Shown here piece after piece: positions 1 to 53,168 of a stretch of DNA of 53,168 nt (its first letter is position 1; every line of letters begins with the position of its first letter). The DNA comes from Methanocalculus natronophilus (lineage in GTDB: Archaea; Halobacteriota; Methanomicrobia; Methanomicrobiales; Methanocorpusculaceae): contig NZ_JBCEXH010000010.1 in the NCBI RefSeq assembly GCF_038751955.1, positions 1 through 53,168 of the forward strand, in the 5' to 3' direction. Both the position numbers and the translations under genes were made by a program. Under the pieces are notes generated by a model. That model searched no databases, was not told the DNA's origin, and saw nothing but the letters and a program-made list of their open reading frames with translations.

Positions 1-194
1 GATCGATCCCCCAGTATAAAGTACTTTCGATGGGGAGGGGTTATTCGAAGTTCTCACAAGAAGAGGTATGACAGGAGAAGCGTGGAAGGAGAAGATACAT
101 CCTTAATAAATCAATACAAAATATAAAAAATCCTTTAAAAATATTTCCTAATCTTTAAGCCAGCACTAACTATATACATACAACAGACTCTGGA
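1..194 (+). promoter_or_regulatory. A/T-rich upstream region of the 1202-aa gene
   Basis: No gene is seen here. The last 90 bases are strongly A/T-rich and hold several TATA-like stretches: TTTAAAAATA near 133-142, CTTTAAG near 153-159 and TATATA at 171-176. No clear ribosome-binding site precedes the ATG at 195, so a leaderless or very short-leader transcript is plausible. Which TATA box is used cannot be decided from the sequence. Confidence 0.4.
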
Positions 195-3100
195 ATGGTA
201 TCAACAGATGAGATCCCAAAATATTCACCTGAGGTTGTGAATTCATATATTCATGCTGAAGATTTGGATGGGATCCAGCAGATCATACAGGATGCCAGGC
301 ACCAAAAGGACCAATCTTCCCGTCTTTTGCTTGAAGCGATAGCAAATCAACTCAGAGAAGCCGCCTTTGAAAATGGAAAGCCCAAATACCTGGTGGCTGG
401 AATTGAACACCACCTCCCGGCTGCAGAGGACGTCGCCATCTCCTGTGCAGCAGAGTGTATACAAACCGGTGACCCCGAATGGCTCAGCGCAGCAAGGCGG
501 CTTCTACACGCAATCCCGTTAAAGAGCCGGCGTTCCCTCTGCACAAGCCAGATCGCAGAGCGCTTCATCAATGCAGGTATCAGGAGACGAGACGCTGAGC
601 TGATCCGGCAGGGGATTACATGCATCGAGAGGATAGAGTTTAAAAAGAACCGATCTGCTTCGGTCAACACCCTGCTGCCGCGCATTACCAGCTATGCTGT
701 CAGGACAGAGAACCCTGACCTCCTCAACAGAGCCTGTGAACTGCTTCATTTCGTCCACAGGACAAAACCACGATCAAATCTTGAGATTGAGATAATCCGG
801 GCGCATATATCAATTGGCACCTCCACTGAGAACTACCAGCTCCTGGAAGAGGCATTCCTACGGGCTGAGGAAATCCCCCAGAAGAGCATGCAGTATGAGG
901 CATTCAGTCAGATATTCTCGACGCTGAAAGCCCTCCAACGGGACCAGCTCATCTTTGATGGCGGAGGATATATCAAAGGCAGGTATGAGAGCCTGTCCCC
1001 GGAGAGCAGACGATCCTTTATTACTGCATTTACAGAAAGTCTCATCAGTTTCAAAAGAGAGCCTGAGGCGCTCCGAAAAGACCTTGCATATCTCTTTGAT
1101 CTTGCCGGAACCAACCGCGTTGATGCGATAAACAGTATATTAAAATGCCTGATCAGTACTCCTGACAAAAAAACCCTCCAGGCACTGCTCAGAGAGATCG
1201 AAGACGCAGATATTGATCTGAGTGAGAACCAGGTTAAAAAACTGCTCTACCTGGTAGCCCTCCCCGGACTGAGAGAGCTTCACAACCATGAACTGCTCTG
1301 TATATACAGGAAGGTACAGGAAAACCCGCTGCTGTTTGTACAATCAGCAGAATTCTATGTATTCATTCACCTTTTAATTGATGCAGGATATGCCGACTGG
1401 GCATATGAACTTGTTCTTGATCTGCTCACAGCCGGTGAGAAGAAAAAACCCGGAGTGTTTCAGGCTGCTGTAGATCTGCTCACACACTCGCTCAGAAGCA
1501 GGACCAGATCAAATGCAGGCTGCCATCTGCTTTTTGCTCTCGCAGATGATCAGCCATACCGTGATGAACTGATCCTGACCGCCCAGCACAGGTGTATACA
1601 GGCTGTCTCCTCTTCAGATTTGGAGACAATGGTAGAAAAGCTCATAGAGATAGCCATGATTCATTCAAAACCGGATCTGGCACTCTCAAATCTCATTCTC
1701 ATACTTATTGACTCGGATATACCAGTTCACCTGCACATCAGTACGCTTCTCACTCTCAATCGTCAGGTTCAGGATCCAGCCATAAAAGATTATAGCCTCT
1801 CCCAGATCATTGTTGAAATTACCAGAAACGGAGTACGACATGAGAGTCGTGATACCATCCAGCAGGCCGTCGCCTTCGGGTGTATGCTCGAGGGAACGCA
1901 GGCCCGCTATGATGCTTTTGCCCAAATCATCAATGAAGTAACAGCCTATGCCACACGGGACGGGGATCTTGATCTTTTAATCCGGATCAGCACCTGGTGC
2001 CTTGAACTCCTCTCCGGGGATTACAGGACGAGATCGCTTGAGAATATCATAGGCGGATTACTACGGTTTGGAGAGCAGAGAGATTCGTCCAGGGCTGTCT
2101 CTGCAGCATATGACCTTGCACGGGAGGTTATGGATCCAGGCATCCGCCAGGAGCTCTGCGAGTCATGCATACAGGCATATATCAGCTTTGGATCTGCACG
2201 CCTTGGAACAGGAGCCTTGCTGACAGATCCAAATAAGCTTGAATGGGCCCTTGAACCATTCATTCATGCCCAGGAGATAATCCGGCAATCAGTTCCGCCA
2301 AAGAAGCTGTCGCATACAATTGCTCTTGCCATTGACACCATTCTCGATTTGGATCAGATGCAGGAATCGATGCCATTGCTCATTCCACTAGCATTCTTCC
2401 TGCTTGAAGAGCCAGACCATATCAAAAGAAAAACGATCCTCGTCAGGAGCAGCGCACAGATCAGAACACTGTTAAACCAGATAGATCTGAATAGTCCCTA
2501 TGAAATGCTCGCTTCTCTCATTTTCGAGTACCAGCCTGCACAACGATCACCTGTTGTGCTTGGGCTGGTCGAAAAAATGATCGGCGAAATACCTGATCCA
2601 TACACCCGGGCACAGAAGCTTGCTTCTCTCACGCATGCATATCGTCTGCTTGGAGATCATACAACTGCAAAGGAGATTTTGGATACAATCCAGTTGACAG
2701 TCCCACAACTGCACGCAGGCGAGGCAGTAGATATTCTGACTGCCACTGCACATTGCTATTACGGAATAGATACTGCACGTGCAATAGAATGCATTCATAC
2801 GGCAGCAGACTTCCAATGTGCATTATCCGGGTATGATGCAGACTCTGCTGCACGAAAGATAATTGCTGCAACAGCCAGGTATCCTGAAAAGGCCGATCAA
2901 GCTCTCCGAATCCCTGATCCATACCGCATGCTCGAATCAATTGAAGATCCAACTGAGTATGTCAGGGCTGCAATCCCTCTCCTTGCTACCTGTGATGATG
3001 AGTTGACGCATGCCGGTTGTATACAGAAAGCCTATGATACAATGCTTGCCATTCCAGCACCATATACCCGGGCACTCCTCCTCACAGACTTTACAGCCGC

Positions 3101-3803
3101 ACAACGTGACAGGATGCAGGAAGAGACAAAAGAGGCATGCTTCAATGCGGCCATTGAGGCAGCTGAGGAGATAAAAATCCCCTATATCAGGTTCCAACTC
3201 AAAAAACAGATCATCTCCCTCCTTGTTGACGATTACACCAGGTCCGGCCGGGACAGGGCAGGTGAGCTGATCCTTGATCTTCTGCACAATATCACAGATC
3301 CACGTATACGGCTCAGTATTGCAGGGGAATTCGGACTGATGGCACTGCCTGGTGAGTCCTCTGATCAAAGTCTGGCACCAGATTCTCTGGTTACGCAACT
3401 CCTGCAACAGAAGATACGCCTTGCTGATGATCTGGATATTAACCAGGCACTCCAGGGCATCTCAGACAAAGGAATACTGGCACAGTATTACCTTGGTATC
3501 GCCATAGCCAACAGGCGCCGGGCAAAGAGCAGGCGTATCGAACAACTCATCCAGCAGGCTGGCCGGGAAGTAAGCGTCATTCGACCCCTCTCGCGCAGGG
3601 CATATTATCAATGTGACCTCGCACTCACCTGTTTTGCATACGGAGAATATGAACATGGTGGAAATTTCTTTGATATGGCAATGGATACCGCGACAAACAT
3701 CTCCAGGGCAGATGTACGTGATGAAGTCTTCCAGGAGCTGGAGATAGCCATGCAGCTGATCCAGCAGATGGACGAATACCAGTATATATCCCGGGCGCAG
3801 TAG
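195..3803 (+). CDS. Large helical-repeat (TPR/HEAT-like) protein of unknown function
   Basis: I do not recognise a named family. The 1202-residue product has no signal peptide and no membrane segments, so it should be cytoplasmic. It is almost entirely alpha-helical and built from degenerate two-helix repeats of roughly 45-50 residues. Repeats often start with an (I/A)-P-(D/A)-P-Y-x-R or D-P-x-I-R turn, for example near residues 800, 910, 955 and 1035, followed by hydrophobic heptad-like helices rich in Ala, Leu and Ile. Such solenoids usually act as protein-binding scaffolds; that role here is inference from the architecture. No catalytic motif was seen. It lies 56 bases upstream of the acylphosphatase gene on the same strand, which gives little functional information. 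Confidence 0.8.
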   Translation: MVSTDEIPKYSPEVVNSYIHAEDLDGIQQIIQDARHQKDQSSRLLLEAIANQLREAAFENGKPKYLVAGIEHHLPAAEDVAISCAAECIQTGDPEWLSAARRLLHAIPLKSRRSLCTSQIAERFINAGIRRRDAELIRQGITCIERIEFKKNRSASVNTLLPRITSYAVRTENPDLLNRACELLHFVHRTKPRSNLEIEIIRAHISIGTSTENYQLLEEAFLRAEEIPQKSMQYEAFSQIFSTLKALQRDQLIFDGGGYIKGRYESLSPESRRSFITAFTESLISFKREPEALRKDLAYLFDLAGTNRVDAINSILKCLISTPDKKTLQALLREIEDADIDLSENQVKKLLYLVALPGLRELHNHELLCIYRKVQENPLLFVQSAEFYVFIHLLIDAGYADWAYELVLDLLTAGEKKKPGVFQAAVDLLTHSLRSRTRSNAGCHLLFALADDQPYRDELILTAQHRCIQAVSSSDLETMVEKLIEIAMIHSKPDLALSNLILILIDSDIPVHLHISTLLTLNRQVQDPAIKDYSLSQIIVEITRNGVRHESRDTIQQAVAFGCMLEGTQARYDAFAQIINEVTAYATRDGDLDLLIRISTWCLELLSGDYRTRSLENIIGGLLRFGEQRDSSRAVSAAYDLAREVMDPGIRQELCESCIQAYISFGSARLGTGALLTDPNKLEWALEPFIHAQEIIRQSVPPKKLSHTIALAIDTILDLDQMQESMPLLIPLAFFLLEEPDHIKRKTILVRSSAQIRTLLNQIDLNSPYEMLASLIFEYQPAQRSPVVLGLVEKMIGEIPDPYTRAQKLASLTHAYRLLGDHTTAKEILDTIQLTVPQLHAGEAVDILTATAHCYYGIDTARAIECIHTAADFQCALSGYDADSAARKIIAATARYPEKADQALRIPDPYRMLESIEDPTEYVRAAIPLLATCDDELTHAGCIQKAYDTMLAIPAPYTRALLLTDFTAAQRDRMQEETKEACFNAAIEAAEEIKIPYIRFQLKKQIISLLVDDYTRSGRDRAGELILDLLHNITDPRIRLSIAGEFGLMALPGESSDQSLAPDSLVTQLLQQKIRLADDLDINQALQGISDKGILAQYYLGIAIANRRRAKSRRIEQLIQQAGREVSVIRPLSRRAYYQCDLALTCFAYGEYEHGGNFFDMAMDTATNISRADVRDEVFQELEIAMQLIQQMDEYQYISRAQ

Positions 3804-3859
3804 TACTTCTGAAGAAACAGGAGACAACAATTCATGACGAAAACAACAGGAGCAGGAAG

Positions 3860-4138
3860 ATGAAGACTATTGAACTGCTGGTCTCCGGCAGGGTGCAGAA
3901 GGTAGGTTTTCGTGCATGTGTCAGGCATATCGCAACATCCCTGGGTGTCTCCGGGGAGGTGGAGAACCTTGCTGACGGGAGAGTTCGTGTTCTTGCTACC
4001 GGAGAAGATGTCATCCTTGAAAAATTCACCTCAATGCTCTATGGCTGCCCCCGCGCCATAATCAGGGACATGACCGTCAATGAGTATATCTTCACCCAGT
4101 TCCCGGATTTCTCCATCAAAAGAACAGTTTTCCTCTGA
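3860..4138 (+). CDS. acyP: Acylphosphatase
   Basis: The 92-residue product has the normal length of acylphosphatases, small cytosolic enzymes that hydrolyse acyl phosphates to carboxylate and phosphate. The hallmark loop R-V-Q-K-V-G-F-R lies at residues 11-18, with R18 as the expected phosphate-binding arginine. The catalytic asparagine matches N36 in the E-N-L-A-D-G-R-V segment. An AGGAAG ribosome-binding site directly precedes the ATG. The gene is convergent with the cas1-like gene and only 4 bases separate their stops. The physiological substrate is not known. Confidence 0.93.
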   Translation: MKTIELLVSGRVQKVGFRACVRHIATSLGVSGEVENLADGRVRVLATGEDVILEKFTSMLYGCPRAIIRDMTVNEYIFTQFPDFSIKRTVFL

Positions 4139-4142
4139 AAAA

Positions 4143-5078
4143 TTAATATATAAAGGAAAATCCGGTCCCCTTTTCAAGCGACTGGAGATATGCATAAACA
4201 TTCTGATCAATTATACGCTGATCAATTGTGGTGTAGAGCCGCTCAAGCATATGGGAGATGATCTGATCAGAGAGAACACACCGCGTCTGGCTCAGCTCAT
4301 AATCTTTTGGCCCAAGGTGTGTGGTTGCGATATCAAAGACAACAGAATCCACCATGGACTGCTTCAGGGGCTCTATGATATCGTACACCAGCCCTCCTGC
4401 ACCCTGATTCAAAAGCCCGTGATCGGGGTTCAGATGTGCCCCGATGAGAGCAACACATGCGTTTCCAAAGAGAAGGGCATAGCCAAACGAGAGCATCGCG
4501 TTGATTGGATCAAAATGTGGCCGGTGTGTCCGTCGCCGGTAATTCAGTTCAGATGGAGTCGTCCTGGACAGAATTTCATAATACATATCCGTCACCAGGG
4601 TATGGAGCCTGCGGATCTCCTCTATCCTGACCAGGTATTCAACCTCATTCTGAGCCTGACGCATCACATCCAGCTCCCCCTGGTAAAAGAGTCCCGAATC
4701 AAAGGATTGATCCAGTTCCTCAAGCCGGAGAAGGCGTGACTTCATAGATGCCCGTACAATCTCCACAATATAGCGGTGTGGTGGAGTTGATGTCTGAAGG
4801 CACCATCTCTCTTCATTGTTTTGTGTGCCAAACGGGCGGAGCGTACCAAGTGGCGTCCCATGAGCATCAAAAAAGGAGATTGACGATCCTTTCTCAAGCA
4901 GACGGTTAATCGTCGCTGTCTGGATGGTGTGTCCCCCTACCAGGAGGAGGTGCCTGATCTCTTCGATAGGATAATTCGACTGCTGGGAGCGTTTCTGTAC
5001 ATACAACAGACCCGGTGTCGATTTAATATGGGCGCCATACCCCCAGATGGCCAGCCAGGGAACATTCAGAGAAACCAA
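4143..5078 (-). CDS. cas1: Solitary Cas1 homologue (integrase fold) with substituted active-site positions
   Basis: The 311-residue protein has the full Cas1 layout: an N-terminal beta domain and a helical C-terminal domain containing R-x-H-F-D-P-I-N-A-M-L-S-F-G-Y (about 186-200), N-P-D-H-G-L-L-N (217-224) and Y-D-I-I-E-P (232-237). Canonical Cas1 enzymes integrate CRISPR spacers using metal ligands Glu, His and Asp. By my alignment the Glu position is H159, the His of G-x-L-H is N224, and D233/E236 are retained, with a shortened loop between. No cas2, effector genes, CRISPR array or DNA polymerase B (the casposon partner) is within the window, so it is a 'Cas1-solo' type. Translation starts at TTG (5078), preceded by GAGGG; an in-frame TGA lies just upstream. 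Its role is unknown; DNA binding without normal integration is one possibility. Confidence 0.88.
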   Translation of the reverse strand: MVSLNVPWLAIWGYGAHIKSTPGLLYVQKRSQQSNYPIEEIRHLLLVGGHTIQTATINRLLEKGSSISFFDAHGTPLGTLRPFGTQNNEERWCLQTSTPPHRYIVEIVRASMKSRLLRLEELDQSFDSGLFYQGELDVMRQAQNEVEYLVRIEEIRRLHTLVTDMYYEILSRTTPSELNYRRRTHRPHFDPINAMLSFGYALLFGNACVALIGAHLNPDHGLLNQGAGGLVYDIIEPLKQSMVDSVVFDIATTHLGPKDYELSQTRCVLSDQIISHMLERLYTTIDQRIIDQNVYAYLQSLEKGTGFSFIY

Positions 5079-5171
5079 TAATCAACCCTCATTGACAGAA
5101 GTATTCATTATATCCTTTGTTTCAGGGATTAAGCTTTTTGAAAAGTTCCAGAAGGTGCCGATCATATGCCT

Positions 5172-5702
5172 TTACCTCCGGGGAAGAAGGGATCTGCAAT
5201 CGGGGCAGAAGAACCGCTCTTTCCTGTCAAGTTCGCTTAAACTCTCAGGTTTATACATAATACATTGTGGAATATGGCAGTGCTGAAGCCCGAGGAGATG
5301 GCCTATCTCATGTGCACCTTCTTTTGCAGTCCTCTCAATTATCAGGCGGATATCAGGTTCAATCCCGTAATAGGAATTCTCAAGCCGTGCAGTTGATATG
5401 ACAGCACTCCCATATGACTCCCTGGCAAGTCCGAAGACAAAATCAGTCGAATCAGCATAGAGATCATCGGGTATAACAAGAAGAAACGGGTCCAGAATGC
5501 CATGCATCCGTTTGAAAAGGCTGATCCGGTTGATAACCCGTCCGGCATCATACTGTCGCCTGATCCGATGATACCCTTCAAGAGGGAAGTGATCTCCCAG
5601 AATGAGTTCCACAGATGAACCGAGAACATCAGAAATAATTCGCTGAACCGGAAGCTGAATACCATCAACAGATCGATAATCCCAATAGATTACGATCCCC
5701 AT
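5172..5702 (-). CDS. amzA: Archaemetzincin (zinc metalloprotease)
   Basis: This is a predicted zinc-dependent aminopeptidase/protease of the archaemetzincin family, 176 residues from the ATG at 5702. The catalytic signature H-E-I-G-H-L-L-G-L-Q-H-C lies at about residues 131-142. It is followed by the family's second zinc site, cysteines at about 142, 147, 166 and 169, the last pair in C-P-D-C. An in-frame upstream start at 5735 would add 11 residues but would overlap the divergent UPF0146 gene; I prefer 5702, which leaves a 15-base gap. The enzyme is likely cytosolic as no signal peptide is visible. It sits upstream of the solo cas1 on the same strand with a 93-base gap. Confidence 0.92.
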   Translation of the reverse strand: MGIVIYWDYRSVDGIQLPVQRIISDVLGSSVELILGDHFPLEGYHRIRRQYDAGRVINRISLFKRMHGILDPFLLVIPDDLYADSTDFVFGLARESYGSAVISTARLENSYYGIEPDIRLIIERTAKEGAHEIGHLLGLQHCHIPQCIMYKPESLSELDRKERFFCPDCRSLLPRR

Positions 5703-5717
5703 ACCTGTTACTGGGTA

Positions 5718-6131
5718 ATGAACGGGTATAAACATATTGAAGAAACAATCGGCCGCTACATTGGTGGCAATTACAAAAAAACAGTCGAGGTGGGCTTTGG
5801 AGGCAGGTTCACCGCCGCGAGCATCATCTGCGGCATGGGTGGATCGGTTCTCTGTACTGACATCAGGCCATTTACCTCTTCAGGCGGAATTCCAACTGCA
5901 GTTGATGACATCGACGATCCGGATATCAGTTTATACAAAGGATCAGACTGTATCTATGCCATCAGGCCCGGTATAGAGATGATCCCGGGGTTACTCGCAC
6001 TCGCTGAAAGAGTCGGATCTGATCTGCTTGTGTACCACCTTGGAAACGAAATATATGAAAACGGCGGGGAGATTATTGACTGTGGTGTCATTCTCCACCG
6101 CTATTACGCCTCAGAACGAGAAGAGCGTTGA
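5718..6131 (+). CDS. UPF0146 family protein
   Basis: This 137-residue archaeal protein of the UPF0146 family has a compact Rossmann-like fold. A V-E-V-G-F-G-G-R-F stretch near residues 23-31 resembles the glycine-rich nucleotide loop of SAM-dependent methyltransferases, followed by a C-T-D-I-R-P acidic strand end. No reaction is established for the family. It is divergent from archaemetzincin with about 15 bases between starts. Its last 21 bases overlap the 3' end of rfcL on the opposite strand, an unusually tight convergent arrangement. Confidence 0.85.
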   Translation: MNGYKHIEETIGRYIGGNYKKTVEVGFGGRFTAASIICGMGGSVLCTDIRPFTSSGGIPTAVDDIDDPDISLYKGSDCIYAIRPGIEMIPGLLALAERVGSDLLVYHLGNEIYENGGEIIDCGVILHRYYASEREER

Positions 6132-7511
6132 CTGGCTCGCCTCTTTCTTCTTTGGCTTCTCAGGGTCTGCAGAATGATCCAAAACTGCAGCATTCAGCCC
6201 TGACCCGGTGTCATGCGTATCCTGCTCCACCCCTTTTTTCTGTTTTTTTAAGGCAGCCTTCCTCTTCTCTTCCTCTTTTGCCTCTTTCTCGATCTCTTTG
6301 TGAACAGACTGCGCCCTGGCCCTGTCATGGAGTAAAAGTGCCAGCTGATCGGCATCCAGGCAAAGTGATCTGACAAAGCTATGTGGATCCTTATCTGCAA
6401 GAAGGCCAATCGGGGTGAGATACTCCTTTGCTATGGTCTTTTCGGGTATCAGGTACTTTTCTGAAAACCGGTTCAGGAGTTGCAGACGGATTGCTTTTTG
6501 TCTGCGCGCCTGGCTCATACGCCTCCATCGACCAGGAGGGGATATTCTGTTTCGCTCATTTGATCCGGAGAGGGCAGCAGCGCATCCGATGATCATAATA
6601 GCGCTTGCGTACTTCCAGAGAGTATAATACTGGCGAATAAGGGTTCTTCCAAGATAGATATCCGCCCTCCGGAGATACTGCATCGCACGAACACGCCGTC
6701 TGCTATCGCGCTGCTGCAGAACTGCAGTCTCAAGCCACTGGATACGGGCATCCGGGGTGTCATCAACATCATATGAGAGCCGAAGCAATGCATCGTCGTC
6801 ATACTTCCCCGACGTGGTCTTTGCCACAAGATCAAAAATGCTGTACCTCGAATCTTTCTGCTGGGTGGCAAGACTATCCGGAGTAATATGCGTTTTTCCA
6901 ACTGACGCGCCAAAGAGCATATTGACTGCCTGGCGGATATCACCATGTGCCTCTTCAGCAATGATTCCAACAGCTTCAGGGTCGCATTCCAGACCCTCGT
7001 GCAGACAGATCGCCTTGAGGTGAGGAGCAAGGGAGCGTGCGGGGATCGCTTTGAACTGGATCTCAGAGCAGAGCCGCCTGATATCCTGGGCAACACCATA
7101 GGCATCGTTTGCAGTGAGGATAATGGGCTGTTTGGATCTGCGGATAACATCCACAATCGCCTTTGCACCGCCCCGATCGGCATTTCCCTCAAGGTTGTCA
7201 GCTTCATCGAGAAGTATCAGGCGCCGGCTTGATCCGGAGAGACTGGCTGTTGTGCTTGAGCTGCCAGCAATTCGCTCAATTGCTCCTTTTGTCCGCTGAT
7301 CGCTTGCATTCAGCTCAATTATCTCCCATCCGAGGTCATGGGCAAGCGCATATGCCGTGGATGTCTTCCCGATGCCCGGTTTTCCATAGAGGAGGACCGG
7401 CTTCTTCTCCGGTGTCCAGTCAGACGCCCAGTCGAAGAGTTCACGAACCGCAGACTGATTGCCAATAATGTCCGCCAGCCGCCGTGGCCGGTACTTCTCC
7501 GTCCAGTCCAT
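6111..7511 (-). CDS. rfcL: Replication factor C large subunit (clamp loader)
   Basis: RfcL works with the RFC small subunit to load the PCNA sliding clamp at primer-template junctions. The N-terminus reads M-D-W-T-E-K-Y-R-P, typical of RfcL. The Walker A loop is G-K-P-G-I-G-K-T, the Walker B is L-I-L-L-D-E-A-D, and helical collar and basic Lys/Glu-rich C-terminal regions follow. The last residues Q-S-T-L-F-S-F form a PCNA-interacting PIP box, so the C-terminus is intact. I chose the ATG at 7511 (466 aa) because it gives the family N-terminus; an in-frame ATG at 7526 and a TTG at 7538 are alternatives. The gene is divergent from mmp2. Confidence 0.95.
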   Translation of the reverse strand: MDWTEKYRPRRLADIIGNQSAVRELFDWASDWTPEKKPVLLYGKPGIGKTSTAYALAHDLGWEIIELNASDQRTKGAIERIAGSSSTTASLSGSSRRLILLDEADNLEGNADRGGAKAIVDVIRRSKQPIILTANDAYGVAQDIRRLCSEIQFKAIPARSLAPHLKAICLHEGLECDPEAVGIIAEEAHGDIRQAVNMLFGASVGKTHITPDSLATQQKDSRYSIFDLVAKTTSGKYDDDALLRLSYDVDDTPDARIQWLETAVLQQRDSRRRVRAMQYLRRADIYLGRTLIRQYYTLWKYASAIMIIGCAAALSGSNERNRISPPGRWRRMSQARRQKAIRLQLLNRFSEKYLIPEKTIAKEYLTPIGLLADKDPHSFVRSLCLDADQLALLLHDRARAQSVHKEIEKEAKEEEKRKAALKKQKKGVEQDTHDTGSGLNAAVLDHSADPEKPKKKEASQSTLFSF

Positions 7512-7616
7512 GTAGGATCTATTCATGTGCAAAGACAAAATAGGTTTGCGGGATCAGAAAACATAGAACAAATACATTATCTCAGATGAAGCAGAAACAT
7601 AACTGGTAATCTGTTA

Positions 7617-8636
7617 TTGGTGTTTATTGTGGCGAAAAAATGCTCCACTCAATCCGTAGCATCCGCGGTGAGAGATTATGAAGGCGTGACCAGGAAGCAC
7701 GCAATCGGGGATATGATACATTCGCTGTATCAGGATTCCCCCGATGTTGTGGCATCGTTTGGAGAGGATGCTGCAGTCATACGGCAGGGAGACCGGGCCC
7801 TGCTTCTCGCCGCAGATGGAATCTGGAATAAGCTGATGGAGGCGGATCCGTACTGGGCAGGCTTTTGCGCAGTGCTTGTGAATATCCATGATATCGCCGC
7901 AATGGGTGGAGAAGCCCTGGCGCTGGTTGATATCCTCTCCTACACAGACGAAGAGCTGATGTATGAGGTGACACGGGGCATGGCAGATGCTGCAGAGCGG
8001 TTTGGTGTTCCGATCGTTGGGGGCCACCTCCACCCAAACACCCCCTATAATGTCATCGATGTTGCAATACTTGGATCAGCTGCCCTTGATTCTGTCATCT
8101 ACAGCGACCGTGCCGGGGATGGGGATGCAGTGATTGCCGCAATCGATCTCAACGGGCGTGTCCATCCCTCCTGTATCATGAACTGGGATTCCGTCACGAT
8201 GAAGGATGGAGAGACCTTGCGGGCACAGATCCGGGTGATGAAGACGCTTGGGGAAGATAAGCTTGTGACTGCCGCAAAGGACATATCAAACCCGGGCATT
8301 ATCGGAACGCTTGGGATGCTCCTTGAAGTCAGCGGGATGGGTGCCTCAATTGACCTTCATGCGATACCGATGCCGGACCTTGCTGCACACGGGATAGAAT
8401 TTGAGCTCTGGGTACGGATGTACCCGGGAATGGGATTCATCCTGACAGCTGAGCAGATCCATGTGGATGAGGTCTGCAGGCGCTTCAGGGAGGCTGGTAT
8501 GGCAGCACAGGTGATAGGAACCGTCAATAACTCTCGAGAGCTGACCGTTGCCTACCAGGGGAGCTCAACAGAAGTCTTTGACTTCTCTATTGACGGGATC
8601 ATGGGATCCATCGACTGGTGTCAGAAACGATGGTAA
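7617..8636 (+). CDS. Methanogenesis marker protein 2 (AIR synthase-related)
   Basis: This protein is homologous to the PurM/AIR synthase ATP-binding superfamily and belongs to a branch found in methanogens (methanogenesis marker 2). The glycine/acidic segment F-G-E-D-A-A-V and L-L-A-A-D-G-I-W near residues 45-70 match the family's ATP-binding region. H-D-I-A-A-M-G-G and G-G-H-L-H-P-N follow, as expected. Its reaction is not established, though the distribution suggests a role in methanogenesis cofactor or enzyme maturation. Several non-ATG starts are possible (TTG 7617, GTG 7620, GTG 7629). The gene overlaps the next gene (Mmp4/MtxX) by a few bases, so the pair is probably co-translated. Confidence 0.9.
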   Translation: MVFIVAKKCSTQSVASAVRDYEGVTRKHAIGDMIHSLYQDSPDVVASFGEDAAVIRQGDRALLLAADGIWNKLMEADPYWAGFCAVLVNIHDIAAMGGEALALVDILSYTDEELMYEVTRGMADAAERFGVPIVGGHLHPNTPYNVIDVAILGSAALDSVIYSDRAGDGDAVIAAIDLNGRVHPSCIMNWDSVTMKDGETLRAQIRVMKTLGEDKLVTAAKDISNPGIIGTLGMLLEVSGMGASIDLHAIPMPDLAAHGIEFELWVRMYPGMGFILTAEQIHVDEVCRRFREAGMAAQVIGTVNNSRELTVAYQGSSTEVFDFSIDGIMGSIDWCQKRW

Positions 8637-9385
8637 CAATCGGCATCGGTGCTTCAGGAGATCCACAGAACGTCCTTTGGGCAGCAAAAAAGGCTGCTGC
8701 CCAGGGGATCGGCATTGTGATCTATACAACAGAAGAGATCCCGGACCCTGAGATTTCCGGGATCTCAATGCACGTGTCCAAAACCCCGGAGACGACGATG
8801 ATAGACGCCCTTGTGAAGAACGAGATCGACGGGGCGGTTCGTGGCACACTCCCTGCAAACAGCACCCTCAGGCACCTCAGGGAGCAGACCGGTGCAGGCC
8901 ACCTTGAACGCATTGCTGTTCTTGAGACAGCAGGCGGAGATCGGTTTCTGCTTGCCCCGGTCGGAATTGATGAGGGGTGGACTGTTGGTTCAAAACTGGA
9001 TCTTATCCAAAAAGCAAAAGCCCTTGCCAGACAGCTTGGGATCGATCAGTCTGTCGGTATCCTCTCCGGAGGCCGTCTCGGAGATGTCGGGCGAAACCCT
9101 GTTGTGGACAGGTCACTTGCCGATGCCGAGCTGCTTGCCCGCATCTGTTGCGAAGAGCATAAAGAGATCCTCATCGAGGAGGTCGTGGGCAGCCATGGGA
9201 TTGTGATCGCTCCGGATGGCATCTCAGGCAACCTGATATTCCGGACACTCGTTCTTCTTGGATCCGGCAAATCATATGGCGCACCTGTTGTAAATATCGG
9301 TGTAACCTTCGTCGATACATCGCGCGCATCACCCTGGCTGGAAAATGCCATTTCTCTTGCGGCAGCATTGAGAACTCCAAGATAA
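8630..9385 (+). CDS. mtxX: Methanogenesis marker protein 4 (MtxX-like)
   Basis: This 251-residue protein is a methanogen-specific relative of phosphotransacetylases, annotated as methanogenesis marker 4 or 'methyltransferase-related MtxX'. Visible family features are the N-terminal I-G-I-G-A-S-G strand-loop, G-A-V-R-G-T-L-P-A-N-S and a C-terminal L-L-G-S-G-K-S-Y-G-A-P phosphate-binding-type loop. The ATG at 8630 lies inside the last codons of mmp2; a GTG at 8618 would add four residues. The biochemical role is unknown. Adjacency to mmp2 supports a shared function in the methanogenesis machinery. Confidence 0.88.
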   Translation: MVTIGIGASGDPQNVLWAAKKAAAQGIGIVIYTTEEIPDPEISGISMHVSKTPETTMIDALVKNEIDGAVRGTLPANSTLRHLREQTGAGHLERIAVLETAGGDRFLLAPVGIDEGWTVGSKLDLIQKAKALARQLGIDQSVGILSGGRLGDVGRNPVVDRSLADAELLARICCEEHKEILIEEVVGSHGIVIAPDGISGNLIFRTLVLLGSGKSYGAPVVNIGVTFVDTSRASPWLENAISLAAALRTPR

Positions 9386-9564
9386 AGCAAAATAAACCCT
9401 TATATCAAATAATAAACCATAATAAAGCATATTTTCAAAAAATACGAAAGAATTGATTAATACCCCTATACAGTCTGGAAAATAGAAAATACGAAAGGAA
9501 AAACTGGCAATAGACGAAAACTATAAGTATTCAACGATATATTCATTGAATGGTGGCTTAAGTT
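9386..9564 (+). promoter_or_regulatory. Histone gene promoter region with paired AATACGAAAG repeats
   Basis: This 179-base, very A/T-rich stretch separates mtxX from the histone gene. The decamer AATACGAAAG occurs twice in direct orientation, at 9441-9450 and 9488-9497. The best core promoter is CGAAAACTATAAGTA (about 9515-9529), with a purine-rich BRE-like segment before the TATA, placing the start of transcription near 9550. GGTGG at 9552-9556 is a plausible ribosome-binding site for the ATG at 9565. A regulatory role for the decamer is inference. Confidence 0.5.
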
Positions 9565-9774
9565 ATGTCAGACCTACCAATTGCAGCTGTAGTCAGAATT
9601 GCAAAGAAGAATGGTGCAGAACGAGTAGGCAGTGATGCTGCTGAAGCACTTGTTGTAAAGGCAGAGGCATACATTGCTGATCTCACAAAGAAAGCAAACC
9701 AGTATGCAGTTCATGCCGGAAGAAAGACGATCAAAGAGGAAGATATTGATCTCGCCGCAAAGGGCGAAGCATAA
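9565..9774 (+). CDS. Archaeal histone (HMf-like)
   Basis: This 69-residue single histone-fold protein forms dimers and larger complexes that wrap DNA in archaeal chromatin. The sequence opens with L-P-I-A-A-V-V-R-I-A-K, continues with G-A-E-R-V-G-S-D-A-A and ends with the R-K-T-I-K-E-E-D-I-D-L-A segment, all typical of HMfA/HMfB proteins. There is no tail or doublet fusion. It has its own promoter and stands alone, convergent with hisB, whose stop is about 20 bases away. Confidence 0.97.
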   Translation: MSDLPIAAVVRIAKKNGAERVGSDAAEALVVKAEAYIADLTKKANQYAVHAGRKTIKEEDIDLAAKGEA

Positions 9775-9796
9775 TCAATTCTCCTCTTTTCACAAA

Positions 9797-10375
9797 TCAG
9801 AAGACACCTTTTGTACTTGGAATTTCATTATCGTCCTGGTTTTTTGCAAGCGCCTGTTTGAGGGCAATGCCAAATGCCTTGAAGATCGCCTCACAGCTAT
9901 GGTGATCTGATCTCCCTGAAAACGTGATGTGAGCAGTGATGCCAGCCTGCTGGAGAAGGGACGAGTAGAAGTGTTCAAAGAGATCATTTGGAATCCCACC
10001 GGTCTCCCTGCCGGCAAACGAACCTTCAAAGACGAGAAAACCTCTTCCTCCACAGTCAAGGGCAACAGAGGCGCGTGCCTCGTCCATCGGGATGGTGGCA
10101 TCTGCAAACCGGGTTATTCCCCTGCCTTCACCAATTGACTGCTTCATTGCCATCCCAAGCACTATGCCGATATCTTCCACTGTATGGTGGCAGTCAACAG
10201 CGAGATCTCCTGCTGCATCGACGGTAAGGCCAAACTTCCCGTGCCTGCCAAAAGACTCAAGCATATGGTCGAGAAATGGAATGCCGGTATCTACACTGAC
10301 ATCTCCGCCATCGGGATCGAAACTGATTGCTACTGTCGTCTCCTTTGTCTTCCGGTTTACATCTGCCCGTCTCAT
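9797..10375 (-). CDS. hisB: Imidazoleglycerol-phosphate dehydratase
   Basis: HisB catalyses dehydration of imidazoleglycerol phosphate to imidazoleacetol phosphate in histidine synthesis. The 192-residue protein is the monofunctional form. The manganese-binding motifs [12 protein letters not shown] (about 60-67) and the C-terminal [12 protein letters not shown] are all present. The start overlaps the hisA stop by 4 bases (ATGA), so translation is probably coupled. It is the last gene of the metK-hisG-hisA-hisB run. Confidence 0.97.
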
Positions 10376-11091
10376 GATATCTCCTCAAGTATTGCAGGAA
10401 GTGACAGCATCCCGCTATACAGGGCGGATCCAAGAACCACTCCTGCCGCACCAAGCTCCCTGAGAACCCTCAGATCAGCTGCGCTTGAGACGCCTCCAGA
10501 GACCACAACAGGGCATTGTACCGACCGGATGACATGTTCTGCCAGTCCGGCGTCAATACCACTGCAGAGCCCCTCTACATCGACATTGGTAAAGAGGAGG
10601 GAGCCTGCCCCCTCCTGCTCAAACCGTGCCGCCCATACTGCAGCATCGCCGGCAGTCTGCTCCCACCCATGGATTGCAATCTCGCCGCCGCGTGCATCAA
10701 CACCTGCCATGATCCTCCCGCTCCCATGTTCCTGAGAGAGCCTTCGGATAATAAAAGGATCCTCTGTTGCGGCTGTACCGAGAATAACACGATCAACACC
10801 GATATCAAGCCAGCCTGCCGCATCGGAGGCCGACCTGATACCGCCGCCAAGCTGGATAAAGACATCTGTCCCGGCGATTAACTGCCTGATGATCTCCGCA
10901 TTGGCTCCTGCATTTCCAAATGCGCCATCAAGGTTTACAATATGAAGGGCGGTTGCACCTTCATCTATCCATCTGAGCGCTGCATCAAGGGGGCTTCCAT
11001 AGACCTGTGCAGTCTCACGCTTCCCCTGAACGAGCTGGACACAGCGTCCATTGAGAATATCAACTGCTGGAAAGATATCCATAGGCATCAC
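10372..11091 (-). CDS. hisA: ProFAR isomerase (HisA)
   Basis: This is the 1-(5-phosphoribosyl)-5-[(phosphoribosylamino)methylideneamino] imidazole-4-carboxamide isomerase, a (beta/alpha)8 barrel of 239 residues. [14 protein letters not shown] carries the catalytic Asp and the first half-barrel phosphate site. Q-L-G-G-G-I-R and V-V-S-G-G-V-S are the two phosphate-binding loops. It starts at GTG (11091) or the next ATG (11088), overlapping the end of hisG. Confidence 0.96.
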
Positions 11092-11966
11092 GGGATCATA
11101 CGCTGGACATCCATAACCAGGATATCTGTTGCTCCGGCACGTTTGACCTGGTTGATCAACTGGTATATACGCTCTTCAGCAACAACTGCATGGACGGCAA
11201 CGAGGTTCTGATCTGAGGCCACATCCATCACTGTCGGGCCAGCCAGTCCGGGAAGGATTGCCCGTATCTCCTCAAGGCTGTCCCGGCTGATATTCATCAT
11301 CAGGTAACACTGGCCTTTTGCCCTGACAACACTCTCAAGAGCAAGGGTGATCTCATCGATTTTGTCCCTGTGCTTACCGGCAGACGCCGGGTTTGCGATG
11401 AGCCAGGTTGAGCTTGAGAATACATCGGCAAGGATCCTGAGATGGTGTGTCTCAAGCGTCGTTCCGGAGCTTGTCAGGTCAACAATTGCATCTGCAATCC
11501 CAAGCTGGGGTGCTGCCTCACATGCACCGGATACTGAGACAATTGCGACATCGATACCTCGCTCAGAAAAAAACGACCGGGTAATACCGGGAAACTCTGT
11601 TGCAATTTTTGCTCCCGCAAGATCAGCAGCAACAGTATATCGTGACTCGTCGGGTACAGCAATGACAAGCCTCGCCTTCCCCATGCCAAGATCCAGAAGG
11701 TTTTCTACAACAGATCCACGCTCCGCCACCATATCAAGGCCTGTGATCCCAAGATCAGCCACTCCCTGGGCAACATACTCAGGGATATCGATTGGCCGGA
11801 CATAGAGTATCTCGATATGCGGATCAACTGTTTTTGCGATGAGCTGGCGCACGCCGCCGCCATTGATATGCAGGCCGCTCTTCTCGATGAGTGCTGCAAT
11901 AGGCTCTGCAATCCTGCCTTTATTGGGGATTGCAAGCCGGATTCTATCAGAAGGTCTTGAGCTCAC
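11088..11966 (-). CDS. hisG: ATP phosphoribosyltransferase, long form
   Basis: HisG condenses ATP and PRPP, the first committed step of histidine biosynthesis. At 292 residues it is the long form, with a C-terminal ACT-like domain (about 215-290) expected to bind histidine for feedback inhibition, so HisZ is not needed. Family features include L-A-I-P-N-K-G-R-I at the N-terminus, D-L-G-I-T-G-L-D-M and the D-L-T-S-S-G-T-T-L loop that binds PRPP. The GTG start is preceded by AAAGG and lies within the end of metK (20-base overlap). Confidence 0.96.
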   Translation of the reverse strand: MSSRPSDRIRLAIPNKGRIAEPIAALIEKSGLHINGGGVRQLIAKTVDPHIEILYVRPIDIPEYVAQGVADLGITGLDMVAERGSVVENLLDLGMGKARLVIAVPDESRYTVAADLAGAKIATEFPGITRSFFSERGIDVAIVSVSGACEAAPQLGIADAIVDLTSSGTTLETHHLRILADVFSSSTWLIANPASAGKHRDKIDEITLALESVVRAKGQCYLMMNISRDSLEEIRAILPGLAGPTVMDVASDQNLVAVHAVVAEERIYQLINQVKRAGATDILVMDVQRMIP

Positions 11967-13152
11967 CTTTTATAACCCTCTCTGTGATGGTTGATATGGT
12001 CTCAAGCCGGTCATTGACGATCTCTGTAACATCACGGGAGATGCTGTTGAAATCTGCCCCGTCTTCCGGAATTATCTGGACACCCGCAACAAGCGGATGA
12101 TCAATTTGCTGACCAATCCGGGAGAGGAGACGGACATACATCTCGGTGATGCCATCAACCCTGGCACATGCTTCCTGTGCAATATCAGTGGAGAGCAGGT
12201 TGTAGATCTTGCCGATATGGTTTATCGGGTTCTTCCCGCTTGCCGCTTCCATGCTCATCGGACGGTTCGGCGTGATCAGGCCGTTGACCCGGTTGCCCCT
12301 GCCAACAGAGCCGTCATCACCCATCTCAGCTGATGTCCCGTTCACGGTCAGGAAGATACTGTTACTATTGATATCATCAGCGGTATTAACAGAAACCACA
12401 ACCTTTCTCTCTGTATACTGCCTGGCAACCGACGCAAGGTGGTCCTGCATGAGATGCGTTGCCTCAACGTACTCATCAATTGATGAGCAGTAGCGATCAA
12501 CCATGGCAGACGCAATGGTAAAGGTCATCTCATCGCCCTGTCTAAGACCCATAATTTTGATATCATAACCGATTATCGGGTTCTTTGGCCTGAGATGGGT
12601 TGCGATCTCCTGATCCATGGCAAGCACAATCTGTTCAACCTCGGAGAACGGCCCATGGCCGACACCAAATGATGTGTCATTTGCCCGCGGCACCTGGTTC
12701 TGCCCGCATGTCCTGAAGACATCACAGAGATCAGTGGATCCATCCCCCATCCTGCAGTCCACGATAATATCGCGTTCCATATTCAGGGTGGGAAGCGTCT
12801 CTCTGAGATAGTGCCGGGCCGCTTCAACTGCTGCAGCATCGGTTGGGATCGTCTGGCCATTGAAGCTTTTTGTTGCCCTACCGGTCAGGAGAAGGTACAT
12901 CGGCTTGACTATCCTGCCTCCTCCAAACTGTGGAAGTGAAGCGCCTGCAACAACCTCTCCCTGGTCGGTGTTGTGGTGGAGCACAGCATCACATCGCTCA
13001 TCATATTCCCTGCAGAGCGCGCGGCTGATGGCTTCTGCAACTCCATCTGCAATACTGTCAGGATGGCCAACACATTTCCGTTCAACAAGTTCGATAGCCT
13101 GTTCCTCAATTGGTGTCTGTCGAAGAGATGCAATACTGATATTTCTTGTCAT
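11947..13152 (-). CDS. metK: S-adenosylmethionine synthetase, archaeal type
   Basis: This enzyme makes S-adenosylmethionine from methionine and ATP. At 401 residues it belongs to the archaeal MAT family (AdoMet synthetase 2), which diverges strongly from bacterial Met[13 protein letters not shown] near residues 30-41, H-N-T-D-Q-G-E-V-V and [15 protein letters not shown] are visible. It is the first gene of a run continuing with hisG-hisA-hisB. A TATA-like CTACTATATC lies about 30 bases upstream of the ATG on the minus strand (near 13180). Confidence 0.96.
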
Positions 13153-13216
13153 GAAAACCCTCGGGTAGATTGTTGTCAGATATAGTAGATAGAGATGGGA
13201 TCTCTTTTAATGCTGT

Positions 13217-14023
13217 TCATCGTGTGAGCGAAACTTCAGATCTGAGTGTCAGCATACAGACTCCGTCCCGGAAGACACGGACAAGCCCTCCACTCTCGGA
13301 TACGGTGATGCCAACTGATGGAATATCCCGGGTGATTGCAGCTGCTGCCATATGCCTCCCCCCAAGCCCTGATGGAAGGGTTACCCCGCGGGCATCGGCG
13401 TCAATATACCTGCCGGCAGCAATAATGTGCCCTTCTTTTGTCAGGATAAAAACACCGTCAAGCTGGGCAAACTCCTTGACGCTCTCCCAGTTCTCCCGGT
13501 TCCGGATATCACATACTGAGAGGGGATGGCCTGCATAGGGATTTAATATCGCCTGGTGGGACCGTGCAAGGAGGGATGATCCCTCCCCGATGATGAAGGC
13601 TGTCCCGATATGCCTTCCTTCACGTCCTTCGTGGGCGAGCTCAAGAGCCAGTGCAAGAACCGAATGGAGAACCTCGGGCGGGACGATATCACTGTATGAC
13701 TTCAGATCAAGGTAATCGCGTGCCTCTCCGACATCATAGATGAGAAGGGCAAAGGGAAAGACGCCAATAATCGTCCCTGTTGAGATCTCTGTCCGGAGAT
13801 GATACTGGACAACCGCGTCCAGGATATGATGTTCACAGAACTCTAAAAGCTCCTGCATATTCTTTTTGACAAAGAGATCCGGCTGATGCTCCTTCACCCA
13901 GACAACAGGAATATCTGTCTCAAACTGGTTCTGGTCAAGGAACGAGAGGATGGCAATAGCCCCGACTGATTCCGCAAGTTCGGCTGCTGCCGCCATCAGT
14001 ACCTGTTCCTTGTTGTGTATCAT
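13217..14023 (-). CDS. dacZ: Diadenylate cyclase (DisA_N/DacZ type)
   Basis: This is a predicted c-di-AMP synthase converting two ATP to cyclic di-AMP. The 268-residue protein has an N-terminal alpha/beta domain (about 1-120) followed by a DAC domain. The DGA motif appears as D189-G190-V191 in L-D-G-V-F-I-L, and the RHR motif as R223-H224-M225 in G-G-R-H-M-A-A-A-A-I-T. The second motif's variation is probably normal for archaeal forms. Its ATG overlaps the sucD stop by 4 bases, so it ends the korDABC-sucCD run and should be co-translated with it. Archaeal c-di-AMP has been linked to osmotic and potassium homeostasis; the link here to carbon metabolism is by location only. Confidence 0.88.
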   Translation of the reverse strand: MIHNKEQVLMAAAAELAESVGAIAILSFLDQNQFETDIPVVWVKEHQPDLFVKKNMQELLEFCEHHILDAVVQYHLRTEISTGTIIGVFPFALLIYDVGEARDYLDLKSYSDIVPPEVLHSVLALALELAHEGREGRHIGTAFIIGEGSSLLARSHQAILNPYAGHPLSVCDIRNRENWESVKEFAQLDGVFILTKEGHIIAAGRYIDADARGVTLPSGLGGRHMAAAAITRDIPSVGITVSESGGLVRVFRDGVCMLTLRSEVSLTR

Positions 14024-14895
14024 ATCAGATCTGCTATTTTTTGAGGGAGTTCGGACGGGCGACGGGCAACCACAATACCCATTGCTTCGAGGCGCCGGAT
14101 CTTTGATGCGGCATCCCCTTCACCACCTTCGATGATCGCTCCCGCATGCCCCATGCGTTTCTCTTTTGGCGCAGAGACACCTGCAATATAGGCGACAAGG
14201 GGAAGACCACATGAGAGGGCTGCTTCTGCCCCGTCAAGCTCAAGGGCACCTCCAACCTCACCGATCAGGATGACTGCCTTTGTATGCGGATCCTGGTGGA
14301 AACCTTCGATACAATCAACAAAGGTCTCACCGATAACCGGATCCCCTCCAATTCCAATAACTGTGCTCTGCCCGATGCCAGCCCGCGTCAGTTCGTCGAC
14401 AACTTCATAGGTGAGAGTGCCGCTCCGTGAGATTACACCGACACTTCCCGTTGAGAAGAGTGGTGAGGGCATTATCCCGAGCTTGCATTCACCAGGCGAG
14501 AGGAGACCGGGGCAGTTTGGACCAATCACAGCCGACCCGCAGGATCGTGCATAGGCTACTGCCTGCATCACATCATGGACCGGGATATGCTCGGTGATCG
14601 CGACAATCGTCTCGATTCCGGCATCAGCTGCTTCCATGATCGAATCTGCTGCTGCGCCGGCAGGCACAAAGATGACTGATGCAGAGAGATCATGGGCCGC
14701 CTGTGCCTCACGTACCGTGTCATAGACAGGGACACCATGCACATCCCTGCCACCTTTTCCAGGTGTTACCCCGGCAACAACACCTGCTCCACCCACGTCA
14801 CGGGCATACCTGTTCATCAGGTCGATATGGAATGCTCCCTGGTTTCCGGTTGCCCCCTGCACAAGCACACGTGTTGATCTATCCCCATATATCAT
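14020..14895 (-). CDS. sucD: Succinyl-CoA synthetase alpha subunit
   Basis: This is the CoA-binding subunit of succinate-CoA ligase; in Methanomicrobiales the enzyme makes succinyl-CoA for reductive carboxylation to 2-oxoglutarate. The 291-residue product has V-Q-G-A-T-G-N-Q-G-A (CoA-binding), G-P-N-C-P-G near residues 128-133 and the phosphohistidine region G-H-A-G-A-I-I-E-G-G-E-G-D-A (about 250-263). It overlaps sucC and dacZ by 4 bases each. Confidence 0.97.
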   Translation of the reverse strand: MIYGDRSTRVLVQGATGNQGAFHIDLMNRYARDVGGAGVVAGVTPGKGGRDVHGVPVYDTVREAQAAHDLSASVIFVPAGAAADSIMEAADAGIETIVAITEHIPVHDVMQAVAYARSCGSAVIGPNCPGLLSPGECKLGIMPSPLFSTGSVGVISRSGTLTYEVVDELTRAGIGQSTVIGIGGDPVIGETFVDCIEGFHQDPHTKAVILIGEVGGALELDGAEAALSCGLPLVAYIAGVSAPKEKRMGHAGAIIEGGEGDAASKIRRLEAMGIVVARRPSELPQKIADLI

Positions 14896-15980
14896 GAAGA
14901 TGCCTCCTGCACAGCTGAGGCGACAGCCTCTTCCATGGTATCAAGCATCCGGTACCCGGCACCTTCAAGAAGGGCCCGGCCTTCTGCTTCATTTGTACCT
15001 GCAAGCCTGACAATCACCTGCTGGGAGACCCCGGCATCGATGATCCCGCGTGCCACCTCGTCACAGCGGGTGATCCCGCCGAGGAGATTGACAACAATCA
15101 CCTGTACAGAAGGCACAGACGCAACCAGCCGCACCGCATGCATCACCCGCTCTGATCCTGCACCTCCCCCGACATCCAGAAAGTTTGCAGCCCGTCCCTG
15201 GTGATGGGCGATGAGATCGAGTGTTGCCATTGTGAGGCCGGCACCATTGCCGATAACACCAATGGACCCATCCAGTTCGACATAGGAGAAGCCATGCGTT
15301 TCAGCCTCGGCCTCACGTTCGGTGAGATCCCGGTTTTCACAGATTCCCTGCCGGTTGAGTGCGTTATCATCAATGATCAGTTTCGCATCGGCTGCAAGCA
15401 CTCCCTGTGGAGTGATGACGAGTGGATTGATCTCAGCAAGAAGAGCGTCTTTCTCGAGGAATGCCCTGTACAACCCTGAGATGACAGAAGCCACCTCCTT
15501 CTCACATCCTTTTGTGAGGTAGCGGAGGATGAATCCCGGAACCTCTTTGAAGTGGGGGGAGACATAGGCTCTTCTGACGATATCGGGACTCTCCCCGGCA
15601 GTCGACTCTATCTCCACCCCTCCTGCTTCAGCAAAGAGAATGACAGGGGATCGGCGGCTTCTGTCAATTGCTATAGAGAGGAAATACTCTTTCTCAATCT
15701 CTAGGCGCTGCTCAACCAGCACCTCCTGGACAGAAAGGCCCTTAATCTCCTTTCTGAAGAGCTCATCTGCTACAGAGGCCGCATCAGATTCTGTGGCCAT
15801 CAGGATGCCGCCTGCAAGGCCCCGGCCCCCGACATCCACCTGTGCCTTCAGGACAACATCGCCGTGTATCCTGCTGCAGGCATCCAAAGCCTCCCCGGGA
15901 GATCTGATCAACACGCTCTCAGGCACTGCTATTCCGTATCCGGAAAAAACCTTCTTGGCTTCATATTCACGTAATTTCAT
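14892..15980 (-). CDS. sucC: Succinyl-CoA synthetase beta subunit
   Basis: This is the ATP-grasp nucleotide-binding subunit of succinate-CoA ligase, 362 residues, partner of SucD. It starts M-K-L-R-E-Y-E-A-K-K-V-F, the usual opening for the family. E-I-N-P-L-V-I-T, A-D-A-K-L-I-I-D-D-N-A and N-G-A-G-L-T-M-A-T-L-D appear in the expected order, with N-L-L-G-G-I-T-R-C-D-E-V-A near the C-terminus. It is translationally coupled (4-base overlaps) to korC upstream and sucD downstream. Confidence 0.97.
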   Translation of the reverse strand: MKLREYEAKKVFSGYGIAVPESVLIRSPGEALDACSRIHGDVVLKAQVDVGGRGLAGGILMATESDAASVADELFRKEIKGLSVQEVLVEQRLEIEKEYFLSIAIDRSRRSPVILFAEAGGVEIESTAGESPDIVRRAYVSPHFKEVPGFILRYLTKGCEKEVASVISGLYRAFLEKDALLAEINPLVITPQGVLAADAKLIIDDNALNRQGICENRDLTEREAEAETHGFSYVELDGSIGVIGNGAGLTMATLDLIAHHQGRAANFLDVGGGAGSERVMHAVRLVASVPSVQVIVVNLLGGITRCDEVARGIIDAGVSQQVIVRLAGTNEAEGRALLEGAGYRMLDTMEEAVASAVQEASS

Positions 15981-16519
15981 GGTTTTTGTTCACCGGATCC
16001 GAGTTTGATCCCAAGATGGAGGGCTTTTTTATTGAGTTCTTCTGTGCCCTTTGGAACAATATCGAGGACGGCCTTCTGCATGGCCTCCGGAGAGACAATG
16101 CCGGTTGTGGCAACAAGTGCCCCGAGCATGACGATATTGGCAACGATAGGTTTTCCAAGCTCCTCCTTTGAAAGTGCTGTTGCCGGAATTTTCCGGCAGG
16201 AGACGCCTTCAGGGCGGGACTGGACAAGACCGGAGTCGATGATCACAATATCCTGATCTGATGCAGTTGACCCAAACTTCAGGTATCCCGCCTCTGACAT
16301 GATGACATAGATATTGGGGTTGAAGACTTTTGGATAGTGGACGGGATCCTCACTGATAATGACCGTGCTGGAAGATGCCCCGCCCCGGGCTTCCGGGCCA
16401 TAGCTCTGGGACTGAACAGCATACTTTCCATCGTACATCGATGCCGCACGCCCAAGGATGACAGCAGACGTGACTATTCCCTGGCCGCCAAACCCCGAGA
16501 AGATCACCTCATACTTCAT
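15977..16519 (-). CDS. korC: 2-oxoglutarate:ferredoxin oxidoreductase gamma subunit
   Basis: This is the gamma subunit of KGOR, 180 residues. The N-terminal S-G-F-G-G-Q-G-I-V-T-S-A loop and Q-S-Y-G-P-E-A-R-G-G-A-S-S motif identify the family's gamma fold. In the complex it joins KorA, KorB and KorD to carboxylate succinyl-CoA with reduced ferredoxin. ATGA overlaps couple it to korB and sucC. Confidence 0.95.
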   Translation of the reverse strand: MKYEVIFSGFGGQGIVTSAVILGRAASMYDGKYAVQSQSYGPEARGGASSSTVIISEDPVHYPKVFNPNIYVIMSEAGYLKFGSTASDQDIVIIDSGLVQSRPEGVSCRKIPATALSKEELGKPIVANIVMLGALVATTGIVSPEAMQKAVLDIVPKGTEELNKKALHLGIKLGSGEQKP

Positions 16520-17304
16520 TTTTTCACCCCGAGTGCCGGCAGGTTGCGATTGGTGAGGTTGCCAACAACAAACATATCCGGTGGAATGGGTTTGCCTTCT
16601 GCAACCAGTCGATCATATTTCTCCTTAATCAGCGCATGATCCCGCATCACCGAGATCATCGACTCAACATCACGGAGCTTGTTTCTCCGTCCAAAGTTCG
16701 TCGGACACTGGACAAAGACCTCAATAAAGGAGAAACCGGGTTTCTGCAGGCCGAGGGTTATTGACCGGGTCAGCTCCTTCACATGGTATGATGTCCAGCG
16801 GGCGACAAAGTTGGCACCTGCTGCTGCAGCAAGTTCGCAGAGATCAAAGGGGTTTTCATCCATACCATACGGAGTCGTGGTGGAGAGAGCACCAGATGGG
16901 GTACAGGGGCTTCCCTGGCCGCCGGTCATCCCGTATATCTGGTTATTCATGCAGATAACAGTCATATCGATGTTTCGCCGTGCCGAATGGATGAAATGGT
17001 TCCCGCCAATGGCAGAGAGATCACCATCGCCGGTAAAGACAACGACATTAAAGTCCTGTTTCGCCATCTTGACCCCGGTTGCAAATGCAAGTGCCCGGCC
17101 ATGAGTCGTATGGAGCGAGTCTGCGGTGATGTATCCGGGTGCACGGGATGAACAGCCTATTCCTGAGACAAAGACGGTATTGTCCTTCTCCCATCCAAGC
17201 GAGTCGATTGCCGTGAGTGCACAGTTGATGATGGATCCGTTTCCGCATCCTGCACAGAAGATGTGCGGAAGGCGGTCATGCCTGAACCAGTCTTCAAAAC
17301 TCAT
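16516..17304 (-). CDS. korB: 2-oxoglutarate:ferredoxin oxidoreductase beta subunit
   Basis: This is the thiamine diphosphate-binding beta subunit, 262 residues. F-C-A-G-C-G-N-G-S-I near residues 16-25, F-T-G-D-G-D-L-S-A-I-G-G-N-H (TPP/Mg region) and N-N-Q-I-Y-G-M-T-G-G-Q are diagnostic. C-S-S-R-A-P-G-Y also fits 2-oxoacid oxidoreductase beta chains. The order kor D-A-B-C next to sucCD supports 2-oxoglutarate, rather than pyruvate, as the substrate. Confidence 0.96.
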   Translation of the reverse strand: MSFEDWFRHDRLPHIFCAGCGNGSIINCALTAIDSLGWEKDNTVFVSGIGCSSRAPGYITADSLHTTHGRALAFATGVKMAKQDFNVVVFTGDGDLSAIGGNHFIHSARRNIDMTVICMNNQIYGMTGGQGSPCTPSGALSTTTPYGMDENPFDLCELAAAAGANFVARWTSYHVKELTRSITLGLQKPGFSFIEVFVQCPTNFGRRNKLRDVESMISVMRDHALIKEKYDRLVAEGKPIPPDMFVVGNLTNRNLPALGVKK

Positions 17305-18401
17305 GCATACTCCTCCGCCTTCTCAATAAGGTATGACGGGAGATGGAGTTCCCCGCCGATTCTTGGGAGGGAGACGACCGGGAGATCCGTATGCCTGCCA
17401 ATCTCACGTGCCATCTGGCCCATATTCATCTCCGGAACGAGAAACACCCGTGCGTTTGGAAACTTCTTCAGAAGGTTTTCCGGGAATGGCCAGACCAGCC
17501 TGAGATTCAGGTGGCCAAAGCCCTTCCCTGGTTCATCAAGCAGAACCTGCCGTACTGCCCGGGTCGGGGCACCATAGGAGATAAAGACTATCTCAGCCTC
17601 AGAGTTTTCGATGTCATAGTCTGCAATCTCATGCCGTGCCCGCTCAACTTTCTCGATCAGCCGGATCACAAGATTCTGGTGGAGTTCAGGATCAGTGGAT
17701 GCGGGATAGCCTTTCTCGTTATGGGTCAGGCCCGTCACATGGACACGGTGTCCCTCCCCAAAGGGCGTAAAGCCGGGTACAAGATCGTCTTCTGGTTCAA
17801 ATGGCAGTTTCCCCTCTCGTGCGGGACGCGGAGGAATGCATTCAACCGAATCCGGGAATTCAACGCGTTCACGGAGGTGGCCGACGATCTCATCTGCCAT
17901 CAGAAAGACCGGGACACGGAATCGATCTGCCAGGTTGAATGCCTTCACCGTGAGATCGAACATCTCCTGAACACTTGATGGCGACAGGGCGATCACACTG
18001 TAATCCCCGTGGGAGCCGAACCTGCACTGGAGCATATCGCCCTGTGCAGCCAGTGTGGGCTGGCCTGTTGAAGGGCCTCCCCTCTGGATATTCACCACCA
18101 CACAGGGAGTCTCGGTGAAGGCAGCATACCCGATATTCTCCATCATCAGGGAGAATCCAGGACCGCTTGTGGCCGTCATTGACCGTACACCCGTCCAGGC
18201 ACCCCCGATGACTGCTGCCATGCTCGCGATCTCATCCTCCATCTGGATGAATGTCCCGCCAACCTGCGGGAGGCGCCGTGCCATCCGTTCTGCAACTTCA
18301 GATGACGGGGTGATCGGGTATCCGGCAAAGAACCGGCAGCCTGCAGCAATCCCACCTTCCGCACTGGCATCATTGCCCTGCATGAAGTCAACGCGTGTCA
18401 A
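17301..18401 (-). CDS. korA: 2-oxoglutarate:ferredoxin oxidoreductase alpha subunit
   Basis: This is the alpha subunit, 366 residues, containing the pyrimidine-binding and core domains. It begins with a Q-G-N-D-A-S-A-E-G-G-I-A-A-G-C-R-F-F-A-G-Y-P region and P-S-S-E typical of KorA. T-A-T-S-G-P-G-F-S-L-M-M-E-N-I-G-Y-A and Q-R-G-G-P-S-T-G are further hallmarks. It overlaps korD and korB by 4 bases. Confidence 0.96.
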   Translation of the reverse strand: MTRVDFMQGNDASAEGGIAAGCRFFAGYPITPSSEVAERMARRLPQVGGTFIQMEDEIASMAAVIGGAWTGVRSMTATSGPGFSLMMENIGYAAFTETPCVVVNIQRGGPSTGQPTLAAQGDMLQCRFGSHGDYSVIALSPSSVQEMFDLTVKAFNLADRFRVPVFLMADEIVGHLRERVEFPDSVECIPPRPAREGKLPFEPEDDLVPGFTPFGEGHRVHVTGLTHNEKGYPASTDPELHQNLVIRLIEKVERARHEIADYDIENSEAEIVFISYGAPTRAVRQVLLDEPGKGFGHLNLRLVWPFPENLLKKFPNARVFLVPEMNMGQMAREIGRHTDLPVVSLPRIGGELHLPSYLIEKAEEYA

Positions 18402-18670
18402 TACTCTATCACCACCTTTTGGGGTTCAAACGGAGCTTCAGGTATCCAGTTAATTGCCTGATCCGGGCAGATCATCTGGCATACCCCACATAAGCGCCGC
18501 TCGTAGAGCTGTGAAAGCCTGCAGTTTGTGCACCGTTCGGGCCGATCCAGCTCCGGAACAAAAACACCCTTCTGGTTCGGCCGCTTTCCTTCCCGGAAGA
18601 TAGTATACGGGCAGACGAGCACACAGATGTTGCATCCCTTGCACCGTGTTTCATCAATAACCAGCTTCAT
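18398..18670 (-). CDS. korD: 2-oxoglutarate:ferredoxin oxidoreductase delta subunit (ferredoxin-like)
   Basis: This 90-residue ferredoxin-like subunit carries electrons to the KorAB core. The first 4Fe-4S site is canonical: C10, C13, C16 and C20-P. The second cysteine group is spread: C47, C50, then C61, C64 and C68-P, with a 10-residue insert between C50 and C61, so five cysteines are candidates for four ligands. It is the promoter-proximal gene of the korDABC-sucCD-dacZ run. GAGGG precedes the ATG. TTGATTAAAAT near 18701-18710 and TATATA near 18688-18694 are candidate TATA boxes in the 59-base gap after fumB. Confidence 0.94.
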   Translation of the reverse strand: MKLVIDETRCKGCNICVLVCPYTIFREGKRPNQKGVFVPELDRPERCTNCRLSQLYERRLCGVCQMICPDQAINWIPEAPFEPQKVVIEY

Positions 18671-18729
18671 GCAACTGAACCCTCTGGTATATATTGGTGA
18701 TTTTAATCAATAAGCACTTGCTTTTCGGA

Positions 18730-19284
18730 TCACGTTGTGCCATCTCTTCCTGACCTCCATACTTCAAACCGTTTACGTGCCCTGAGGTTGGTATCAGCGA
18801 AGATATCGCCTCCATGGGCATCGATCCCAACCACAAGCGGGAGATCGGTAACGTCGATGATCCAGATCGACTCTGCCATCCCGAGATCAGGATAGAAGAC
18901 ACCTTTGAGTTCCATATGGGATGCTGCCAGTGCCGCACATCCGCCGGTGAAGGCAAGGTAGACAGCCCGGTTCTTCAGCGACAGGGCAACAGACTCATCC
19001 ATCCCTCCCTTTCCGATCAGGCAGCGGACACCGCTGTCAAGGAGAAAGCCGGTGAGGGAATTCATCCGGGCAGATGTTGTCGGGCCTGCTGCCAGGATCT
19101 GGTTATCCTGTATCACCGGGCCAGCATGATAGATTGCAGCTCCTGCCGGATCAAACGGGATGCCGTCTTTCATCATCCGGAGATGCGCCTCATCCCGGGC
19201 GGTATAGATGATTCCGGATAAAAAAACCTGATCTCCAGCAGCAAGAGAGAGGATCTCCTCACCAAGCGGGGTCTTAAGCTTCAT
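18730..19284 (-). CDS. fumB: Fumarate hydratase class I, beta subunit
   Basis: This is the C-terminal-type subunit of the two-subunit iron-sulfur fumarase, 184 residues. A-G-P-T-T-S-A-R-M-N, G-K-G-G-M-D and F-T-G-G-C-A-A-L-A are family motifs. I chose the ATG at 19284, which overlaps the fumA stop in an ATGA and gives the family start M-K-L-K-T-P; an upstream in-frame start at 19323 lies wholly inside fumA. A tartrate dehydratase-type activity cannot be excluded by sequence, but the TCA neighbours favour fumarase. Confidence 0.93.
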   Translation of the reverse strand: MKLKTPLGEEILSLAAGDQVFLSGIIYTARDEAHLRMMKDGIPFDPAGAAIYHAGPVIQDNQILAAGPTTSARMNSLTGFLLDSGVRCLIGKGGMDESVALSLKNRAVYLAFTGGCAALAASHMELKGVFYPDLGMAESIWIIDVTDLPLVVGIDAHGGDIFADTNLRARKRFEVWRSGRDGTT

Positions 19285-20120
19285 ACCACCACCTTCCGTG
19301 TCGCACGCCGGCAGGCCCAGCACTGGATGTTCACCGCAACCGGAAGGGATGCGGTATGGCAGTGAGCCTTCATGACTTTCACAGCCAGCGCTGTTGTATC
19401 CCCCCCAAGACCCATAGGCCCTATGCCCAGGCTGTTGATGGCATCACAGATCTCCTGTTCATAGGCATCCATTGTATCGATTGGCAGGAGAAGAGCCTCT
19501 TTTGCCATGGCTGCCGCGAGATCGAATGTTCCCCCGATCCCAACACCCACAACAACAGGCGGGCAGGGGCGCCCCCCGGCAAGAAGAACAGTCTCGACAA
19601 TGAATTCCGGGATGCTCCCCGCCTGTGAGGGGAGGAGCATGCCTATCCGCGAGACATTTTCTGATCCGGCACCCTTTGGGAGTACCGTCACTGTCAGGTC
19701 TTCCCCCTCACTACTATGGACCACCGGTATGCCAACACCTGTATTATCGCCGCTGTTTTCACGCGTGATGGGATCAACGGCGTTTGGCCTGAGTGGAACA
19801 GAACCGGTTGCCCGCCTGATGCCGTCAAGAACTGCGTCGCGCAAGAGGAGAGCTGATACATGCAGCTGTGGAGGAACCGTCAGGTACACAGCAGCTATCC
19901 CGGTATCCTGGCAGAGAGGAATATCCAGCCGCTCTGCCTCGCGGATATTTGCCCGGATATTTGCAAGTTCTCCCCGAGCCACAGGATCAGTTTCCCGCTC
20001 CATGGCTGCCTTCAGTGCGCTTTTCACATCCTGAGGCAGGAAGACCTCGGCATCATGAATACAGGCAAGGGTTGCATCAGTTACGGCTTTTCGAAGCGCC
20101 TGTTCATCCAGGGTATGCAT
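19281..20120 (-). CDS. fumA: Fumarate hydratase class I, alpha subunit
   Basis: This is the N-terminal-type catalytic subunit of fumarase, 279 residues, bearing the 4Fe-4S cluster. Candidate cluster cysteines lie in P-L-C-Q-D-T-G, G-G-R-P-C-P-P and the C-terminal A-H-C-H-T-A / C-W-A-C region. R-P-N-A-V-D-P-I-T-R-E-N-S-G-D-N-T-G is conserved. With FumB it interconverts malate and fumarate. A TATA-like TTTTATC lies about 30 bases upstream, separating it from rpl10e. Confidence 0.93.
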   Translation of the reverse strand: MHTLDEQALRKAVTDATLACIHDAEVFLPQDVKSALKAAMERETDPVARGELANIRANIREAERLDIPLCQDTGIAAVYLTVPPQLHVSALLLRDAVLDGIRRATGSVPLRPNAVDPITRENSGDNTGVGIPVVHSSEGEDLTVTVLPKGAGSENVSRIGMLLPSQAGSIPEFIVETVLLAGGRPCPPVVVGVGIGGTFDLAAAMAKEALLLPIDTMDAYEQEICDAINSLGIGPMGLGGDTTALAVKVMKAHCHTASLPVAVNIQCWACRRATRKVVV

Positions 20121-20198
20121 ACCGCTATTTTGTTTGACAAAGATGATAAAACCCGTCAGGACAAAAAGGGAAAAAGATTGGTGAACGAGTTATTGAGG
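20121..20198 (-). terminator. Oligo-T terminator after rpl10e and fumA promoter
   Basis: Reading the minus strand, the rpl10e stop is followed after about 25 bases by two T-runs (CTTTTTCCCTTTTT, about 20163-20175), typical of archaeal intrinsic termination. Just beyond is GGGTTTTATCATC (near 20145-20157), a candidate TATA element for fumA starting at 20120. Confidence 0.45.
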
Positions 20199-20699
20199 TT
20201 AGTTTTCTATAACCACACTCACCGGGGTTGGGAGTTTGTGGCCGCCGTGGAGGAGAGCATATTTGGCTCTCTCGACAAACTGGGGGGATGTCCATATGGT
20301 AAAGACACGCTGTTTCTCCTGCACCCGTGCAGCTGTTCCGACTGCCTTTCCAAAAGCGAGGCGCATCCCTTCCGAGACACGATCTGCTCCCGCACCGGTT
20401 GCCTGTTTGTTCTCCCTGAGAACATGGTGGGGATAGACACGGAGTTTCAGATGGAAGTTACTTCTTCCGACTTCCTTCATCAGGCGGCGGTTCATGTTGA
20501 CACGGGCCGCTTCAAGTGCGGTGTGCCGGATCTGGCAGGCCTCTTTCACCTCAAGGTGAATGGCCACCGGGAACTCCTCTCTCAGGTTGCCCATATCGAA
20601 CTGGACAATTTTCAGGCCGGGAACTCCTCCCATATATTTTCTGCGCGTATATGCCTTCTTTGAGATGGCTCTGTACATCTTTGCGGGTTTTCGTACCAT
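20199..20699 (-). CDS. rpl10e: 50S ribosomal protein L10e (uL16)
   Basis: This is an archaeal/eukaryal-type large-subunit protein of 166 residues at the tRNA-binding face of the ribosome. The start [10 protein letters not shown] and the [14 protein letters not shown] segment are typical. The [17 protein letters not shown] loop is the conserved internal loop near the peptidyl-transferase centre. It is monocistronic by appearance: its own promoter upstream and a T-rich terminator downstream. Confidence 0.97.
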
Positions 20700-20760
20700 G
20701 ATAAATGACTCCTCGCTATCAGAATGTGCTTAATAAAGTGGATTGTAGAAGGTATAAAAG
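20700..20760 (-). promoter_or_regulatory. rpl10e promoter
   Basis: On the minus strand, ACTTTTATACC (about 20750-20760) is a good TATA box, directly after the stop of the ABC ATPase gene. GAGGAG about 10 bases before the rpl10e ATG serves as the ribosome-binding site. Confidence 0.55.
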
Positions 20761-21537
20761 TTATTGACGCTCCTCAAACTGATCCATCAGCGCAAGGACA
20801 TCCCGGCGGAGTTCTGCAAATTCCACACCTGTCCTGTTGCGTGGCCGTTCCATGGTGACATCATAGGTTCCGGCGATCCTCCCGGGCCGTGGTGAAAGTA
20901 CCAGGATCCGGTCTGCCATGTAGACCGCCTCATCCACACTATGCGTCACAAAAATAACGGTCTTTTTGGTCTTTTCCCAGATCTGAAGGAGTTCCTTCTG
21001 CATACGGTTTCTCGTCTGCGCATCAAGGGCTCCAAATGGTTCATCCATCAGGAGGACCGCCGGATCAGTTGCCAGTGCCCGCGCGACCGCAACACGCTGG
21101 CGCATCCCGCCTGAGAGTTCGTATGGATAGCTGTCACCAAACCCTTCAAGCCCGACAAGCCTGATGAACCGATCCACAATCTCTTCGCGTTCTGCGATGG
21201 GGGTTCCGCGCATCTGAAGACCGAACCCGACATTTGCCCTGACCGTTCTCCAGGGGTAGAGTGAGTACTCCTGGAAGATCATGGCAAGCCTGGGATCGGG
21301 GCCGGTGACAGGAGTTCCTTCAACAATGATCTCACCTGATGTGGGCTCATCAAGACCTGCGATCATCCGGAGGAGGGTGGTCTTCCCACAGCCAGACGAT
21401 CCAAGGATACAGAGGAATTCACCCTTCGCAACATCAAGTGAGATACCGTCAAGTGCAGTTAATGGCTCCTTCTGACGGGTTTCGAAGATTTTGCCGACAT
21501 TTCTGATTGTCACGGTCATCGGTTCATCTCCTGCCAC
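20761..21537 (-). CDS. ABC transporter ATP-binding protein (SsuB/TauB/NrtD type)
   Basis: This is the cytoplasmic ATPase of an importer, 258 residues. Walker A is G-S-S-G-C-G-K-T-T-L, the Q-loop lies in F-Q-E-Y-S-L-Y-P-W, the signature is L-S-G-G-M-R-Q-R-V-A, and Walker B is V-L-L-M-D-E-P-F-G-A-L-D with the D-loop. It follows T-H-S-V-D-E-A-V, the H-loop typical of nitrate/sulfonate/taurine ATPases. It overlaps the permease gene by 22 bases. The substrate cannot be told from this subunit. Confidence 0.95.
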   Translation of the reverse strand: MAGDEPMTVTIRNVGKIFETRQKEPLTALDGISLDVAKGEFLCILGSSGCGKTTLLRMIAGLDEPTSGEIIVEGTPVTGPDPRLAMIFQEYSLYPWRTVRANVGFGLQMRGTPIAEREEIVDRFIRLVGLEGFGDSYPYELSGGMRQRVAVARALATDPAVLLMDEPFGALDAQTRNRMQKELLQIWEKTKKTVIFVTHSVDEAVYMADRILVLSPRPGRIAGTYDVTMERPRNRTGVEFAELRRDVLALMDQFEERQ

Positions 21538-22277
21538 ATAAATTTCCGTTTCTCGATCTCCCTGAAGAGGATATCAACACCGATGCCGATGATACCAATC
21601 ACAATCATACCGGCGATGATCACCTGCACCTGACCCCAGTTATAGGAGTACATGATCAGGTACCCGATCCCTGAGGTCGTGCCGGGAAGCATCTCGGCTG
21701 CGACAACACACATCCACGCAACACCAAACCCGACCCGGAGGCCGGTCCAGATGACAGGAGCAGCTGCCGGAAGGATCACGTAGGCAAGCATCTTCCAGCC
21801 TTCTGCCCCGTAGATCCTGGCAGTCTCTATCCAGGTCCGGTTTACCCGCCTGACACCGTCAATTGAGTTGATCAGGATCGGGAAGAACGACCCGATGAAG
21901 ATGATAAAGACTATTGAGACAAGGCCTATCTTGAACCAGGCAAGCGCAAGAGGAACCCATGCAAGGGGTGGGATCGGGCGGAAGAGCTGGATGATGGGGT
22001 TTACCAGTTCTTCCAGGGTCCGGTAATTACCAATGATGATCCCTAATGGAACAGCGCAGGCAGCAGCCAGCCCAAATCCAAGCAGCACCCGCCATATGGA
22101 GAGGAGGGCATTATCGATAATACTGCCGCTTCCAAGGATATCAGCAGTTGGTGCAAGGAGAACCGAGGCGACTGACGAAGGATGCGGAAGGATAAACGGG
22201 TTATTCAGAAGGATCGCTGCAAGCTCCCAGAGAATGAGAATAAAAAGGAGGGGTATAATTTTCAGATACCATTTCAT
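21516..22277 (-). CDS. ABC transporter permease (SsuC/TauC type)
   Basis: This is an integral membrane subunit of 253 residues with about six predicted membrane segments. A BPD_transp_1 domain carries the E-A-A-like coupling loop E-T-A-R-I-Y-G-A-E-G-W-K-M near residues 150-162. The first segment (about 7-27) is followed by the outer-loop P-F-I-L-P-H-P motif usual in SsuC/NrtB proteins. It overlaps the binding-protein gene by 4 bases and the ATPase gene by 22. Confidence 0.94.
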   Translation of the reverse strand: MKWYLKIIPLLFILILWELAAILLNNPFILPHPSSVASVLLAPTADILGSGSIIDNALLSIWRVLLGFGLAAACAVPLGIIIGNYRTLEELVNPIIQLFRPIPPLAWVPLALAWFKIGLVSIVFIIFIGSFFPILINSIDGVRRVNRTWIETARIYGAEGWKMLAYVILPAAAPVIWTGLRVGFGVAWMCVVAAEMLPGTTSGIGYLIMYSYNWGQVQVIIAGMIVIGIIGIGVDILFREIEKRKFMWQEMNR

Positions 22278-23494
22278 CTGACTTCTTTCACCACCACACC
22301 GCTATCCTGGAGTGCATATTTGATCTGCACATCCTGGATAGAGCCACGTGCCGGTGATGCAATCTTCACCGGCCTGCCTTCTGCAGTCCTTGACTCCACC
22401 CATGTTATGAATGAGGACCAGTCTGTTACCGGTGCTGCTGAATCAACAACAAATCCTGATCCTTCTGTCTGTGTTGGGAAGAGGATCTTAATAGGAGTTC
22501 CCTTGTCAATGGCACTGATTGCTGGCGGGGTGCCGGCATAGGCAAACTGGATTGCATTGGCAGCCATAAGGGTCATCAGGGGAGCACCACCTTCACCAAG
22601 GACCAGCCGGACTTCTGCAACCACAACATCATTGACAATTAAGTCCGCAACTTCCACCTTTCCTGGCACATCTGCCCGTGGTTTCAGCGCGATGCCATAG
22701 TTGTCGTTAAAGTATTCCCATTCCTTGACCGCAACAAAGAGAGGGGCATCATGATCAGAGGGGAGATAGCCAAGTGATACCGGCCTGGTCAGTTTTGGAG
22801 GAGTTTTTATCTCCCCGGCCTCAACCATCGCAAGCCCTGCTTCATAGGGTCCAAAGTCAAAGAGCTTCGTATCGACTTTGTCTGGTGAAGCCGTTTCAAG
22901 TTCGCCTGTAAGGTATCCGATTTCACGGAGCGCTCCGATGAACCTGTGGTTGCTCTCAAGCCACTCAGGCGAGTTTTCTGTTGTGAACCTGATAGTCGGG
23001 ATCGAGTCTTTCGAAACATCGTAGGAGCTGATTGTCACATCTCCAAACGTCATATCAGCACCACCATAGAGCCAGTTTGCTGATATTTCTGCTGAACGTT
23101 CTGGATTTTCCTGGACATACTCACCGGCGAGAATGAAAAGAGCGGCAATTGCATTTGTCAGATCAGGATTGGCTGCAATAAAATCCTCTCGTGCAGAGAG
23201 AGCACAGCAGGTGTGATCCGTCCAGGTACTTTCCGGAGGAAGATCCTTTGAATAGGTTACAACAGTTCCTATTTCAGACACGGTAGCCATCGAAACCAGA
23301 GGCTGCCAGACCATAAACCCGTCAATCTGACCGGTTGCGAGGAGTGTCGGCATCTGCCCGACTGCTGTATACATAATTCCTACTTCACCCTGTACACCAT
23401 CAGGGGGAGCTACAGGCACATCCTCAACACAGCCGGCCACAAGGAGGGCTGCAGCGAGAAGCGCAACAAGAGACATAAGCACCTTTATGTTCAT
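22274..23494 (-). CDS. ABC transporter substrate-binding lipoprotein, apparently circularly permuted
   Basis: This is the binding protein of the NMT1/SsuA/NitT family, 406 residues. Residues 1-22 are a lipoprotein signal with lipobox L-V-A-G-C22. The halves then appear in the wrong order. Residues about 40-230 resemble the second half of the family (Q-M-P-T-L-L-A-T-G-Q-I-D-G-F, C-C-A-L-S-A-R-E-D-F-I, then a helical C-terminal part). Residues about 238-406 resemble the normal N-terminal half (V-S-L-G-Y-L-P-S-D-H-D-A-P-L-F-V-A then G-T-P-I-K-I-L and I-A-S-P-A-R-G-S-I-Q). The last residues would normally run on into the segment found at residue 40. The ORF is uninterrupted and its stop overlaps the permease start, so it looks functional. 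The ligand is unknown. Confidence 0.88.
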   Translation of the reverse strand: MNIKVLMSLVALLAAALLVAGCVEDVPVAPPDGVQGEVGIMYTAVGQMPTLLATGQIDGFMVWQPLVSMATVSEIGTVVTYSKDLPPESTWTDHTCCALSAREDFIAANPDLTNAIAALFILAGEYVQENPERSAEISANWLYGGADMTFGDVTISSYDVSKDSIPTIRFTTENSPEWLESNHRFIGALREIGYLTGELETASPDKVDTKLFDFGPYEAGLAMVEAGEIKTPPKLTRPVSLGYLPSDHDAPLFVAVKEWEYFNDNYGIALKPRADVPGKVEVADLIVNDVVVAEVRLVLGEGGAPLMTLMAANAIQFAYAGTPPAISAIDKGTPIKILFPTQTEGSGFVVDSAAPVTDWSSFITWVESRTAEGRPVKIASPARGSIQDVQIKYALQDSGVVVKEVR

Positions 23495-23699
23495 ATGTAG
23501 GAATAGTAAAGTGGCCTATTTAACATATCTTATTGAAACGCTTTGCATTAACCTTTTGAGAGAAGATTGTCATTATAATGGATACAAAAAGAGAGCTGAT
23601 ACCGGTTGCTTCGTCCGAAGCATTGCTGAGCCTGCCAGGCAGTATGATGTACGAAGGGATAATCTGTTGTCAGATCAAAACAATCTGCAGAGGAAGAGG
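23495..23699 (+). promoter_or_regulatory. Divergent intergenic region with a possible argH leader ORF (23578-23703)
   Basis: The region separates the ABC operon (minus) from argH (plus). TATTTAACATAT (about 23515-23526) and CATTATAATGG (23571-23581) are TATA-like. A short reading frame of 41 codons begins at ATG 23578 and ends at a TGA (23701-23703) that overlaps the argH start codon in ATGA fashion. GAGAGAAG lies 12 bases before it. Whether it is translated is unproven. Confidence 0.35.
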
Positions 23700-25181
23700 A
23701 TGAGACACGACCAGATACGGGAAGGAAGACTTGCGGGAAGCAGGAGCGATCTGATTTCCCACTATCTCTCCTCAATGGAGGCAGATTCGAGGATAGCAAC
23801 AGCAGACATCCTCGTGGATATGGCTCACCTTGCCATGCTCCGCAAGCAGTCACTGATCCAAAAAGAGCATGTAGAAAGCCTTGCCGGTGCACTCCTCGGG
23901 ATGTACAGGGAGGGCATCCCGGCTGAGGCTTTTGATTGCCGGTTTGAAGATATCCATGCAGGCATTGAGGGACAGCTCATCGCAGAAGCCGGTATGGATG
24001 CGGGAGGCCGCCTGCACCTGGCGCGATCCAGAAATGACGAGGTTGCAACCTGCCTGAGGATGCGGGTCAGGGAGGATATCCTGGGGATCATTGCTGAGCT
24101 TGCAGAGCTCCGCAATGTGCTGATCACAACTGCCAGTGAGCATAGCCAGACTGTGATGCCCGGCTTCACGCATCTCCAGCATGCCCAGCCGACAACCCTT
24201 GGCCACCACCTTCTTGCCTATGAGGAGGCGTTCTCCCGTGATTGTGAGCGGTTAACTGATGCATATGCACGGGTGAACAGGTGTCCGCTCGGCTCAGCTG
24301 CATTTGCCTCAACCGGTTTTGCAATTGATCGTGAGATGGTCTGCAGGCTCCTCGGCTTTGATGAGATACTTGGCAATTCCATGGATGCCGTCTCGGGCAG
24401 GGATTTTGCGCTTGAGACCCTGGCCACACTCTCCATCCTGATGACAAACGCAAGCAGGCTCTGCGAGGAGCTGATCCTCTGGAGCAGTGCCTTCTTTGGA
24501 TTTGTTGAACTGGATGATGCATACTGCTCAACAAGCTCCATCATGCCCCAGAAGAAGAATCCCGACTGTGCGGAGATTATGCGGGGACATTCGGGAACGG
24601 TGGCAGGGGCATTCCAGGCAGCACTTGTCTGTCTCAAAGGCCTGCCGATGAGCTACAACCGTGATCTCCAGACCCTGACACCACATCTCTGGGCCGGGAT
24701 CTCAGCTGCGCACGCAAGCACAGGTATCCTTTCGGGAATGATTGCAACTGCCCGCTTTAACCCTGAGAGGATGGCAGAAGAGAGCGGTAAAGGGTTCTCA
24801 ACTGCAACAGAGCTTGCAGATACCCTTGTACGGGAATTTGAACTTCCCTTCAGGACTGCGCACAATATTGTCGGCCGTGCCGTCAGGTCAGGGTCATTGA
24901 CAGCTGATTCGATTGAAGCTGCAGGCCGGGAGATCGGCGGGGTCTCACTGGTTGAGAGGGGACTGACAGAAGAGCGGATTGCCCGGGCACTCGATCCGGC
25001 CTTTGTGGTTGCATCAAAGCAGAATCCGGGCGGCCCGGCAGTTGAGATGATCAGATCTGCCCTGGCTGCCAGGCAGGATCAGCTTGCCCGGGACACCGGG
25101 TGGATTTCAGACCGGAAGAAAACAATACAGAATGCAGAGGAAGAGCTGGTTTCAATGATTGGGAGGCTTGCAGCAGAATGA
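23700..25181 (+). CDS. argH: Argininosuccinate lyase
   Basis: ArgH splits argininosuccinate into arginine and fumarate. From the ATG at 23700, preceded by AGGAAGAGG, the product is 493 residues, normal for the family. The signature S-S-I-M-P-Q-K-K-N-P-D (about 280-290 by this start), A-R-S-R-N-D-E-V-A and H-L-Q-H-A-Q-P are present. A longer in-frame ORF reaches back to 23487, but that extension does not resemble the family. The stop overlaps the gatD start (ATGA), so argH-gatD-gatE is an operon. Confidence 0.96.
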   Translation: MRHDQIREGRLAGSRSDLISHYLSSMEADSRIATADILVDMAHLAMLRKQSLIQKEHVESLAGALLGMYREGIPAEAFDCRFEDIHAGIEGQLIAEAGMDAGGRLHLARSRNDEVATCLRMRVREDILGIIAELAELRNVLITTASEHSQTVMPGFTHLQHAQPTTLGHHLLAYEEAFSRDCERLTDAYARVNRCPLGSAAFASTGFAIDREMVCRLLGFDEILGNSMDAVSGRDFALETLATLSILMTNASRLCEELILWSSAFFGFVELDDAYCSTSSIMPQKKNPDCAEIMRGHSGTVAGAFQAALVCLKGLPMSYNRDLQTLTPHLWAGISAAHASTGILSGMIATARFNPERMAEESGKGFSTATELADTLVREFELPFRTAHNIVGRAVRSGSLTADSIEAAGREIGGVSLVERGLTEERIARALDPAFVVASKQNPGGPAVEMIRSALAARQDQLARDTGWISDRKKTIQNAEEELVSMIGRLAAE

Positions 25182-26404
25182 AGACAGGAGACCAGGTATC
25201 GTGCACCATCTCCGGCATTGCCGTGGATGGGATCTATATCACCGAACGTGATGGAATGGCGGTTGTGAAGCTGAAATCCGGATATAACATCGGTATTCAC
25301 CCACACCAGGTAGCATTCCAGGGAGACGGCGAGGAACTGGCTGTTGCTGAACCCCCGGTTGTCCAGGACACCCGGCTCCCGGTCTTCTCCATCATCTCAA
25401 CAGGGGGAACAATCGCCTCCCGTGTCGACTACCGCACAGGTGCTGTGACAAGCAGATCAACTGCTGATGATATCGTCAGGGCAATACCTGAGCTTGGAGC
25501 AATCGGGCAGTACAGGACACGCCAGCCATTTTCGATCCTCTCTGAAAATATGAGGCCCGCGATGTGGATCGATCTCGCCCGTGCGGTCTATGAGGAGATC
25601 GAGGCAGGAGTCCGGGGCATCGTCGTCACCCATGGAACCGATACGATGGCATATTCGGCATCTGCGCTGAGTTTTATGCTGGATACGCCTGTACCCGTCA
25701 TCTTTGTCGGATCCCAGCGATCCGCTGACCGGCCGAGCAGCGATAATGCGATGAATACACTCTGCAGTGTTGCTGCAGCAGATGCGGATCTCGGTGAAGT
25801 CCTCGTCTGCATGCATGCCACATCTGATGATGACTATTGTGCTGTCCACCGGGCAACGAGGGTCCGGAAGATGCATACCTCCAGGCGGGATGCATTCAAA
25901 AGTATCGGAACTGAGCCTGTTGCAACGGTAACCTACCCCGATCTCCAGGTAAAGAGAAGAGACGTGGCAGTGAGACGTGATGCAACCGATCTCGCACTCC
26001 ACGATACACTCGAAGAGCGCTGTGCCCTGATCCCCTACTATCCCGGAATGGATCCGGCAATCCTTGATGCACACAGCAGCTGCCGCGGCCTGGTCATCGC
26101 AGGTACAGGGCTTGGGCATATCGGCTCTTCGATGCTGGATGGGATTCGCCAGTTGAAAGCAGATGGCACCACCATTGTGATGACCTCGCAGTGCCTGCAT
26201 GGCCGTGTCTGCAGCCGGGTCTATAACACGGGACGGGATCTGCTGCAGGCTGGTGTGATCGAAGGAGACGATATGCTTCCCGAGACGGCACTGGTGAAGC
26301 TGATGTGGGTGCTTGGCCAGACCGATGAGCCGCAGGAGATTTCGAGACTGATGCAGGAGAATCTGAAAGGTGAGATCCAGAGGAGGTCGCTCTATGGATT
26401 ATGA
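25178..26404 (+). CDS. gatD: Glutamyl-tRNA(Gln) amidotransferase subunit D
   Basis: This is the archaeal asparaginase-like subunit that releases ammonia from glutamine for Gln-tRNA formation; it forms GatDE. The ATG at 25178 overlaps the argH stop and gives 408 residues with an N-terminal beta-barrel (about 1-75). Asparaginase motifs are T-G-G-T-I-A-S and V-V-T-H-G-T-D-T-M-A-Y-S-A, with the conserved K-M-H-T-S-R-R-D-A-F-K-S segment. Its end overlaps the gatE start. Confidence 0.96.
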   Translation: MKTGDQVSCTISGIAVDGIYITERDGMAVVKLKSGYNIGIHPHQVAFQGDGEELAVAEPPVVQDTRLPVFSIISTGGTIASRVDYRTGAVTSRSTADDIVRAIPELGAIGQYRTRQPFSILSENMRPAMWIDLARAVYEEIEAGVRGIVVTHGTDTMAYSASALSFMLDTPVPVIFVGSQRSADRPSSDNAMNTLCSVAAADADLGEVLVCMHATSDDDYCAVHRATRVRKMHTSRRDAFKSIGTEPVATVTYPDLQVKRRDVAVRRDATDLALHDTLEERCALIPYYPGMDPAILDAHSSCRGLVIAGTGLGHIGSSMLDGIRQLKADGTTIVMTSQCLHGRVCSRVYNTGRDLLQAGVIEGDDMLPETALVKLMWVLGQTDEPQEISRLMQENLKGEIQRRSLYGL

Positions 26405-28223
26405 GGCGCTTGGACTGACTGCCGGAATAGAGATACACCAGCAGCTCGATACCAGGGAGAAGCTCTTCTGCAGGTGCCCGACGAGACTCCGGAATATCGA
26501 GGAGAGAACCGCTGAGATACACCGCTACCTCAGGCCGACAGTCTCCGAGATGGGGGTGATAGACAGGGCGGCAGCAGAAGAGATGAAACAGACACGCCTC
26601 TTCACCTATTATACGTACGACACAACCTGCTTAATCGAAAACGACGACGAGCCGCCGACCCCGATGAATCCTGAGGCGCTTGATATCGGCCTCACAATCG
26701 CAAAACTACTCTCGATGACCGTTATCGACCAGGTGCATACCATGCGCAAGATGGTCATCGACGGATCCAACACCCCCGGGTTCCAGCGTACCGCACTCAT
26801 TGCAATGAACGGGGTTGCAGGCAATGACTGCCGGATCGAATCGATCTGCCTTGAGGAGGAGGCTGCCCAGCGGGTTGCAGGCAACACATTCTCGCTTGAC
26901 CGCATGGGAATACCCCTCCTCGAGATCACTACCGCTCCCTGCATGCATACTCCCGAAGAGGTGCGGGAGGTTGCAGCATATATCGGGATGGTGCTTCGGT
27001 CAACCGGCCGGGTGAAGCGGGGTCTTGGGACGATCCGCCAGGATGTGAACATCTCCATTGCCGAGGGGGCGCGGATCGAGATCAAGGGTGTGCAGGATCT
27101 CGACCTGATTCCAGAGGTCGTCTCCCGTGAGGTGCAGCGGCAGGTGAGCCTTCTTGCTATCCGTGACGAACTCAGCAGCCGGGGCGCTTCCCTGCCAGAT
27201 GATGGAATCGATGTAACTGATCTCTTTAGAGAGACGAAGTCAAAAGTCCTGAAGAAGGCCCGCTCTATCATGGCTGTAAACCTGAAGGGTTTTGCCGGGA
27301 TTGTCGGGCGTGAGATTCAGCCCGGACGGCGTCTTGGAAGCGAGATGTCGGATTATGCAAAGAAATGCGGTGTCGGGGGGATCTTCCATACCGATGAGCT
27401 GCCTGCATATGGGATCACCGATGAAGACGTCGCGGCACTGAAAGAGGCCTGCGGAGCAGGCAGCGATGACTGTGTGGTTCTCGTGGCAGGCACTGCTGCT
27501 GAGGCATCCTGTGCAATCCTCCAGGTGTTGTCACGTGGCCGGATGGCGTTTGAGGGAGTACCTGAGGAGACCCGGAAGATGCTCCCTGAAGGGAGTTCCG
27601 CCTATATGCGGCCGCTTCCCGGTGCTGCGCGGATGTACCCGGAGACCGATGTCCTCCCGATTGCACTATCCAGGGAGATGGTTGATGGGATCGTACTTCC
27701 GGAGCTGCTGAGTGATCGTGCAGCCCGCTTCAGACGCGAGTATGGAATCGACGAGGATCTTGCACGCAGAATCGCTTATTCAGACCGCCTGATCACCTTT
27801 GAGAAGGCCGTTCTTGCCGGGATTAAGCCATCGCTTGCAGCACGGACGCTGCTCTCAACGATGCGGGAGCTCTCCCGTGATGGAGTGGACTGCAGTGATA
27901 TCGATGATGATCAGTGTATTCTGCTTCTTACTCGTGTGAATGAGGGAGGAGTGGCAAAAGAGGCTGTCCCAGATATCTTACGTGCCCTTGCAGGCGGTTT
28001 GGACCTGGATGGTGCCATAGAATCGGTTGGACCGGCATTCTCTGTTGCAGACCTCGAATCCCTGGTTGATCGGATTGTTGATGAGCGATCAGACTTCATC
28101 CGTGAACGCGGCATGGCAGCACTTGGCCCGGTGATGGGGATCGTCATGAAGGAAGTCAGGGGGAGGATCGATGGCCAGGTTGTTTCAGATGTGCTGAAAC
28201 GATCCATCCAGAAGATCCTCTGA
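26394..28223 (+). CDS. gatE: Glutamyl-tRNA(Gln) amidotransferase subunit E
   Basis: This is the GatB-like subunit that activates misacylated Glu-tRNA(Gln) and uses GatD-derived ammonia. The ATG at 26394, with AGGAGG upstream at about 26380, gives 609 residues starting M-D-Y-E-A-L-G-L. G-I-E-I-H-Q-Q-L, P-L-L-E-I-T-T and G-T-I-R-Q-D-V-N-I-S-I are conserved. The middle holds the GatE-specific AspRS-like insertion and the C-terminus a YqeY/GatB tail. It overlaps gatD by 11 bases. Confidence 0.96.
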   Translation: MDYEALGLTAGIEIHQQLDTREKLFCRCPTRLRNIEERTAEIHRYLRPTVSEMGVIDRAAAEEMKQTRLFTYYTYDTTCLIENDDEPPTPMNPEALDIGLTIAKLLSMTVIDQVHTMRKMVIDGSNTPGFQRTALIAMNGVAGNDCRIESICLEEEAAQRVAGNTFSLDRMGIPLLEITTAPCMHTPEEVREVAAYIGMVLRSTGRVKRGLGTIRQDVNISIAEGARIEIKGVQDLDLIPEVVSREVQRQVSLLAIRDELSSRGASLPDDGIDVTDLFRETKSKVLKKARSIMAVNLKGFAGIVGREIQPGRRLGSEMSDYAKKCGVGGIFHTDELPAYGITDEDVAALKEACGAGSDDCVVLVAGTAAEASCAILQVLSRGRMAFEGVPEETRKMLPEGSSAYMRPLPGAARMYPETDVLPIALSREMVDGIVLPELLSDRAARFRREYGIDEDLARRIAYSDRLITFEKAVLAGIKPSLAARTLLSTMRELSRDGVDCSDIDDDQCILLLTRVNEGGVAKEAVPDILRALAGGLDLDGAIESVGPAFSVADLESLVDRIVDERSDFIRERGMAALGPVMGIVMKEVRGRIDGQVVSDVLKRSIQKIL

Positions 28224-28271
28224 AAAGATATCTTTAATAAAACGCCAGACAGTAGTTATAAGGAGTTTCTT

Positions 28272-28553
28272 ATGGGAAAAACAGGCAGTATAAACTGGCA
28301 CCAGATTAAGGGGAACCAGGGTCAGATCAGACTGGTTCCACAGAAGAGTGGAGAGGCAAAGAAGCCCGGACCAAACCAGCGGTATAAACGACATACCATG
28401 GTCAAAAAGCTTGAGCAGAAGCTTGCAAATTCTATGCAGCAGGGACGCGGACGTGGACGCAGAGGACCACAGCTTGCAGATCCCCGTATCCGCCGACATA
28501 TCCGCCGATCGAAGAAGACAGCGATGGGCGCAAAAGAAAAATCCAGGCGGTAA
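28272..28553 (+). CDS. Small basic methanogen protein (DUF5350-like)
   Basis: This 93-residue, strongly basic protein starts M-G-K-T-G-S-I-N-W-H-Q-I-K-G and has a Gln/Arg/Gly-rich middle and an Arg/Lys-rich C-terminus. I recognise it as a small conserved methanogen family, probably DUF5350; no function is known. The basic composition suggests nucleic-acid or ribosome binding (inference). AAGGAG precedes the ATG and TTTAATAAAAC near 28230 is a likely TATA box. Confidence 0.75.
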   Translation: MGKTGSINWHQIKGNQGQIRLVPQKSGEAKKPGPNQRYKRHTMVKKLEQKLANSMQQGRGRGRRGPQLADPRIRRHIRRSKKTAMGAKEKSRR

Positions 28554-28601
28554 TAGAAGATTACCTACCTTTTTATATTCTTCTGAAACTTCTATATCCA
28601 T

Positions 28602-28958
28602 ATGGATGTCAAGACAGCTGTTATAACATGGCAGTACGCCGAGCGTCTGAAAGCCGAAATCATCTCGGTTTCAAAGATGCTGATGAGCCTGCCGGGTTAT
28701 GAAAAGGGTGAGCGGCCAGGAGCACGCAGAATGCTGATTGCAGTCATCGAAGAGGTGCGTGCAGACGCACAGATCGCTGCACAGACGACCGGACTGATGG
28801 AGTTTACAAAGGCAGGCAATGCCCTCTCTGAAGTAATCAGCCTCACCGAGAGCGACCAGTTCGGGCTTGCAACGGAGCGTGCCGGCGAGGGTGTATCTGC
28901 TGCAACAACTGCTGCTCAGCGTGCATGGGAAGTGCTCTCAAGCCATGGAATCTTCTGA
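28602..28958 (+). CDS. Small helical protein of unknown function
   Basis: I do not recognise this 118-residue protein. It is predicted to be all-helical and soluble, with a central R-M-L-I-A-V-I-E-E-V-R-A-D-A-Q-I-A segment and an Ala-rich C-terminal helix; no Cys or His metal motif stands out. TTTTTATATT about 30 bases upstream is a good TATA box. It overlaps the nitroreductase gene start by 14 bases, so the two are probably co-expressed. Confidence 0.7.
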   Translation: MDVKTAVITWQYAERLKAEIISVSKMLMSLPGYEKGERPGARRMLIAVIEEVRADAQIAAQTTGLMEFTKAGNALSEVISLTESDQFGLATERAGEGVSAATTAAQRAWEVLSSHGIF

Positions 28959-29472
28959 ATTCCTGGGATTTCTGAAATCCCGCAGTTCGGTGAGGAGCTA
29001 TACCGGAGATCAGCTTTCTCCTGATGAGATCCGGTACCTCTTCACCGCTGCATCGACTGCTCCCTCTGCCGGAAACCGCGAGGCATGGGACGTGATCGTA
29101 TGCAGGCAGGACGATCTCCTCGAGGCGCTCGCTGATGCTGCATATGGACAGGAGTTTATCAGGGAGGCAGGGGCAGTATGTGTTGTCTGTGCAAATTATG
29201 TCAGATCCATGTCACGGTATGGAGAACGCGGTATACTCTATGCCGTACAGGATGCAACAATTGCCGGAACGTATATGATGCTTGCTGCTCACGCCCTCCG
29301 GCGTGCCACCTGCTGGGTTGGGGCATTTGAGGAGGATGAGGTACGGGAGCTTCTTGGGATACCCACCCATGTCAGGCCGGTTGCAATCCTTGCAATCGGG
29401 GAGGCTGCAGAGCATGCATCCTCACCTGAACGAATGCCCGCGCACGAACACCTGCACGAGGATTATTGGTAA
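28945..29472 (+). CDS. Nitroreductase family protein
   Basis: This is an FMN-dependent oxidoreductase of the nitroreductase fold, 175 residues from ATG 28945. The N-terminus has the family R-S-S-V-R-S-Y and the [13 protein letters not shown]-binding segment (about residues 38-47). The C-terminal [16 protein letters not shown] matches the family's last strand. The physiological substrate is not known. Longer in-frame starts fall inside the preceding gene and lack family similarity. Confidence 0.9.
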
Positions 29473-29486
29473 CAGAGATTGGTATC

Positions 29487-29825
29487 ATGGCAGATTATCA
29501 TGTAACACTTGAATCAGCGTGGATTGTAAAGGATGTAAAAACCGTGGATGATGCAATAGGCATTGCAATCAGTGAAGCGGGAAAAAGACTGAACCCGACG
29601 GCAAAATTTGTCGAGGTGGAGATCGGTGCGACATCCTGTCCAAGCTGTGAGGAAGAGCTGAATAACGCACTTATGGTGGCACACACCGCACTGGTCGGAC
29701 TGACGCTTGATATGAAGGTCTTTAAGGCTGAGTCACCCCAGCATGCGGAGCGGATCGCAAAGTCAACAGTTGGCAAAGCCCTTCGGGAAATCCCGCTTCA
29801 GGTTGTTGAGGTGATTGAGATATGA
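29487..29825 (+). CDS. UPF0212 family protein (DUF555)
   Basis: This conserved archaeal protein has 112 residues from the ATG at 29487. [11 protein letters not shown] near residues 47-57 is the family's zinc-ribbon-like C-x2-C pair. The rest is a mixed alpha/beta domain ending [12 protein letters not shown]. The function is unknown. Its stop overlaps the PfkB kinase start (ATGA). Confidence 0.85.
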
Positions 29826-30691
29826 TCCACGTGGTCGGCCATACCGCAACTGATCATATATTCCGTGTCCCGCGCCTTCCCAGCCCAAATACCTCCACCC
29901 AGATCATCGATCACCAGATATTCTATGGAGGGGGGGCAGCAAACATTGCAGTCGGTATCGCCTGCCTTGGCGGCCAGTCAACGCTTGTATCGGCAGTTGG
30001 CGGTGATTTTGAGGGGTCGGGGTATGACGCGTGGCTGCATGAAAACCACGTGGGCAGGTATTTCTATATTGAGAAGGATGCCCACACGCCGCTTGCCTGC
30101 ATGTTCACCGATGATGCGGAAGACCAGATCACCTTCTTTGAATGGGGAGCATCAGTTGCCTTCACAAAAGAAGATCCCCCGTCTTTTGATTTTGTTCACA
30201 TGGCAACAGCCGATCCATCATATAATGTGAAGGTTGCCGAACGTGCCGGATTTGCCACATTTGATCCTGGCCAGGATATCCATAAATACGATGCAGAACA
30301 GTTTGAACAGCTGCTTGATACAATCGATATCCTCTTCACAAACCGGTTTGAGGCGGAGATTATGGGGCGTGTCCTGAACCATACCGAGGAAGAGCTTGCC
30401 GCCCGTGTCCCGATTGCGATCTTTACGCAGGGTGGTGACGGAAGCAGGCTCTTTGAGGACGGTCAGCTCACCGTGATTCCATCAGTGCCTGTGACGCTGG
30501 TCGACCCGACTGGCGCAGGCGATGCCTACCGGGCCGGTTTTCTGACTGCTTACCAGAAGGAGCAGACACTTGAGGACTGCTGCAGAATCGGCACGGTCTG
30601 TTCATCGTTTGTCATTGAAAAAGCAGGATGCCAGACGAACCTCCCGACATGGGAGCAGGTTCAGGAACGGTACAGGCAGTACTTCGGGTGA
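29822..30691 (+). CDS. PfkB/ribokinase-family sugar or nucleoside kinase
   Basis: This is a 289-residue cytosolic kinase of the ribokinase superfamily. The N-terminal [16 protein letters not shown] segment (about 37-52) is the substrate-binding motif. [14 protein letters not shown] near residues 226-239 is the anion-hole and catalytic Asp motif. The exact substrate (nucleoside or sugar) cannot be determined. It sits in a run UPF0212-pfkB-dph6-DUF2070. Confidence 0.92.
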
Positions 30692-30698
30692 TGAGCCG

Positions 30699-31352
30699 GT
30701 GTATGCGGCATTGACATCAGGTGGAAAGGATTCTGTCCTCTCCATTCAGCTGGCACTGGATGCAGGACTTGATGTTGAGTACATCGTGACAGTCAGGCCG
30801 GATAATCCCGATTCCTATATGTTCCACTCATCAAACCTCGATGCGGTCAGGCTGATTGCTGATCGGGGCAATATGAAATATATTGAGATCAGATCAGGTG
30901 GAGAGAAGGAGGAGGAACTTCTTGATCTCCGGGATGGGCTTGCAGAACTGCCGATAACGGGTCTCATCGCCGGTGCGATAGAATCACGGTACCAGTTTGA
31001 GCGGGTCGGTGCGATTGCAGAGGCCCAAAACCTCGCACTCTTCTGCCCGCTCTGGCAGCAGGACCCGGAATGGATCATGGAACAGGTGATCACCCGCCTG
31101 GATGCCATCCTTGTGGTCTGTGCAGCAGACGGGCTCTCCCCCGATATGCTTGGATCATCAATTGATGAAACTATGCTGAATACGCTCAGGACAATCTCAG
31201 GCAAAAACAGGATTCATATCGCAGGAGAAGGGGGTGAATATGAAACACTGGCAGTCAACGCCCCCTTCTACCATTCACCAATCCGGTGGAGTGGGGAGGA
31301 GACAAGGATATATCCTGGCAGAAGCGAGCTGATACTGAAAGGGCTGGTGTAA
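30699..31352 (+). CDS. Dph6-like ATP pyrophosphatase (diphthine-ammonia ligase family)
   Basis: This is a PP-loop ATPase of the MJ0570/Dph6 type, expected to amidate diphthine on elongation factor 2. From the GTG at 30699 it has 217 residues beginning V-Y-A-A-L-T-S-G-G-K-D-S, placing the PP-loop S-G-G-K-D-S at the N-terminus as usual. G-E-G-G-E-Y-E-T-L-A-V-N-A-P near residue 175 is the family's second motif. The longer in-frame ORF back to 30570 lies inside the kinase gene. The specific Dph6 role is by family. Confidence 0.88.
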   Translation: MYAALTSGGKDSVLSIQLALDAGLDVEYIVTVRPDNPDSYMFHSSNLDAVRLIADRGNMKYIEIRSGGEKEEELLDLRDGLAELPITGLIAGAIESRYQFERVGAIAEAQNLALFCPLWQQDPEWIMEQVITRLDAILVVCAADGLSPDMLGSSIDETMLNTLRTISGKNRIHIAGEGGEYETLAVNAPFYHSPIRWSGEETRIYPGRSELILKGLV

Positions 31353-31355
31353 GAG

Positions 31356-33113
31356 ATGCCTGAGAGAGGGGGTGATGTGAGGATCGAGCGGCTGTCAAGA
31401 TATATCTTCACAGCCCCCTCATGGCCGCGTTCCCTCTCCTATATTGTCATTCTCGGCCTTCTCATTGATATCGCACTGCTTCAGGCTAAGGAGCCGATAT
31501 GGTTCTTTGGAACAGTTGCCTTCACGCTGCCTGCACTTGTTGCATTTGCCTGTACGGGCCCGCTGATCCGGCTCACCGGAAAGGAGCTCAGCTGGAACAG
31601 ATCCGCACTTCTTGCAGTTACTTCAGGTGTCTTTGGAGTTATTGTAACGGCCTGTGCAGCAATTGGCGCTGATTCGGGTTTTTTCCTGCCGATCACCTAT
31701 GCAACAGGCCTTGGGATCATCCTCTCCATCCGGATGCCTGTGCTGGTTGCGGTCTCGGATTACCGTCTCCGAAGGATGGTGCTGCCTGCTGCTCTCCAGA
31801 GTCTTGGAGGGGTTCTGGCAGGCTACTACTATTTTGGCCCGGAGTTTGTGTTCTGGGCAGCAGGACTCTTATGCACGTTCGGAGCCGGGAGTGCGATCTT
31901 TATCTGGCTCATTGATCGCCCTTTGAAGCGGTCGTTTGGCTTATCAGGACTCAGTTTCCTCAATGCCTTCATCGCCCACATGACTGATGGGTCAAAGGCG
32001 CTTGAGGATTTCTTCCGGGAGATCGGCGAAGATGTGACAGTGCCTCAGGTGAGTGTTGGTTTTTCCCGCAAAGACCGCGAACCGGTGGTGCTGACGGTTC
32101 CAAATGTCCATCCGGGGCCGATGGGTGAGATAGGGAGCGCAAACCTTCCAAAGGTTCTCCATGACAACCTGGATGGCGAGGTGCTGGTCGCCCACGGGTG
32201 TGCCACCCATGACTTCAATCTTGTCGCAGAATCTGAAGCTGAGAAGATTATTCATGCGTTACAGGGTTCATTTGCAGATCTTACATTCAGTGAAGGGGCG
32301 TCACGGCCGGTCAGGACACGGTACCGGAGTGTTGAAATCCTGACACAGCGGTTTGCTGATTCGGTGATGATGGTATCGACGAGATCACCTGAGCGGACAG
32401 AAGATATTGATTATACAATCGGCGCCCTGATCATGGCCGAAGGCCACAGGTGGTTCTCTGATGTGCTCTTTATTGACGCACACAACTGCATGACGGATGT
32501 CACCTCCCCGGTTATGCATGCAACCTCGCTTGGAACCGAGTATCACCGTGCAGCACTTGCCGCCCTCGAAGAGGCAGCCTCTGCCCCGCTGTTCCCGCTT
32601 GCAGTCGGGGTGTCCCACCATCGTCTTCCCTTCACACGTTCTGAAGGGTTTGGGGATCTTGGCATCCAGGTGCTTGTTACCCGCGTGGATGGGGTGACTG
32701 CTGCCTATGTGCTCTTTGATGGCAACAATATCCAGAAAGGTGTCAGGGAGGAGATACGCCTCGCGATTGCTGATCTTGTCGATGAGTCAGAGATTATGAC
32801 AACAGATACCCATGTGGTCAACCTGGTGAGCGGGAAGAACCCTGTCGGGCATGTGATTCCGGCAGGCGAGATCATCCCGCATGTCAGATCTGCTGTCTCG
32901 GAGGCGCTTGCAGATTGTGCACCCGCAGAGGCTGGATCATCAACAACCTGGTGCGAAGGCGTGATCATCTTTGGATCGCACCGTATAGCACAGTTTGCAA
33001 GCACGGTCAATGCCATGCTGATCTTTATTCCCCCATTAAGTGTCGGTATGCTCACCCTGGCGTTCATCCTCTCGGTTTTGACTTTCTCGGTGATCGCCGG
33101 AATACGTGCATAG
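31356..33113 (+). CDS. DUF2070 integral membrane protein
   Basis: This is an archaeal membrane protein of 585 residues. About six membrane segments occupy residues 25-190. A long soluble domain (about 200-545) follows, with N-V-H-P-G-P-M-G-E-I-G near 246-256 and D-A-H-N-C and G-V-S-H-H-R segments. A last membrane segment lies near 555-583. These His/Asp pieces hint at a metal-dependent hydrolase-like soluble domain, but no function is known for the family. It follows the Dph6-like gene by 3 bases, so it is probably in the same operon. Confidence 0.88.
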   Translation: MPERGGDVRIERLSRYIFTAPSWPRSLSYIVILGLLIDIALLQAKEPIWFFGTVAFTLPALVAFACTGPLIRLTGKELSWNRSALLAVTSGVFGVIVTACAAIGADSGFFLPITYATGLGIILSIRMPVLVAVSDYRLRRMVLPAALQSLGGVLAGYYYFGPEFVFWAAGLLCTFGAGSAIFIWLIDRPLKRSFGLSGLSFLNAFIAHMTDGSKALEDFFREIGEDVTVPQVSVGFSRKDREPVVLTVPNVHPGPMGEIGSANLPKVLHDNLDGEVLVAHGCATHDFNLVAESEAEKIIHALQGSFADLTFSEGASRPVRTRYRSVEILTQRFADSVMMVSTRSPERTEDIDYTIGALIMAEGHRWFSDVLFIDAHNCMTDVTSPVMHATSLGTEYHRAALAALEEAASAPLFPLAVGVSHHRLPFTRSEGFGDLGIQVLVTRVDGVTAAYVLFDGNNIQKGVREEIRLAIADLVDESEIMTTDTHVVNLVSGKNPVGHVIPAGEIIPHVRSAVSEALADCAPAEAGSSTTWCEGVIIFGSHRIAQFASTVNAMLIFIPPLSVGMLTLAFILSVLTFSVIAGIRA

Positions 33114-33272
33114 GCTCACGTTTGTATGGAAGGCACCCTGGACAGATTCCCGGCTCCTGCACCCCCCTCCTGCACCCGGAGCAATCCGTTCCGAAGACCT
33201 TTTTAAGGTTGCAGGCATACAGTTAAAGGCATTCTGCGTATTGCAAATGTGCAATCACGGATGCATAATCCT
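33114..33272. other. Gap before tRNA-Thr; no gene seen
   Basis: This 159-base gap holds a C-rich stretch, a TTTTTAAG TATA-like element near 33200 and the small perfect hairpin ATTGCA-AATG-TGCAAT near 33239-33254, about 20 bases before the tRNA. No reading frame is credible. Confidence 0.4.
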
Positions 33273-33346
33273 GCCCCAGTGGCTTAGCCCGGCATAGCGG
33301 CTGACTTGTAATCAGCAGGTCCCGTGTTCAAATCACGGCTGGGGCT
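33273..33346 (+). tRNA. tRNA-Thr (anticodon TGT)
   Basis: The acceptor stem GCCCCAG pairs with CTGGGGC, with a T discriminator base. The anticodon stem GCTGA/TCAGC encloses the loop CTTGTAA, giving anticodon TGT (reads ACA). The T-arm CCGTG/CACGG encloses TTCAAAT. No intron is seen and CCA is not encoded. All four arms fold as expected. Confidence 0.95.
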
Positions 33347-33629
33347 TATCCGAGCCAGAAGAACGGTTCACATTTGAAGGGATGGGGAGAACGAAAAATG
33401 ATCCTCCATCTTCCAATTCTACAAGAGGACGACGAGGAGATCAAATTTGCCCAGAGGGGGGTACTCCTCGCCGATCACTGTATGTGATTTTCCATAGTAT
33501 TAATTCTTTTCCTTGCATCTCTCGTTGAGGCTGCCAGAATTGCTATGAATTACGAATTGGTTCCTGAAAATCATCTTTCTCCGCCCCTTACCGAAGGCTT
33601 AATTACCAGACAATCTGCACATTATTTTT
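33347..33629. other. Intergenic region upstream of the sensor kinase
   Basis: This 283-base region has no credible gene. GGCTTAATTACC (about 33596-33607) lies about 27 bases before the kinase ATG, which suggests a leaderless transcript, and no ribosome-binding site is seen before that ATG. Confidence 0.4.
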
Positions 33630-36600
33630 ATGCCTGCTCCCTCCCCGCCGGATTGTATCCGGATGCTGTATGTTGATGACGAACCAGCGCTCCTTGAGAT
33701 TGGAAAGATGTTCCTCGAGCGGGATGGTGATGCCATTGTTCTGACAGCAGAGAGTGCACAGGAGGCGATTGCAATTCTTAAAAACAAGCCCGTTGATGCG
33801 ATCATCTCCGATTACCAGATGCCCGGAATGGATGGGATAGCATTTCTTCAGCACATTCGGCAGACAGGGGACGATACACCATTCATCATCTTCACCGGCA
33901 AAGGCAGGGAAGACGTTGTGATAGAGGCATTAAACAGCGGCGCTGATTTCTATCTCCAGAAGGGTGGGGATCCAAAGTCCCAGTTTGCTGAACTCTCAAA
34001 TAAGGTGGGGTATGCAGTTGCGAGGCGACGAAGCGAGATTGCACTGCGAAGAAGCGAGGAGCGGTACCGGAGTGTTGTAACTGATCAGACTGAGTTTATC
34101 TGCCGATTCCTGCCTGATGGAACAATACTCTTTGCAAATGAGTCATACTGCCGGTATTTTCAGATTGACTGCGAGCGTGTGGCCGGGACGAAGTTCCGTC
34201 CATCGATTCATCCTGAAGACAGGGAGACTGTACATATGCACCTGAACTCCCTCACCCCGGATGATCCATCCGGATCTCTTGACCAGCGGATCCTCATGCC
34301 TGATGGATCAGTACACTGGCAGCGATGGAATACAACGGCAATCTTTGATGAGAACGGGTGCCTGAGTGAATACCAGTCTGTTGGCAGGGATATCACGGAG
34401 ACCAGGGAAGCTGAACTGAAGCTGGCCCACTCCCATGATCTGCTCCGCTATATCATCGAGCATAACAATGCTGCCGTTGCCGTCCATGATCGTAACCTGA
34501 CGTATATCTTTGTGAGTCAGCGATACCTGGATACCTACGGGGTGAGCGAGGCAGATATCATCGGCAGGCACCATTATGACGTTTTTTTGGATCTCCCGGA
34601 GAAGTGGAAGGAGATTCACCGGAGGGTACTTGCTGGAGAGGGGGTATTCAGTGCAGACGATGACCCCTATCCGCGTGAAGACGGGAGAATCGAATGGACC
34701 CGGTGGGAGTGCCGCCCCTGGTTTGAGCCGGATGGCTCAATAGGCGGCCTCATCGTCTATACAGAAATCATCACTGAACGGAAAGAGAGGGAAGAAGAGA
34801 TCCTGAGAAAGAACGAGGAGCTGGCAGCAGCTGAAGAGGAGCTGCGATCCCAGGTTGACGAGGTCATAGAAGCAAAAGATGCCCTGCAGGAGGCAAATGA
34901 GTACCTGAATAATCTCATTACCCATGCAAATGCCCCCATTATCATCTGGAACCCGGACTGCAGGATCACCCGTATCAATCATGCCGTTCTCGAACTGACC
35001 GGCATGCGAGCTGAGGAGCTGATCGAAGAGAGCCCTGGCACCATCTTCCCGGAAACGATGATGGAATCATCAATGAAACTCATATCCGGAACAGTTGCCG
35101 GAAAACAGCTCAATAATGCCGAAATACAGATACAACAGAGAAACGGCACCCGCAGGAGAGTCATCTGGAATTCTGCAGCCATCATGGATAGCACCGGGGA
35201 GAGGCTCCGTTCGGTAATTGCACATGGAGTGGATATCACCGATCAAAGGAAGGCAGAAGAGCAGGTGAAACGCTTCCAGAAGCGTGAATCAGATATCCTG
35301 AACTTCCTCCCCGATGCCACGTTTGCAATTGATGCAGAAGGGAGAGTGATTACCTGGAACAGGGCAATGGAAGTGATGACCGGAGTTCCTGCCAGGGAGA
35401 TGCTTGGAAAAGGCAACTATGAGTATGCCATTCCGATCTACAGGGAACGCAGGCCTTTACTGATCGATCTTGTGCTCAGGGATGATCCGGCGCTCCGGCA
35501 ACGGTATCCCTATGTCAGTTCAGATGGTGACAAGCTCATATCAGAGATTCATATCCCGCATCTCCGTGATGGAGCGGGTGCCTCCCTCTGGTTCACCGCT
35601 TCACCCCTCTACAACGAGCGCGGCGAGGTCTCCGGAGCAATTGAGAGCATCCGGGACATAACCGAACTGAAAGCAGCTGAAGCTGCGTTGCGTGCAGAGG
35701 AGGCCCGTGTCCGTGCCATCGCGGAGACTGCACAGGATGCTGTGCTGATGATGGATCCATCCGGAAAGGTCTCATTCTGGAACAAGGCAGCAGAGGGGAT
35801 CTTCGGATACACACAGGATGAGGTTTTGGGATCAGATCTGCACCTGCTGCTCGCACCAGACCGCTACCATACTGCATATACAGAGGGATTTGTGAGGTTC
35901 CAGAGAAGTGGTGAGGGCAGGGTTGTTGGGAAAACCCTCGAACTCGAGGCATGCTGCAAGGATGGATCCGTAATAGCAATTGAACTCTCCATATCCGCAA
36001 TACAACTCGAGGACGGGTGGCATGCTGTTGGTATTATCCGTGACATCTCCAGCCGCAAGGCCGCTGAAAAGGCTCTTCTTGAGAGCGAAAGCCGGTTCAG
36101 GGAGCTTGCAGACATGCTTCCACAGGTGGTCTATGAGACCGATCTGAGAGGAAACCTGACCTATGCCAACCAGAAGGCATTTGAGATGTATGGGTATTCA
36201 CAGAGCGAGTTTGAAAAAGGTCTGAATGTCTTTTCCACCATCCATCCAGATGACCTGTTGAGGGCTAAGGAGAACTTCTCACGGCAGCTTGAAGGGCTGC
36301 TGCCGGATACCATCCCAAATGAGTATCGCGGCCTGAGAAAAGACGGTATGGTCATACCTGTTGCGATTTACTCATCACCCGTTTATTCAGGGGATACCAT
36401 TACCGGATTACGCGGCATCATCATCGATACAACTGAACAGAAGCAGCTGCAGGAGGAACTCCGGAAGAGCAGGGACCGGTTTCGATCACTTGTTGCCAAT
36501 ATTCCCGGTGTCGTCTACCGCTGTCTCCCTGATACAGACTGGACAATGCTCTATCTGAATACCGATATCGAAGATATCACCGGATATCCCGCAGGCGACT

Positions 36601-37874
36601 TCATCAACAATGCTGCCAGGACCTTCAAGAGCATCATTCATCCGGATGACAGGGACTATGTTGATCGAATGGTGCAGGCGGCAATTCATGAGGGGAAGCC
36701 GTGGGAGATTGAATGTCGTCTTACCCACAGGGATGGAAGCATCCGATGGATCTATGAAAACGGACGTGCCATCATGGAAGACGATGGTACAGTCTTACTG
36801 GATGGAATTATTCTGGATAGTACTGAACGGAAAAAAGCAACAGAAGCACTGAGGAAGGAACAGGCGTTTACCAGGCTCCTTCTGGACACTTCTCCTGCAT
36901 ATATCGTCGCAATAGCAGACGACGGGACGATATTGAAGGTGAATCCCGCTCTTGCCGAGGCGCTTGAGGCAGACTGGGCAGACCTGACCGGGAAGAGCTA
37001 TATTGAGACGGTGGTGCCTGCGGAAGAACATATGATGCTGAGTGCGGTCTTTCAGGAGCTTCTCAGTTCCGGCAAGGCAACAGTGAACCAGAATCATATC
37101 ATCAGCAGAACAGGACAGCGCCGTCTCATCGAATGGTATGGGCGATATGTCCGGACAGCAGCCGATGCAGGCATGATCATCGGTATCGGCATTGACATTA
37201 CAGAGCGGAAAGCCATTGATGATGCTCTCCGGGAGGCAAACAAGAGACTCAACCTCCTCTCAAGTATCACACGGCACGACATCCTCAATAAGATCATGAC
37301 GATCAAAGGCTACCTCACCCTCATAGACAGCAGCAGAGTTGATGAGGAGACTACCGGCCATCTCCACCAGATCCAGCAGGCAACAGCATTCATTGAGCGC
37401 CAGATAGAATTTACCCGGCAGTATGAGCAGCTTGGAGCCCATGATCCGGCATGGCTTTCCATCGGCGAACTGGTCTCCTCTCTTGATGATTCCACCATCC
37501 CGATAACCCTGGATTGCCAGTCAGTGAGTATCTATGCAGATCCGATGGTGGAGCTCGTCTTTGCAAACCTCTATGATAATACGCTCCGGCATGCTGCAGG
37601 TGCAGGCGCTGTCCAGGTACAGTGTCGCAAAATGGATGGGGATCTGCTGATCACCTGGGAGGATGACGGCCCGGGAGTACCCCCGGAACAGAAGGAACTC
37701 ATCTTTCAGAGCGGGTATGGGAAGCATACCGGACTGGGTCTCTTCCTGACACAGGAAATCCTTGGGATCACCGGGATAGTCATCCGGGAGACCGGGGTGT
37801 TTGGGAAAGGGGCACGATTTGAGATTCGTGTCCGTTCAGGGGCATTTTCGATTGGAAATGATGCACAAAGATGA
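33630..37874 (+). CDS. Receiver-domain multi-PAS sensor histidine kinase
   Basis: This is a 1414-residue cytoplasmic signalling protein with no membrane segment. Residues about 8-125 are a response-regulator receiver with D16-D17 and phospho-acceptor D61 in I-I-S-D-Y-Q-M-P-G. By my count eight PAS domains follow, near 145-260, 270-390, 425-540, 550-670, 690-810, 820-935, 945-1065 and 1075-1190, most ending in a D-I-T-E-R/D-T-T-E-Q-type motif. The kinase core has the H-box S-I-T-R-H-D-I-L-N-K with H1216, the N-box N-L-Y-D-N-T-L-R-H and the G-box D-D-G-P-G-V...G-L-G-L-F-L. The signal and output partner are unknown. The upstream TATA at about -27 suggests a leaderless mRNA. Confidence 0.93.
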   Translation: MPAPSPPDCIRMLYVDDEPALLEIGKMFLERDGDAIVLTAESAQEAIAILKNKPVDAIISDYQMPGMDGIAFLQHIRQTGDDTPFIIFTGKGREDVVIEALNSGADFYLQKGGDPKSQFAELSNKVGYAVARRRSEIALRRSEERYRSVVTDQTEFICRFLPDGTILFANESYCRYFQIDCERVAGTKFRPSIHPEDRETVHMHLNSLTPDDPSGSLDQRILMPDGSVHWQRWNTTAIFDENGCLSEYQSVGRDITETREAELKLAHSHDLLRYIIEHNNAAVAVHDRNLTYIFVSQRYLDTYGVSEADIIGRHHYDVFLDLPEKWKEIHRRVLAGEGVFSADDDPYPREDGRIEWTRWECRPWFEPDGSIGGLIVYTEIITERKEREEEILRKNEELAAAEEELRSQVDEVIEAKDALQEANEYLNNLITHANAPIIIWNPDCRITRINHAVLELTGMRAEELIEESPGTIFPETMMESSMKLISGTVAGKQLNNAEIQIQQRNGTRRRVIWNSAAIMDSTGERLRSVIAHGVDITDQRKAEEQVKRFQKRESDILNFLPDATFAIDAEGRVITWNRAMEVMTGVPAREMLGKGNYEYAIPIYRERRPLLIDLVLRDDPALRQRYPYVSSDGDKLISEIHIPHLRDGAGASLWFTASPLYNERGEVSGAIESIRDITELKAAEAALRAEEARVRAIAETAQDAVLMMDPSGKVSFWNKAAEGIFGYTQDEVLGSDLHLLLAPDRYHTAYTEGFVRFQRSGEGRVVGKTLELEACCKDGSVIAIELSISAIQLEDGWHAVGIIRDISSRKAAEKALLESESRFRELADMLPQVVYETDLRGNLTYANQKAFEMYGYSQSEFEKGLNVFSTIHPDDLLRAKENFSRQLEGLLPDTIPNEYRGLRKDGMVIPVAIYSSPVYSGDTITGLRGIIIDTTEQKQLQEELRKSRDRFRSLVANIPGVVYRCLPDTDWTMLYLNTDIEDITGYPAGDFINNAARTFKSIIHPDDRDYVDRMVQAAIHEGKPWEIECRLTHRDGSIRWIYENGRAIMEDDGTVLLDGIILDSTERKKATEALRKEQAFTRLLLDTSPAYIVAIADDGTILKVNPALAEALEADWADLTGKSYIETVVPAEEHMMLSAVFQELLSSGKATVNQNHIISRTGQRRLIEWYGRYVRTAADAGMIIGIGIDITERKAIDDALREANKRLNLLSSITRHDILNKIMTIKGYLTLIDSSRVDEETTGHLHQIQQATAFIERQIEFTRQYEQLGAHDPAWLSIGELVSSLDDSTIPITLDCQSVSIYADPMVELVFANLYDNTLRHAAGAGAVQVQCRKMDGDLLITWEDDGPGVPPEQKELIFQSGYGKHTGLGLFLTQEILGITGIVIRETGVFGKGARFEIRVRSGAFSIGNDAQR

Positions 37875-37962
37875 GAGAGATTGTTATATAACAAACAATG
37901 ACAATGGATTATTCTTTGATCCATAGAAAGTATTATAAACAATTCAACTTTATAATAAATAT
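37875..37962 (+). promoter_or_regulatory. Promoter/operator of the CARF-wHTH regulator
   Basis: TTGTTATATAACAA at 37881-37894 is a perfect 14-base palindrome, and TGGAT/ATCCA arms lie shortly after it. AGTATTATAAAC (about 37929-37940) is a TATA box about 27 bases before the ATG at 37963, suggesting a leaderless transcript. The palindrome lies roughly 40 bases upstream of the TATA, a plausible operator for the winged-helix regulator itself or another factor. Confidence 0.5.
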
Positions 37963-38673
37963 ATGCCCACCACACACATTTTTTTTGTGGGAAACCAGGA
38001 GGAGCGCCTGATCGAATCAATCAGTGCCCTCCGTGAGATCCCATTATCGAAACTCTTCCTGATTGTTGGAGACGATACAAGTAACTCCGGAAAACAGGCT
38101 ATTTCGAATATTTCACGACAAATACCATCTGAAATGAAAGTGATGTGGGAGATCGAGATCCACGCAATTGACAGCCAGTCGGTGCTGAATGCAACAAGCC
38201 AGCTCTTCAGGATAATCACTGAGGAAAAGATCAAAGGAAACGAAGTATTCCTGAACACGTCAGGTTCACCCCATACACTTTCAATCGGGGCATATATTGC
38301 AGCCTGCATGACCCAGTCAAGAATGCTCACCTCAATACAGAAATACAACGAAGAGGGGAAGGAAGTTGGAATCGGGGATGTCATTGAGATCCCTATTCTG
38401 CCAGTAAGCTATCCACGGGACGAGCAGCGGGAGATTATCACCCATATCGGCGAGGGTGTTGAGTCTCTGGACAGCATCATCTTTATGATCAACCCCGGTA
38501 TCCGGAAGGAGAGCCGGGAGTTCAGGAGCGAGCGGAGCAGGCTCTCCCACCACCTGACAAAACTGGAGGAGGCGGGATTCATCAGGAAGGAAAAGCATGG
38601 CAGGAATATCTCAATCAGGCTGACAGAACTTGGGCGTATGCTTGCAGGTCTGATAGATTCAAAGCTTATTTAA
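37963..38673 (+). CDS. CARF-like domain plus winged-helix transcriptional regulator (Csa3/DUF6293 type)
   Basis: This is a 236-residue regulator with two domains. Residues about 1-145 form a Rossmann-like domain that starts H-I-F-F-V-G-N-Q-E-E-R-L-I and contains the ligand-loop-like N-T-S-G-S-P-H-T-L-S-I-G-A near 102-114, as in CARF (CRISPR-associated Rossmann fold) proteins. Residues about 160-236 form a MarR/ArsR-like winged helix with L-S-H-H-L-T-K-L-E-E-A-G-F-I as the recognition region. CARF domains bind cyclic oligoadenylates or other nucleotides. No CRISPR array or effector lies nearby; the only cas-type gene is the solo cas1 33 kb away. The ligand and target genes are unknown. Confidence 0.8.
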   Translation: MPTTHIFFVGNQEERLIESISALREIPLSKLFLIVGDDTSNSGKQAISNISRQIPSEMKVMWEIEIHAIDSQSVLNATSQLFRIITEEKIKGNEVFLNTSGSPHTLSIGAYIAACMTQSRMLTSIQKYNEEGKEVGIGDVIEIPILPVSYPRDEQREIITHIGEGVESLDSIIFMINPGIRKESREFRSERSRLSHHLTKLEEAGFIRKEKHGRNISIRLTELGRMLAGLIDSKLI

Positions 38674-39119
38674 TCTGGTTCTTCTCCTCCGTTTTTGAAG
38701 GGTGGGTGTATACCCCCTCTATGTTCACAACATATGGTGGTTGGTGCATACCTGCATGCAAGAGCAATGCACGTACGCAGTGACGATTATCAGGAGTGTC
38801 CCCCACCGCCCGCTTGCCCCGTCCGCACGTGCTTCGCAAGGGGTGTTGAGCCGGGTGATGGTTGAGCGGGGTGTACCGGGTTGCCGCATGTGCTTCCAGT
38901 TGCTCCCAATGATCCCGGTTATTGCATCGTGTTCTCTACCCGGGATCTTTTCCCACGCTCCGAAGAATGCAGGAAAAACCCTCGTTATCAGAATTCTGGA
39001 AAATGGGTCTGATAATCCTTCTTTTGAGCTTCTGCCCTGACAGCTTCTATCCTGCCATTCTCGTTTCCCAAAGCAGCTGTCAAAACAATCAAATATTGTT
39101 CTCTCCCAAAGGAAGGATT
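38674..39119. other. 446-base intergenic region holding repeat copy D
   Basis: No credible gene lies here. The left part (38674-38786) has self-complementary patches around TGCATACCTGCATGCA. Most of the rest is the minus-strand copy of the dispersed repeat described separately. GGAAGG at about 39111-39116 is the ribosome-binding site of the next gene. Confidence 0.6.
38787..39005 (-). repeat. Dispersed repeat copy D (empty-site form)
   Basis: Read on the minus strand this matches the other three copies. It runs through a GGGAAAAGATCCCGGGTAGA block (38934-38953), an AGCACATGC site (38887-38895), GCGGCAACCCGG, then CACCCCTTGCGAAGCA and TGCGGACGGGG. It lacks the 155-bp insert found in copies A and B. 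Open frames across it are not preserved between copies, so it is taken as non-coding. Confidence 0.75.
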
Positions 39120-41642
39120 ATGACAGCATCATCCCGTCATCCCTTCTGGTATGGGCTTGCCGGTGGTCTCATCGGTCTCATCTTTGCAGCCTGGTTCTTT
39201 GCAATGGATATCTTCCCCCTGATCCTCATTGGAGATCTTGGTGCAGCAGACGCTCTGCAGCCTGGAGAGTACTGGCCCTTCATACTCGCTTTAATCATAT
39301 CAATTGCAGGAATTGCAGGAGCTCTTCTCCCGGATAAGAGAGCTGGCGGAGGGCTTATGGCAGTATCAGGTGTCGTCCTCCTGTTTGCATTTGGACTGAA
39401 CATCACCATCTTTGCAGGCCTGCTTCTCCTGTATGGCGGATACCTGAAGCTTACTGATCAGCAATGCAGGATAGCAGCACTCTTCTCCGCACGAAAAGAG
39501 GCAGGGAAAAGCCCTATAATACTTATAGCCGCAGGTATTGGAGCTGTCATACTGCTTGGGATTGGTATGATGGCGGTTTTCCAGATCTGTCCGCCACCCG
39601 GGCCATGGCCGACCCCGCCATGGTGTGAAGATCCTGATTTTGAATATATCAGGGCGGGTGATGCAGACACCTTCTTTGACGGGCCGGTTTTTCTCATCTC
39701 CAGCACACCCTATGATATTGATCGTGCAACCCTTGATGACCTGCAGCCACATGGAGTCGCCTGGAGTCCGGTTATTCTTGAGTCATTTTATAGAGTAGGC
39801 CATATGAACATGATGGCGATGCTCAGGGAGAGAAATATCCATTTTATTGGTGCAGGACGTGATGAAAACCTCCCGACAAGCCCGCATCCAACCAAACGGG
39901 AGGATTTGGCTGCAGTCGACATCCATGGAAACCCGATAGTATGGTTTGATCCCCACAATCCCGGTTATCTCGAAGGCTATTACTATCGGAATATCCTAAA
40001 TCCCCTCTGGCAGGAGGAGATACGATCTGATCTGAAGGCATATGTTGATGCAGGAGTGCAGGGAGTCGTCGTGGATCATCCTCAGAGCGCCTATATTGTT
40101 ATCTTCAGGGAAGGGGGATCATTTGATGAGTACTCAATGGCCCTGTTCAATGCGTACCTCAAAGACAGGTATACTGACGAGGAACTCAAATCACGCTTTG
40201 GCATCCCTGATATTGATACATTCCATCTCGGCGACTATCTTCTAAAAAACAATATGGAACACCTGCTCACGGAATCCTCATATAACCCCCACCCATTGAT
40301 CTATGAGTTTGGCAGATCCCAGAAACTTGCCGGAATGGAGTTCTGGAGAGAGACAGTCAATGAGATGAAAGTGTATTCAAGGGAGACGTATGGCAGGGAG
40401 TTCTTCTTCAGCATGAATGCCGGTCCGGCATTTCCGGATCGCTTCCTGCCGATGGATTCATTGGATTATCTCAGTGGCGAATTCTTCTATTTTGGTACAG
40501 TATTTCACAGCCCGCAGAAGGTTGGAATCGAGCAGAAGATGACGGAAGGGTATTCCAGGCATTTCACCCCCTACATTGAGGTCAGTTATGACAGGGGACG
40601 AATTCCCCGTGACACCGAGAACCTCTTCAAGTACCTGTTTGCAGATGCCTATTCATCCCGGACAAATATGCTGATTCGGGGGCCTGAAGGTATCCTCACA
40701 ATGGATGGGAGGACATATGTCGATTTCCGTGACTATGTCCGGTATGATGGCAGGGAAGCCGGGCGGTACATACAGTACCTCCATGATCATCCGGAATTAT
40801 TCCATGCAGATGAGCCGGCACGGGTAGCTGTCATTCATTCACTTGCCTCACGAAAAGGCCAGTACCTCCCTCTTGAACTGAGCGGCACCTCAGATATGGA
40901 TCTCACCGGAACAGTCGATCTCCTCTTTGATCTCTATGTTCCCTTCTCTATGATCGTCTCTGGCTGCGATGTAGTGCCGGGAGACATAACAGCACCAGAT
41001 ATTGCGGGCTATGAGGTTGTCATCCTTCCCTCGACAACGATTCTGAATGAGGGTGAGATCGATGTACTGCTTGAGTATGTGCGAAACGGAGGTGTTGTGA
41101 TCCAGACAGGGAAGTTCGGCCTCTACAACAAGGAATTTGAGACGAATACCCATAATCGCCTGGAAGAGCTGCGGCGAACCGGGGCAAAGCAGATCGGTGC
41201 TGGCACCTGGCATACGGTGGCTGAGATGCCAGGGTATGCGTATTACCTCCATGATGGAGAAATCAGGCTGCCTTCAGAGAAGACAGATGCGGATCCAAAC
41301 CTGCAAATATTCCGCGACATCCTCACAACCTACTATGATCCCGAGATCAGAACCGATGCCCCGGTAACTGTTGGTATCAGGAGGTATGCAACAGATGAGC
41401 ATGTACTGGTTCATCTCGTCAACTACAACTATAATCACAGAACCGATACATTCACAACCGCACCCGGATTTGAGCTCTCAATTGAGATGCCTGATGGACG
41501 GGTCCCGGAGAAGGTCATCCTCTATAATCTTGAGACGGGTGTGACCGGTGAGATAGCGTTTTCAAGTACTGGCAACCGGGTCATCATTCCAATTGAGCAG
41601 CTGGAGGTCTATTCAATCGTTTCAATTCGCTTAAAAGACTGA
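39120..41642 (+). CDS. Membrane-anchored glycoside hydrolase-like protein (GH42/beta-galactosidase-like)
   Basis: From ATG 39120, with GGAAGG upstream, the protein has 840 residues. About four membrane segments (residues 10-37, 51-70, 78-108 and 131-155) precede a Pro-rich linker and a large, presumably external, domain. Residues about 170-560 look like a TIM-barrel glycosidase: G-V-Q-G-V-V-V-D-H-P-Q-S and an F-D-E-Y...F-N-A-Y-L-K-D-R-Y stretch recall GH42 enzymes. Residues about 560-690 resemble the class I glutamine-amidotransferase-like trimerisation domain of beta-galactosidases (V-V-I-L-P-S-T-T-I-L-N-E-G-E). A C-terminal beta domain follows. Substrate and activity are unknown. The start is directly downstream of repeat copy D. 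Confidence 0.75.
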   Translation: MTASSRHPFWYGLAGGLIGLIFAAWFFAMDIFPLILIGDLGAADALQPGEYWPFILALIISIAGIAGALLPDKRAGGGLMAVSGVVLLFAFGLNITIFAGLLLLYGGYLKLTDQQCRIAALFSARKEAGKSPIILIAAGIGAVILLGIGMMAVFQICPPPGPWPTPPWCEDPDFEYIRAGDADTFFDGPVFLISSTPYDIDRATLDDLQPHGVAWSPVILESFYRVGHMNMMAMLRERNIHFIGAGRDENLPTSPHPTKREDLAAVDIHGNPIVWFDPHNPGYLEGYYYRNILNPLWQEEIRSDLKAYVDAGVQGVVVDHPQSAYIVIFREGGSFDEYSMALFNAYLKDRYTDEELKSRFGIPDIDTFHLGDYLLKNNMEHLLTESSYNPHPLIYEFGRSQKLAGMEFWRETVNEMKVYSRETYGREFFFSMNAGPAFPDRFLPMDSLDYLSGEFFYFGTVFHSPQKVGIEQKMTEGYSRHFTPYIEVSYDRGRIPRDTENLFKYLFADAYSSRTNMLIRGPEGILTMDGRTYVDFRDYVRYDGREAGRYIQYLHDHPELFHADEPARVAVIHSLASRKGQYLPLELSGTSDMDLTGTVDLLFDLYVPFSMIVSGCDVVPGDITAPDIAGYEVVILPSTTILNEGEIDVLLEYVRNGGVVIQTGKFGLYNKEFETNTHNRLEELRRTGAKQIGAGTWHTVAEMPGYAYYLHDGEIRLPSEKTDADPNLQIFRDILTTYYDPEIRTDAPVTVGIRRYATDEHVLVHLVNYNYNHRTDTFTTAPGFELSIEMPDGRVPEKVILYNLETGVTGEIAFSSTGNRVIIPIEQLEVYSIVSIRLKD

Positions 41643-41719
41643 TTCAAAGAAATATAAGCCTTGTACACTGGCTTCAGAGACGTGGTAAGGCTTATTACCA
41701 CTTCGGTGTATGAATCATC
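41643..41719 (+). promoter_or_regulatory. Promoter of the serine hydrolase gene
   Basis: AAATATAAGCC (about 41650-41660) is a good TATA-like element, and GGCTTATTACC a second candidate near 41689. ATGAATCATC just before the start shows no strong ribosome-binding site. Confidence 0.35.
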
Positions 41720-43663
41720 ATGGACTCACGATGGTTCTTTCCCCTTCTTCTTTTTCTCTGCTTCATAGCAGCCCAGCCGGTTGCTGCAGCAGATGGTCAC
41801 GCTGTACAGCCAATCGGATTAGCAGACCCTGACGGGGTCGAGGCGTTTCTTGATGATATCATGCCTGCAAACCTCGCCCTCTACAATGTGCCGGGGGCAA
41901 CGGTTGCGGTTGTGAAAGACGGAGAACTCGTGGTTGCGAAAGGCTATGGGTATAGTGATATCGAAAACCGGGTACCCGTGGATGCGGATGACACGCTCTT
42001 TCGGATCGGATCGATCACAAAACTCTTCACCTGGACAGCGGTGATGCAGCTGCAGTCTGAGGGGAGACTCGATCTCGATACTGATGTAAACCAGTACCTG
42101 AAGGATTTCCAGGTACCAGACACCTATCCCGGCGAGCCGGTCACGATGCGCCACCTGATGACGCATACCGCCGGTTTTGAAGAGTGTACTGTCATGATGC
42201 AGGTTGAAAGCGTGGATGACCTGATCTCGTTTCGGGATTATTGTGCAGACTACATGCCCGCACGGGTCAGTCCACCCGGAACACTTACCTCCTATTCAAA
42301 TTACGGCACCACGCTTGCAGCAGTTGTTGTGGAGGATATCACCGGCATTCCCTTTGAAGCGTATCTCGATGAGCAGATAATCATACCCCTCAGGATGGAC
42401 AGTACCAGTATCAGGGAGGATCTCCCCCCTGAAAGGGCTGAGCGGCTCTCGAAGGGATATGTCTTCGGCAGGAAGAACAGTGAAGCCCCGGATTTTATCT
42501 TTACTATCGGCCCTGCCGGATCCATCAGCTCAAATGCACCCGATATGGCGGCATTTCTTGCAATGCATATGATGGGAGGAACACGTAATGATGTCACAAT
42601 CCTCCCCCGTGATACAGCAGAGCTGATGCATGCAGAGGCGTTCACCAATGATCCACGCGGCTCAGGGGTCTGCCTTGGATTCTATGAGATGCATGTCAAT
42701 AACCATCGGTTGATCGGCCATGGCGGCGATACCCTCACCTTCCACTCACTGCTCATGTATATTCCAGAAGAGCAGGCCGGCTTCTTCGTCTCATACAACA
42801 GTGTCGGCGGGGCGACGGCAAGAAATGATCTCTTATTCGCCTTTATGGATCACTATTACCCGGCTGAAGAGGTGACGATCCCTGATCCGGACCCAGCTCT
42901 TGTTCCCGATCTCAGGATATATGCCGGAACCTATGAGACAAACCGGCGCAACATTGCACACTTTGAGAAGTATCACGGCGAGCGATCGCCGATTGTGGTT
43001 TCTGCCTCTGGTGCTGGGACACTCCTCATAGATTACGGAAGCACCACCCTTGAGTACGTAATGATCGAGCCCGATATCTTCGCGCTGCCTGATGGCGATA
43101 CACAGGGCACCGGGAACCTCATCTTCAATGTGGGCGATTCCGGGAGAGCGGACTATTTTGTCTATAGCAATGTCCCGATCTTTGCGTTTGAGCGGCTTGC
43201 CTGGTATGACACCCCGGCATTTCTTGGGAATGTGTTTACAATAGCAGGGATTATCCTTGCGACCGTCCTCCTCTGGCCGCTTCTCGCCGCATTCAGGGTG
43301 AGTCATGCCATTCCTGATCCCTATGCAAACAAGAATGCAACCCGTGCACGGTGGATAGCAGGTACAGCTGCACTCTCACTCCTTGGATTTGTCCTTATAC
43401 TCGTGCCAAAGGTAATTGATGATGCGGCACTGGCAGCAACATACCTACAGAGTCCTGTTCCACCATTTGAATTTTCAATCGTCCTGACTGTGCCGGTATT
43501 GTCTCTTCTCCTGACGCTCCTAACAGTTGGTTTTGTTGCTTTTGCCTGGAAAGAGGCATACTGGAGCCGCCTGCACAGAATCCATTACACACTTGTTGCA
43601 GCCGCCGCAGTTGCGATGCTCTGGTGGATAATCTCCTGGAATCTCTGGGTATTTTCACTCTGA
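41720..43663 (+). CDS. Beta-lactamase-like (class C/serine hydrolase) protein with C-terminal membrane segments
   Basis: This is a 647-residue secreted or membrane hydrolase. Residues 1-24 are a signal peptide ending A-A-A. The penicillin-binding-protein/class C beta-lactamase fold (about 35-385) has all three motifs: S98-I-T-K101 (nucleophile), Y192-S-N194 and H334-G-G336. A beta domain (about 390-490) follows and then four membrane segments to the C-terminus. Archaea lack murein, so the substrate may be a D-amino-acid peptide, ester or surface polymer; this is inference. Confidence 0.88.
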   Translation: MDSRWFFPLLLFLCFIAAQPVAAADGHAVQPIGLADPDGVEAFLDDIMPANLALYNVPGATVAVVKDGELVVAKGYGYSDIENRVPVDADDTLFRIGSITKLFTWTAVMQLQSEGRLDLDTDVNQYLKDFQVPDTYPGEPVTMRHLMTHTAGFEECTVMMQVESVDDLISFRDYCADYMPARVSPPGTLTSYSNYGTTLAAVVVEDITGIPFEAYLDEQIIIPLRMDSTSIREDLPPERAERLSKGYVFGRKNSEAPDFIFTIGPAGSISSNAPDMAAFLAMHMMGGTRNDVTILPRDTAELMHAEAFTNDPRGSGVCLGFYEMHVNNHRLIGHGGDTLTFHSLLMYIPEEQAGFFVSYNSVGGATARNDLLFAFMDHYYPAEEVTIPDPDPALVPDLRIYAGTYETNRRNIAHFEKYHGERSPIVVSASGAGTLLIDYGSTTLEYVMIEPDIFALPDGDTQGTGNLIFNVGDSGRADYFVYSNVPIFAFERLAWYDTPAFLGNVFTIAGIILATVLLWPLLAAFRVSHAIPDPYANKNATRARWIAGTAALSLLGFVLILVPKVIDDAALAATYLQSPVPPFEFSIVLTVPVLSLLLTLLTVGFVAFAWKEAYWSRLHRIHYTLVAAAAVAMLWWIISWNLWVFSL

Positions 43664-43905
43664 GACTCGCTTCTCTTTTTATTTTTCGACTAAACCCGGA
43701 TAGTCCGGGATAATCCGGGATAATCCAGAATAATCCAGGATAGTCCAGGATCACAGGGGGATTGAACCCTATGCAACACCCTTCTCGTGAAACCTGTGTA
43801 CCATCCTTTGGCAGTCCATTCGACCTTTTGCCTTCGTAAGCCAGGCACGACACAGGCGATACACTTATGCGATTATACCTGCCTCTCTTCTGCTAGGGAG
43901 GCCTG
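43664..43905. other. Gap with tandem repeats; no gene
   Basis: Besides a 10-base tandem repeat (43691-43750), a T-rich stretch CTTCTCTTTTTATTTTT (about 43670-43686) directly follows the hydrolase stop and may terminate transcription. The remainder to 43905 shows nothing identifiable. Confidence 0.45.
43691..43750. repeat. 10-bp tandem repeat, six copies
   Basis: Six units of about TAATCCGGGA/TAGTCCAGGA run head to tail with substitutions at two or three positions. The core GGATAATCC is nearly palindromic (GGAT-A-ATCC), so the array could form alternating small hairpins. Confidence 0.85.
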
Positions 43906-44589
43906 ATGATGCCAAAGAGAGGAGCAAGAGACGAGCTTGCAGACAGAATCAGAACTGATGCCACCGCAGGTGCTGACGGGCTGATCCGGATGCAGTCCTT
44001 TATACACCATACTGCAGATTCGGGACTGCTTGACCGGTGTGGATCAGTATTTGCTGAGCATTTCAGGCCCGGAAAGCCGACAAAGATCCTGACTGGCGAG
44101 GTGAGCGGGATCCTGGCAGCCCTGCCAGCGGGCATCCATCTGGACATCCCTGTCCTGATCGCACGGAAAGAGGTTCCAAAGACGTTTCCAGCCAACCTGA
44201 TCGAGGAGAAGGTCATATCCAGGACAAAGGGAAGAGAGAGCTCCCTCTCCATCATCTCCGATCACCTGAATGGGGATGACCGGGTGCTGATCATCGACGA
44301 TGTGCTTGCCAGGGGAGAGACGGTTGCTGCATTGATCAGGCTCGCAGTCCGGGCAGGTGCAGAGGTTGTCGGGGTCGGGGTGCTTGTTGAGAAGGTGTAT
44401 GAAGGGGGAAGGCAACAGATCCGGCCGGAGATTCCTGTGCATGCCCTCTGCTCGATCCAATCGGTTGAGGGAGGGGTGATTCAGATCGCAGACGACACTG
44501 CGTACGACACGGCATACGACACTGCAAACAATAGCACAGACAATAGCACAGACGACATTACACACAACACTGCACCCGATTCTTCATAA
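43906..44589 (+). CDS. Phosphoribosyltransferase (adenine/xanthine type) with a repeat-encoded C-terminal tail
   Basis: This 227-residue purine phosphoribosyltransferase-like protein has the PRPP motif V-L-I-I-D-D-V-L-A-R-G-E-T near residues 125-137. Upstream is I-L-T-G-E-V-S-G-I and A-R-K-E-V-P, matching Apt/Xpt-type proteins that salvage a purine base using PRPP. It may start at 43906 or the second Met. Residues about 196-227 are a low-complexity tail (D-T-A-Y, N-S-T-D units) encoded by a 12-bp tandem repeat and are probably not part of the enzyme. The exact base is unknown. Confidence 0.85.
   Translation: MMPKRGARDELADRIRTDATAGADGLIRMQSFIHHTADSGLLDRCGSVFAEHFRPGKPTKILTGEVSGILAALPAGIHLDIPVLIARKEVPKTFPANLIEEKVISRTKGRESSLSIISDHLNGDDRVLIIDDVLARGETVAALIRLAVRAGAEVVGVGVLVEKVYEGGRQQIRPEIPVHALCSIQSVEGGVIQIADDTAYDTAYDTANNSTDNSTDDITHNTAPDSS
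44494..44577. repeat. 12-bp tandem repeat inside the phosphoribosyltransferase gene
   Basis: Seven 12-base units begin with GACACTGCGTAC, GACACGGCATAC, GACACTGCAAAC and then drift to AATAGCACAGAC (twice) and related sequences. In frame they encode 4-residue repeats (D-T-A-Y, D-T-A-Y, D-T-A-N, N-S-T-D, N-S-T-D, D-I-T-H, N-T-A-P) just before the stop. Confidence 0.9.
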
Positions 44590-44711
44590 CCACATCAGGT
44601 GCCAGGAAAGGTGTCAGTTGTCCAGATCATTGTCAGGTGCGAGACCATTGTAGTTACACAGACAAGTGTCAGTCACCAGTACCAGTGTCAGGTGCCAGAA
44701 CAAGTATCAGT

Positions 44712-44972
44712 CATCAGGAGTGACGAAAAGCAGCTGCGGCGCGGGTATCGGGGGGCGGGGTCAGCGATAGGGATCAGGATGACAGAGCTGATACACCCTT
44801 GCTCATCAGAGCAACCTGAAAGGCGATTCCGCAGGAATCGGGGTGGTATCTGCTTCTGGCAGCCCCCGGAGCATTCCCGCCCCTCCCGCGCCAGCATCTG
44901 CGGCAACCCGACTCAACCTCCCTTGCGAAGCACTTGCGGACGGGGGAAGGGGCGGTTGGGGGGGTTATCTGA
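44712..44972 (+). repeat. Dispersed repeat copy A (carries the insert)
   Basis: Shared with copies B, C and D are ATCAGGAG..., AGCAGCTGC, then after the insert AGCATCTGC, GGCAACCCG, CCCTTGCGAAGCA, TGCGGACGGG, GGGGCGGTTGGGG and TTATCTGA. Copy A lacks the upstream GGGAAAAGATCCC block seen in the others. Confidence 0.8.
44738..44892 (+). mobile_element. 155-bp MITE-like insert in repeat copy A
   Basis: The insert is bounded by inverted ends GGCGCGGG...GGGGGGCGGGG (left) and CCCGCCCCTCCCGCGCC (right). It is flanked exactly by direct repeats AGCAGCTGC (44729-44737) and AGCATCTGC (44893-44901), 8 of 9 identical. Inside is a 35-base core (44796-44830) identical to the one in copy B, holding the perfect hairpin TTGCTC-ATCA-GAGCAA, followed by CGATTCC-GCA-GGAATCG. 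It has no transposase. Confidence 0.75.
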
Positions 44973-45175
44973 ATCCTCTCCATAACGCTAATCACGAAGA
45001 TATTCCTGAAGTCTGAGGAACATATGGGAAAAGATCCCGATAGAGAACCCGATGCTACAGCCGAATTATCAGGAGAGACTGAAGCATCTGCGGCAACCCG
45101 GCTCAACAACCCCTTGCGAAGCACTTGCGGACGGGGGGAGGGGCGGTTGGGGCGGTTATCTGATACCCAATACCA
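44973..45175 (+). repeat. Dispersed repeat copy C (empty-site form)
   Basis: It contains GGGAAAAGATCCC (45026-45038), TAGAGAACC, then a single AGCATCTGC (45083-45091) with no insert, followed by GGCAACCCGG, CCCCTTGCGAAGCACTTGCG and GGGGCGGTTGGGG, ending TTATCTGATACC. Confidence 0.8.
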
Positions 45176-45258
45176 ATAACCTTCAGACATATGGAGAAGA
45201 GCCGATCGATCCTGAGATGGCTCTCCAGACCAGAGCTCTCCCGGACCCGGAAATCCCG

Positions 45259-46419
45259 TCACTCCACCTCATCGCTCTTTTGGTTCACCAGCATCATGCT
45301 GATGATAATTGCCGAGAAGACGATCTGCATCCCTGAGAGAAACAGGGTGAGTGACCAGACTGCATTTGTTATCTGGTAAAGATCACCAAATCCGCCTGCC
45401 ACCCACTCATAGATGATACCAAGCCCAATCGCGACACCACCACAGATGAGGAGGAGTCCAAGTATGAGCTCCCGCTCAAGATTGTAGTAGTGCATGAATT
45501 GTCCAATGAACCGGCTCTTATCGCTGTACCCGTGAATAACCGAGTACACTTTGATCATCACCCCCATCAGAAGAGCCTGAAGGCCGCCGATGAAGGCGAG
45601 TGCGGCAAGGATGAAGGAATGCATACTGGAGGTCTCAATATCCCCCTGCAGATAGAAGAAGAGCATCATAAAGAGGCCAAAGAAGGTGAAGACAAGGCCC
45701 GGCACAGCAATAAACGGAATCGGGCGGTAGAGGAGCATGAACCTGATATGCCGCCATCCATCCCTGAAACTGTTCAGCTTGGATGGAGCGACCCGCGGCC
45801 AGTAGGTGATCGGGACTTCACCGATACAAAGCCCCTTCTTTGCCGCTTCAATGAACATCTCAGAGGCAAACTCCATCCCTCCTGTCCTGAGGTCAAGCTG
45901 CTCAAGTGCATCTCTTTGTATCACCCGAAAGCCGCTATGAGCATCTGAGATGTCTGTATTGAAGAGCTTGTTCAAAAGCCATGTCAGGAACGGATTTCCG
46001 ATGTACTGATGCAGGCGTGGCATTGCACCGGGCCTGATCTCCCCCTTCAGGCGGGATCCAAGGACAAAATCATATCCCTCATCGATGCGCCTGACAAGTT
46101 TTGGCAGATCACGGAAGTCATAGGTATCATCAGCATCCCCTATTGCAATGTACCGTCCCCGTGCAGAGGCAAGGCCCGCAAGATATGCATTCCCATATCC
46201 GAGATAGTCAGGATGCACAACTATTGCACCAAGCGATCGTGCAATCTCTGAGGTTCTGTCTGTTGAAGAGTCAGCAATGATAATCTCTCCCACCATCCCA
46301 AGCTCTTCAAAGGCCTGATGGATCTTTTCAATACAGGATCTGATCGTCTTCTCTTCGTTGAGAGTGGGCATTACAACTGAGATATCTGGTGCAGAAAGAG
46401 ACATGGAACCTATATCCAT
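45259..46419 (-). CDS. Family 2 glycosyltransferase, dolichol-phosphate sugar synthase-like
   Basis: This is a 386-residue membrane glycosyltransferase with an N-terminal GT-A domain (about 10-225). V-V-M-P-T-L-N-E-E-K-T-I opens the fold and the metal-binding D-A-D-D-T-Y-D is near residues 95-101. H-S-G-F-R-V-I-Q-R is typical of DPM1/DPG-like enzymes. Four C-terminal membrane segments (about 230-380) follow. It likely transfers a sugar to dolichyl phosphate for surface glycans, in keeping with nearby aglB. The ATG at 46404 is an alternative start. CCATAAATACG near 46435 is a candidate TATA box. Confidence 0.9.
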   Translation of the reverse strand: MDIGSMSLSAPDISVVMPTLNEEKTIRSCIEKIHQAFEELGMVGEIIIADSSTDRTSEIARSLGAIVVHPDYLGYGNAYLAGLASARGRYIAIGDADDTYDFRDLPKLVRRIDEGYDFVLGSRLKGEIRPGAMPRLHQYIGNPFLTWLLNKLFNTDISDAHSGFRVIQRDALEQLDLRTGGMEFASEMFIEAAKKGLCIGEVPITYWPRVAPSKLNSFRDGWRHIRFMLLYRPIPFIAVPGLVFTFFGLFMMLFFYLQGDIETSSMHSFILAALAFIGGLQALLMGVMIKVYSVIHGYSDKSRFIGQFMHYYNLERELILGLLLICGGVAIGLGIIYEWVAGGFGDLYQITNAVWSLTLFLSGMQIVFSAIIISMMLVNQKSDEVE

Positions 46420-46572
46420 TTTTATTTTACCCGTATTTATGGTCTTGCTTATGCTTCAGCACAAATCCTCGCAGCATCTTCTCGGACTACCAGGACAACC
46501 CCGACGACACGGGCTACACAGACTACACAGACTATTGTAACAGAATGTTACACAGATGAATGTACAAGGACG

Positions 46573-46965
46573 CTTCTCCAAAATTCTGATCGCTTGTGTT
46601 TTTCCTGAATTCTTCGAAACGTGGGAAAAGATCCCGGGTAGAGATCCAGATGCAGCAACCACAATAATCAGGATGAGTGAAGCAGCTGCGGCGCGGGTAT
46701 AGGGGGGCGGGGTCAAGCGAAAGAGGCAGGCTGGCAGAGGTGATAAGCCCTTGCTCATCAGAGCAACCTGAAAGGCGATTCCAAAAGTTTCGGGGCATAT
46801 CTCCTCTGAAAGCCAAACGGAAGCTTTCCCGCCCCTCCCGCGCCAGCATATGCGGCCATACAGTACACCCAGTACACCCAGTACGACCATCACCCGACTC
46901 AACACCCCTTGCGAAGCATGTGCGGACGGGTCAGGGGCGGTGGGGGGGTCTTCTGACACGAGAGT
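46573..46965 (+). repeat. Dispersed repeat copy B (full length, with insert)
   Basis: This is the longest copy. The left block has TTTTTCCTGAATTCTTCG and GGGAAAAGATCCCGGGTAGA (46623-46642). AGCAGCTGC is followed by the 155-bp insert, then AGCATATGC. A small AGTACACCC tandem (46862-46887) follows, then CATCACCCGACTCAACACCC, TTGCGAAGCA, TGCGGACGGG and GGGGCGGTGGGGGGG. Confidence 0.8.
46690..46844 (+). mobile_element. 155-bp MITE-like insert in repeat copy B
   Basis: It has the same length, ends and position as the insert in copy A. GGCGCGGGTATAGGGGGGCG marks the left end and CCCGCCCCTCCCGCGCC (46828-46844) the right. Flanks are AGCAGCTGC (46681-46689) and AGCATATGC (46845-46853), 7 of 9 identical. 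The 35-base core with hairpin TTGCTCATCAGAGCAA is at 46748-46782. The rest has diverged from copy A. Confidence 0.75.
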
Positions 46966-47131
46966 ACCAGAGCCCCCTATCCAATGTAACTCCATGCCTG
47001 TCTGTGACTCTTCTACTACCAAGAAGCTTCAAGACATAAGATGAAGAGCCTGGAGCAGAAACGATACCCGGATAGAGACCAGGATACGCAAATAATTACT
47101 TATATAATCTCTCAACTCGGACTCATCTGGT

Positions 47132-49111
47132 ATGCCCCGGTTGCGGATTGTGGAGAAAGTGGGTATTCTTGCCGTCATTGTCCTTGCTGCAGTTGCACTT
47201 CGGATCCAGACGTTCCAGCAGGTCTTCACCGAGCATGGAATCTTGTTTCTTGAGTATGACCCCTACTACCATATGCGCAGAATTGCCTATTCTGCTGAAT
47301 ATTTTCCGAATTTCATCTCCTTTGACACCTATATCAATTTTCCGCGTGGCCATGCAATCGGCTGGCCCCCACTCTTTGATACCGCAATTGGAGGCGTTGC
47401 TTTCATACTCGGGCTTGGAAGCCCCTCTGTCACGCTCATCGAAACAGTCGGGGCAGTGGCACCCGTTGTAATCGGCCTTCTTCTCCTTCTCCCAATCTAC
47501 TACGCTGCCAGAGTTTTCTTTGGTGGAGAGGAGTATGGACTGGCAGCCGCCGGGATTGCCGCGATCCTCCCTGCGCATGTGCTGATCTCACTCCTTGGAT
47601 TTGTTGATCATCATGTTATGGAAACCCTTCTCCAGGCCTGCATGGTCCTTGGAGTACTACTGATTGTCCGGTGCCCTGAGAAGCTGACACTCTGGTCTCT
47701 CTTTCTGGGTGCCACCTTTCTCGCTACAATCTACTCAATTCCCTCAGCATTGATTTATATCGGGAGTATTGGGCTTTTCCTGGTCGCCATGATCATCCTC
47801 CGCCATATACGGAATCACTCATCCCGCGATCTCCTCTATGCCGGTGGAGTCGCCTTTGGCTCTGCAGGAGTTATCGCTCTCATCATCAACACCCTCTTCT
47901 TCGAAGGGTTTGTTTTTGAGCCAATACTACTCTCAGTCTTCCAGCCGGCCTTCCTCTTCCTCTGTCTTGGAGGAATAGCCGGAGCTGCCCTCCTCTCTGA
48001 TCTCCTCAGTAAACGGCCATGGCCCTGGTACATCGCCACGCTCGCCGGGATTGGAGGAGGCGGGGCCGCCCTTGTATACTTCCTCTTCCCGTCCGTCTAC
48101 AATGCGATTCTCTCAGGATTTAATTATATATTAGGCGCAGATCCGGTTTTTGGCTATATTGGCGAGGCTGCCTCCATACTCTACATCACAGGGAGCTTTT
48201 CACTGATGCCGTTCTGGGACCTCTATACTGTCCCGCTTTTCCTTGCAGTCATCGGATCGATCGTCTATTGTTCCAAAAGGGTCAAGAACAAAACCTTTGA
48301 TGATGCGGATCTTATGCTCATTCTCCTCGCACTCTTCGGCCTCATCCTCGTACTCTTCCAGACGCGGTTCCTGGATCTGCTGATTGTTCCGGTGGTGATC
48401 TGGGCATCATATGGTGCTGTTTCTCTACTTGAGGCTCTTGGCATCCGAAAGATAGGGGTGCCTGAAGAAGCTGAGAAGAAGAAGAGGAAGAAGAAGAACC
48501 GGGAGAATGAGGAGTCACTGAAGATGCAGCGTGCAGCTGGCGTTCTGGTTGCTCTTCTGATCATAATCGTTCCGACGGTACACTCGGCAGCAGGCATGAA
48601 TGAGCGGCTTCCCGGGCCTCCGTCAGACGAGAAGATTGGGGCGCTTGAGTTTCTCAAAAGTGAGACGCCCTCCCCGGGAGGCTATCATGATATGACAATG
48701 CAGCCCGACTATAGTGTCATCAGCCGCTGGGACTGGGGGAACCATATCATCTATATAGCAGAGAGACCGGTTGTGTCAAACAATTTCCAGACAGCTATCG
48801 TTGAGTCATCGCGGTTCCTGACAACGACAGACATAGAGGACGCAGAGCGGATCCTTGATCGCCGCAATGTCCGGTATGTCGTCACCCAGCACCTGACACA
48901 GGGAGAATTCACCAATTTCCTCTCCCTCGGCGGTGTCGATATCAGCACACTCACCGAGACAGAGTTCCTTGATATCGCCGGTGAATCGGTATACTTCCGG
49001 CTGCATCACGAGGGTGCAAAGACCCTCCCGCAGTTCACCCTCATCTATGAATCCCATGACGATCTGACCGGGGCAAAGGTCTTTGAGTATACCGGGTGGG
49101 CGCAGGGGTAG
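47132..49111 (+). CDS. aglB: AglB/STT3-family oligosaccharyltransferase
   Basis: This enzyme transfers lipid-linked glycan to Asn of N-x-S/T sequons on the outer face of the membrane. The 659-residue protein has the first external-loop motif E-Y-D-P-Y-Y-H-M-R at 41-49 (D43 metal ligand). About a dozen membrane segments run to residue about 445, a Lys/Glu-rich stretch lies near 450-470, one more membrane segment lies near 474-492, and a short C-terminal globular domain follows. The usual W-W-D-Y-G motif reads R-W-D-W-G near residue 532. It is shorter than many archaeal AglB proteins. Its neighbours, the GT2 transferase and two sugar dehydrogenases, support a glycan locus. Confidence 0.92.
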   Translation: MPRLRIVEKVGILAVIVLAAVALRIQTFQQVFTEHGILFLEYDPYYHMRRIAYSAEYFPNFISFDTYINFPRGHAIGWPPLFDTAIGGVAFILGLGSPSVTLIETVGAVAPVVIGLLLLLPIYYAARVFFGGEEYGLAAAGIAAILPAHVLISLLGFVDHHVMETLLQACMVLGVLLIVRCPEKLTLWSLFLGATFLATIYSIPSALIYIGSIGLFLVAMIILRHIRNHSSRDLLYAGGVAFGSAGVIALIINTLFFEGFVFEPILLSVFQPAFLFLCLGGIAGAALLSDLLSKRPWPWYIATLAGIGGGGAALVYFLFPSVYNAILSGFNYILGADPVFGYIGEAASILYITGSFSLMPFWDLYTVPLFLAVIGSIVYCSKRVKNKTFDDADLMLILLALFGLILVLFQTRFLDLLIVPVVIWASYGAVSLLEALGIRKIGVPEEAEKKKRKKKNRENEESLKMQRAAGVLVALLIIIVPTVHSAAGMNERLPGPPSDEKIGALEFLKSETPSPGGYHDMTMQPDYSVISRWDWGNHIIYIAERPVVSNNFQTAIVESSRFLTTTDIEDAERILDRRNVRYVVTQHLTQGEFTNFLSLGGVDISTLTETEFLDIAGESVYFRLHHEGAKTLPQFTLIYESHDDLTGAKVFEYTGWAQG

Positions 49112-49209
49112 GCTGGGGAGGCATCTCCCCAAAAACCTGGCGCAGATTCAGGTGAGATTGAATCCGGATCAAAGCGCTTAATGTCTTGTATGCCAATCAA
49201 TCTTTAGAG

Positions 49210-50499
49210 ATGTCCAATTCAGGAATGAAGGATTTTGAAATGGAGAGCCAGGATCCTTCCCACACCACCATCTGCGTCGTTGGCCTTGGGTATGTCGGCT
49301 ACCCGCTTGCCTGTGTATTTGCCGAAAAGGTCAGAACAATCGGCTATGATCTCGATGCGACTAAGATCGCATCCATCAATGCCACCCCCGGCAACAGGAT
49401 TGAAGCCACGACCGACCCTCTGCGGATCCATGATGCCGACTATGTGATCATCGCGGTCCCAACACCTGTTACAAAGGCAAAGGATCCTGATCTCTCCTAT
49501 GTCCGATCTGCCGCTGAAACCGTCGGGCAGAACCTGAAGCCCGGTGCGATTGTTGTTCTTGAATCAACCGTCTACCCCGGCCTCACCGAGGAGATCTTCG
49601 TCCCGGCGCTTGAGCGTGCATCAGGCCTTGTCTGCGGCCGCGACTTCTTTGTCGGGTACTCGCCTGAGCGGATCAACCCGGGCGACGACGACCATACCCT
49701 CGAGAAGATCACAAAAGTCGTCGCCGGCATGGACGAGGCAACCGCTGCCCGGCTCGCCGCCCTGTATGGAATGATCACAACTGTCCATCTTGCGCCTGAC
49801 ATCCGGACAGCTGAGGCGGCAAAAGTGATCGAGAATGTCCAGCGGGATCTGAATATCGCTCTGATGAACGAGCTTGCGATCATCTTCGGCAGGATGGGCA
49901 TCGACACCCGGGCGGTCCTTGAGGCGGCTGCCACCAAGTGGAACTTCCACCGCTACCGGCCCGGCCTCGTCGGCGGCCACTGCATCCCGGTTGATCCCTA
50001 CTACCTGGTGATGAAGGCAGAGGAGCTCGGCTACCACCCGCAGGTGATCCTGGCCGGCCGGGCAATCAACGATGCGATGCCCCGGCATGTCGCCCAGCTG
50101 GCGATCAAGGAGCTGAACCGGGCCGGCAAGGTGATCAAAGGCTCCCGCCTCCTCATCATGGGTCTCACCTACAAGGAGAATGTCCCCGACACCAGGGAAA
50201 GCCCTGTCGAAGAGATGATCCGGGAATTACGAGAGTTTGAGGTGGATGTTTATGGGTATGATCCTTTGCTTCGTCCGGAGGAGATTGAAAGGTTCGGGGC
50301 GTTACCTGTGGCATCGCTTCAGGAGATTGGGTTTCCGGTTGACTGTATTGTGATCAATGCACCCCACTCGGTCTTTTCAGAACTGACGCTGGAGAAGGTC
50401 TGCGGGATCTGCAATGGGAAACCGATTGTTGTGGATGTGACCGGGATGCTTCGAGGGGATGATGAGGTCAGGGATGGATGTGTGTATCGGGTGTTGTAA
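49210..50499 (+). CDS. UDP-N-acetyl-D-mannosaminuronate-type nucleotide-sugar dehydrogenase
   Basis: This is an NAD-dependent UDP-sugar 6-dehydrogenase of the WecC/WbpA type, 429 residues from ATG 49210. V-V-G-L-G-Y-V-G-Y-P-L-A is the NAD-binding loop. E-S-T-V-Y-P-G and the active-site region G-G-H-C-I-P-V-D-P-Y-Y (catalytic Cys) follow, with G-L-T-Y-K-E-N-V-P-D-T-R-E-S-P near the C-terminus. It supplies an acidic amino sugar for surface glycans. Starts at 49186 and 49240 are alternatives. GC content rises in the middle and drops sharply after about 50220. Confidence 0.92.
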   Translation: MSNSGMKDFEMESQDPSHTTICVVGLGYVGYPLACVFAEKVRTIGYDLDATKIASINATPGNRIEATTDPLRIHDADYVIIAVPTPVTKAKDPDLSYVRSAAETVGQNLKPGAIVVLESTVYPGLTEEIFVPALERASGLVCGRDFFVGYSPERINPGDDDHTLEKITKVVAGMDEATAARLAALYGMITTVHLAPDIRTAEAAKVIENVQRDLNIALMNELAIIFGRMGIDTRAVLEAAATKWNFHRYRPGLVGGHCIPVDPYYLVMKAEELGYHPQVILAGRAINDAMPRHVAQLAIKELNRAGKVIKGSRLLIMGLTYKENVPDTRESPVEEMIRELREFEVDVYGYDPLLRPEEIERFGALPVASLQEIGFPVDCIVINAPHSVFSELTLEKVCGICNGKPIVVDVTGMLRGDDEVRDGCVYRVL

Positions 50500-50640
50500 C
50501 AATTTGTTACAGATCCTGCACGATATCTCCTTTTGAAACGGCAATGCCGGGAAGGAAGCGTCATCTACAGATGATGCGTGACCATATCCTTCTTCATTGC
50601 CTGCATTGGTCTATCTGAATAGAATTATTGGTGATACTGC
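50500..50640. other. Intergenic gap with a hairpin
   Basis: This 141-base gap contains GCGTCATC-TACA-GATGATGC at 50558-50577, an 8-bp stem with one G-T wobble. It may be a terminator or attenuator for the preceding gene; no T-run follows directly. No gene is seen. Confidence 0.4.
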
Positions 50641-51906
50641 GTGAAAATTTCAATACTTGGAACCGGTTATGTCGGTGCGGTGACCGGCGCTTGTTTTGCA
50701 GAACTGGGTAACGATATCACATTTGTCGATATCGATCCCACGAAACTCGATTGTATCAGAACCGGCCGCTCCCCCATCTATGAACCAGGGCTCGATGAGT
50801 TGCTGACAAGGAACCTGCATAGAATCTCAGCTACTACAGACACCACACAGGCGATCCGCGACACGGATGCCACCTTCATCTGCGTCGGGACACCATCGAA
50901 CCCGGATGGCTCAATCGATCTCCGGTATATTGAGTCCGCAAGCCGGGATATCGGGCTGGTGCTCCAGGAGAAGGAGGGCTGGCACACGGTTGTGATGAAG
51001 AGTACCGTTGTCTCAGGAACGACGAAGGGAATCGTTCGTTCGACACTTGAAGAAGCATCCGGCAAAGAGGCATTCCGTGACTTTGGGCTTGCATCAAACC
51101 CCGAGTTCCTTAAGGAGGGATCGGCGCTTGCGGATGTCTTCTCACCGGATCGGATTGTGATCGGTGCAGAAGATCCCCGTTCACGGGAGGTCCTTGAGAC
51201 ACTCTATGCCTCCTTTGACTGCCCGAAACTCGTGACCGCGATCCCGGTTGCCGAGATGATCAAGTATGTGAGCAATGCGTTTCTTGCAACCAAGATCAGT
51301 TTTGCAAACGAGATCGGCAACCTCTGTAAATTGATGGGCATTGACACCGCCGAGGTCTTCGCAGGCGTTGGTCTGGATGCCCGGATCAACCCGGCGTTCT
51401 TCAGGTCCGGCATCGGTTTTGGCGGCTCCTGCTTCCCAAAAGATGTCCGGGCACTGATCGCACAGGCTGAAGCTTCCGGTCTTCATCCGAAGATACTTTC
51501 GAGTGTGGTTGCAGTAAACGAAGACCAGCCCCTCCGGCTCCTTGCTCTCCTCAGAAAGCATATCCCGGATCTCAAAGGTAAGCGGATCGGAGTACTCGGC
51601 CTCGCCTTCAAGCCGGATACCGACGATATCCGGGAGAGCCGGGCGATCCCGATCGTCTCTGCACTACTGGATGCGGGTGCAGATGTGATCGCCTATGATC
51701 CACTGGCGATAGCGAACTTCAGATCACTCTTCCCGGAGATCACCTATGCCTCATCTGCCGTAGAGGTGCTCAGGAGTGATGCTGTTCTCATTATAACGGA
51801 ATGGAAAGGTTTTGAAGCACTCGATTATACCGGGAAGCTGGTGCTCGATGGAAGGCGTATTCAAAAGGCGGCGGTTGGATCCATCTATGAGGGGGTTTGC
51901 TGGTAA
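50641..51906 (+). CDS. UDP-glucose 6-dehydrogenase family protein
   Basis: This 421-residue enzyme oxidises a UDP-hexose to the uronic acid. It begins at GTG with I-L-G-T-G-Y-V-G-A-V-T-G-A. S-T-V-V-S-G-T-T, P-E-F-L-K-E-G-S-A and the active-site G-I-G-F-G-G-S-C-F-P-K-D-V (catalytic Cys) are all canonical for UDP-glucose/GDP-mannose dehydrogenases. G-L-A-F-K-P-D-T-D-D-I-R-E-S-R is the C-terminal hallmark. It is the second sugar dehydrogenase in a row and closes the glycan block. Confidence 0.93.
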   Translation: MKISILGTGYVGAVTGACFAELGNDITFVDIDPTKLDCIRTGRSPIYEPGLDELLTRNLHRISATTDTTQAIRDTDATFICVGTPSNPDGSIDLRYIESASRDIGLVLQEKEGWHTVVMKSTVVSGTTKGIVRSTLEEASGKEAFRDFGLASNPEFLKEGSALADVFSPDRIVIGAEDPRSREVLETLYASFDCPKLVTAIPVAEMIKYVSNAFLATKISFANEIGNLCKLMGIDTAEVFAGVGLDARINPAFFRSGIGFGGSCFPKDVRALIAQAEASGLHPKILSSVVAVNEDQPLRLLALLRKHIPDLKGKRIGVLGLAFKPDTDDIRESRAIPIVSALLDAGADVIAYDPLAIANFRSLFPEITYASSAVEVLRSDAVLIITEWKGFEALDYTGKLVLDGRRIQKAAVGSIYEGVCW

Positions 51907-52032
51907 TGTCTGTCCACGATTCGTTTCTATCGCGTGAACTGGAGAGAAGCGATATAGACAAGCGGTAAAGGCGGATATCCAAAGGGTTATCTGGTTTCTT
52001 AAGAATATGAATACTAAAGGAGCAGGAGAAGC
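51907..52032 (+). promoter_or_regulatory. Region before the toxin-antitoxin-like pair
   Basis: Imperfect inverted arms TCTATCGC (51926-51933) and GCGATATAGA (51949-51958) lie shortly after the dehydrogenase stop. TTTCTTAAGAATA near 51996 is a palindromic, TATA-like element, and AGGAGCAGGAGA is the ribosome-binding site for the ATG at 52033. The site could be an autoregulatory operator. Confidence 0.4.
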
Positions 52033-52209
52033 ATGACGGAGAAGAAATTCAATCCCGAAGATGTCATCGGGAAACCCTACAGGAGAGGGATGTTACCCTA
52101 CGGGGGGGGAGTTGCCAGAGGCAGGATCTCGTTTGCTGTGAGTGAGGAAGAGTACCTGGAAGATATGAGGCGCCTCCGATCGATTATGAAAGCCCCCTCC
52201 GATCGCTGA
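52033..52209 (+). CDS. Small putative antitoxin paired with a PIN toxin
   Basis: This 58-residue reading frame (ATG 52033 to TGA 52209) has a strong AGGAG-type ribosome-binding site. It starts M-T-E-K-K-F-N-P-E-D-V-I-G-K-P-Y and ends with the charged helical stretch E-E-E-Y-L-E-D-M-R-R-L-R. It lies 21 bases upstream of a PIN-domain gene in the same orientation, the usual antitoxin position. I do not recognise a named antitoxin family; the role rests on context. Confidence 0.6.
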   Translation: MTEKKFNPEDVIGKPYRRGMLPYGGGVARGRISFAVSEEEYLEDMRRLRSIMKAPSDR

Positions 52210-52230
52210 ACCACGATACTGTAGGAATAC

Positions 52231-52779
52231 ATGAACAATCCAACCATTTTTCTGGACACACCTATCTTCTTCACCTGCGCTGAAGATATGCGATCCAGGA
52301 CTCCTCTGCAGCATGCCAAAAATGCCGGGTATTTGATTCAAACCTCCATCTCGGTTCTTGGTGAAGCCTTCATCCAGATGCATGAGCACGAAAAAGGGCT
52401 TGACTATATCACTGCATTGAATCAGCTCCTTGATGAATGGAACATTACCGTTCTTTTTCCAAACGATTCTGTCCGGATCCTCTGTTATACTATGGGAGAG
52501 GAAGAGGTTGACACCCGGATGATCCGTGAGCCGACCGATCGCACCCACCTTGCCTATGCGATGGCATATCACTCAGACTATTTTCTGACATCCGATCGAA
52601 ACCTGATCAGGTACAGGATTCCATCCTCTCTCGAAGCGATCGGGTTCTCAAAACCCACCTGCCTGCCACTCGAAGAATTCAAAAATGAGATGCTCATGAA
52701 GGTGCGTGATATCTCCTATGAATGGGATACAACAAGAAATTCAGTAAGGGGAGTGAGTGATGGAAATGATGCTTCTTGA
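52231..52779 (+). CDS. PIN-domain protein (VapC-like RNase toxin candidate)
   Basis: This 182-residue protein has the acidic residues expected of a PIN nuclease: D9 in I-F-L-D-T-P-I-F-F, E45 in S-V-L-G-E-A-F, D103 in P-T-D-R-T-H-L-A-Y-A, and D116/D122 in S-D-Y-F-L-T-S-D. PIN toxins cut tRNA or rRNA and are silenced by a cognate antitoxin. The C-terminal 45 residues are an extra helical tail. GTAGGA precedes the ATG. Confidence 0.85.
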   Translation: MNNPTIFLDTPIFFTCAEDMRSRTPLQHAKNAGYLIQTSISVLGEAFIQMHEHEKGLDYITALNQLLDEWNITVLFPNDSVRILCYTMGEEEVDTRMIREPTDRTHLAYAMAYHSDYFLTSDRNLIRYRIPSSLEAIGFSKPTCLPLEEFKNEMLMKVRDISYEWDTTRNSVRGVSDGNDAS

Positions 52780-52818
52780 TAGTATATCTGCTTGGAAACT
52801 GATTTGAATGATTCGATC

Positions 52819-53094
52819 TTAAAGAAGATCCAGCTCATTATATAGATGAATCAGATCAGCCTCATCAACCGTGCAATCGATTGCCTCAATAAACTGCTGC
52901 TTTGAGAGATGGAGCTGTTCTGCCATGAGACTGAGTAGCCGATCGCCGATCTCCTTTTTGCCATGAGATACCCATGTTCGGATCTCTGTATCGCACCCAT
53001 TGTGCTGAAATGTCAGTTTGATATGCTTCGACATCTCTGTCGAGAATCCTTTCTTCTTCAGGCGGGCAATAATAATGTGATTCTTCCGGCTCAC
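52819..53094 (-). CDS. Small HicA-like protein, possible toxin
   Basis: This 91-residue basic protein has a short alpha/beta N-terminus (R-K-N-H-I-I-I-A-R-L-K-K-K-G-F) and H-I-K-L-T-F. A T-W-V-S-H-G-K-K-E-I-G-D-R-L-L stretch follows, with spacing reminiscent of HicA-like RNA-binding toxins, and then a C-terminal helical part. The family match is weak, so function is only a suggestion. It starts at GTG (53094) with GAGGAG upstream; CACTTATATTTC near 53140 is a good TATA box. It is convergent with the PIN gene. Confidence 0.65.
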   Translation of the reverse strand: MSRKNHIIIARLKKKGFSTEMSKHIKLTFQHNGCDTEIRTWVSHGKKEIGDRLLSLMAEQLHLSKQQFIEAIDCTVDEADLIHLYNELDLL

Positions 53095-53168
53095 GGCATC
53101 AGATCTCCTCTATCCCAACTTTGCCATTAATAAGAAATATAAGTGTTCTTAGTGATGTTTGTATCGAC

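Follow-up and report, generated by a model that had tools for sequence, protein, structure and literature searches.

The two 155-bp segments described here are very probably parts of a folded internal cassette that is carried, swapped, and sometimes lost by two families of ISL3-type miniature elements (MITEs A and B), rather than separate jumping elements. Within these ISL3-derived MITEs of Methanocalculus, the segment would form the larger, folded part of a cassette of ~245 bp. The identity of the segment and of its carriers is well supported. Both copies lie in the analyzed window, a 53,168-nt stretch of the Methanocalculus natronophilus genome, and have exactly the length and limits at which they had been marked by the first-pass annotation (Table 1). 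They are 82% identical (E 8.9e-34 at whole-genome scale), begin with GGCGCGGG and finish with CCCGCGCC as GC-rich inverted ends, and share an identical 35-base stretch, CCCTTGCTCATCAGAGCAACCTGAAAGGCGATTCC, with the perfect hairpin TTGCTC-ATCA-GAGCAA. Imperfect 9-bp flanks of the AGCANNTGC type are present at both, with one mismatch for copy 1 (AGCAGCTGC / AGCATCTGC) and two for copy 2 (AGCAGCTGC / AGCATATGC). Copy 1 is located between two convergent genes, one phosphoribosyltransferase-like and the other for a family-2 glycosyltransferase; copy 2 lies between this same glycosyltransferase gene and an AglB/STT3 gene, which are divergent.

Table 1. Coordinates of the 155-bp domains, their flanking motifs, and the surrounding repeats in the window
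Feature	Position	Strand	Remarks
155-bp folded domain, copy 1	44738..44892	+	Stem including flanking octamers spans 44730-44901
155-bp folded domain, copy 2	46690..46844	+	
Motif 1, GCAGCTGC, left of copy 1	44730..44737	+	5' half of stem extension, not half a target duplication
Motif 2, AGCATCTGC, right of copy 1	44893..44901	+	Almost invariant among copies
Motif 1, GCAGCTGC, left of copy 2	46682..46689	+	
Motif 2, AGCATATGC, right of copy 2	46845..46853	+	
~245-bp shared core, approximate (155-bp domain and right module with motif 3, GAAGCACTTGCGGACGGGG)	44728..44968	+	Left A-MITE end unrecognisable
A-type ISL3 MITE without 155-bp domain	44971..45203	+	Left end TCCTCTCC.., right end ..TATGGAGAAGAGCC; right module with AGCATCTGC at 45083-45091; boundaries read from sequence
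A-type MITE with copy 2	46569..47050	+	Left end GACGCTTCTCCAAAATTCTGA 46569-46589 (TIR match 46572-46589); right end degenerate, tentative
A-type copy without domain	38780..39003	-	AGCACATGC at 38886-38894; right limit approximate

A sequence search detected 26 full-length copies of the segment in the 2.0-Mb genome, ~81-93% identical to copy 1; since the E values reach down to 1.6e-76, the repeat is not a product of chance. The sequence was found in six of the eight Methanocalculus genomes, with two lacking it; M. taiwanensis and M. chunghsingensis are among the carriers. Beyond the genus, 232 genomes from 40 genera of the same order yielded no convincing match; the sole other hits (21-29 bp in three genomes, E 3.5e-4 to 8.6e-4) were treated as chance. 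The cassette thus appears, from these sequence comparisons, to be restricted to Methanocalculus archaea. An exact-pattern scan of IMG/VR returned zero matches, and a viral origin was rejected on this ground. One A-type copy was observed on a contig binned as Bacteroidales (PWRF01000199.1, isolate CSSed10_80), which is probably mis-binned Methanocalculus DNA. With respect to gene context, 22 of the 47 copies with both neighbours sit between convergent genes. B-type copies are almost always found in such a position, perhaps reflecting a preference for T-rich terminators.

The first-pass annotation had described a dispersed, multi-copy, non-autonomous sequence nested in a larger repeat, and this description agrees with the genome-wide picture. 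In every copy read, the 155-bp segment is embedded in the ~245-bp common core; no copy lacking this core was found among them. On the left, every copy read runs into GAAGCANNTGC, and on the right each continues with AGCATCTGCGGC, followed by a module ending GAAGCANNTGCGGACGGGG..GGGGCGGTGGGG. One locus (L026) has the right half of the core in three tandem repeats. Two further tandem arrays were noted in the window: an 18-19-bp repeat, TGTCAGTTGCCAGACCAT, at 44612-44699, immediately before copy 1 on the side that lacks its A end, and a 10-bp unit, GGATAATCCA, in 5.4 copies at 43698-43751, downstream of a gene.

The cores are carried by two MITEs, A of ~570 bp, with ends GACTCTTCTCCAAAATTCTGA / GGTTCTTCTCCATATTTCTGA, and B of ~360 bp, with ends GCCTCCTCGCTATTTCATGTGGGTA / GGCTCTTCGCTGATTnGTATGGGTTTT. 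Both are short and multi-copy, have terminal inverted repeats (TIRs), and contain no transposase gene. A genome scan with the A-type TIR gave 17 forward and 17 reverse matches, and the reversed pattern gave none. With end calls that allow several mismatches, an A or B end could be recognised on one or both sides of 49 of the 53 cores; B ends were called on both sides of 17 cores and A ends on both sides of 13, and three cores were called chimeric, one of them (L055:12728-12976) on weak matches at either end. The 8-bp target-site duplications of these outer elements are AT-rich. They are perfect at six copies (L025, L055, L064, L142, L145, and L061) and, by eye, also at L028 (TCTTTTTT) if its right end is put at GAGCC. 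At many other copies the duplications are partial or decayed, and many A copies have no clear ones.

An RNA-like fold, which had been offered as another possible reading of the segment, is borne out by the alignment, where the 155-bp domain has a conserved branched structure with compensatory changes. The default RNAalifold consensus contained few covarying pairs and was replaced by the minimum-energy fold of copy 1. When mapped onto the alignment, this fold leaves 91.2% of cells paired versus 42-54% with the partners slid, a comparison that leans towards copy 1 and so favours the unslid version over the slid controls. Cells with a double change number 46 versus 24 after shuffling. The covariation score was exceeded in none of 500 shuffles, which leave relatedness in place; two other shuffle measures, pairs with a double change (42/500) and further pair types (144/500), were not extreme. 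The mean folding z-score is -6.8 for the + strand versus -5.6 for the - strand, and 40 of 52 copies fold better as + than as - strand when each is compared with its shuffles.

The same ISL3 MITEs might carry these hairpins passively, with the structural conservation reflecting only recent common ancestry, an explanation that disputes the structural part of the preferred reading alone. The similarity of the copies to copy 1 (~81-93%) and the relatedness retained by the shuffle control agree with it. Nevertheless, loops vary far more than stems (0.21 in unpaired versus 0.08 in paired columns, p 2e-5), one pair is represented by 16 C-G and 16 G-C and another by 28 A-U and 11 G-C, and several copies, as read from the alignment, have a small hairpin TCC..GGA in place of CC..GG. 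We regard passive hairpins as unlikely. The conserved structure would rather imply that, during the spread of the element, the folded + strand was under selection, either as RNA or in single-stranded DNA, for a putative function; on the modeled fold, an RNA role of the 155-bp domain is plausible.

The flanks of the segment were originally proposed to be 9-bp target duplications of a MITE 155 bp long, a proposal that the collected copies contradict. Left and right flanking octamers differ in 49 of 50 copies. Their centres are equal in only one (shuffling predicts 0.18, P 0.17), and GCATCTGC is almost fixed on the right side, where 47 of the 50 octamers are TC-centred. Base pairing between GCAGGTGC and GCATCTGC lengthens the terminal stem. 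In L048, a run of three related octamers, GCACGTGC, GCAGGTGC, and GTACGTGC, takes the place of the usual one immediately left of the domain at 2001. Taken alone, the 155-bp segment has no target-site duplication of its own at its ends and was not found by itself at many unrelated sites. Its ends do not act as transposon boundaries, the very outcome that the first-pass annotation had named as refuting its proposal; boundary behaviour belongs to the outer A and B repeats.

The nearby insert-less copies reported earlier are present in the window (Table 1, A-type elements without the domain), and similar A copies were found at C5:21518 and C1:104. Their interpretation as empty pre-insertion sites is improbable, as the octamer that they match alternates between left and right: the left octamer is matched at 38886 and the right one at 45083, C5:21518, and C1:104. 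Among the insert-less B copies, L158 and L159 retain the left octamer, while L160 and L162 also lack the right module. At an orthologous B locus, two Methanocalculus genomes (G004 and G006) contain the domain and a third (G007) has only its right end, a scar. Because insert-less copies match either the left or the right octamer and because of this scar, deletion is the better reading. Insert-less copies are therefore best read as deletions between short repeats, a reading not proven for every site; most of them would have arisen by deletion between short GAAGCANNTGCGG repeats, aided by the long hairpin.

Had the 155 bp (or the 245-bp core) been independently mobile, inserting at a GCANNTGC-type site, the insert-less copies would be true pre-insertion sites. 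Precise filled and insert-less versions at AGCANNTGC occur in A (45083 and 38886 in the window, C5, and C1) as well as in B (L158 and L159), the 155-bp ends are inverted, and the core resides in two otherwise unrelated MITEs, all of which fit such mobility. It is nonetheless rendered quite improbable by octamers that are unmatched within copies, by insert-less copies that match one octamer or the other as deletion predicts, by the deletion scar at the orthologous locus, and by the fact that no copy was found outside the core. These flanks carry a caution: short repeats on either side of a segment, though they resemble target duplications, may instead extend a stem and act as substrates for deletion.

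The mobility of the outer elements is tied to the ISL3 family. Complete ISL3 elements with perfect 8-bp duplications occur in other genera of the same order (L258, L259, L261, and L263), and the full ISL3 domain set is encoded in L258, L260, and L263. The left end of B matches the ends of L258 and L263 at 22 of 25 positions, and the right end of A matches L265, which adjoins an ISL3 transposase domain, at 22 of 24; A and B ends thus match ISL3 elements that encode a transposase. The earlier expectation of a transposase gene with matching inverted ends was correct as to its existence, yet the gene matches the outer A and B elements, not the 155-bp segment, and belongs to other genera of the order. 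Methanocalculus itself yielded no complete ISL3 transposase but just an open frame of 58 codons that covers the C-terminal portion of the domain, so that the helpers of A and B are deduced from relatives. The C-terminal transposase remnant of this genome lies at G000:C7:3832-3969; ~380 bp downstream of it is an A-type end that is probably part of an adjacent element. As judged from end similarity, the MITEs may have been moved in trans by an ISL3 transposase of the kind that other members of the order encode and of which this genome keeps a remnant. An IS1595 transposase was represented in the genus only by a fragment with a stop, in G004, with no matching end pair seen around it; IS1595 was set aside as the putative helper in favour of ISL3, whose ends match. 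Another genus of the order (G095) also has elements with B-like ends but other interiors. The elements observed there (L243, L251, L254, L256, and L257) are GC-rich and mosaic, and L243 has a 391-bp inverted pair.

The ISL3-matching ends together with the perfect 8-bp duplications show that A and B elements transposed, which bears on the proposal that the entire element represents a family of conserved non-coding RNA genes that serve the host, multiplied by duplication and only incidentally bounded by transposon-like ends. The branched fold, which is conserved, has compensatory changes, and is stronger on the + strand, a common locus at which both G003 and G006 have the element, and the 22 of 47 copies between convergent genes would suit such a family. 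Against the evidence of transposition, the absence of the element from two of the eight genus genomes, and the lack of any Rfam match up to E 1 over 43600-47200, which also led us to reject a known RNA family, this proposal is highly improbable.

ISL3-derived MITEs that share a cassette appear to have exchanged it repeatedly. A and B carriers are intermixed on the core tree, which requires a minimum of 10 A/B changes; the grouping of all B cores in one clade is rejected (p-AU 1e-75). In one copy (L142), an intact B element flanked by a perfect duplication encloses a core of the A lineage, and the switch falls at the edges of that core. Since A and B cores are intermixed on the tree and this B element carries an A-lineage core, the core is viewed as a cassette that passes from one MITE to another, probably through recombination. 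A and B ends would trade it by homologous recombination or gene conversion inside this common stretch; we infer that such exchange in the sole shared sequence is the simplest cause, and chimeric end calls fit single crossovers. How the cassette came to be common to A and B is itself deduced from these patterns, and independent insertion at GAAGCANNTGCGG may be an alternative. It seems to us highly improbable that the core is a structured-RNA cassette which entered two ISL3 MITE families more than once via a dedicated route, such as RNA-guided transfer or insertion directed to GAAGCANNTGCGG sites, and not by ordinary recombination.

Two MITE families with different ends that share and swap one folded cassette separate the evolution of ends from that of cargo, here in an archaeal genus for which the searched literature holds no such description. 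This literature yielded no paper on the ISL3 family with MITEs in archaea and only general papers on MITEs, BOX elements, and TIMEs. If the cassette is transcribed, the ~26 copies that lie close to genes might influence termination or the stability of mRNAs.

Among known systems, ISL3-family insertion sequences and MITEs derived from them are alike in their ends (GGCTCTTC..), their AT-rich 8-bp duplications, and the end matches given above (22/25 for B and 22/24 for A), whereas A and B elements have no transposase and combine two end types with one internal folded cassette. TIMEs are Tn3-derived non-autonomous mini-elements of mosaic structure that mobilise other DNA (PMC4133298); both they and the A/B elements are non-autonomous and mosaic, but TIMEs belong to the Tn3 family and are without the swapping of an internal folded cassette. 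Correia elements and NIMEs of Neisseria are composite, with an internal sequence of up to 156 bp bounded by inverted repeats (PMC3049150); by description, they resemble A/B elements in the bounded internal sequence and composite build, with unrelated ends and host. BOX elements of Streptococcus pneumoniae are modular small interspersed repeats with a strong predicted RNA fold, an internal module that is sometimes absent, and ends that somewhat resemble an insertion sequence (PMC3049150). By contrast with BOX, no regular tandem multiplication of the 155 bp was seen. Judged from its description, the BOX system appears similar to A/B elements in its modular repeat, dispensable internal module, strong predicted fold, and IS-like ends, while the latter are archaeal, have ISL3 ends, and share one cassette between two end families.
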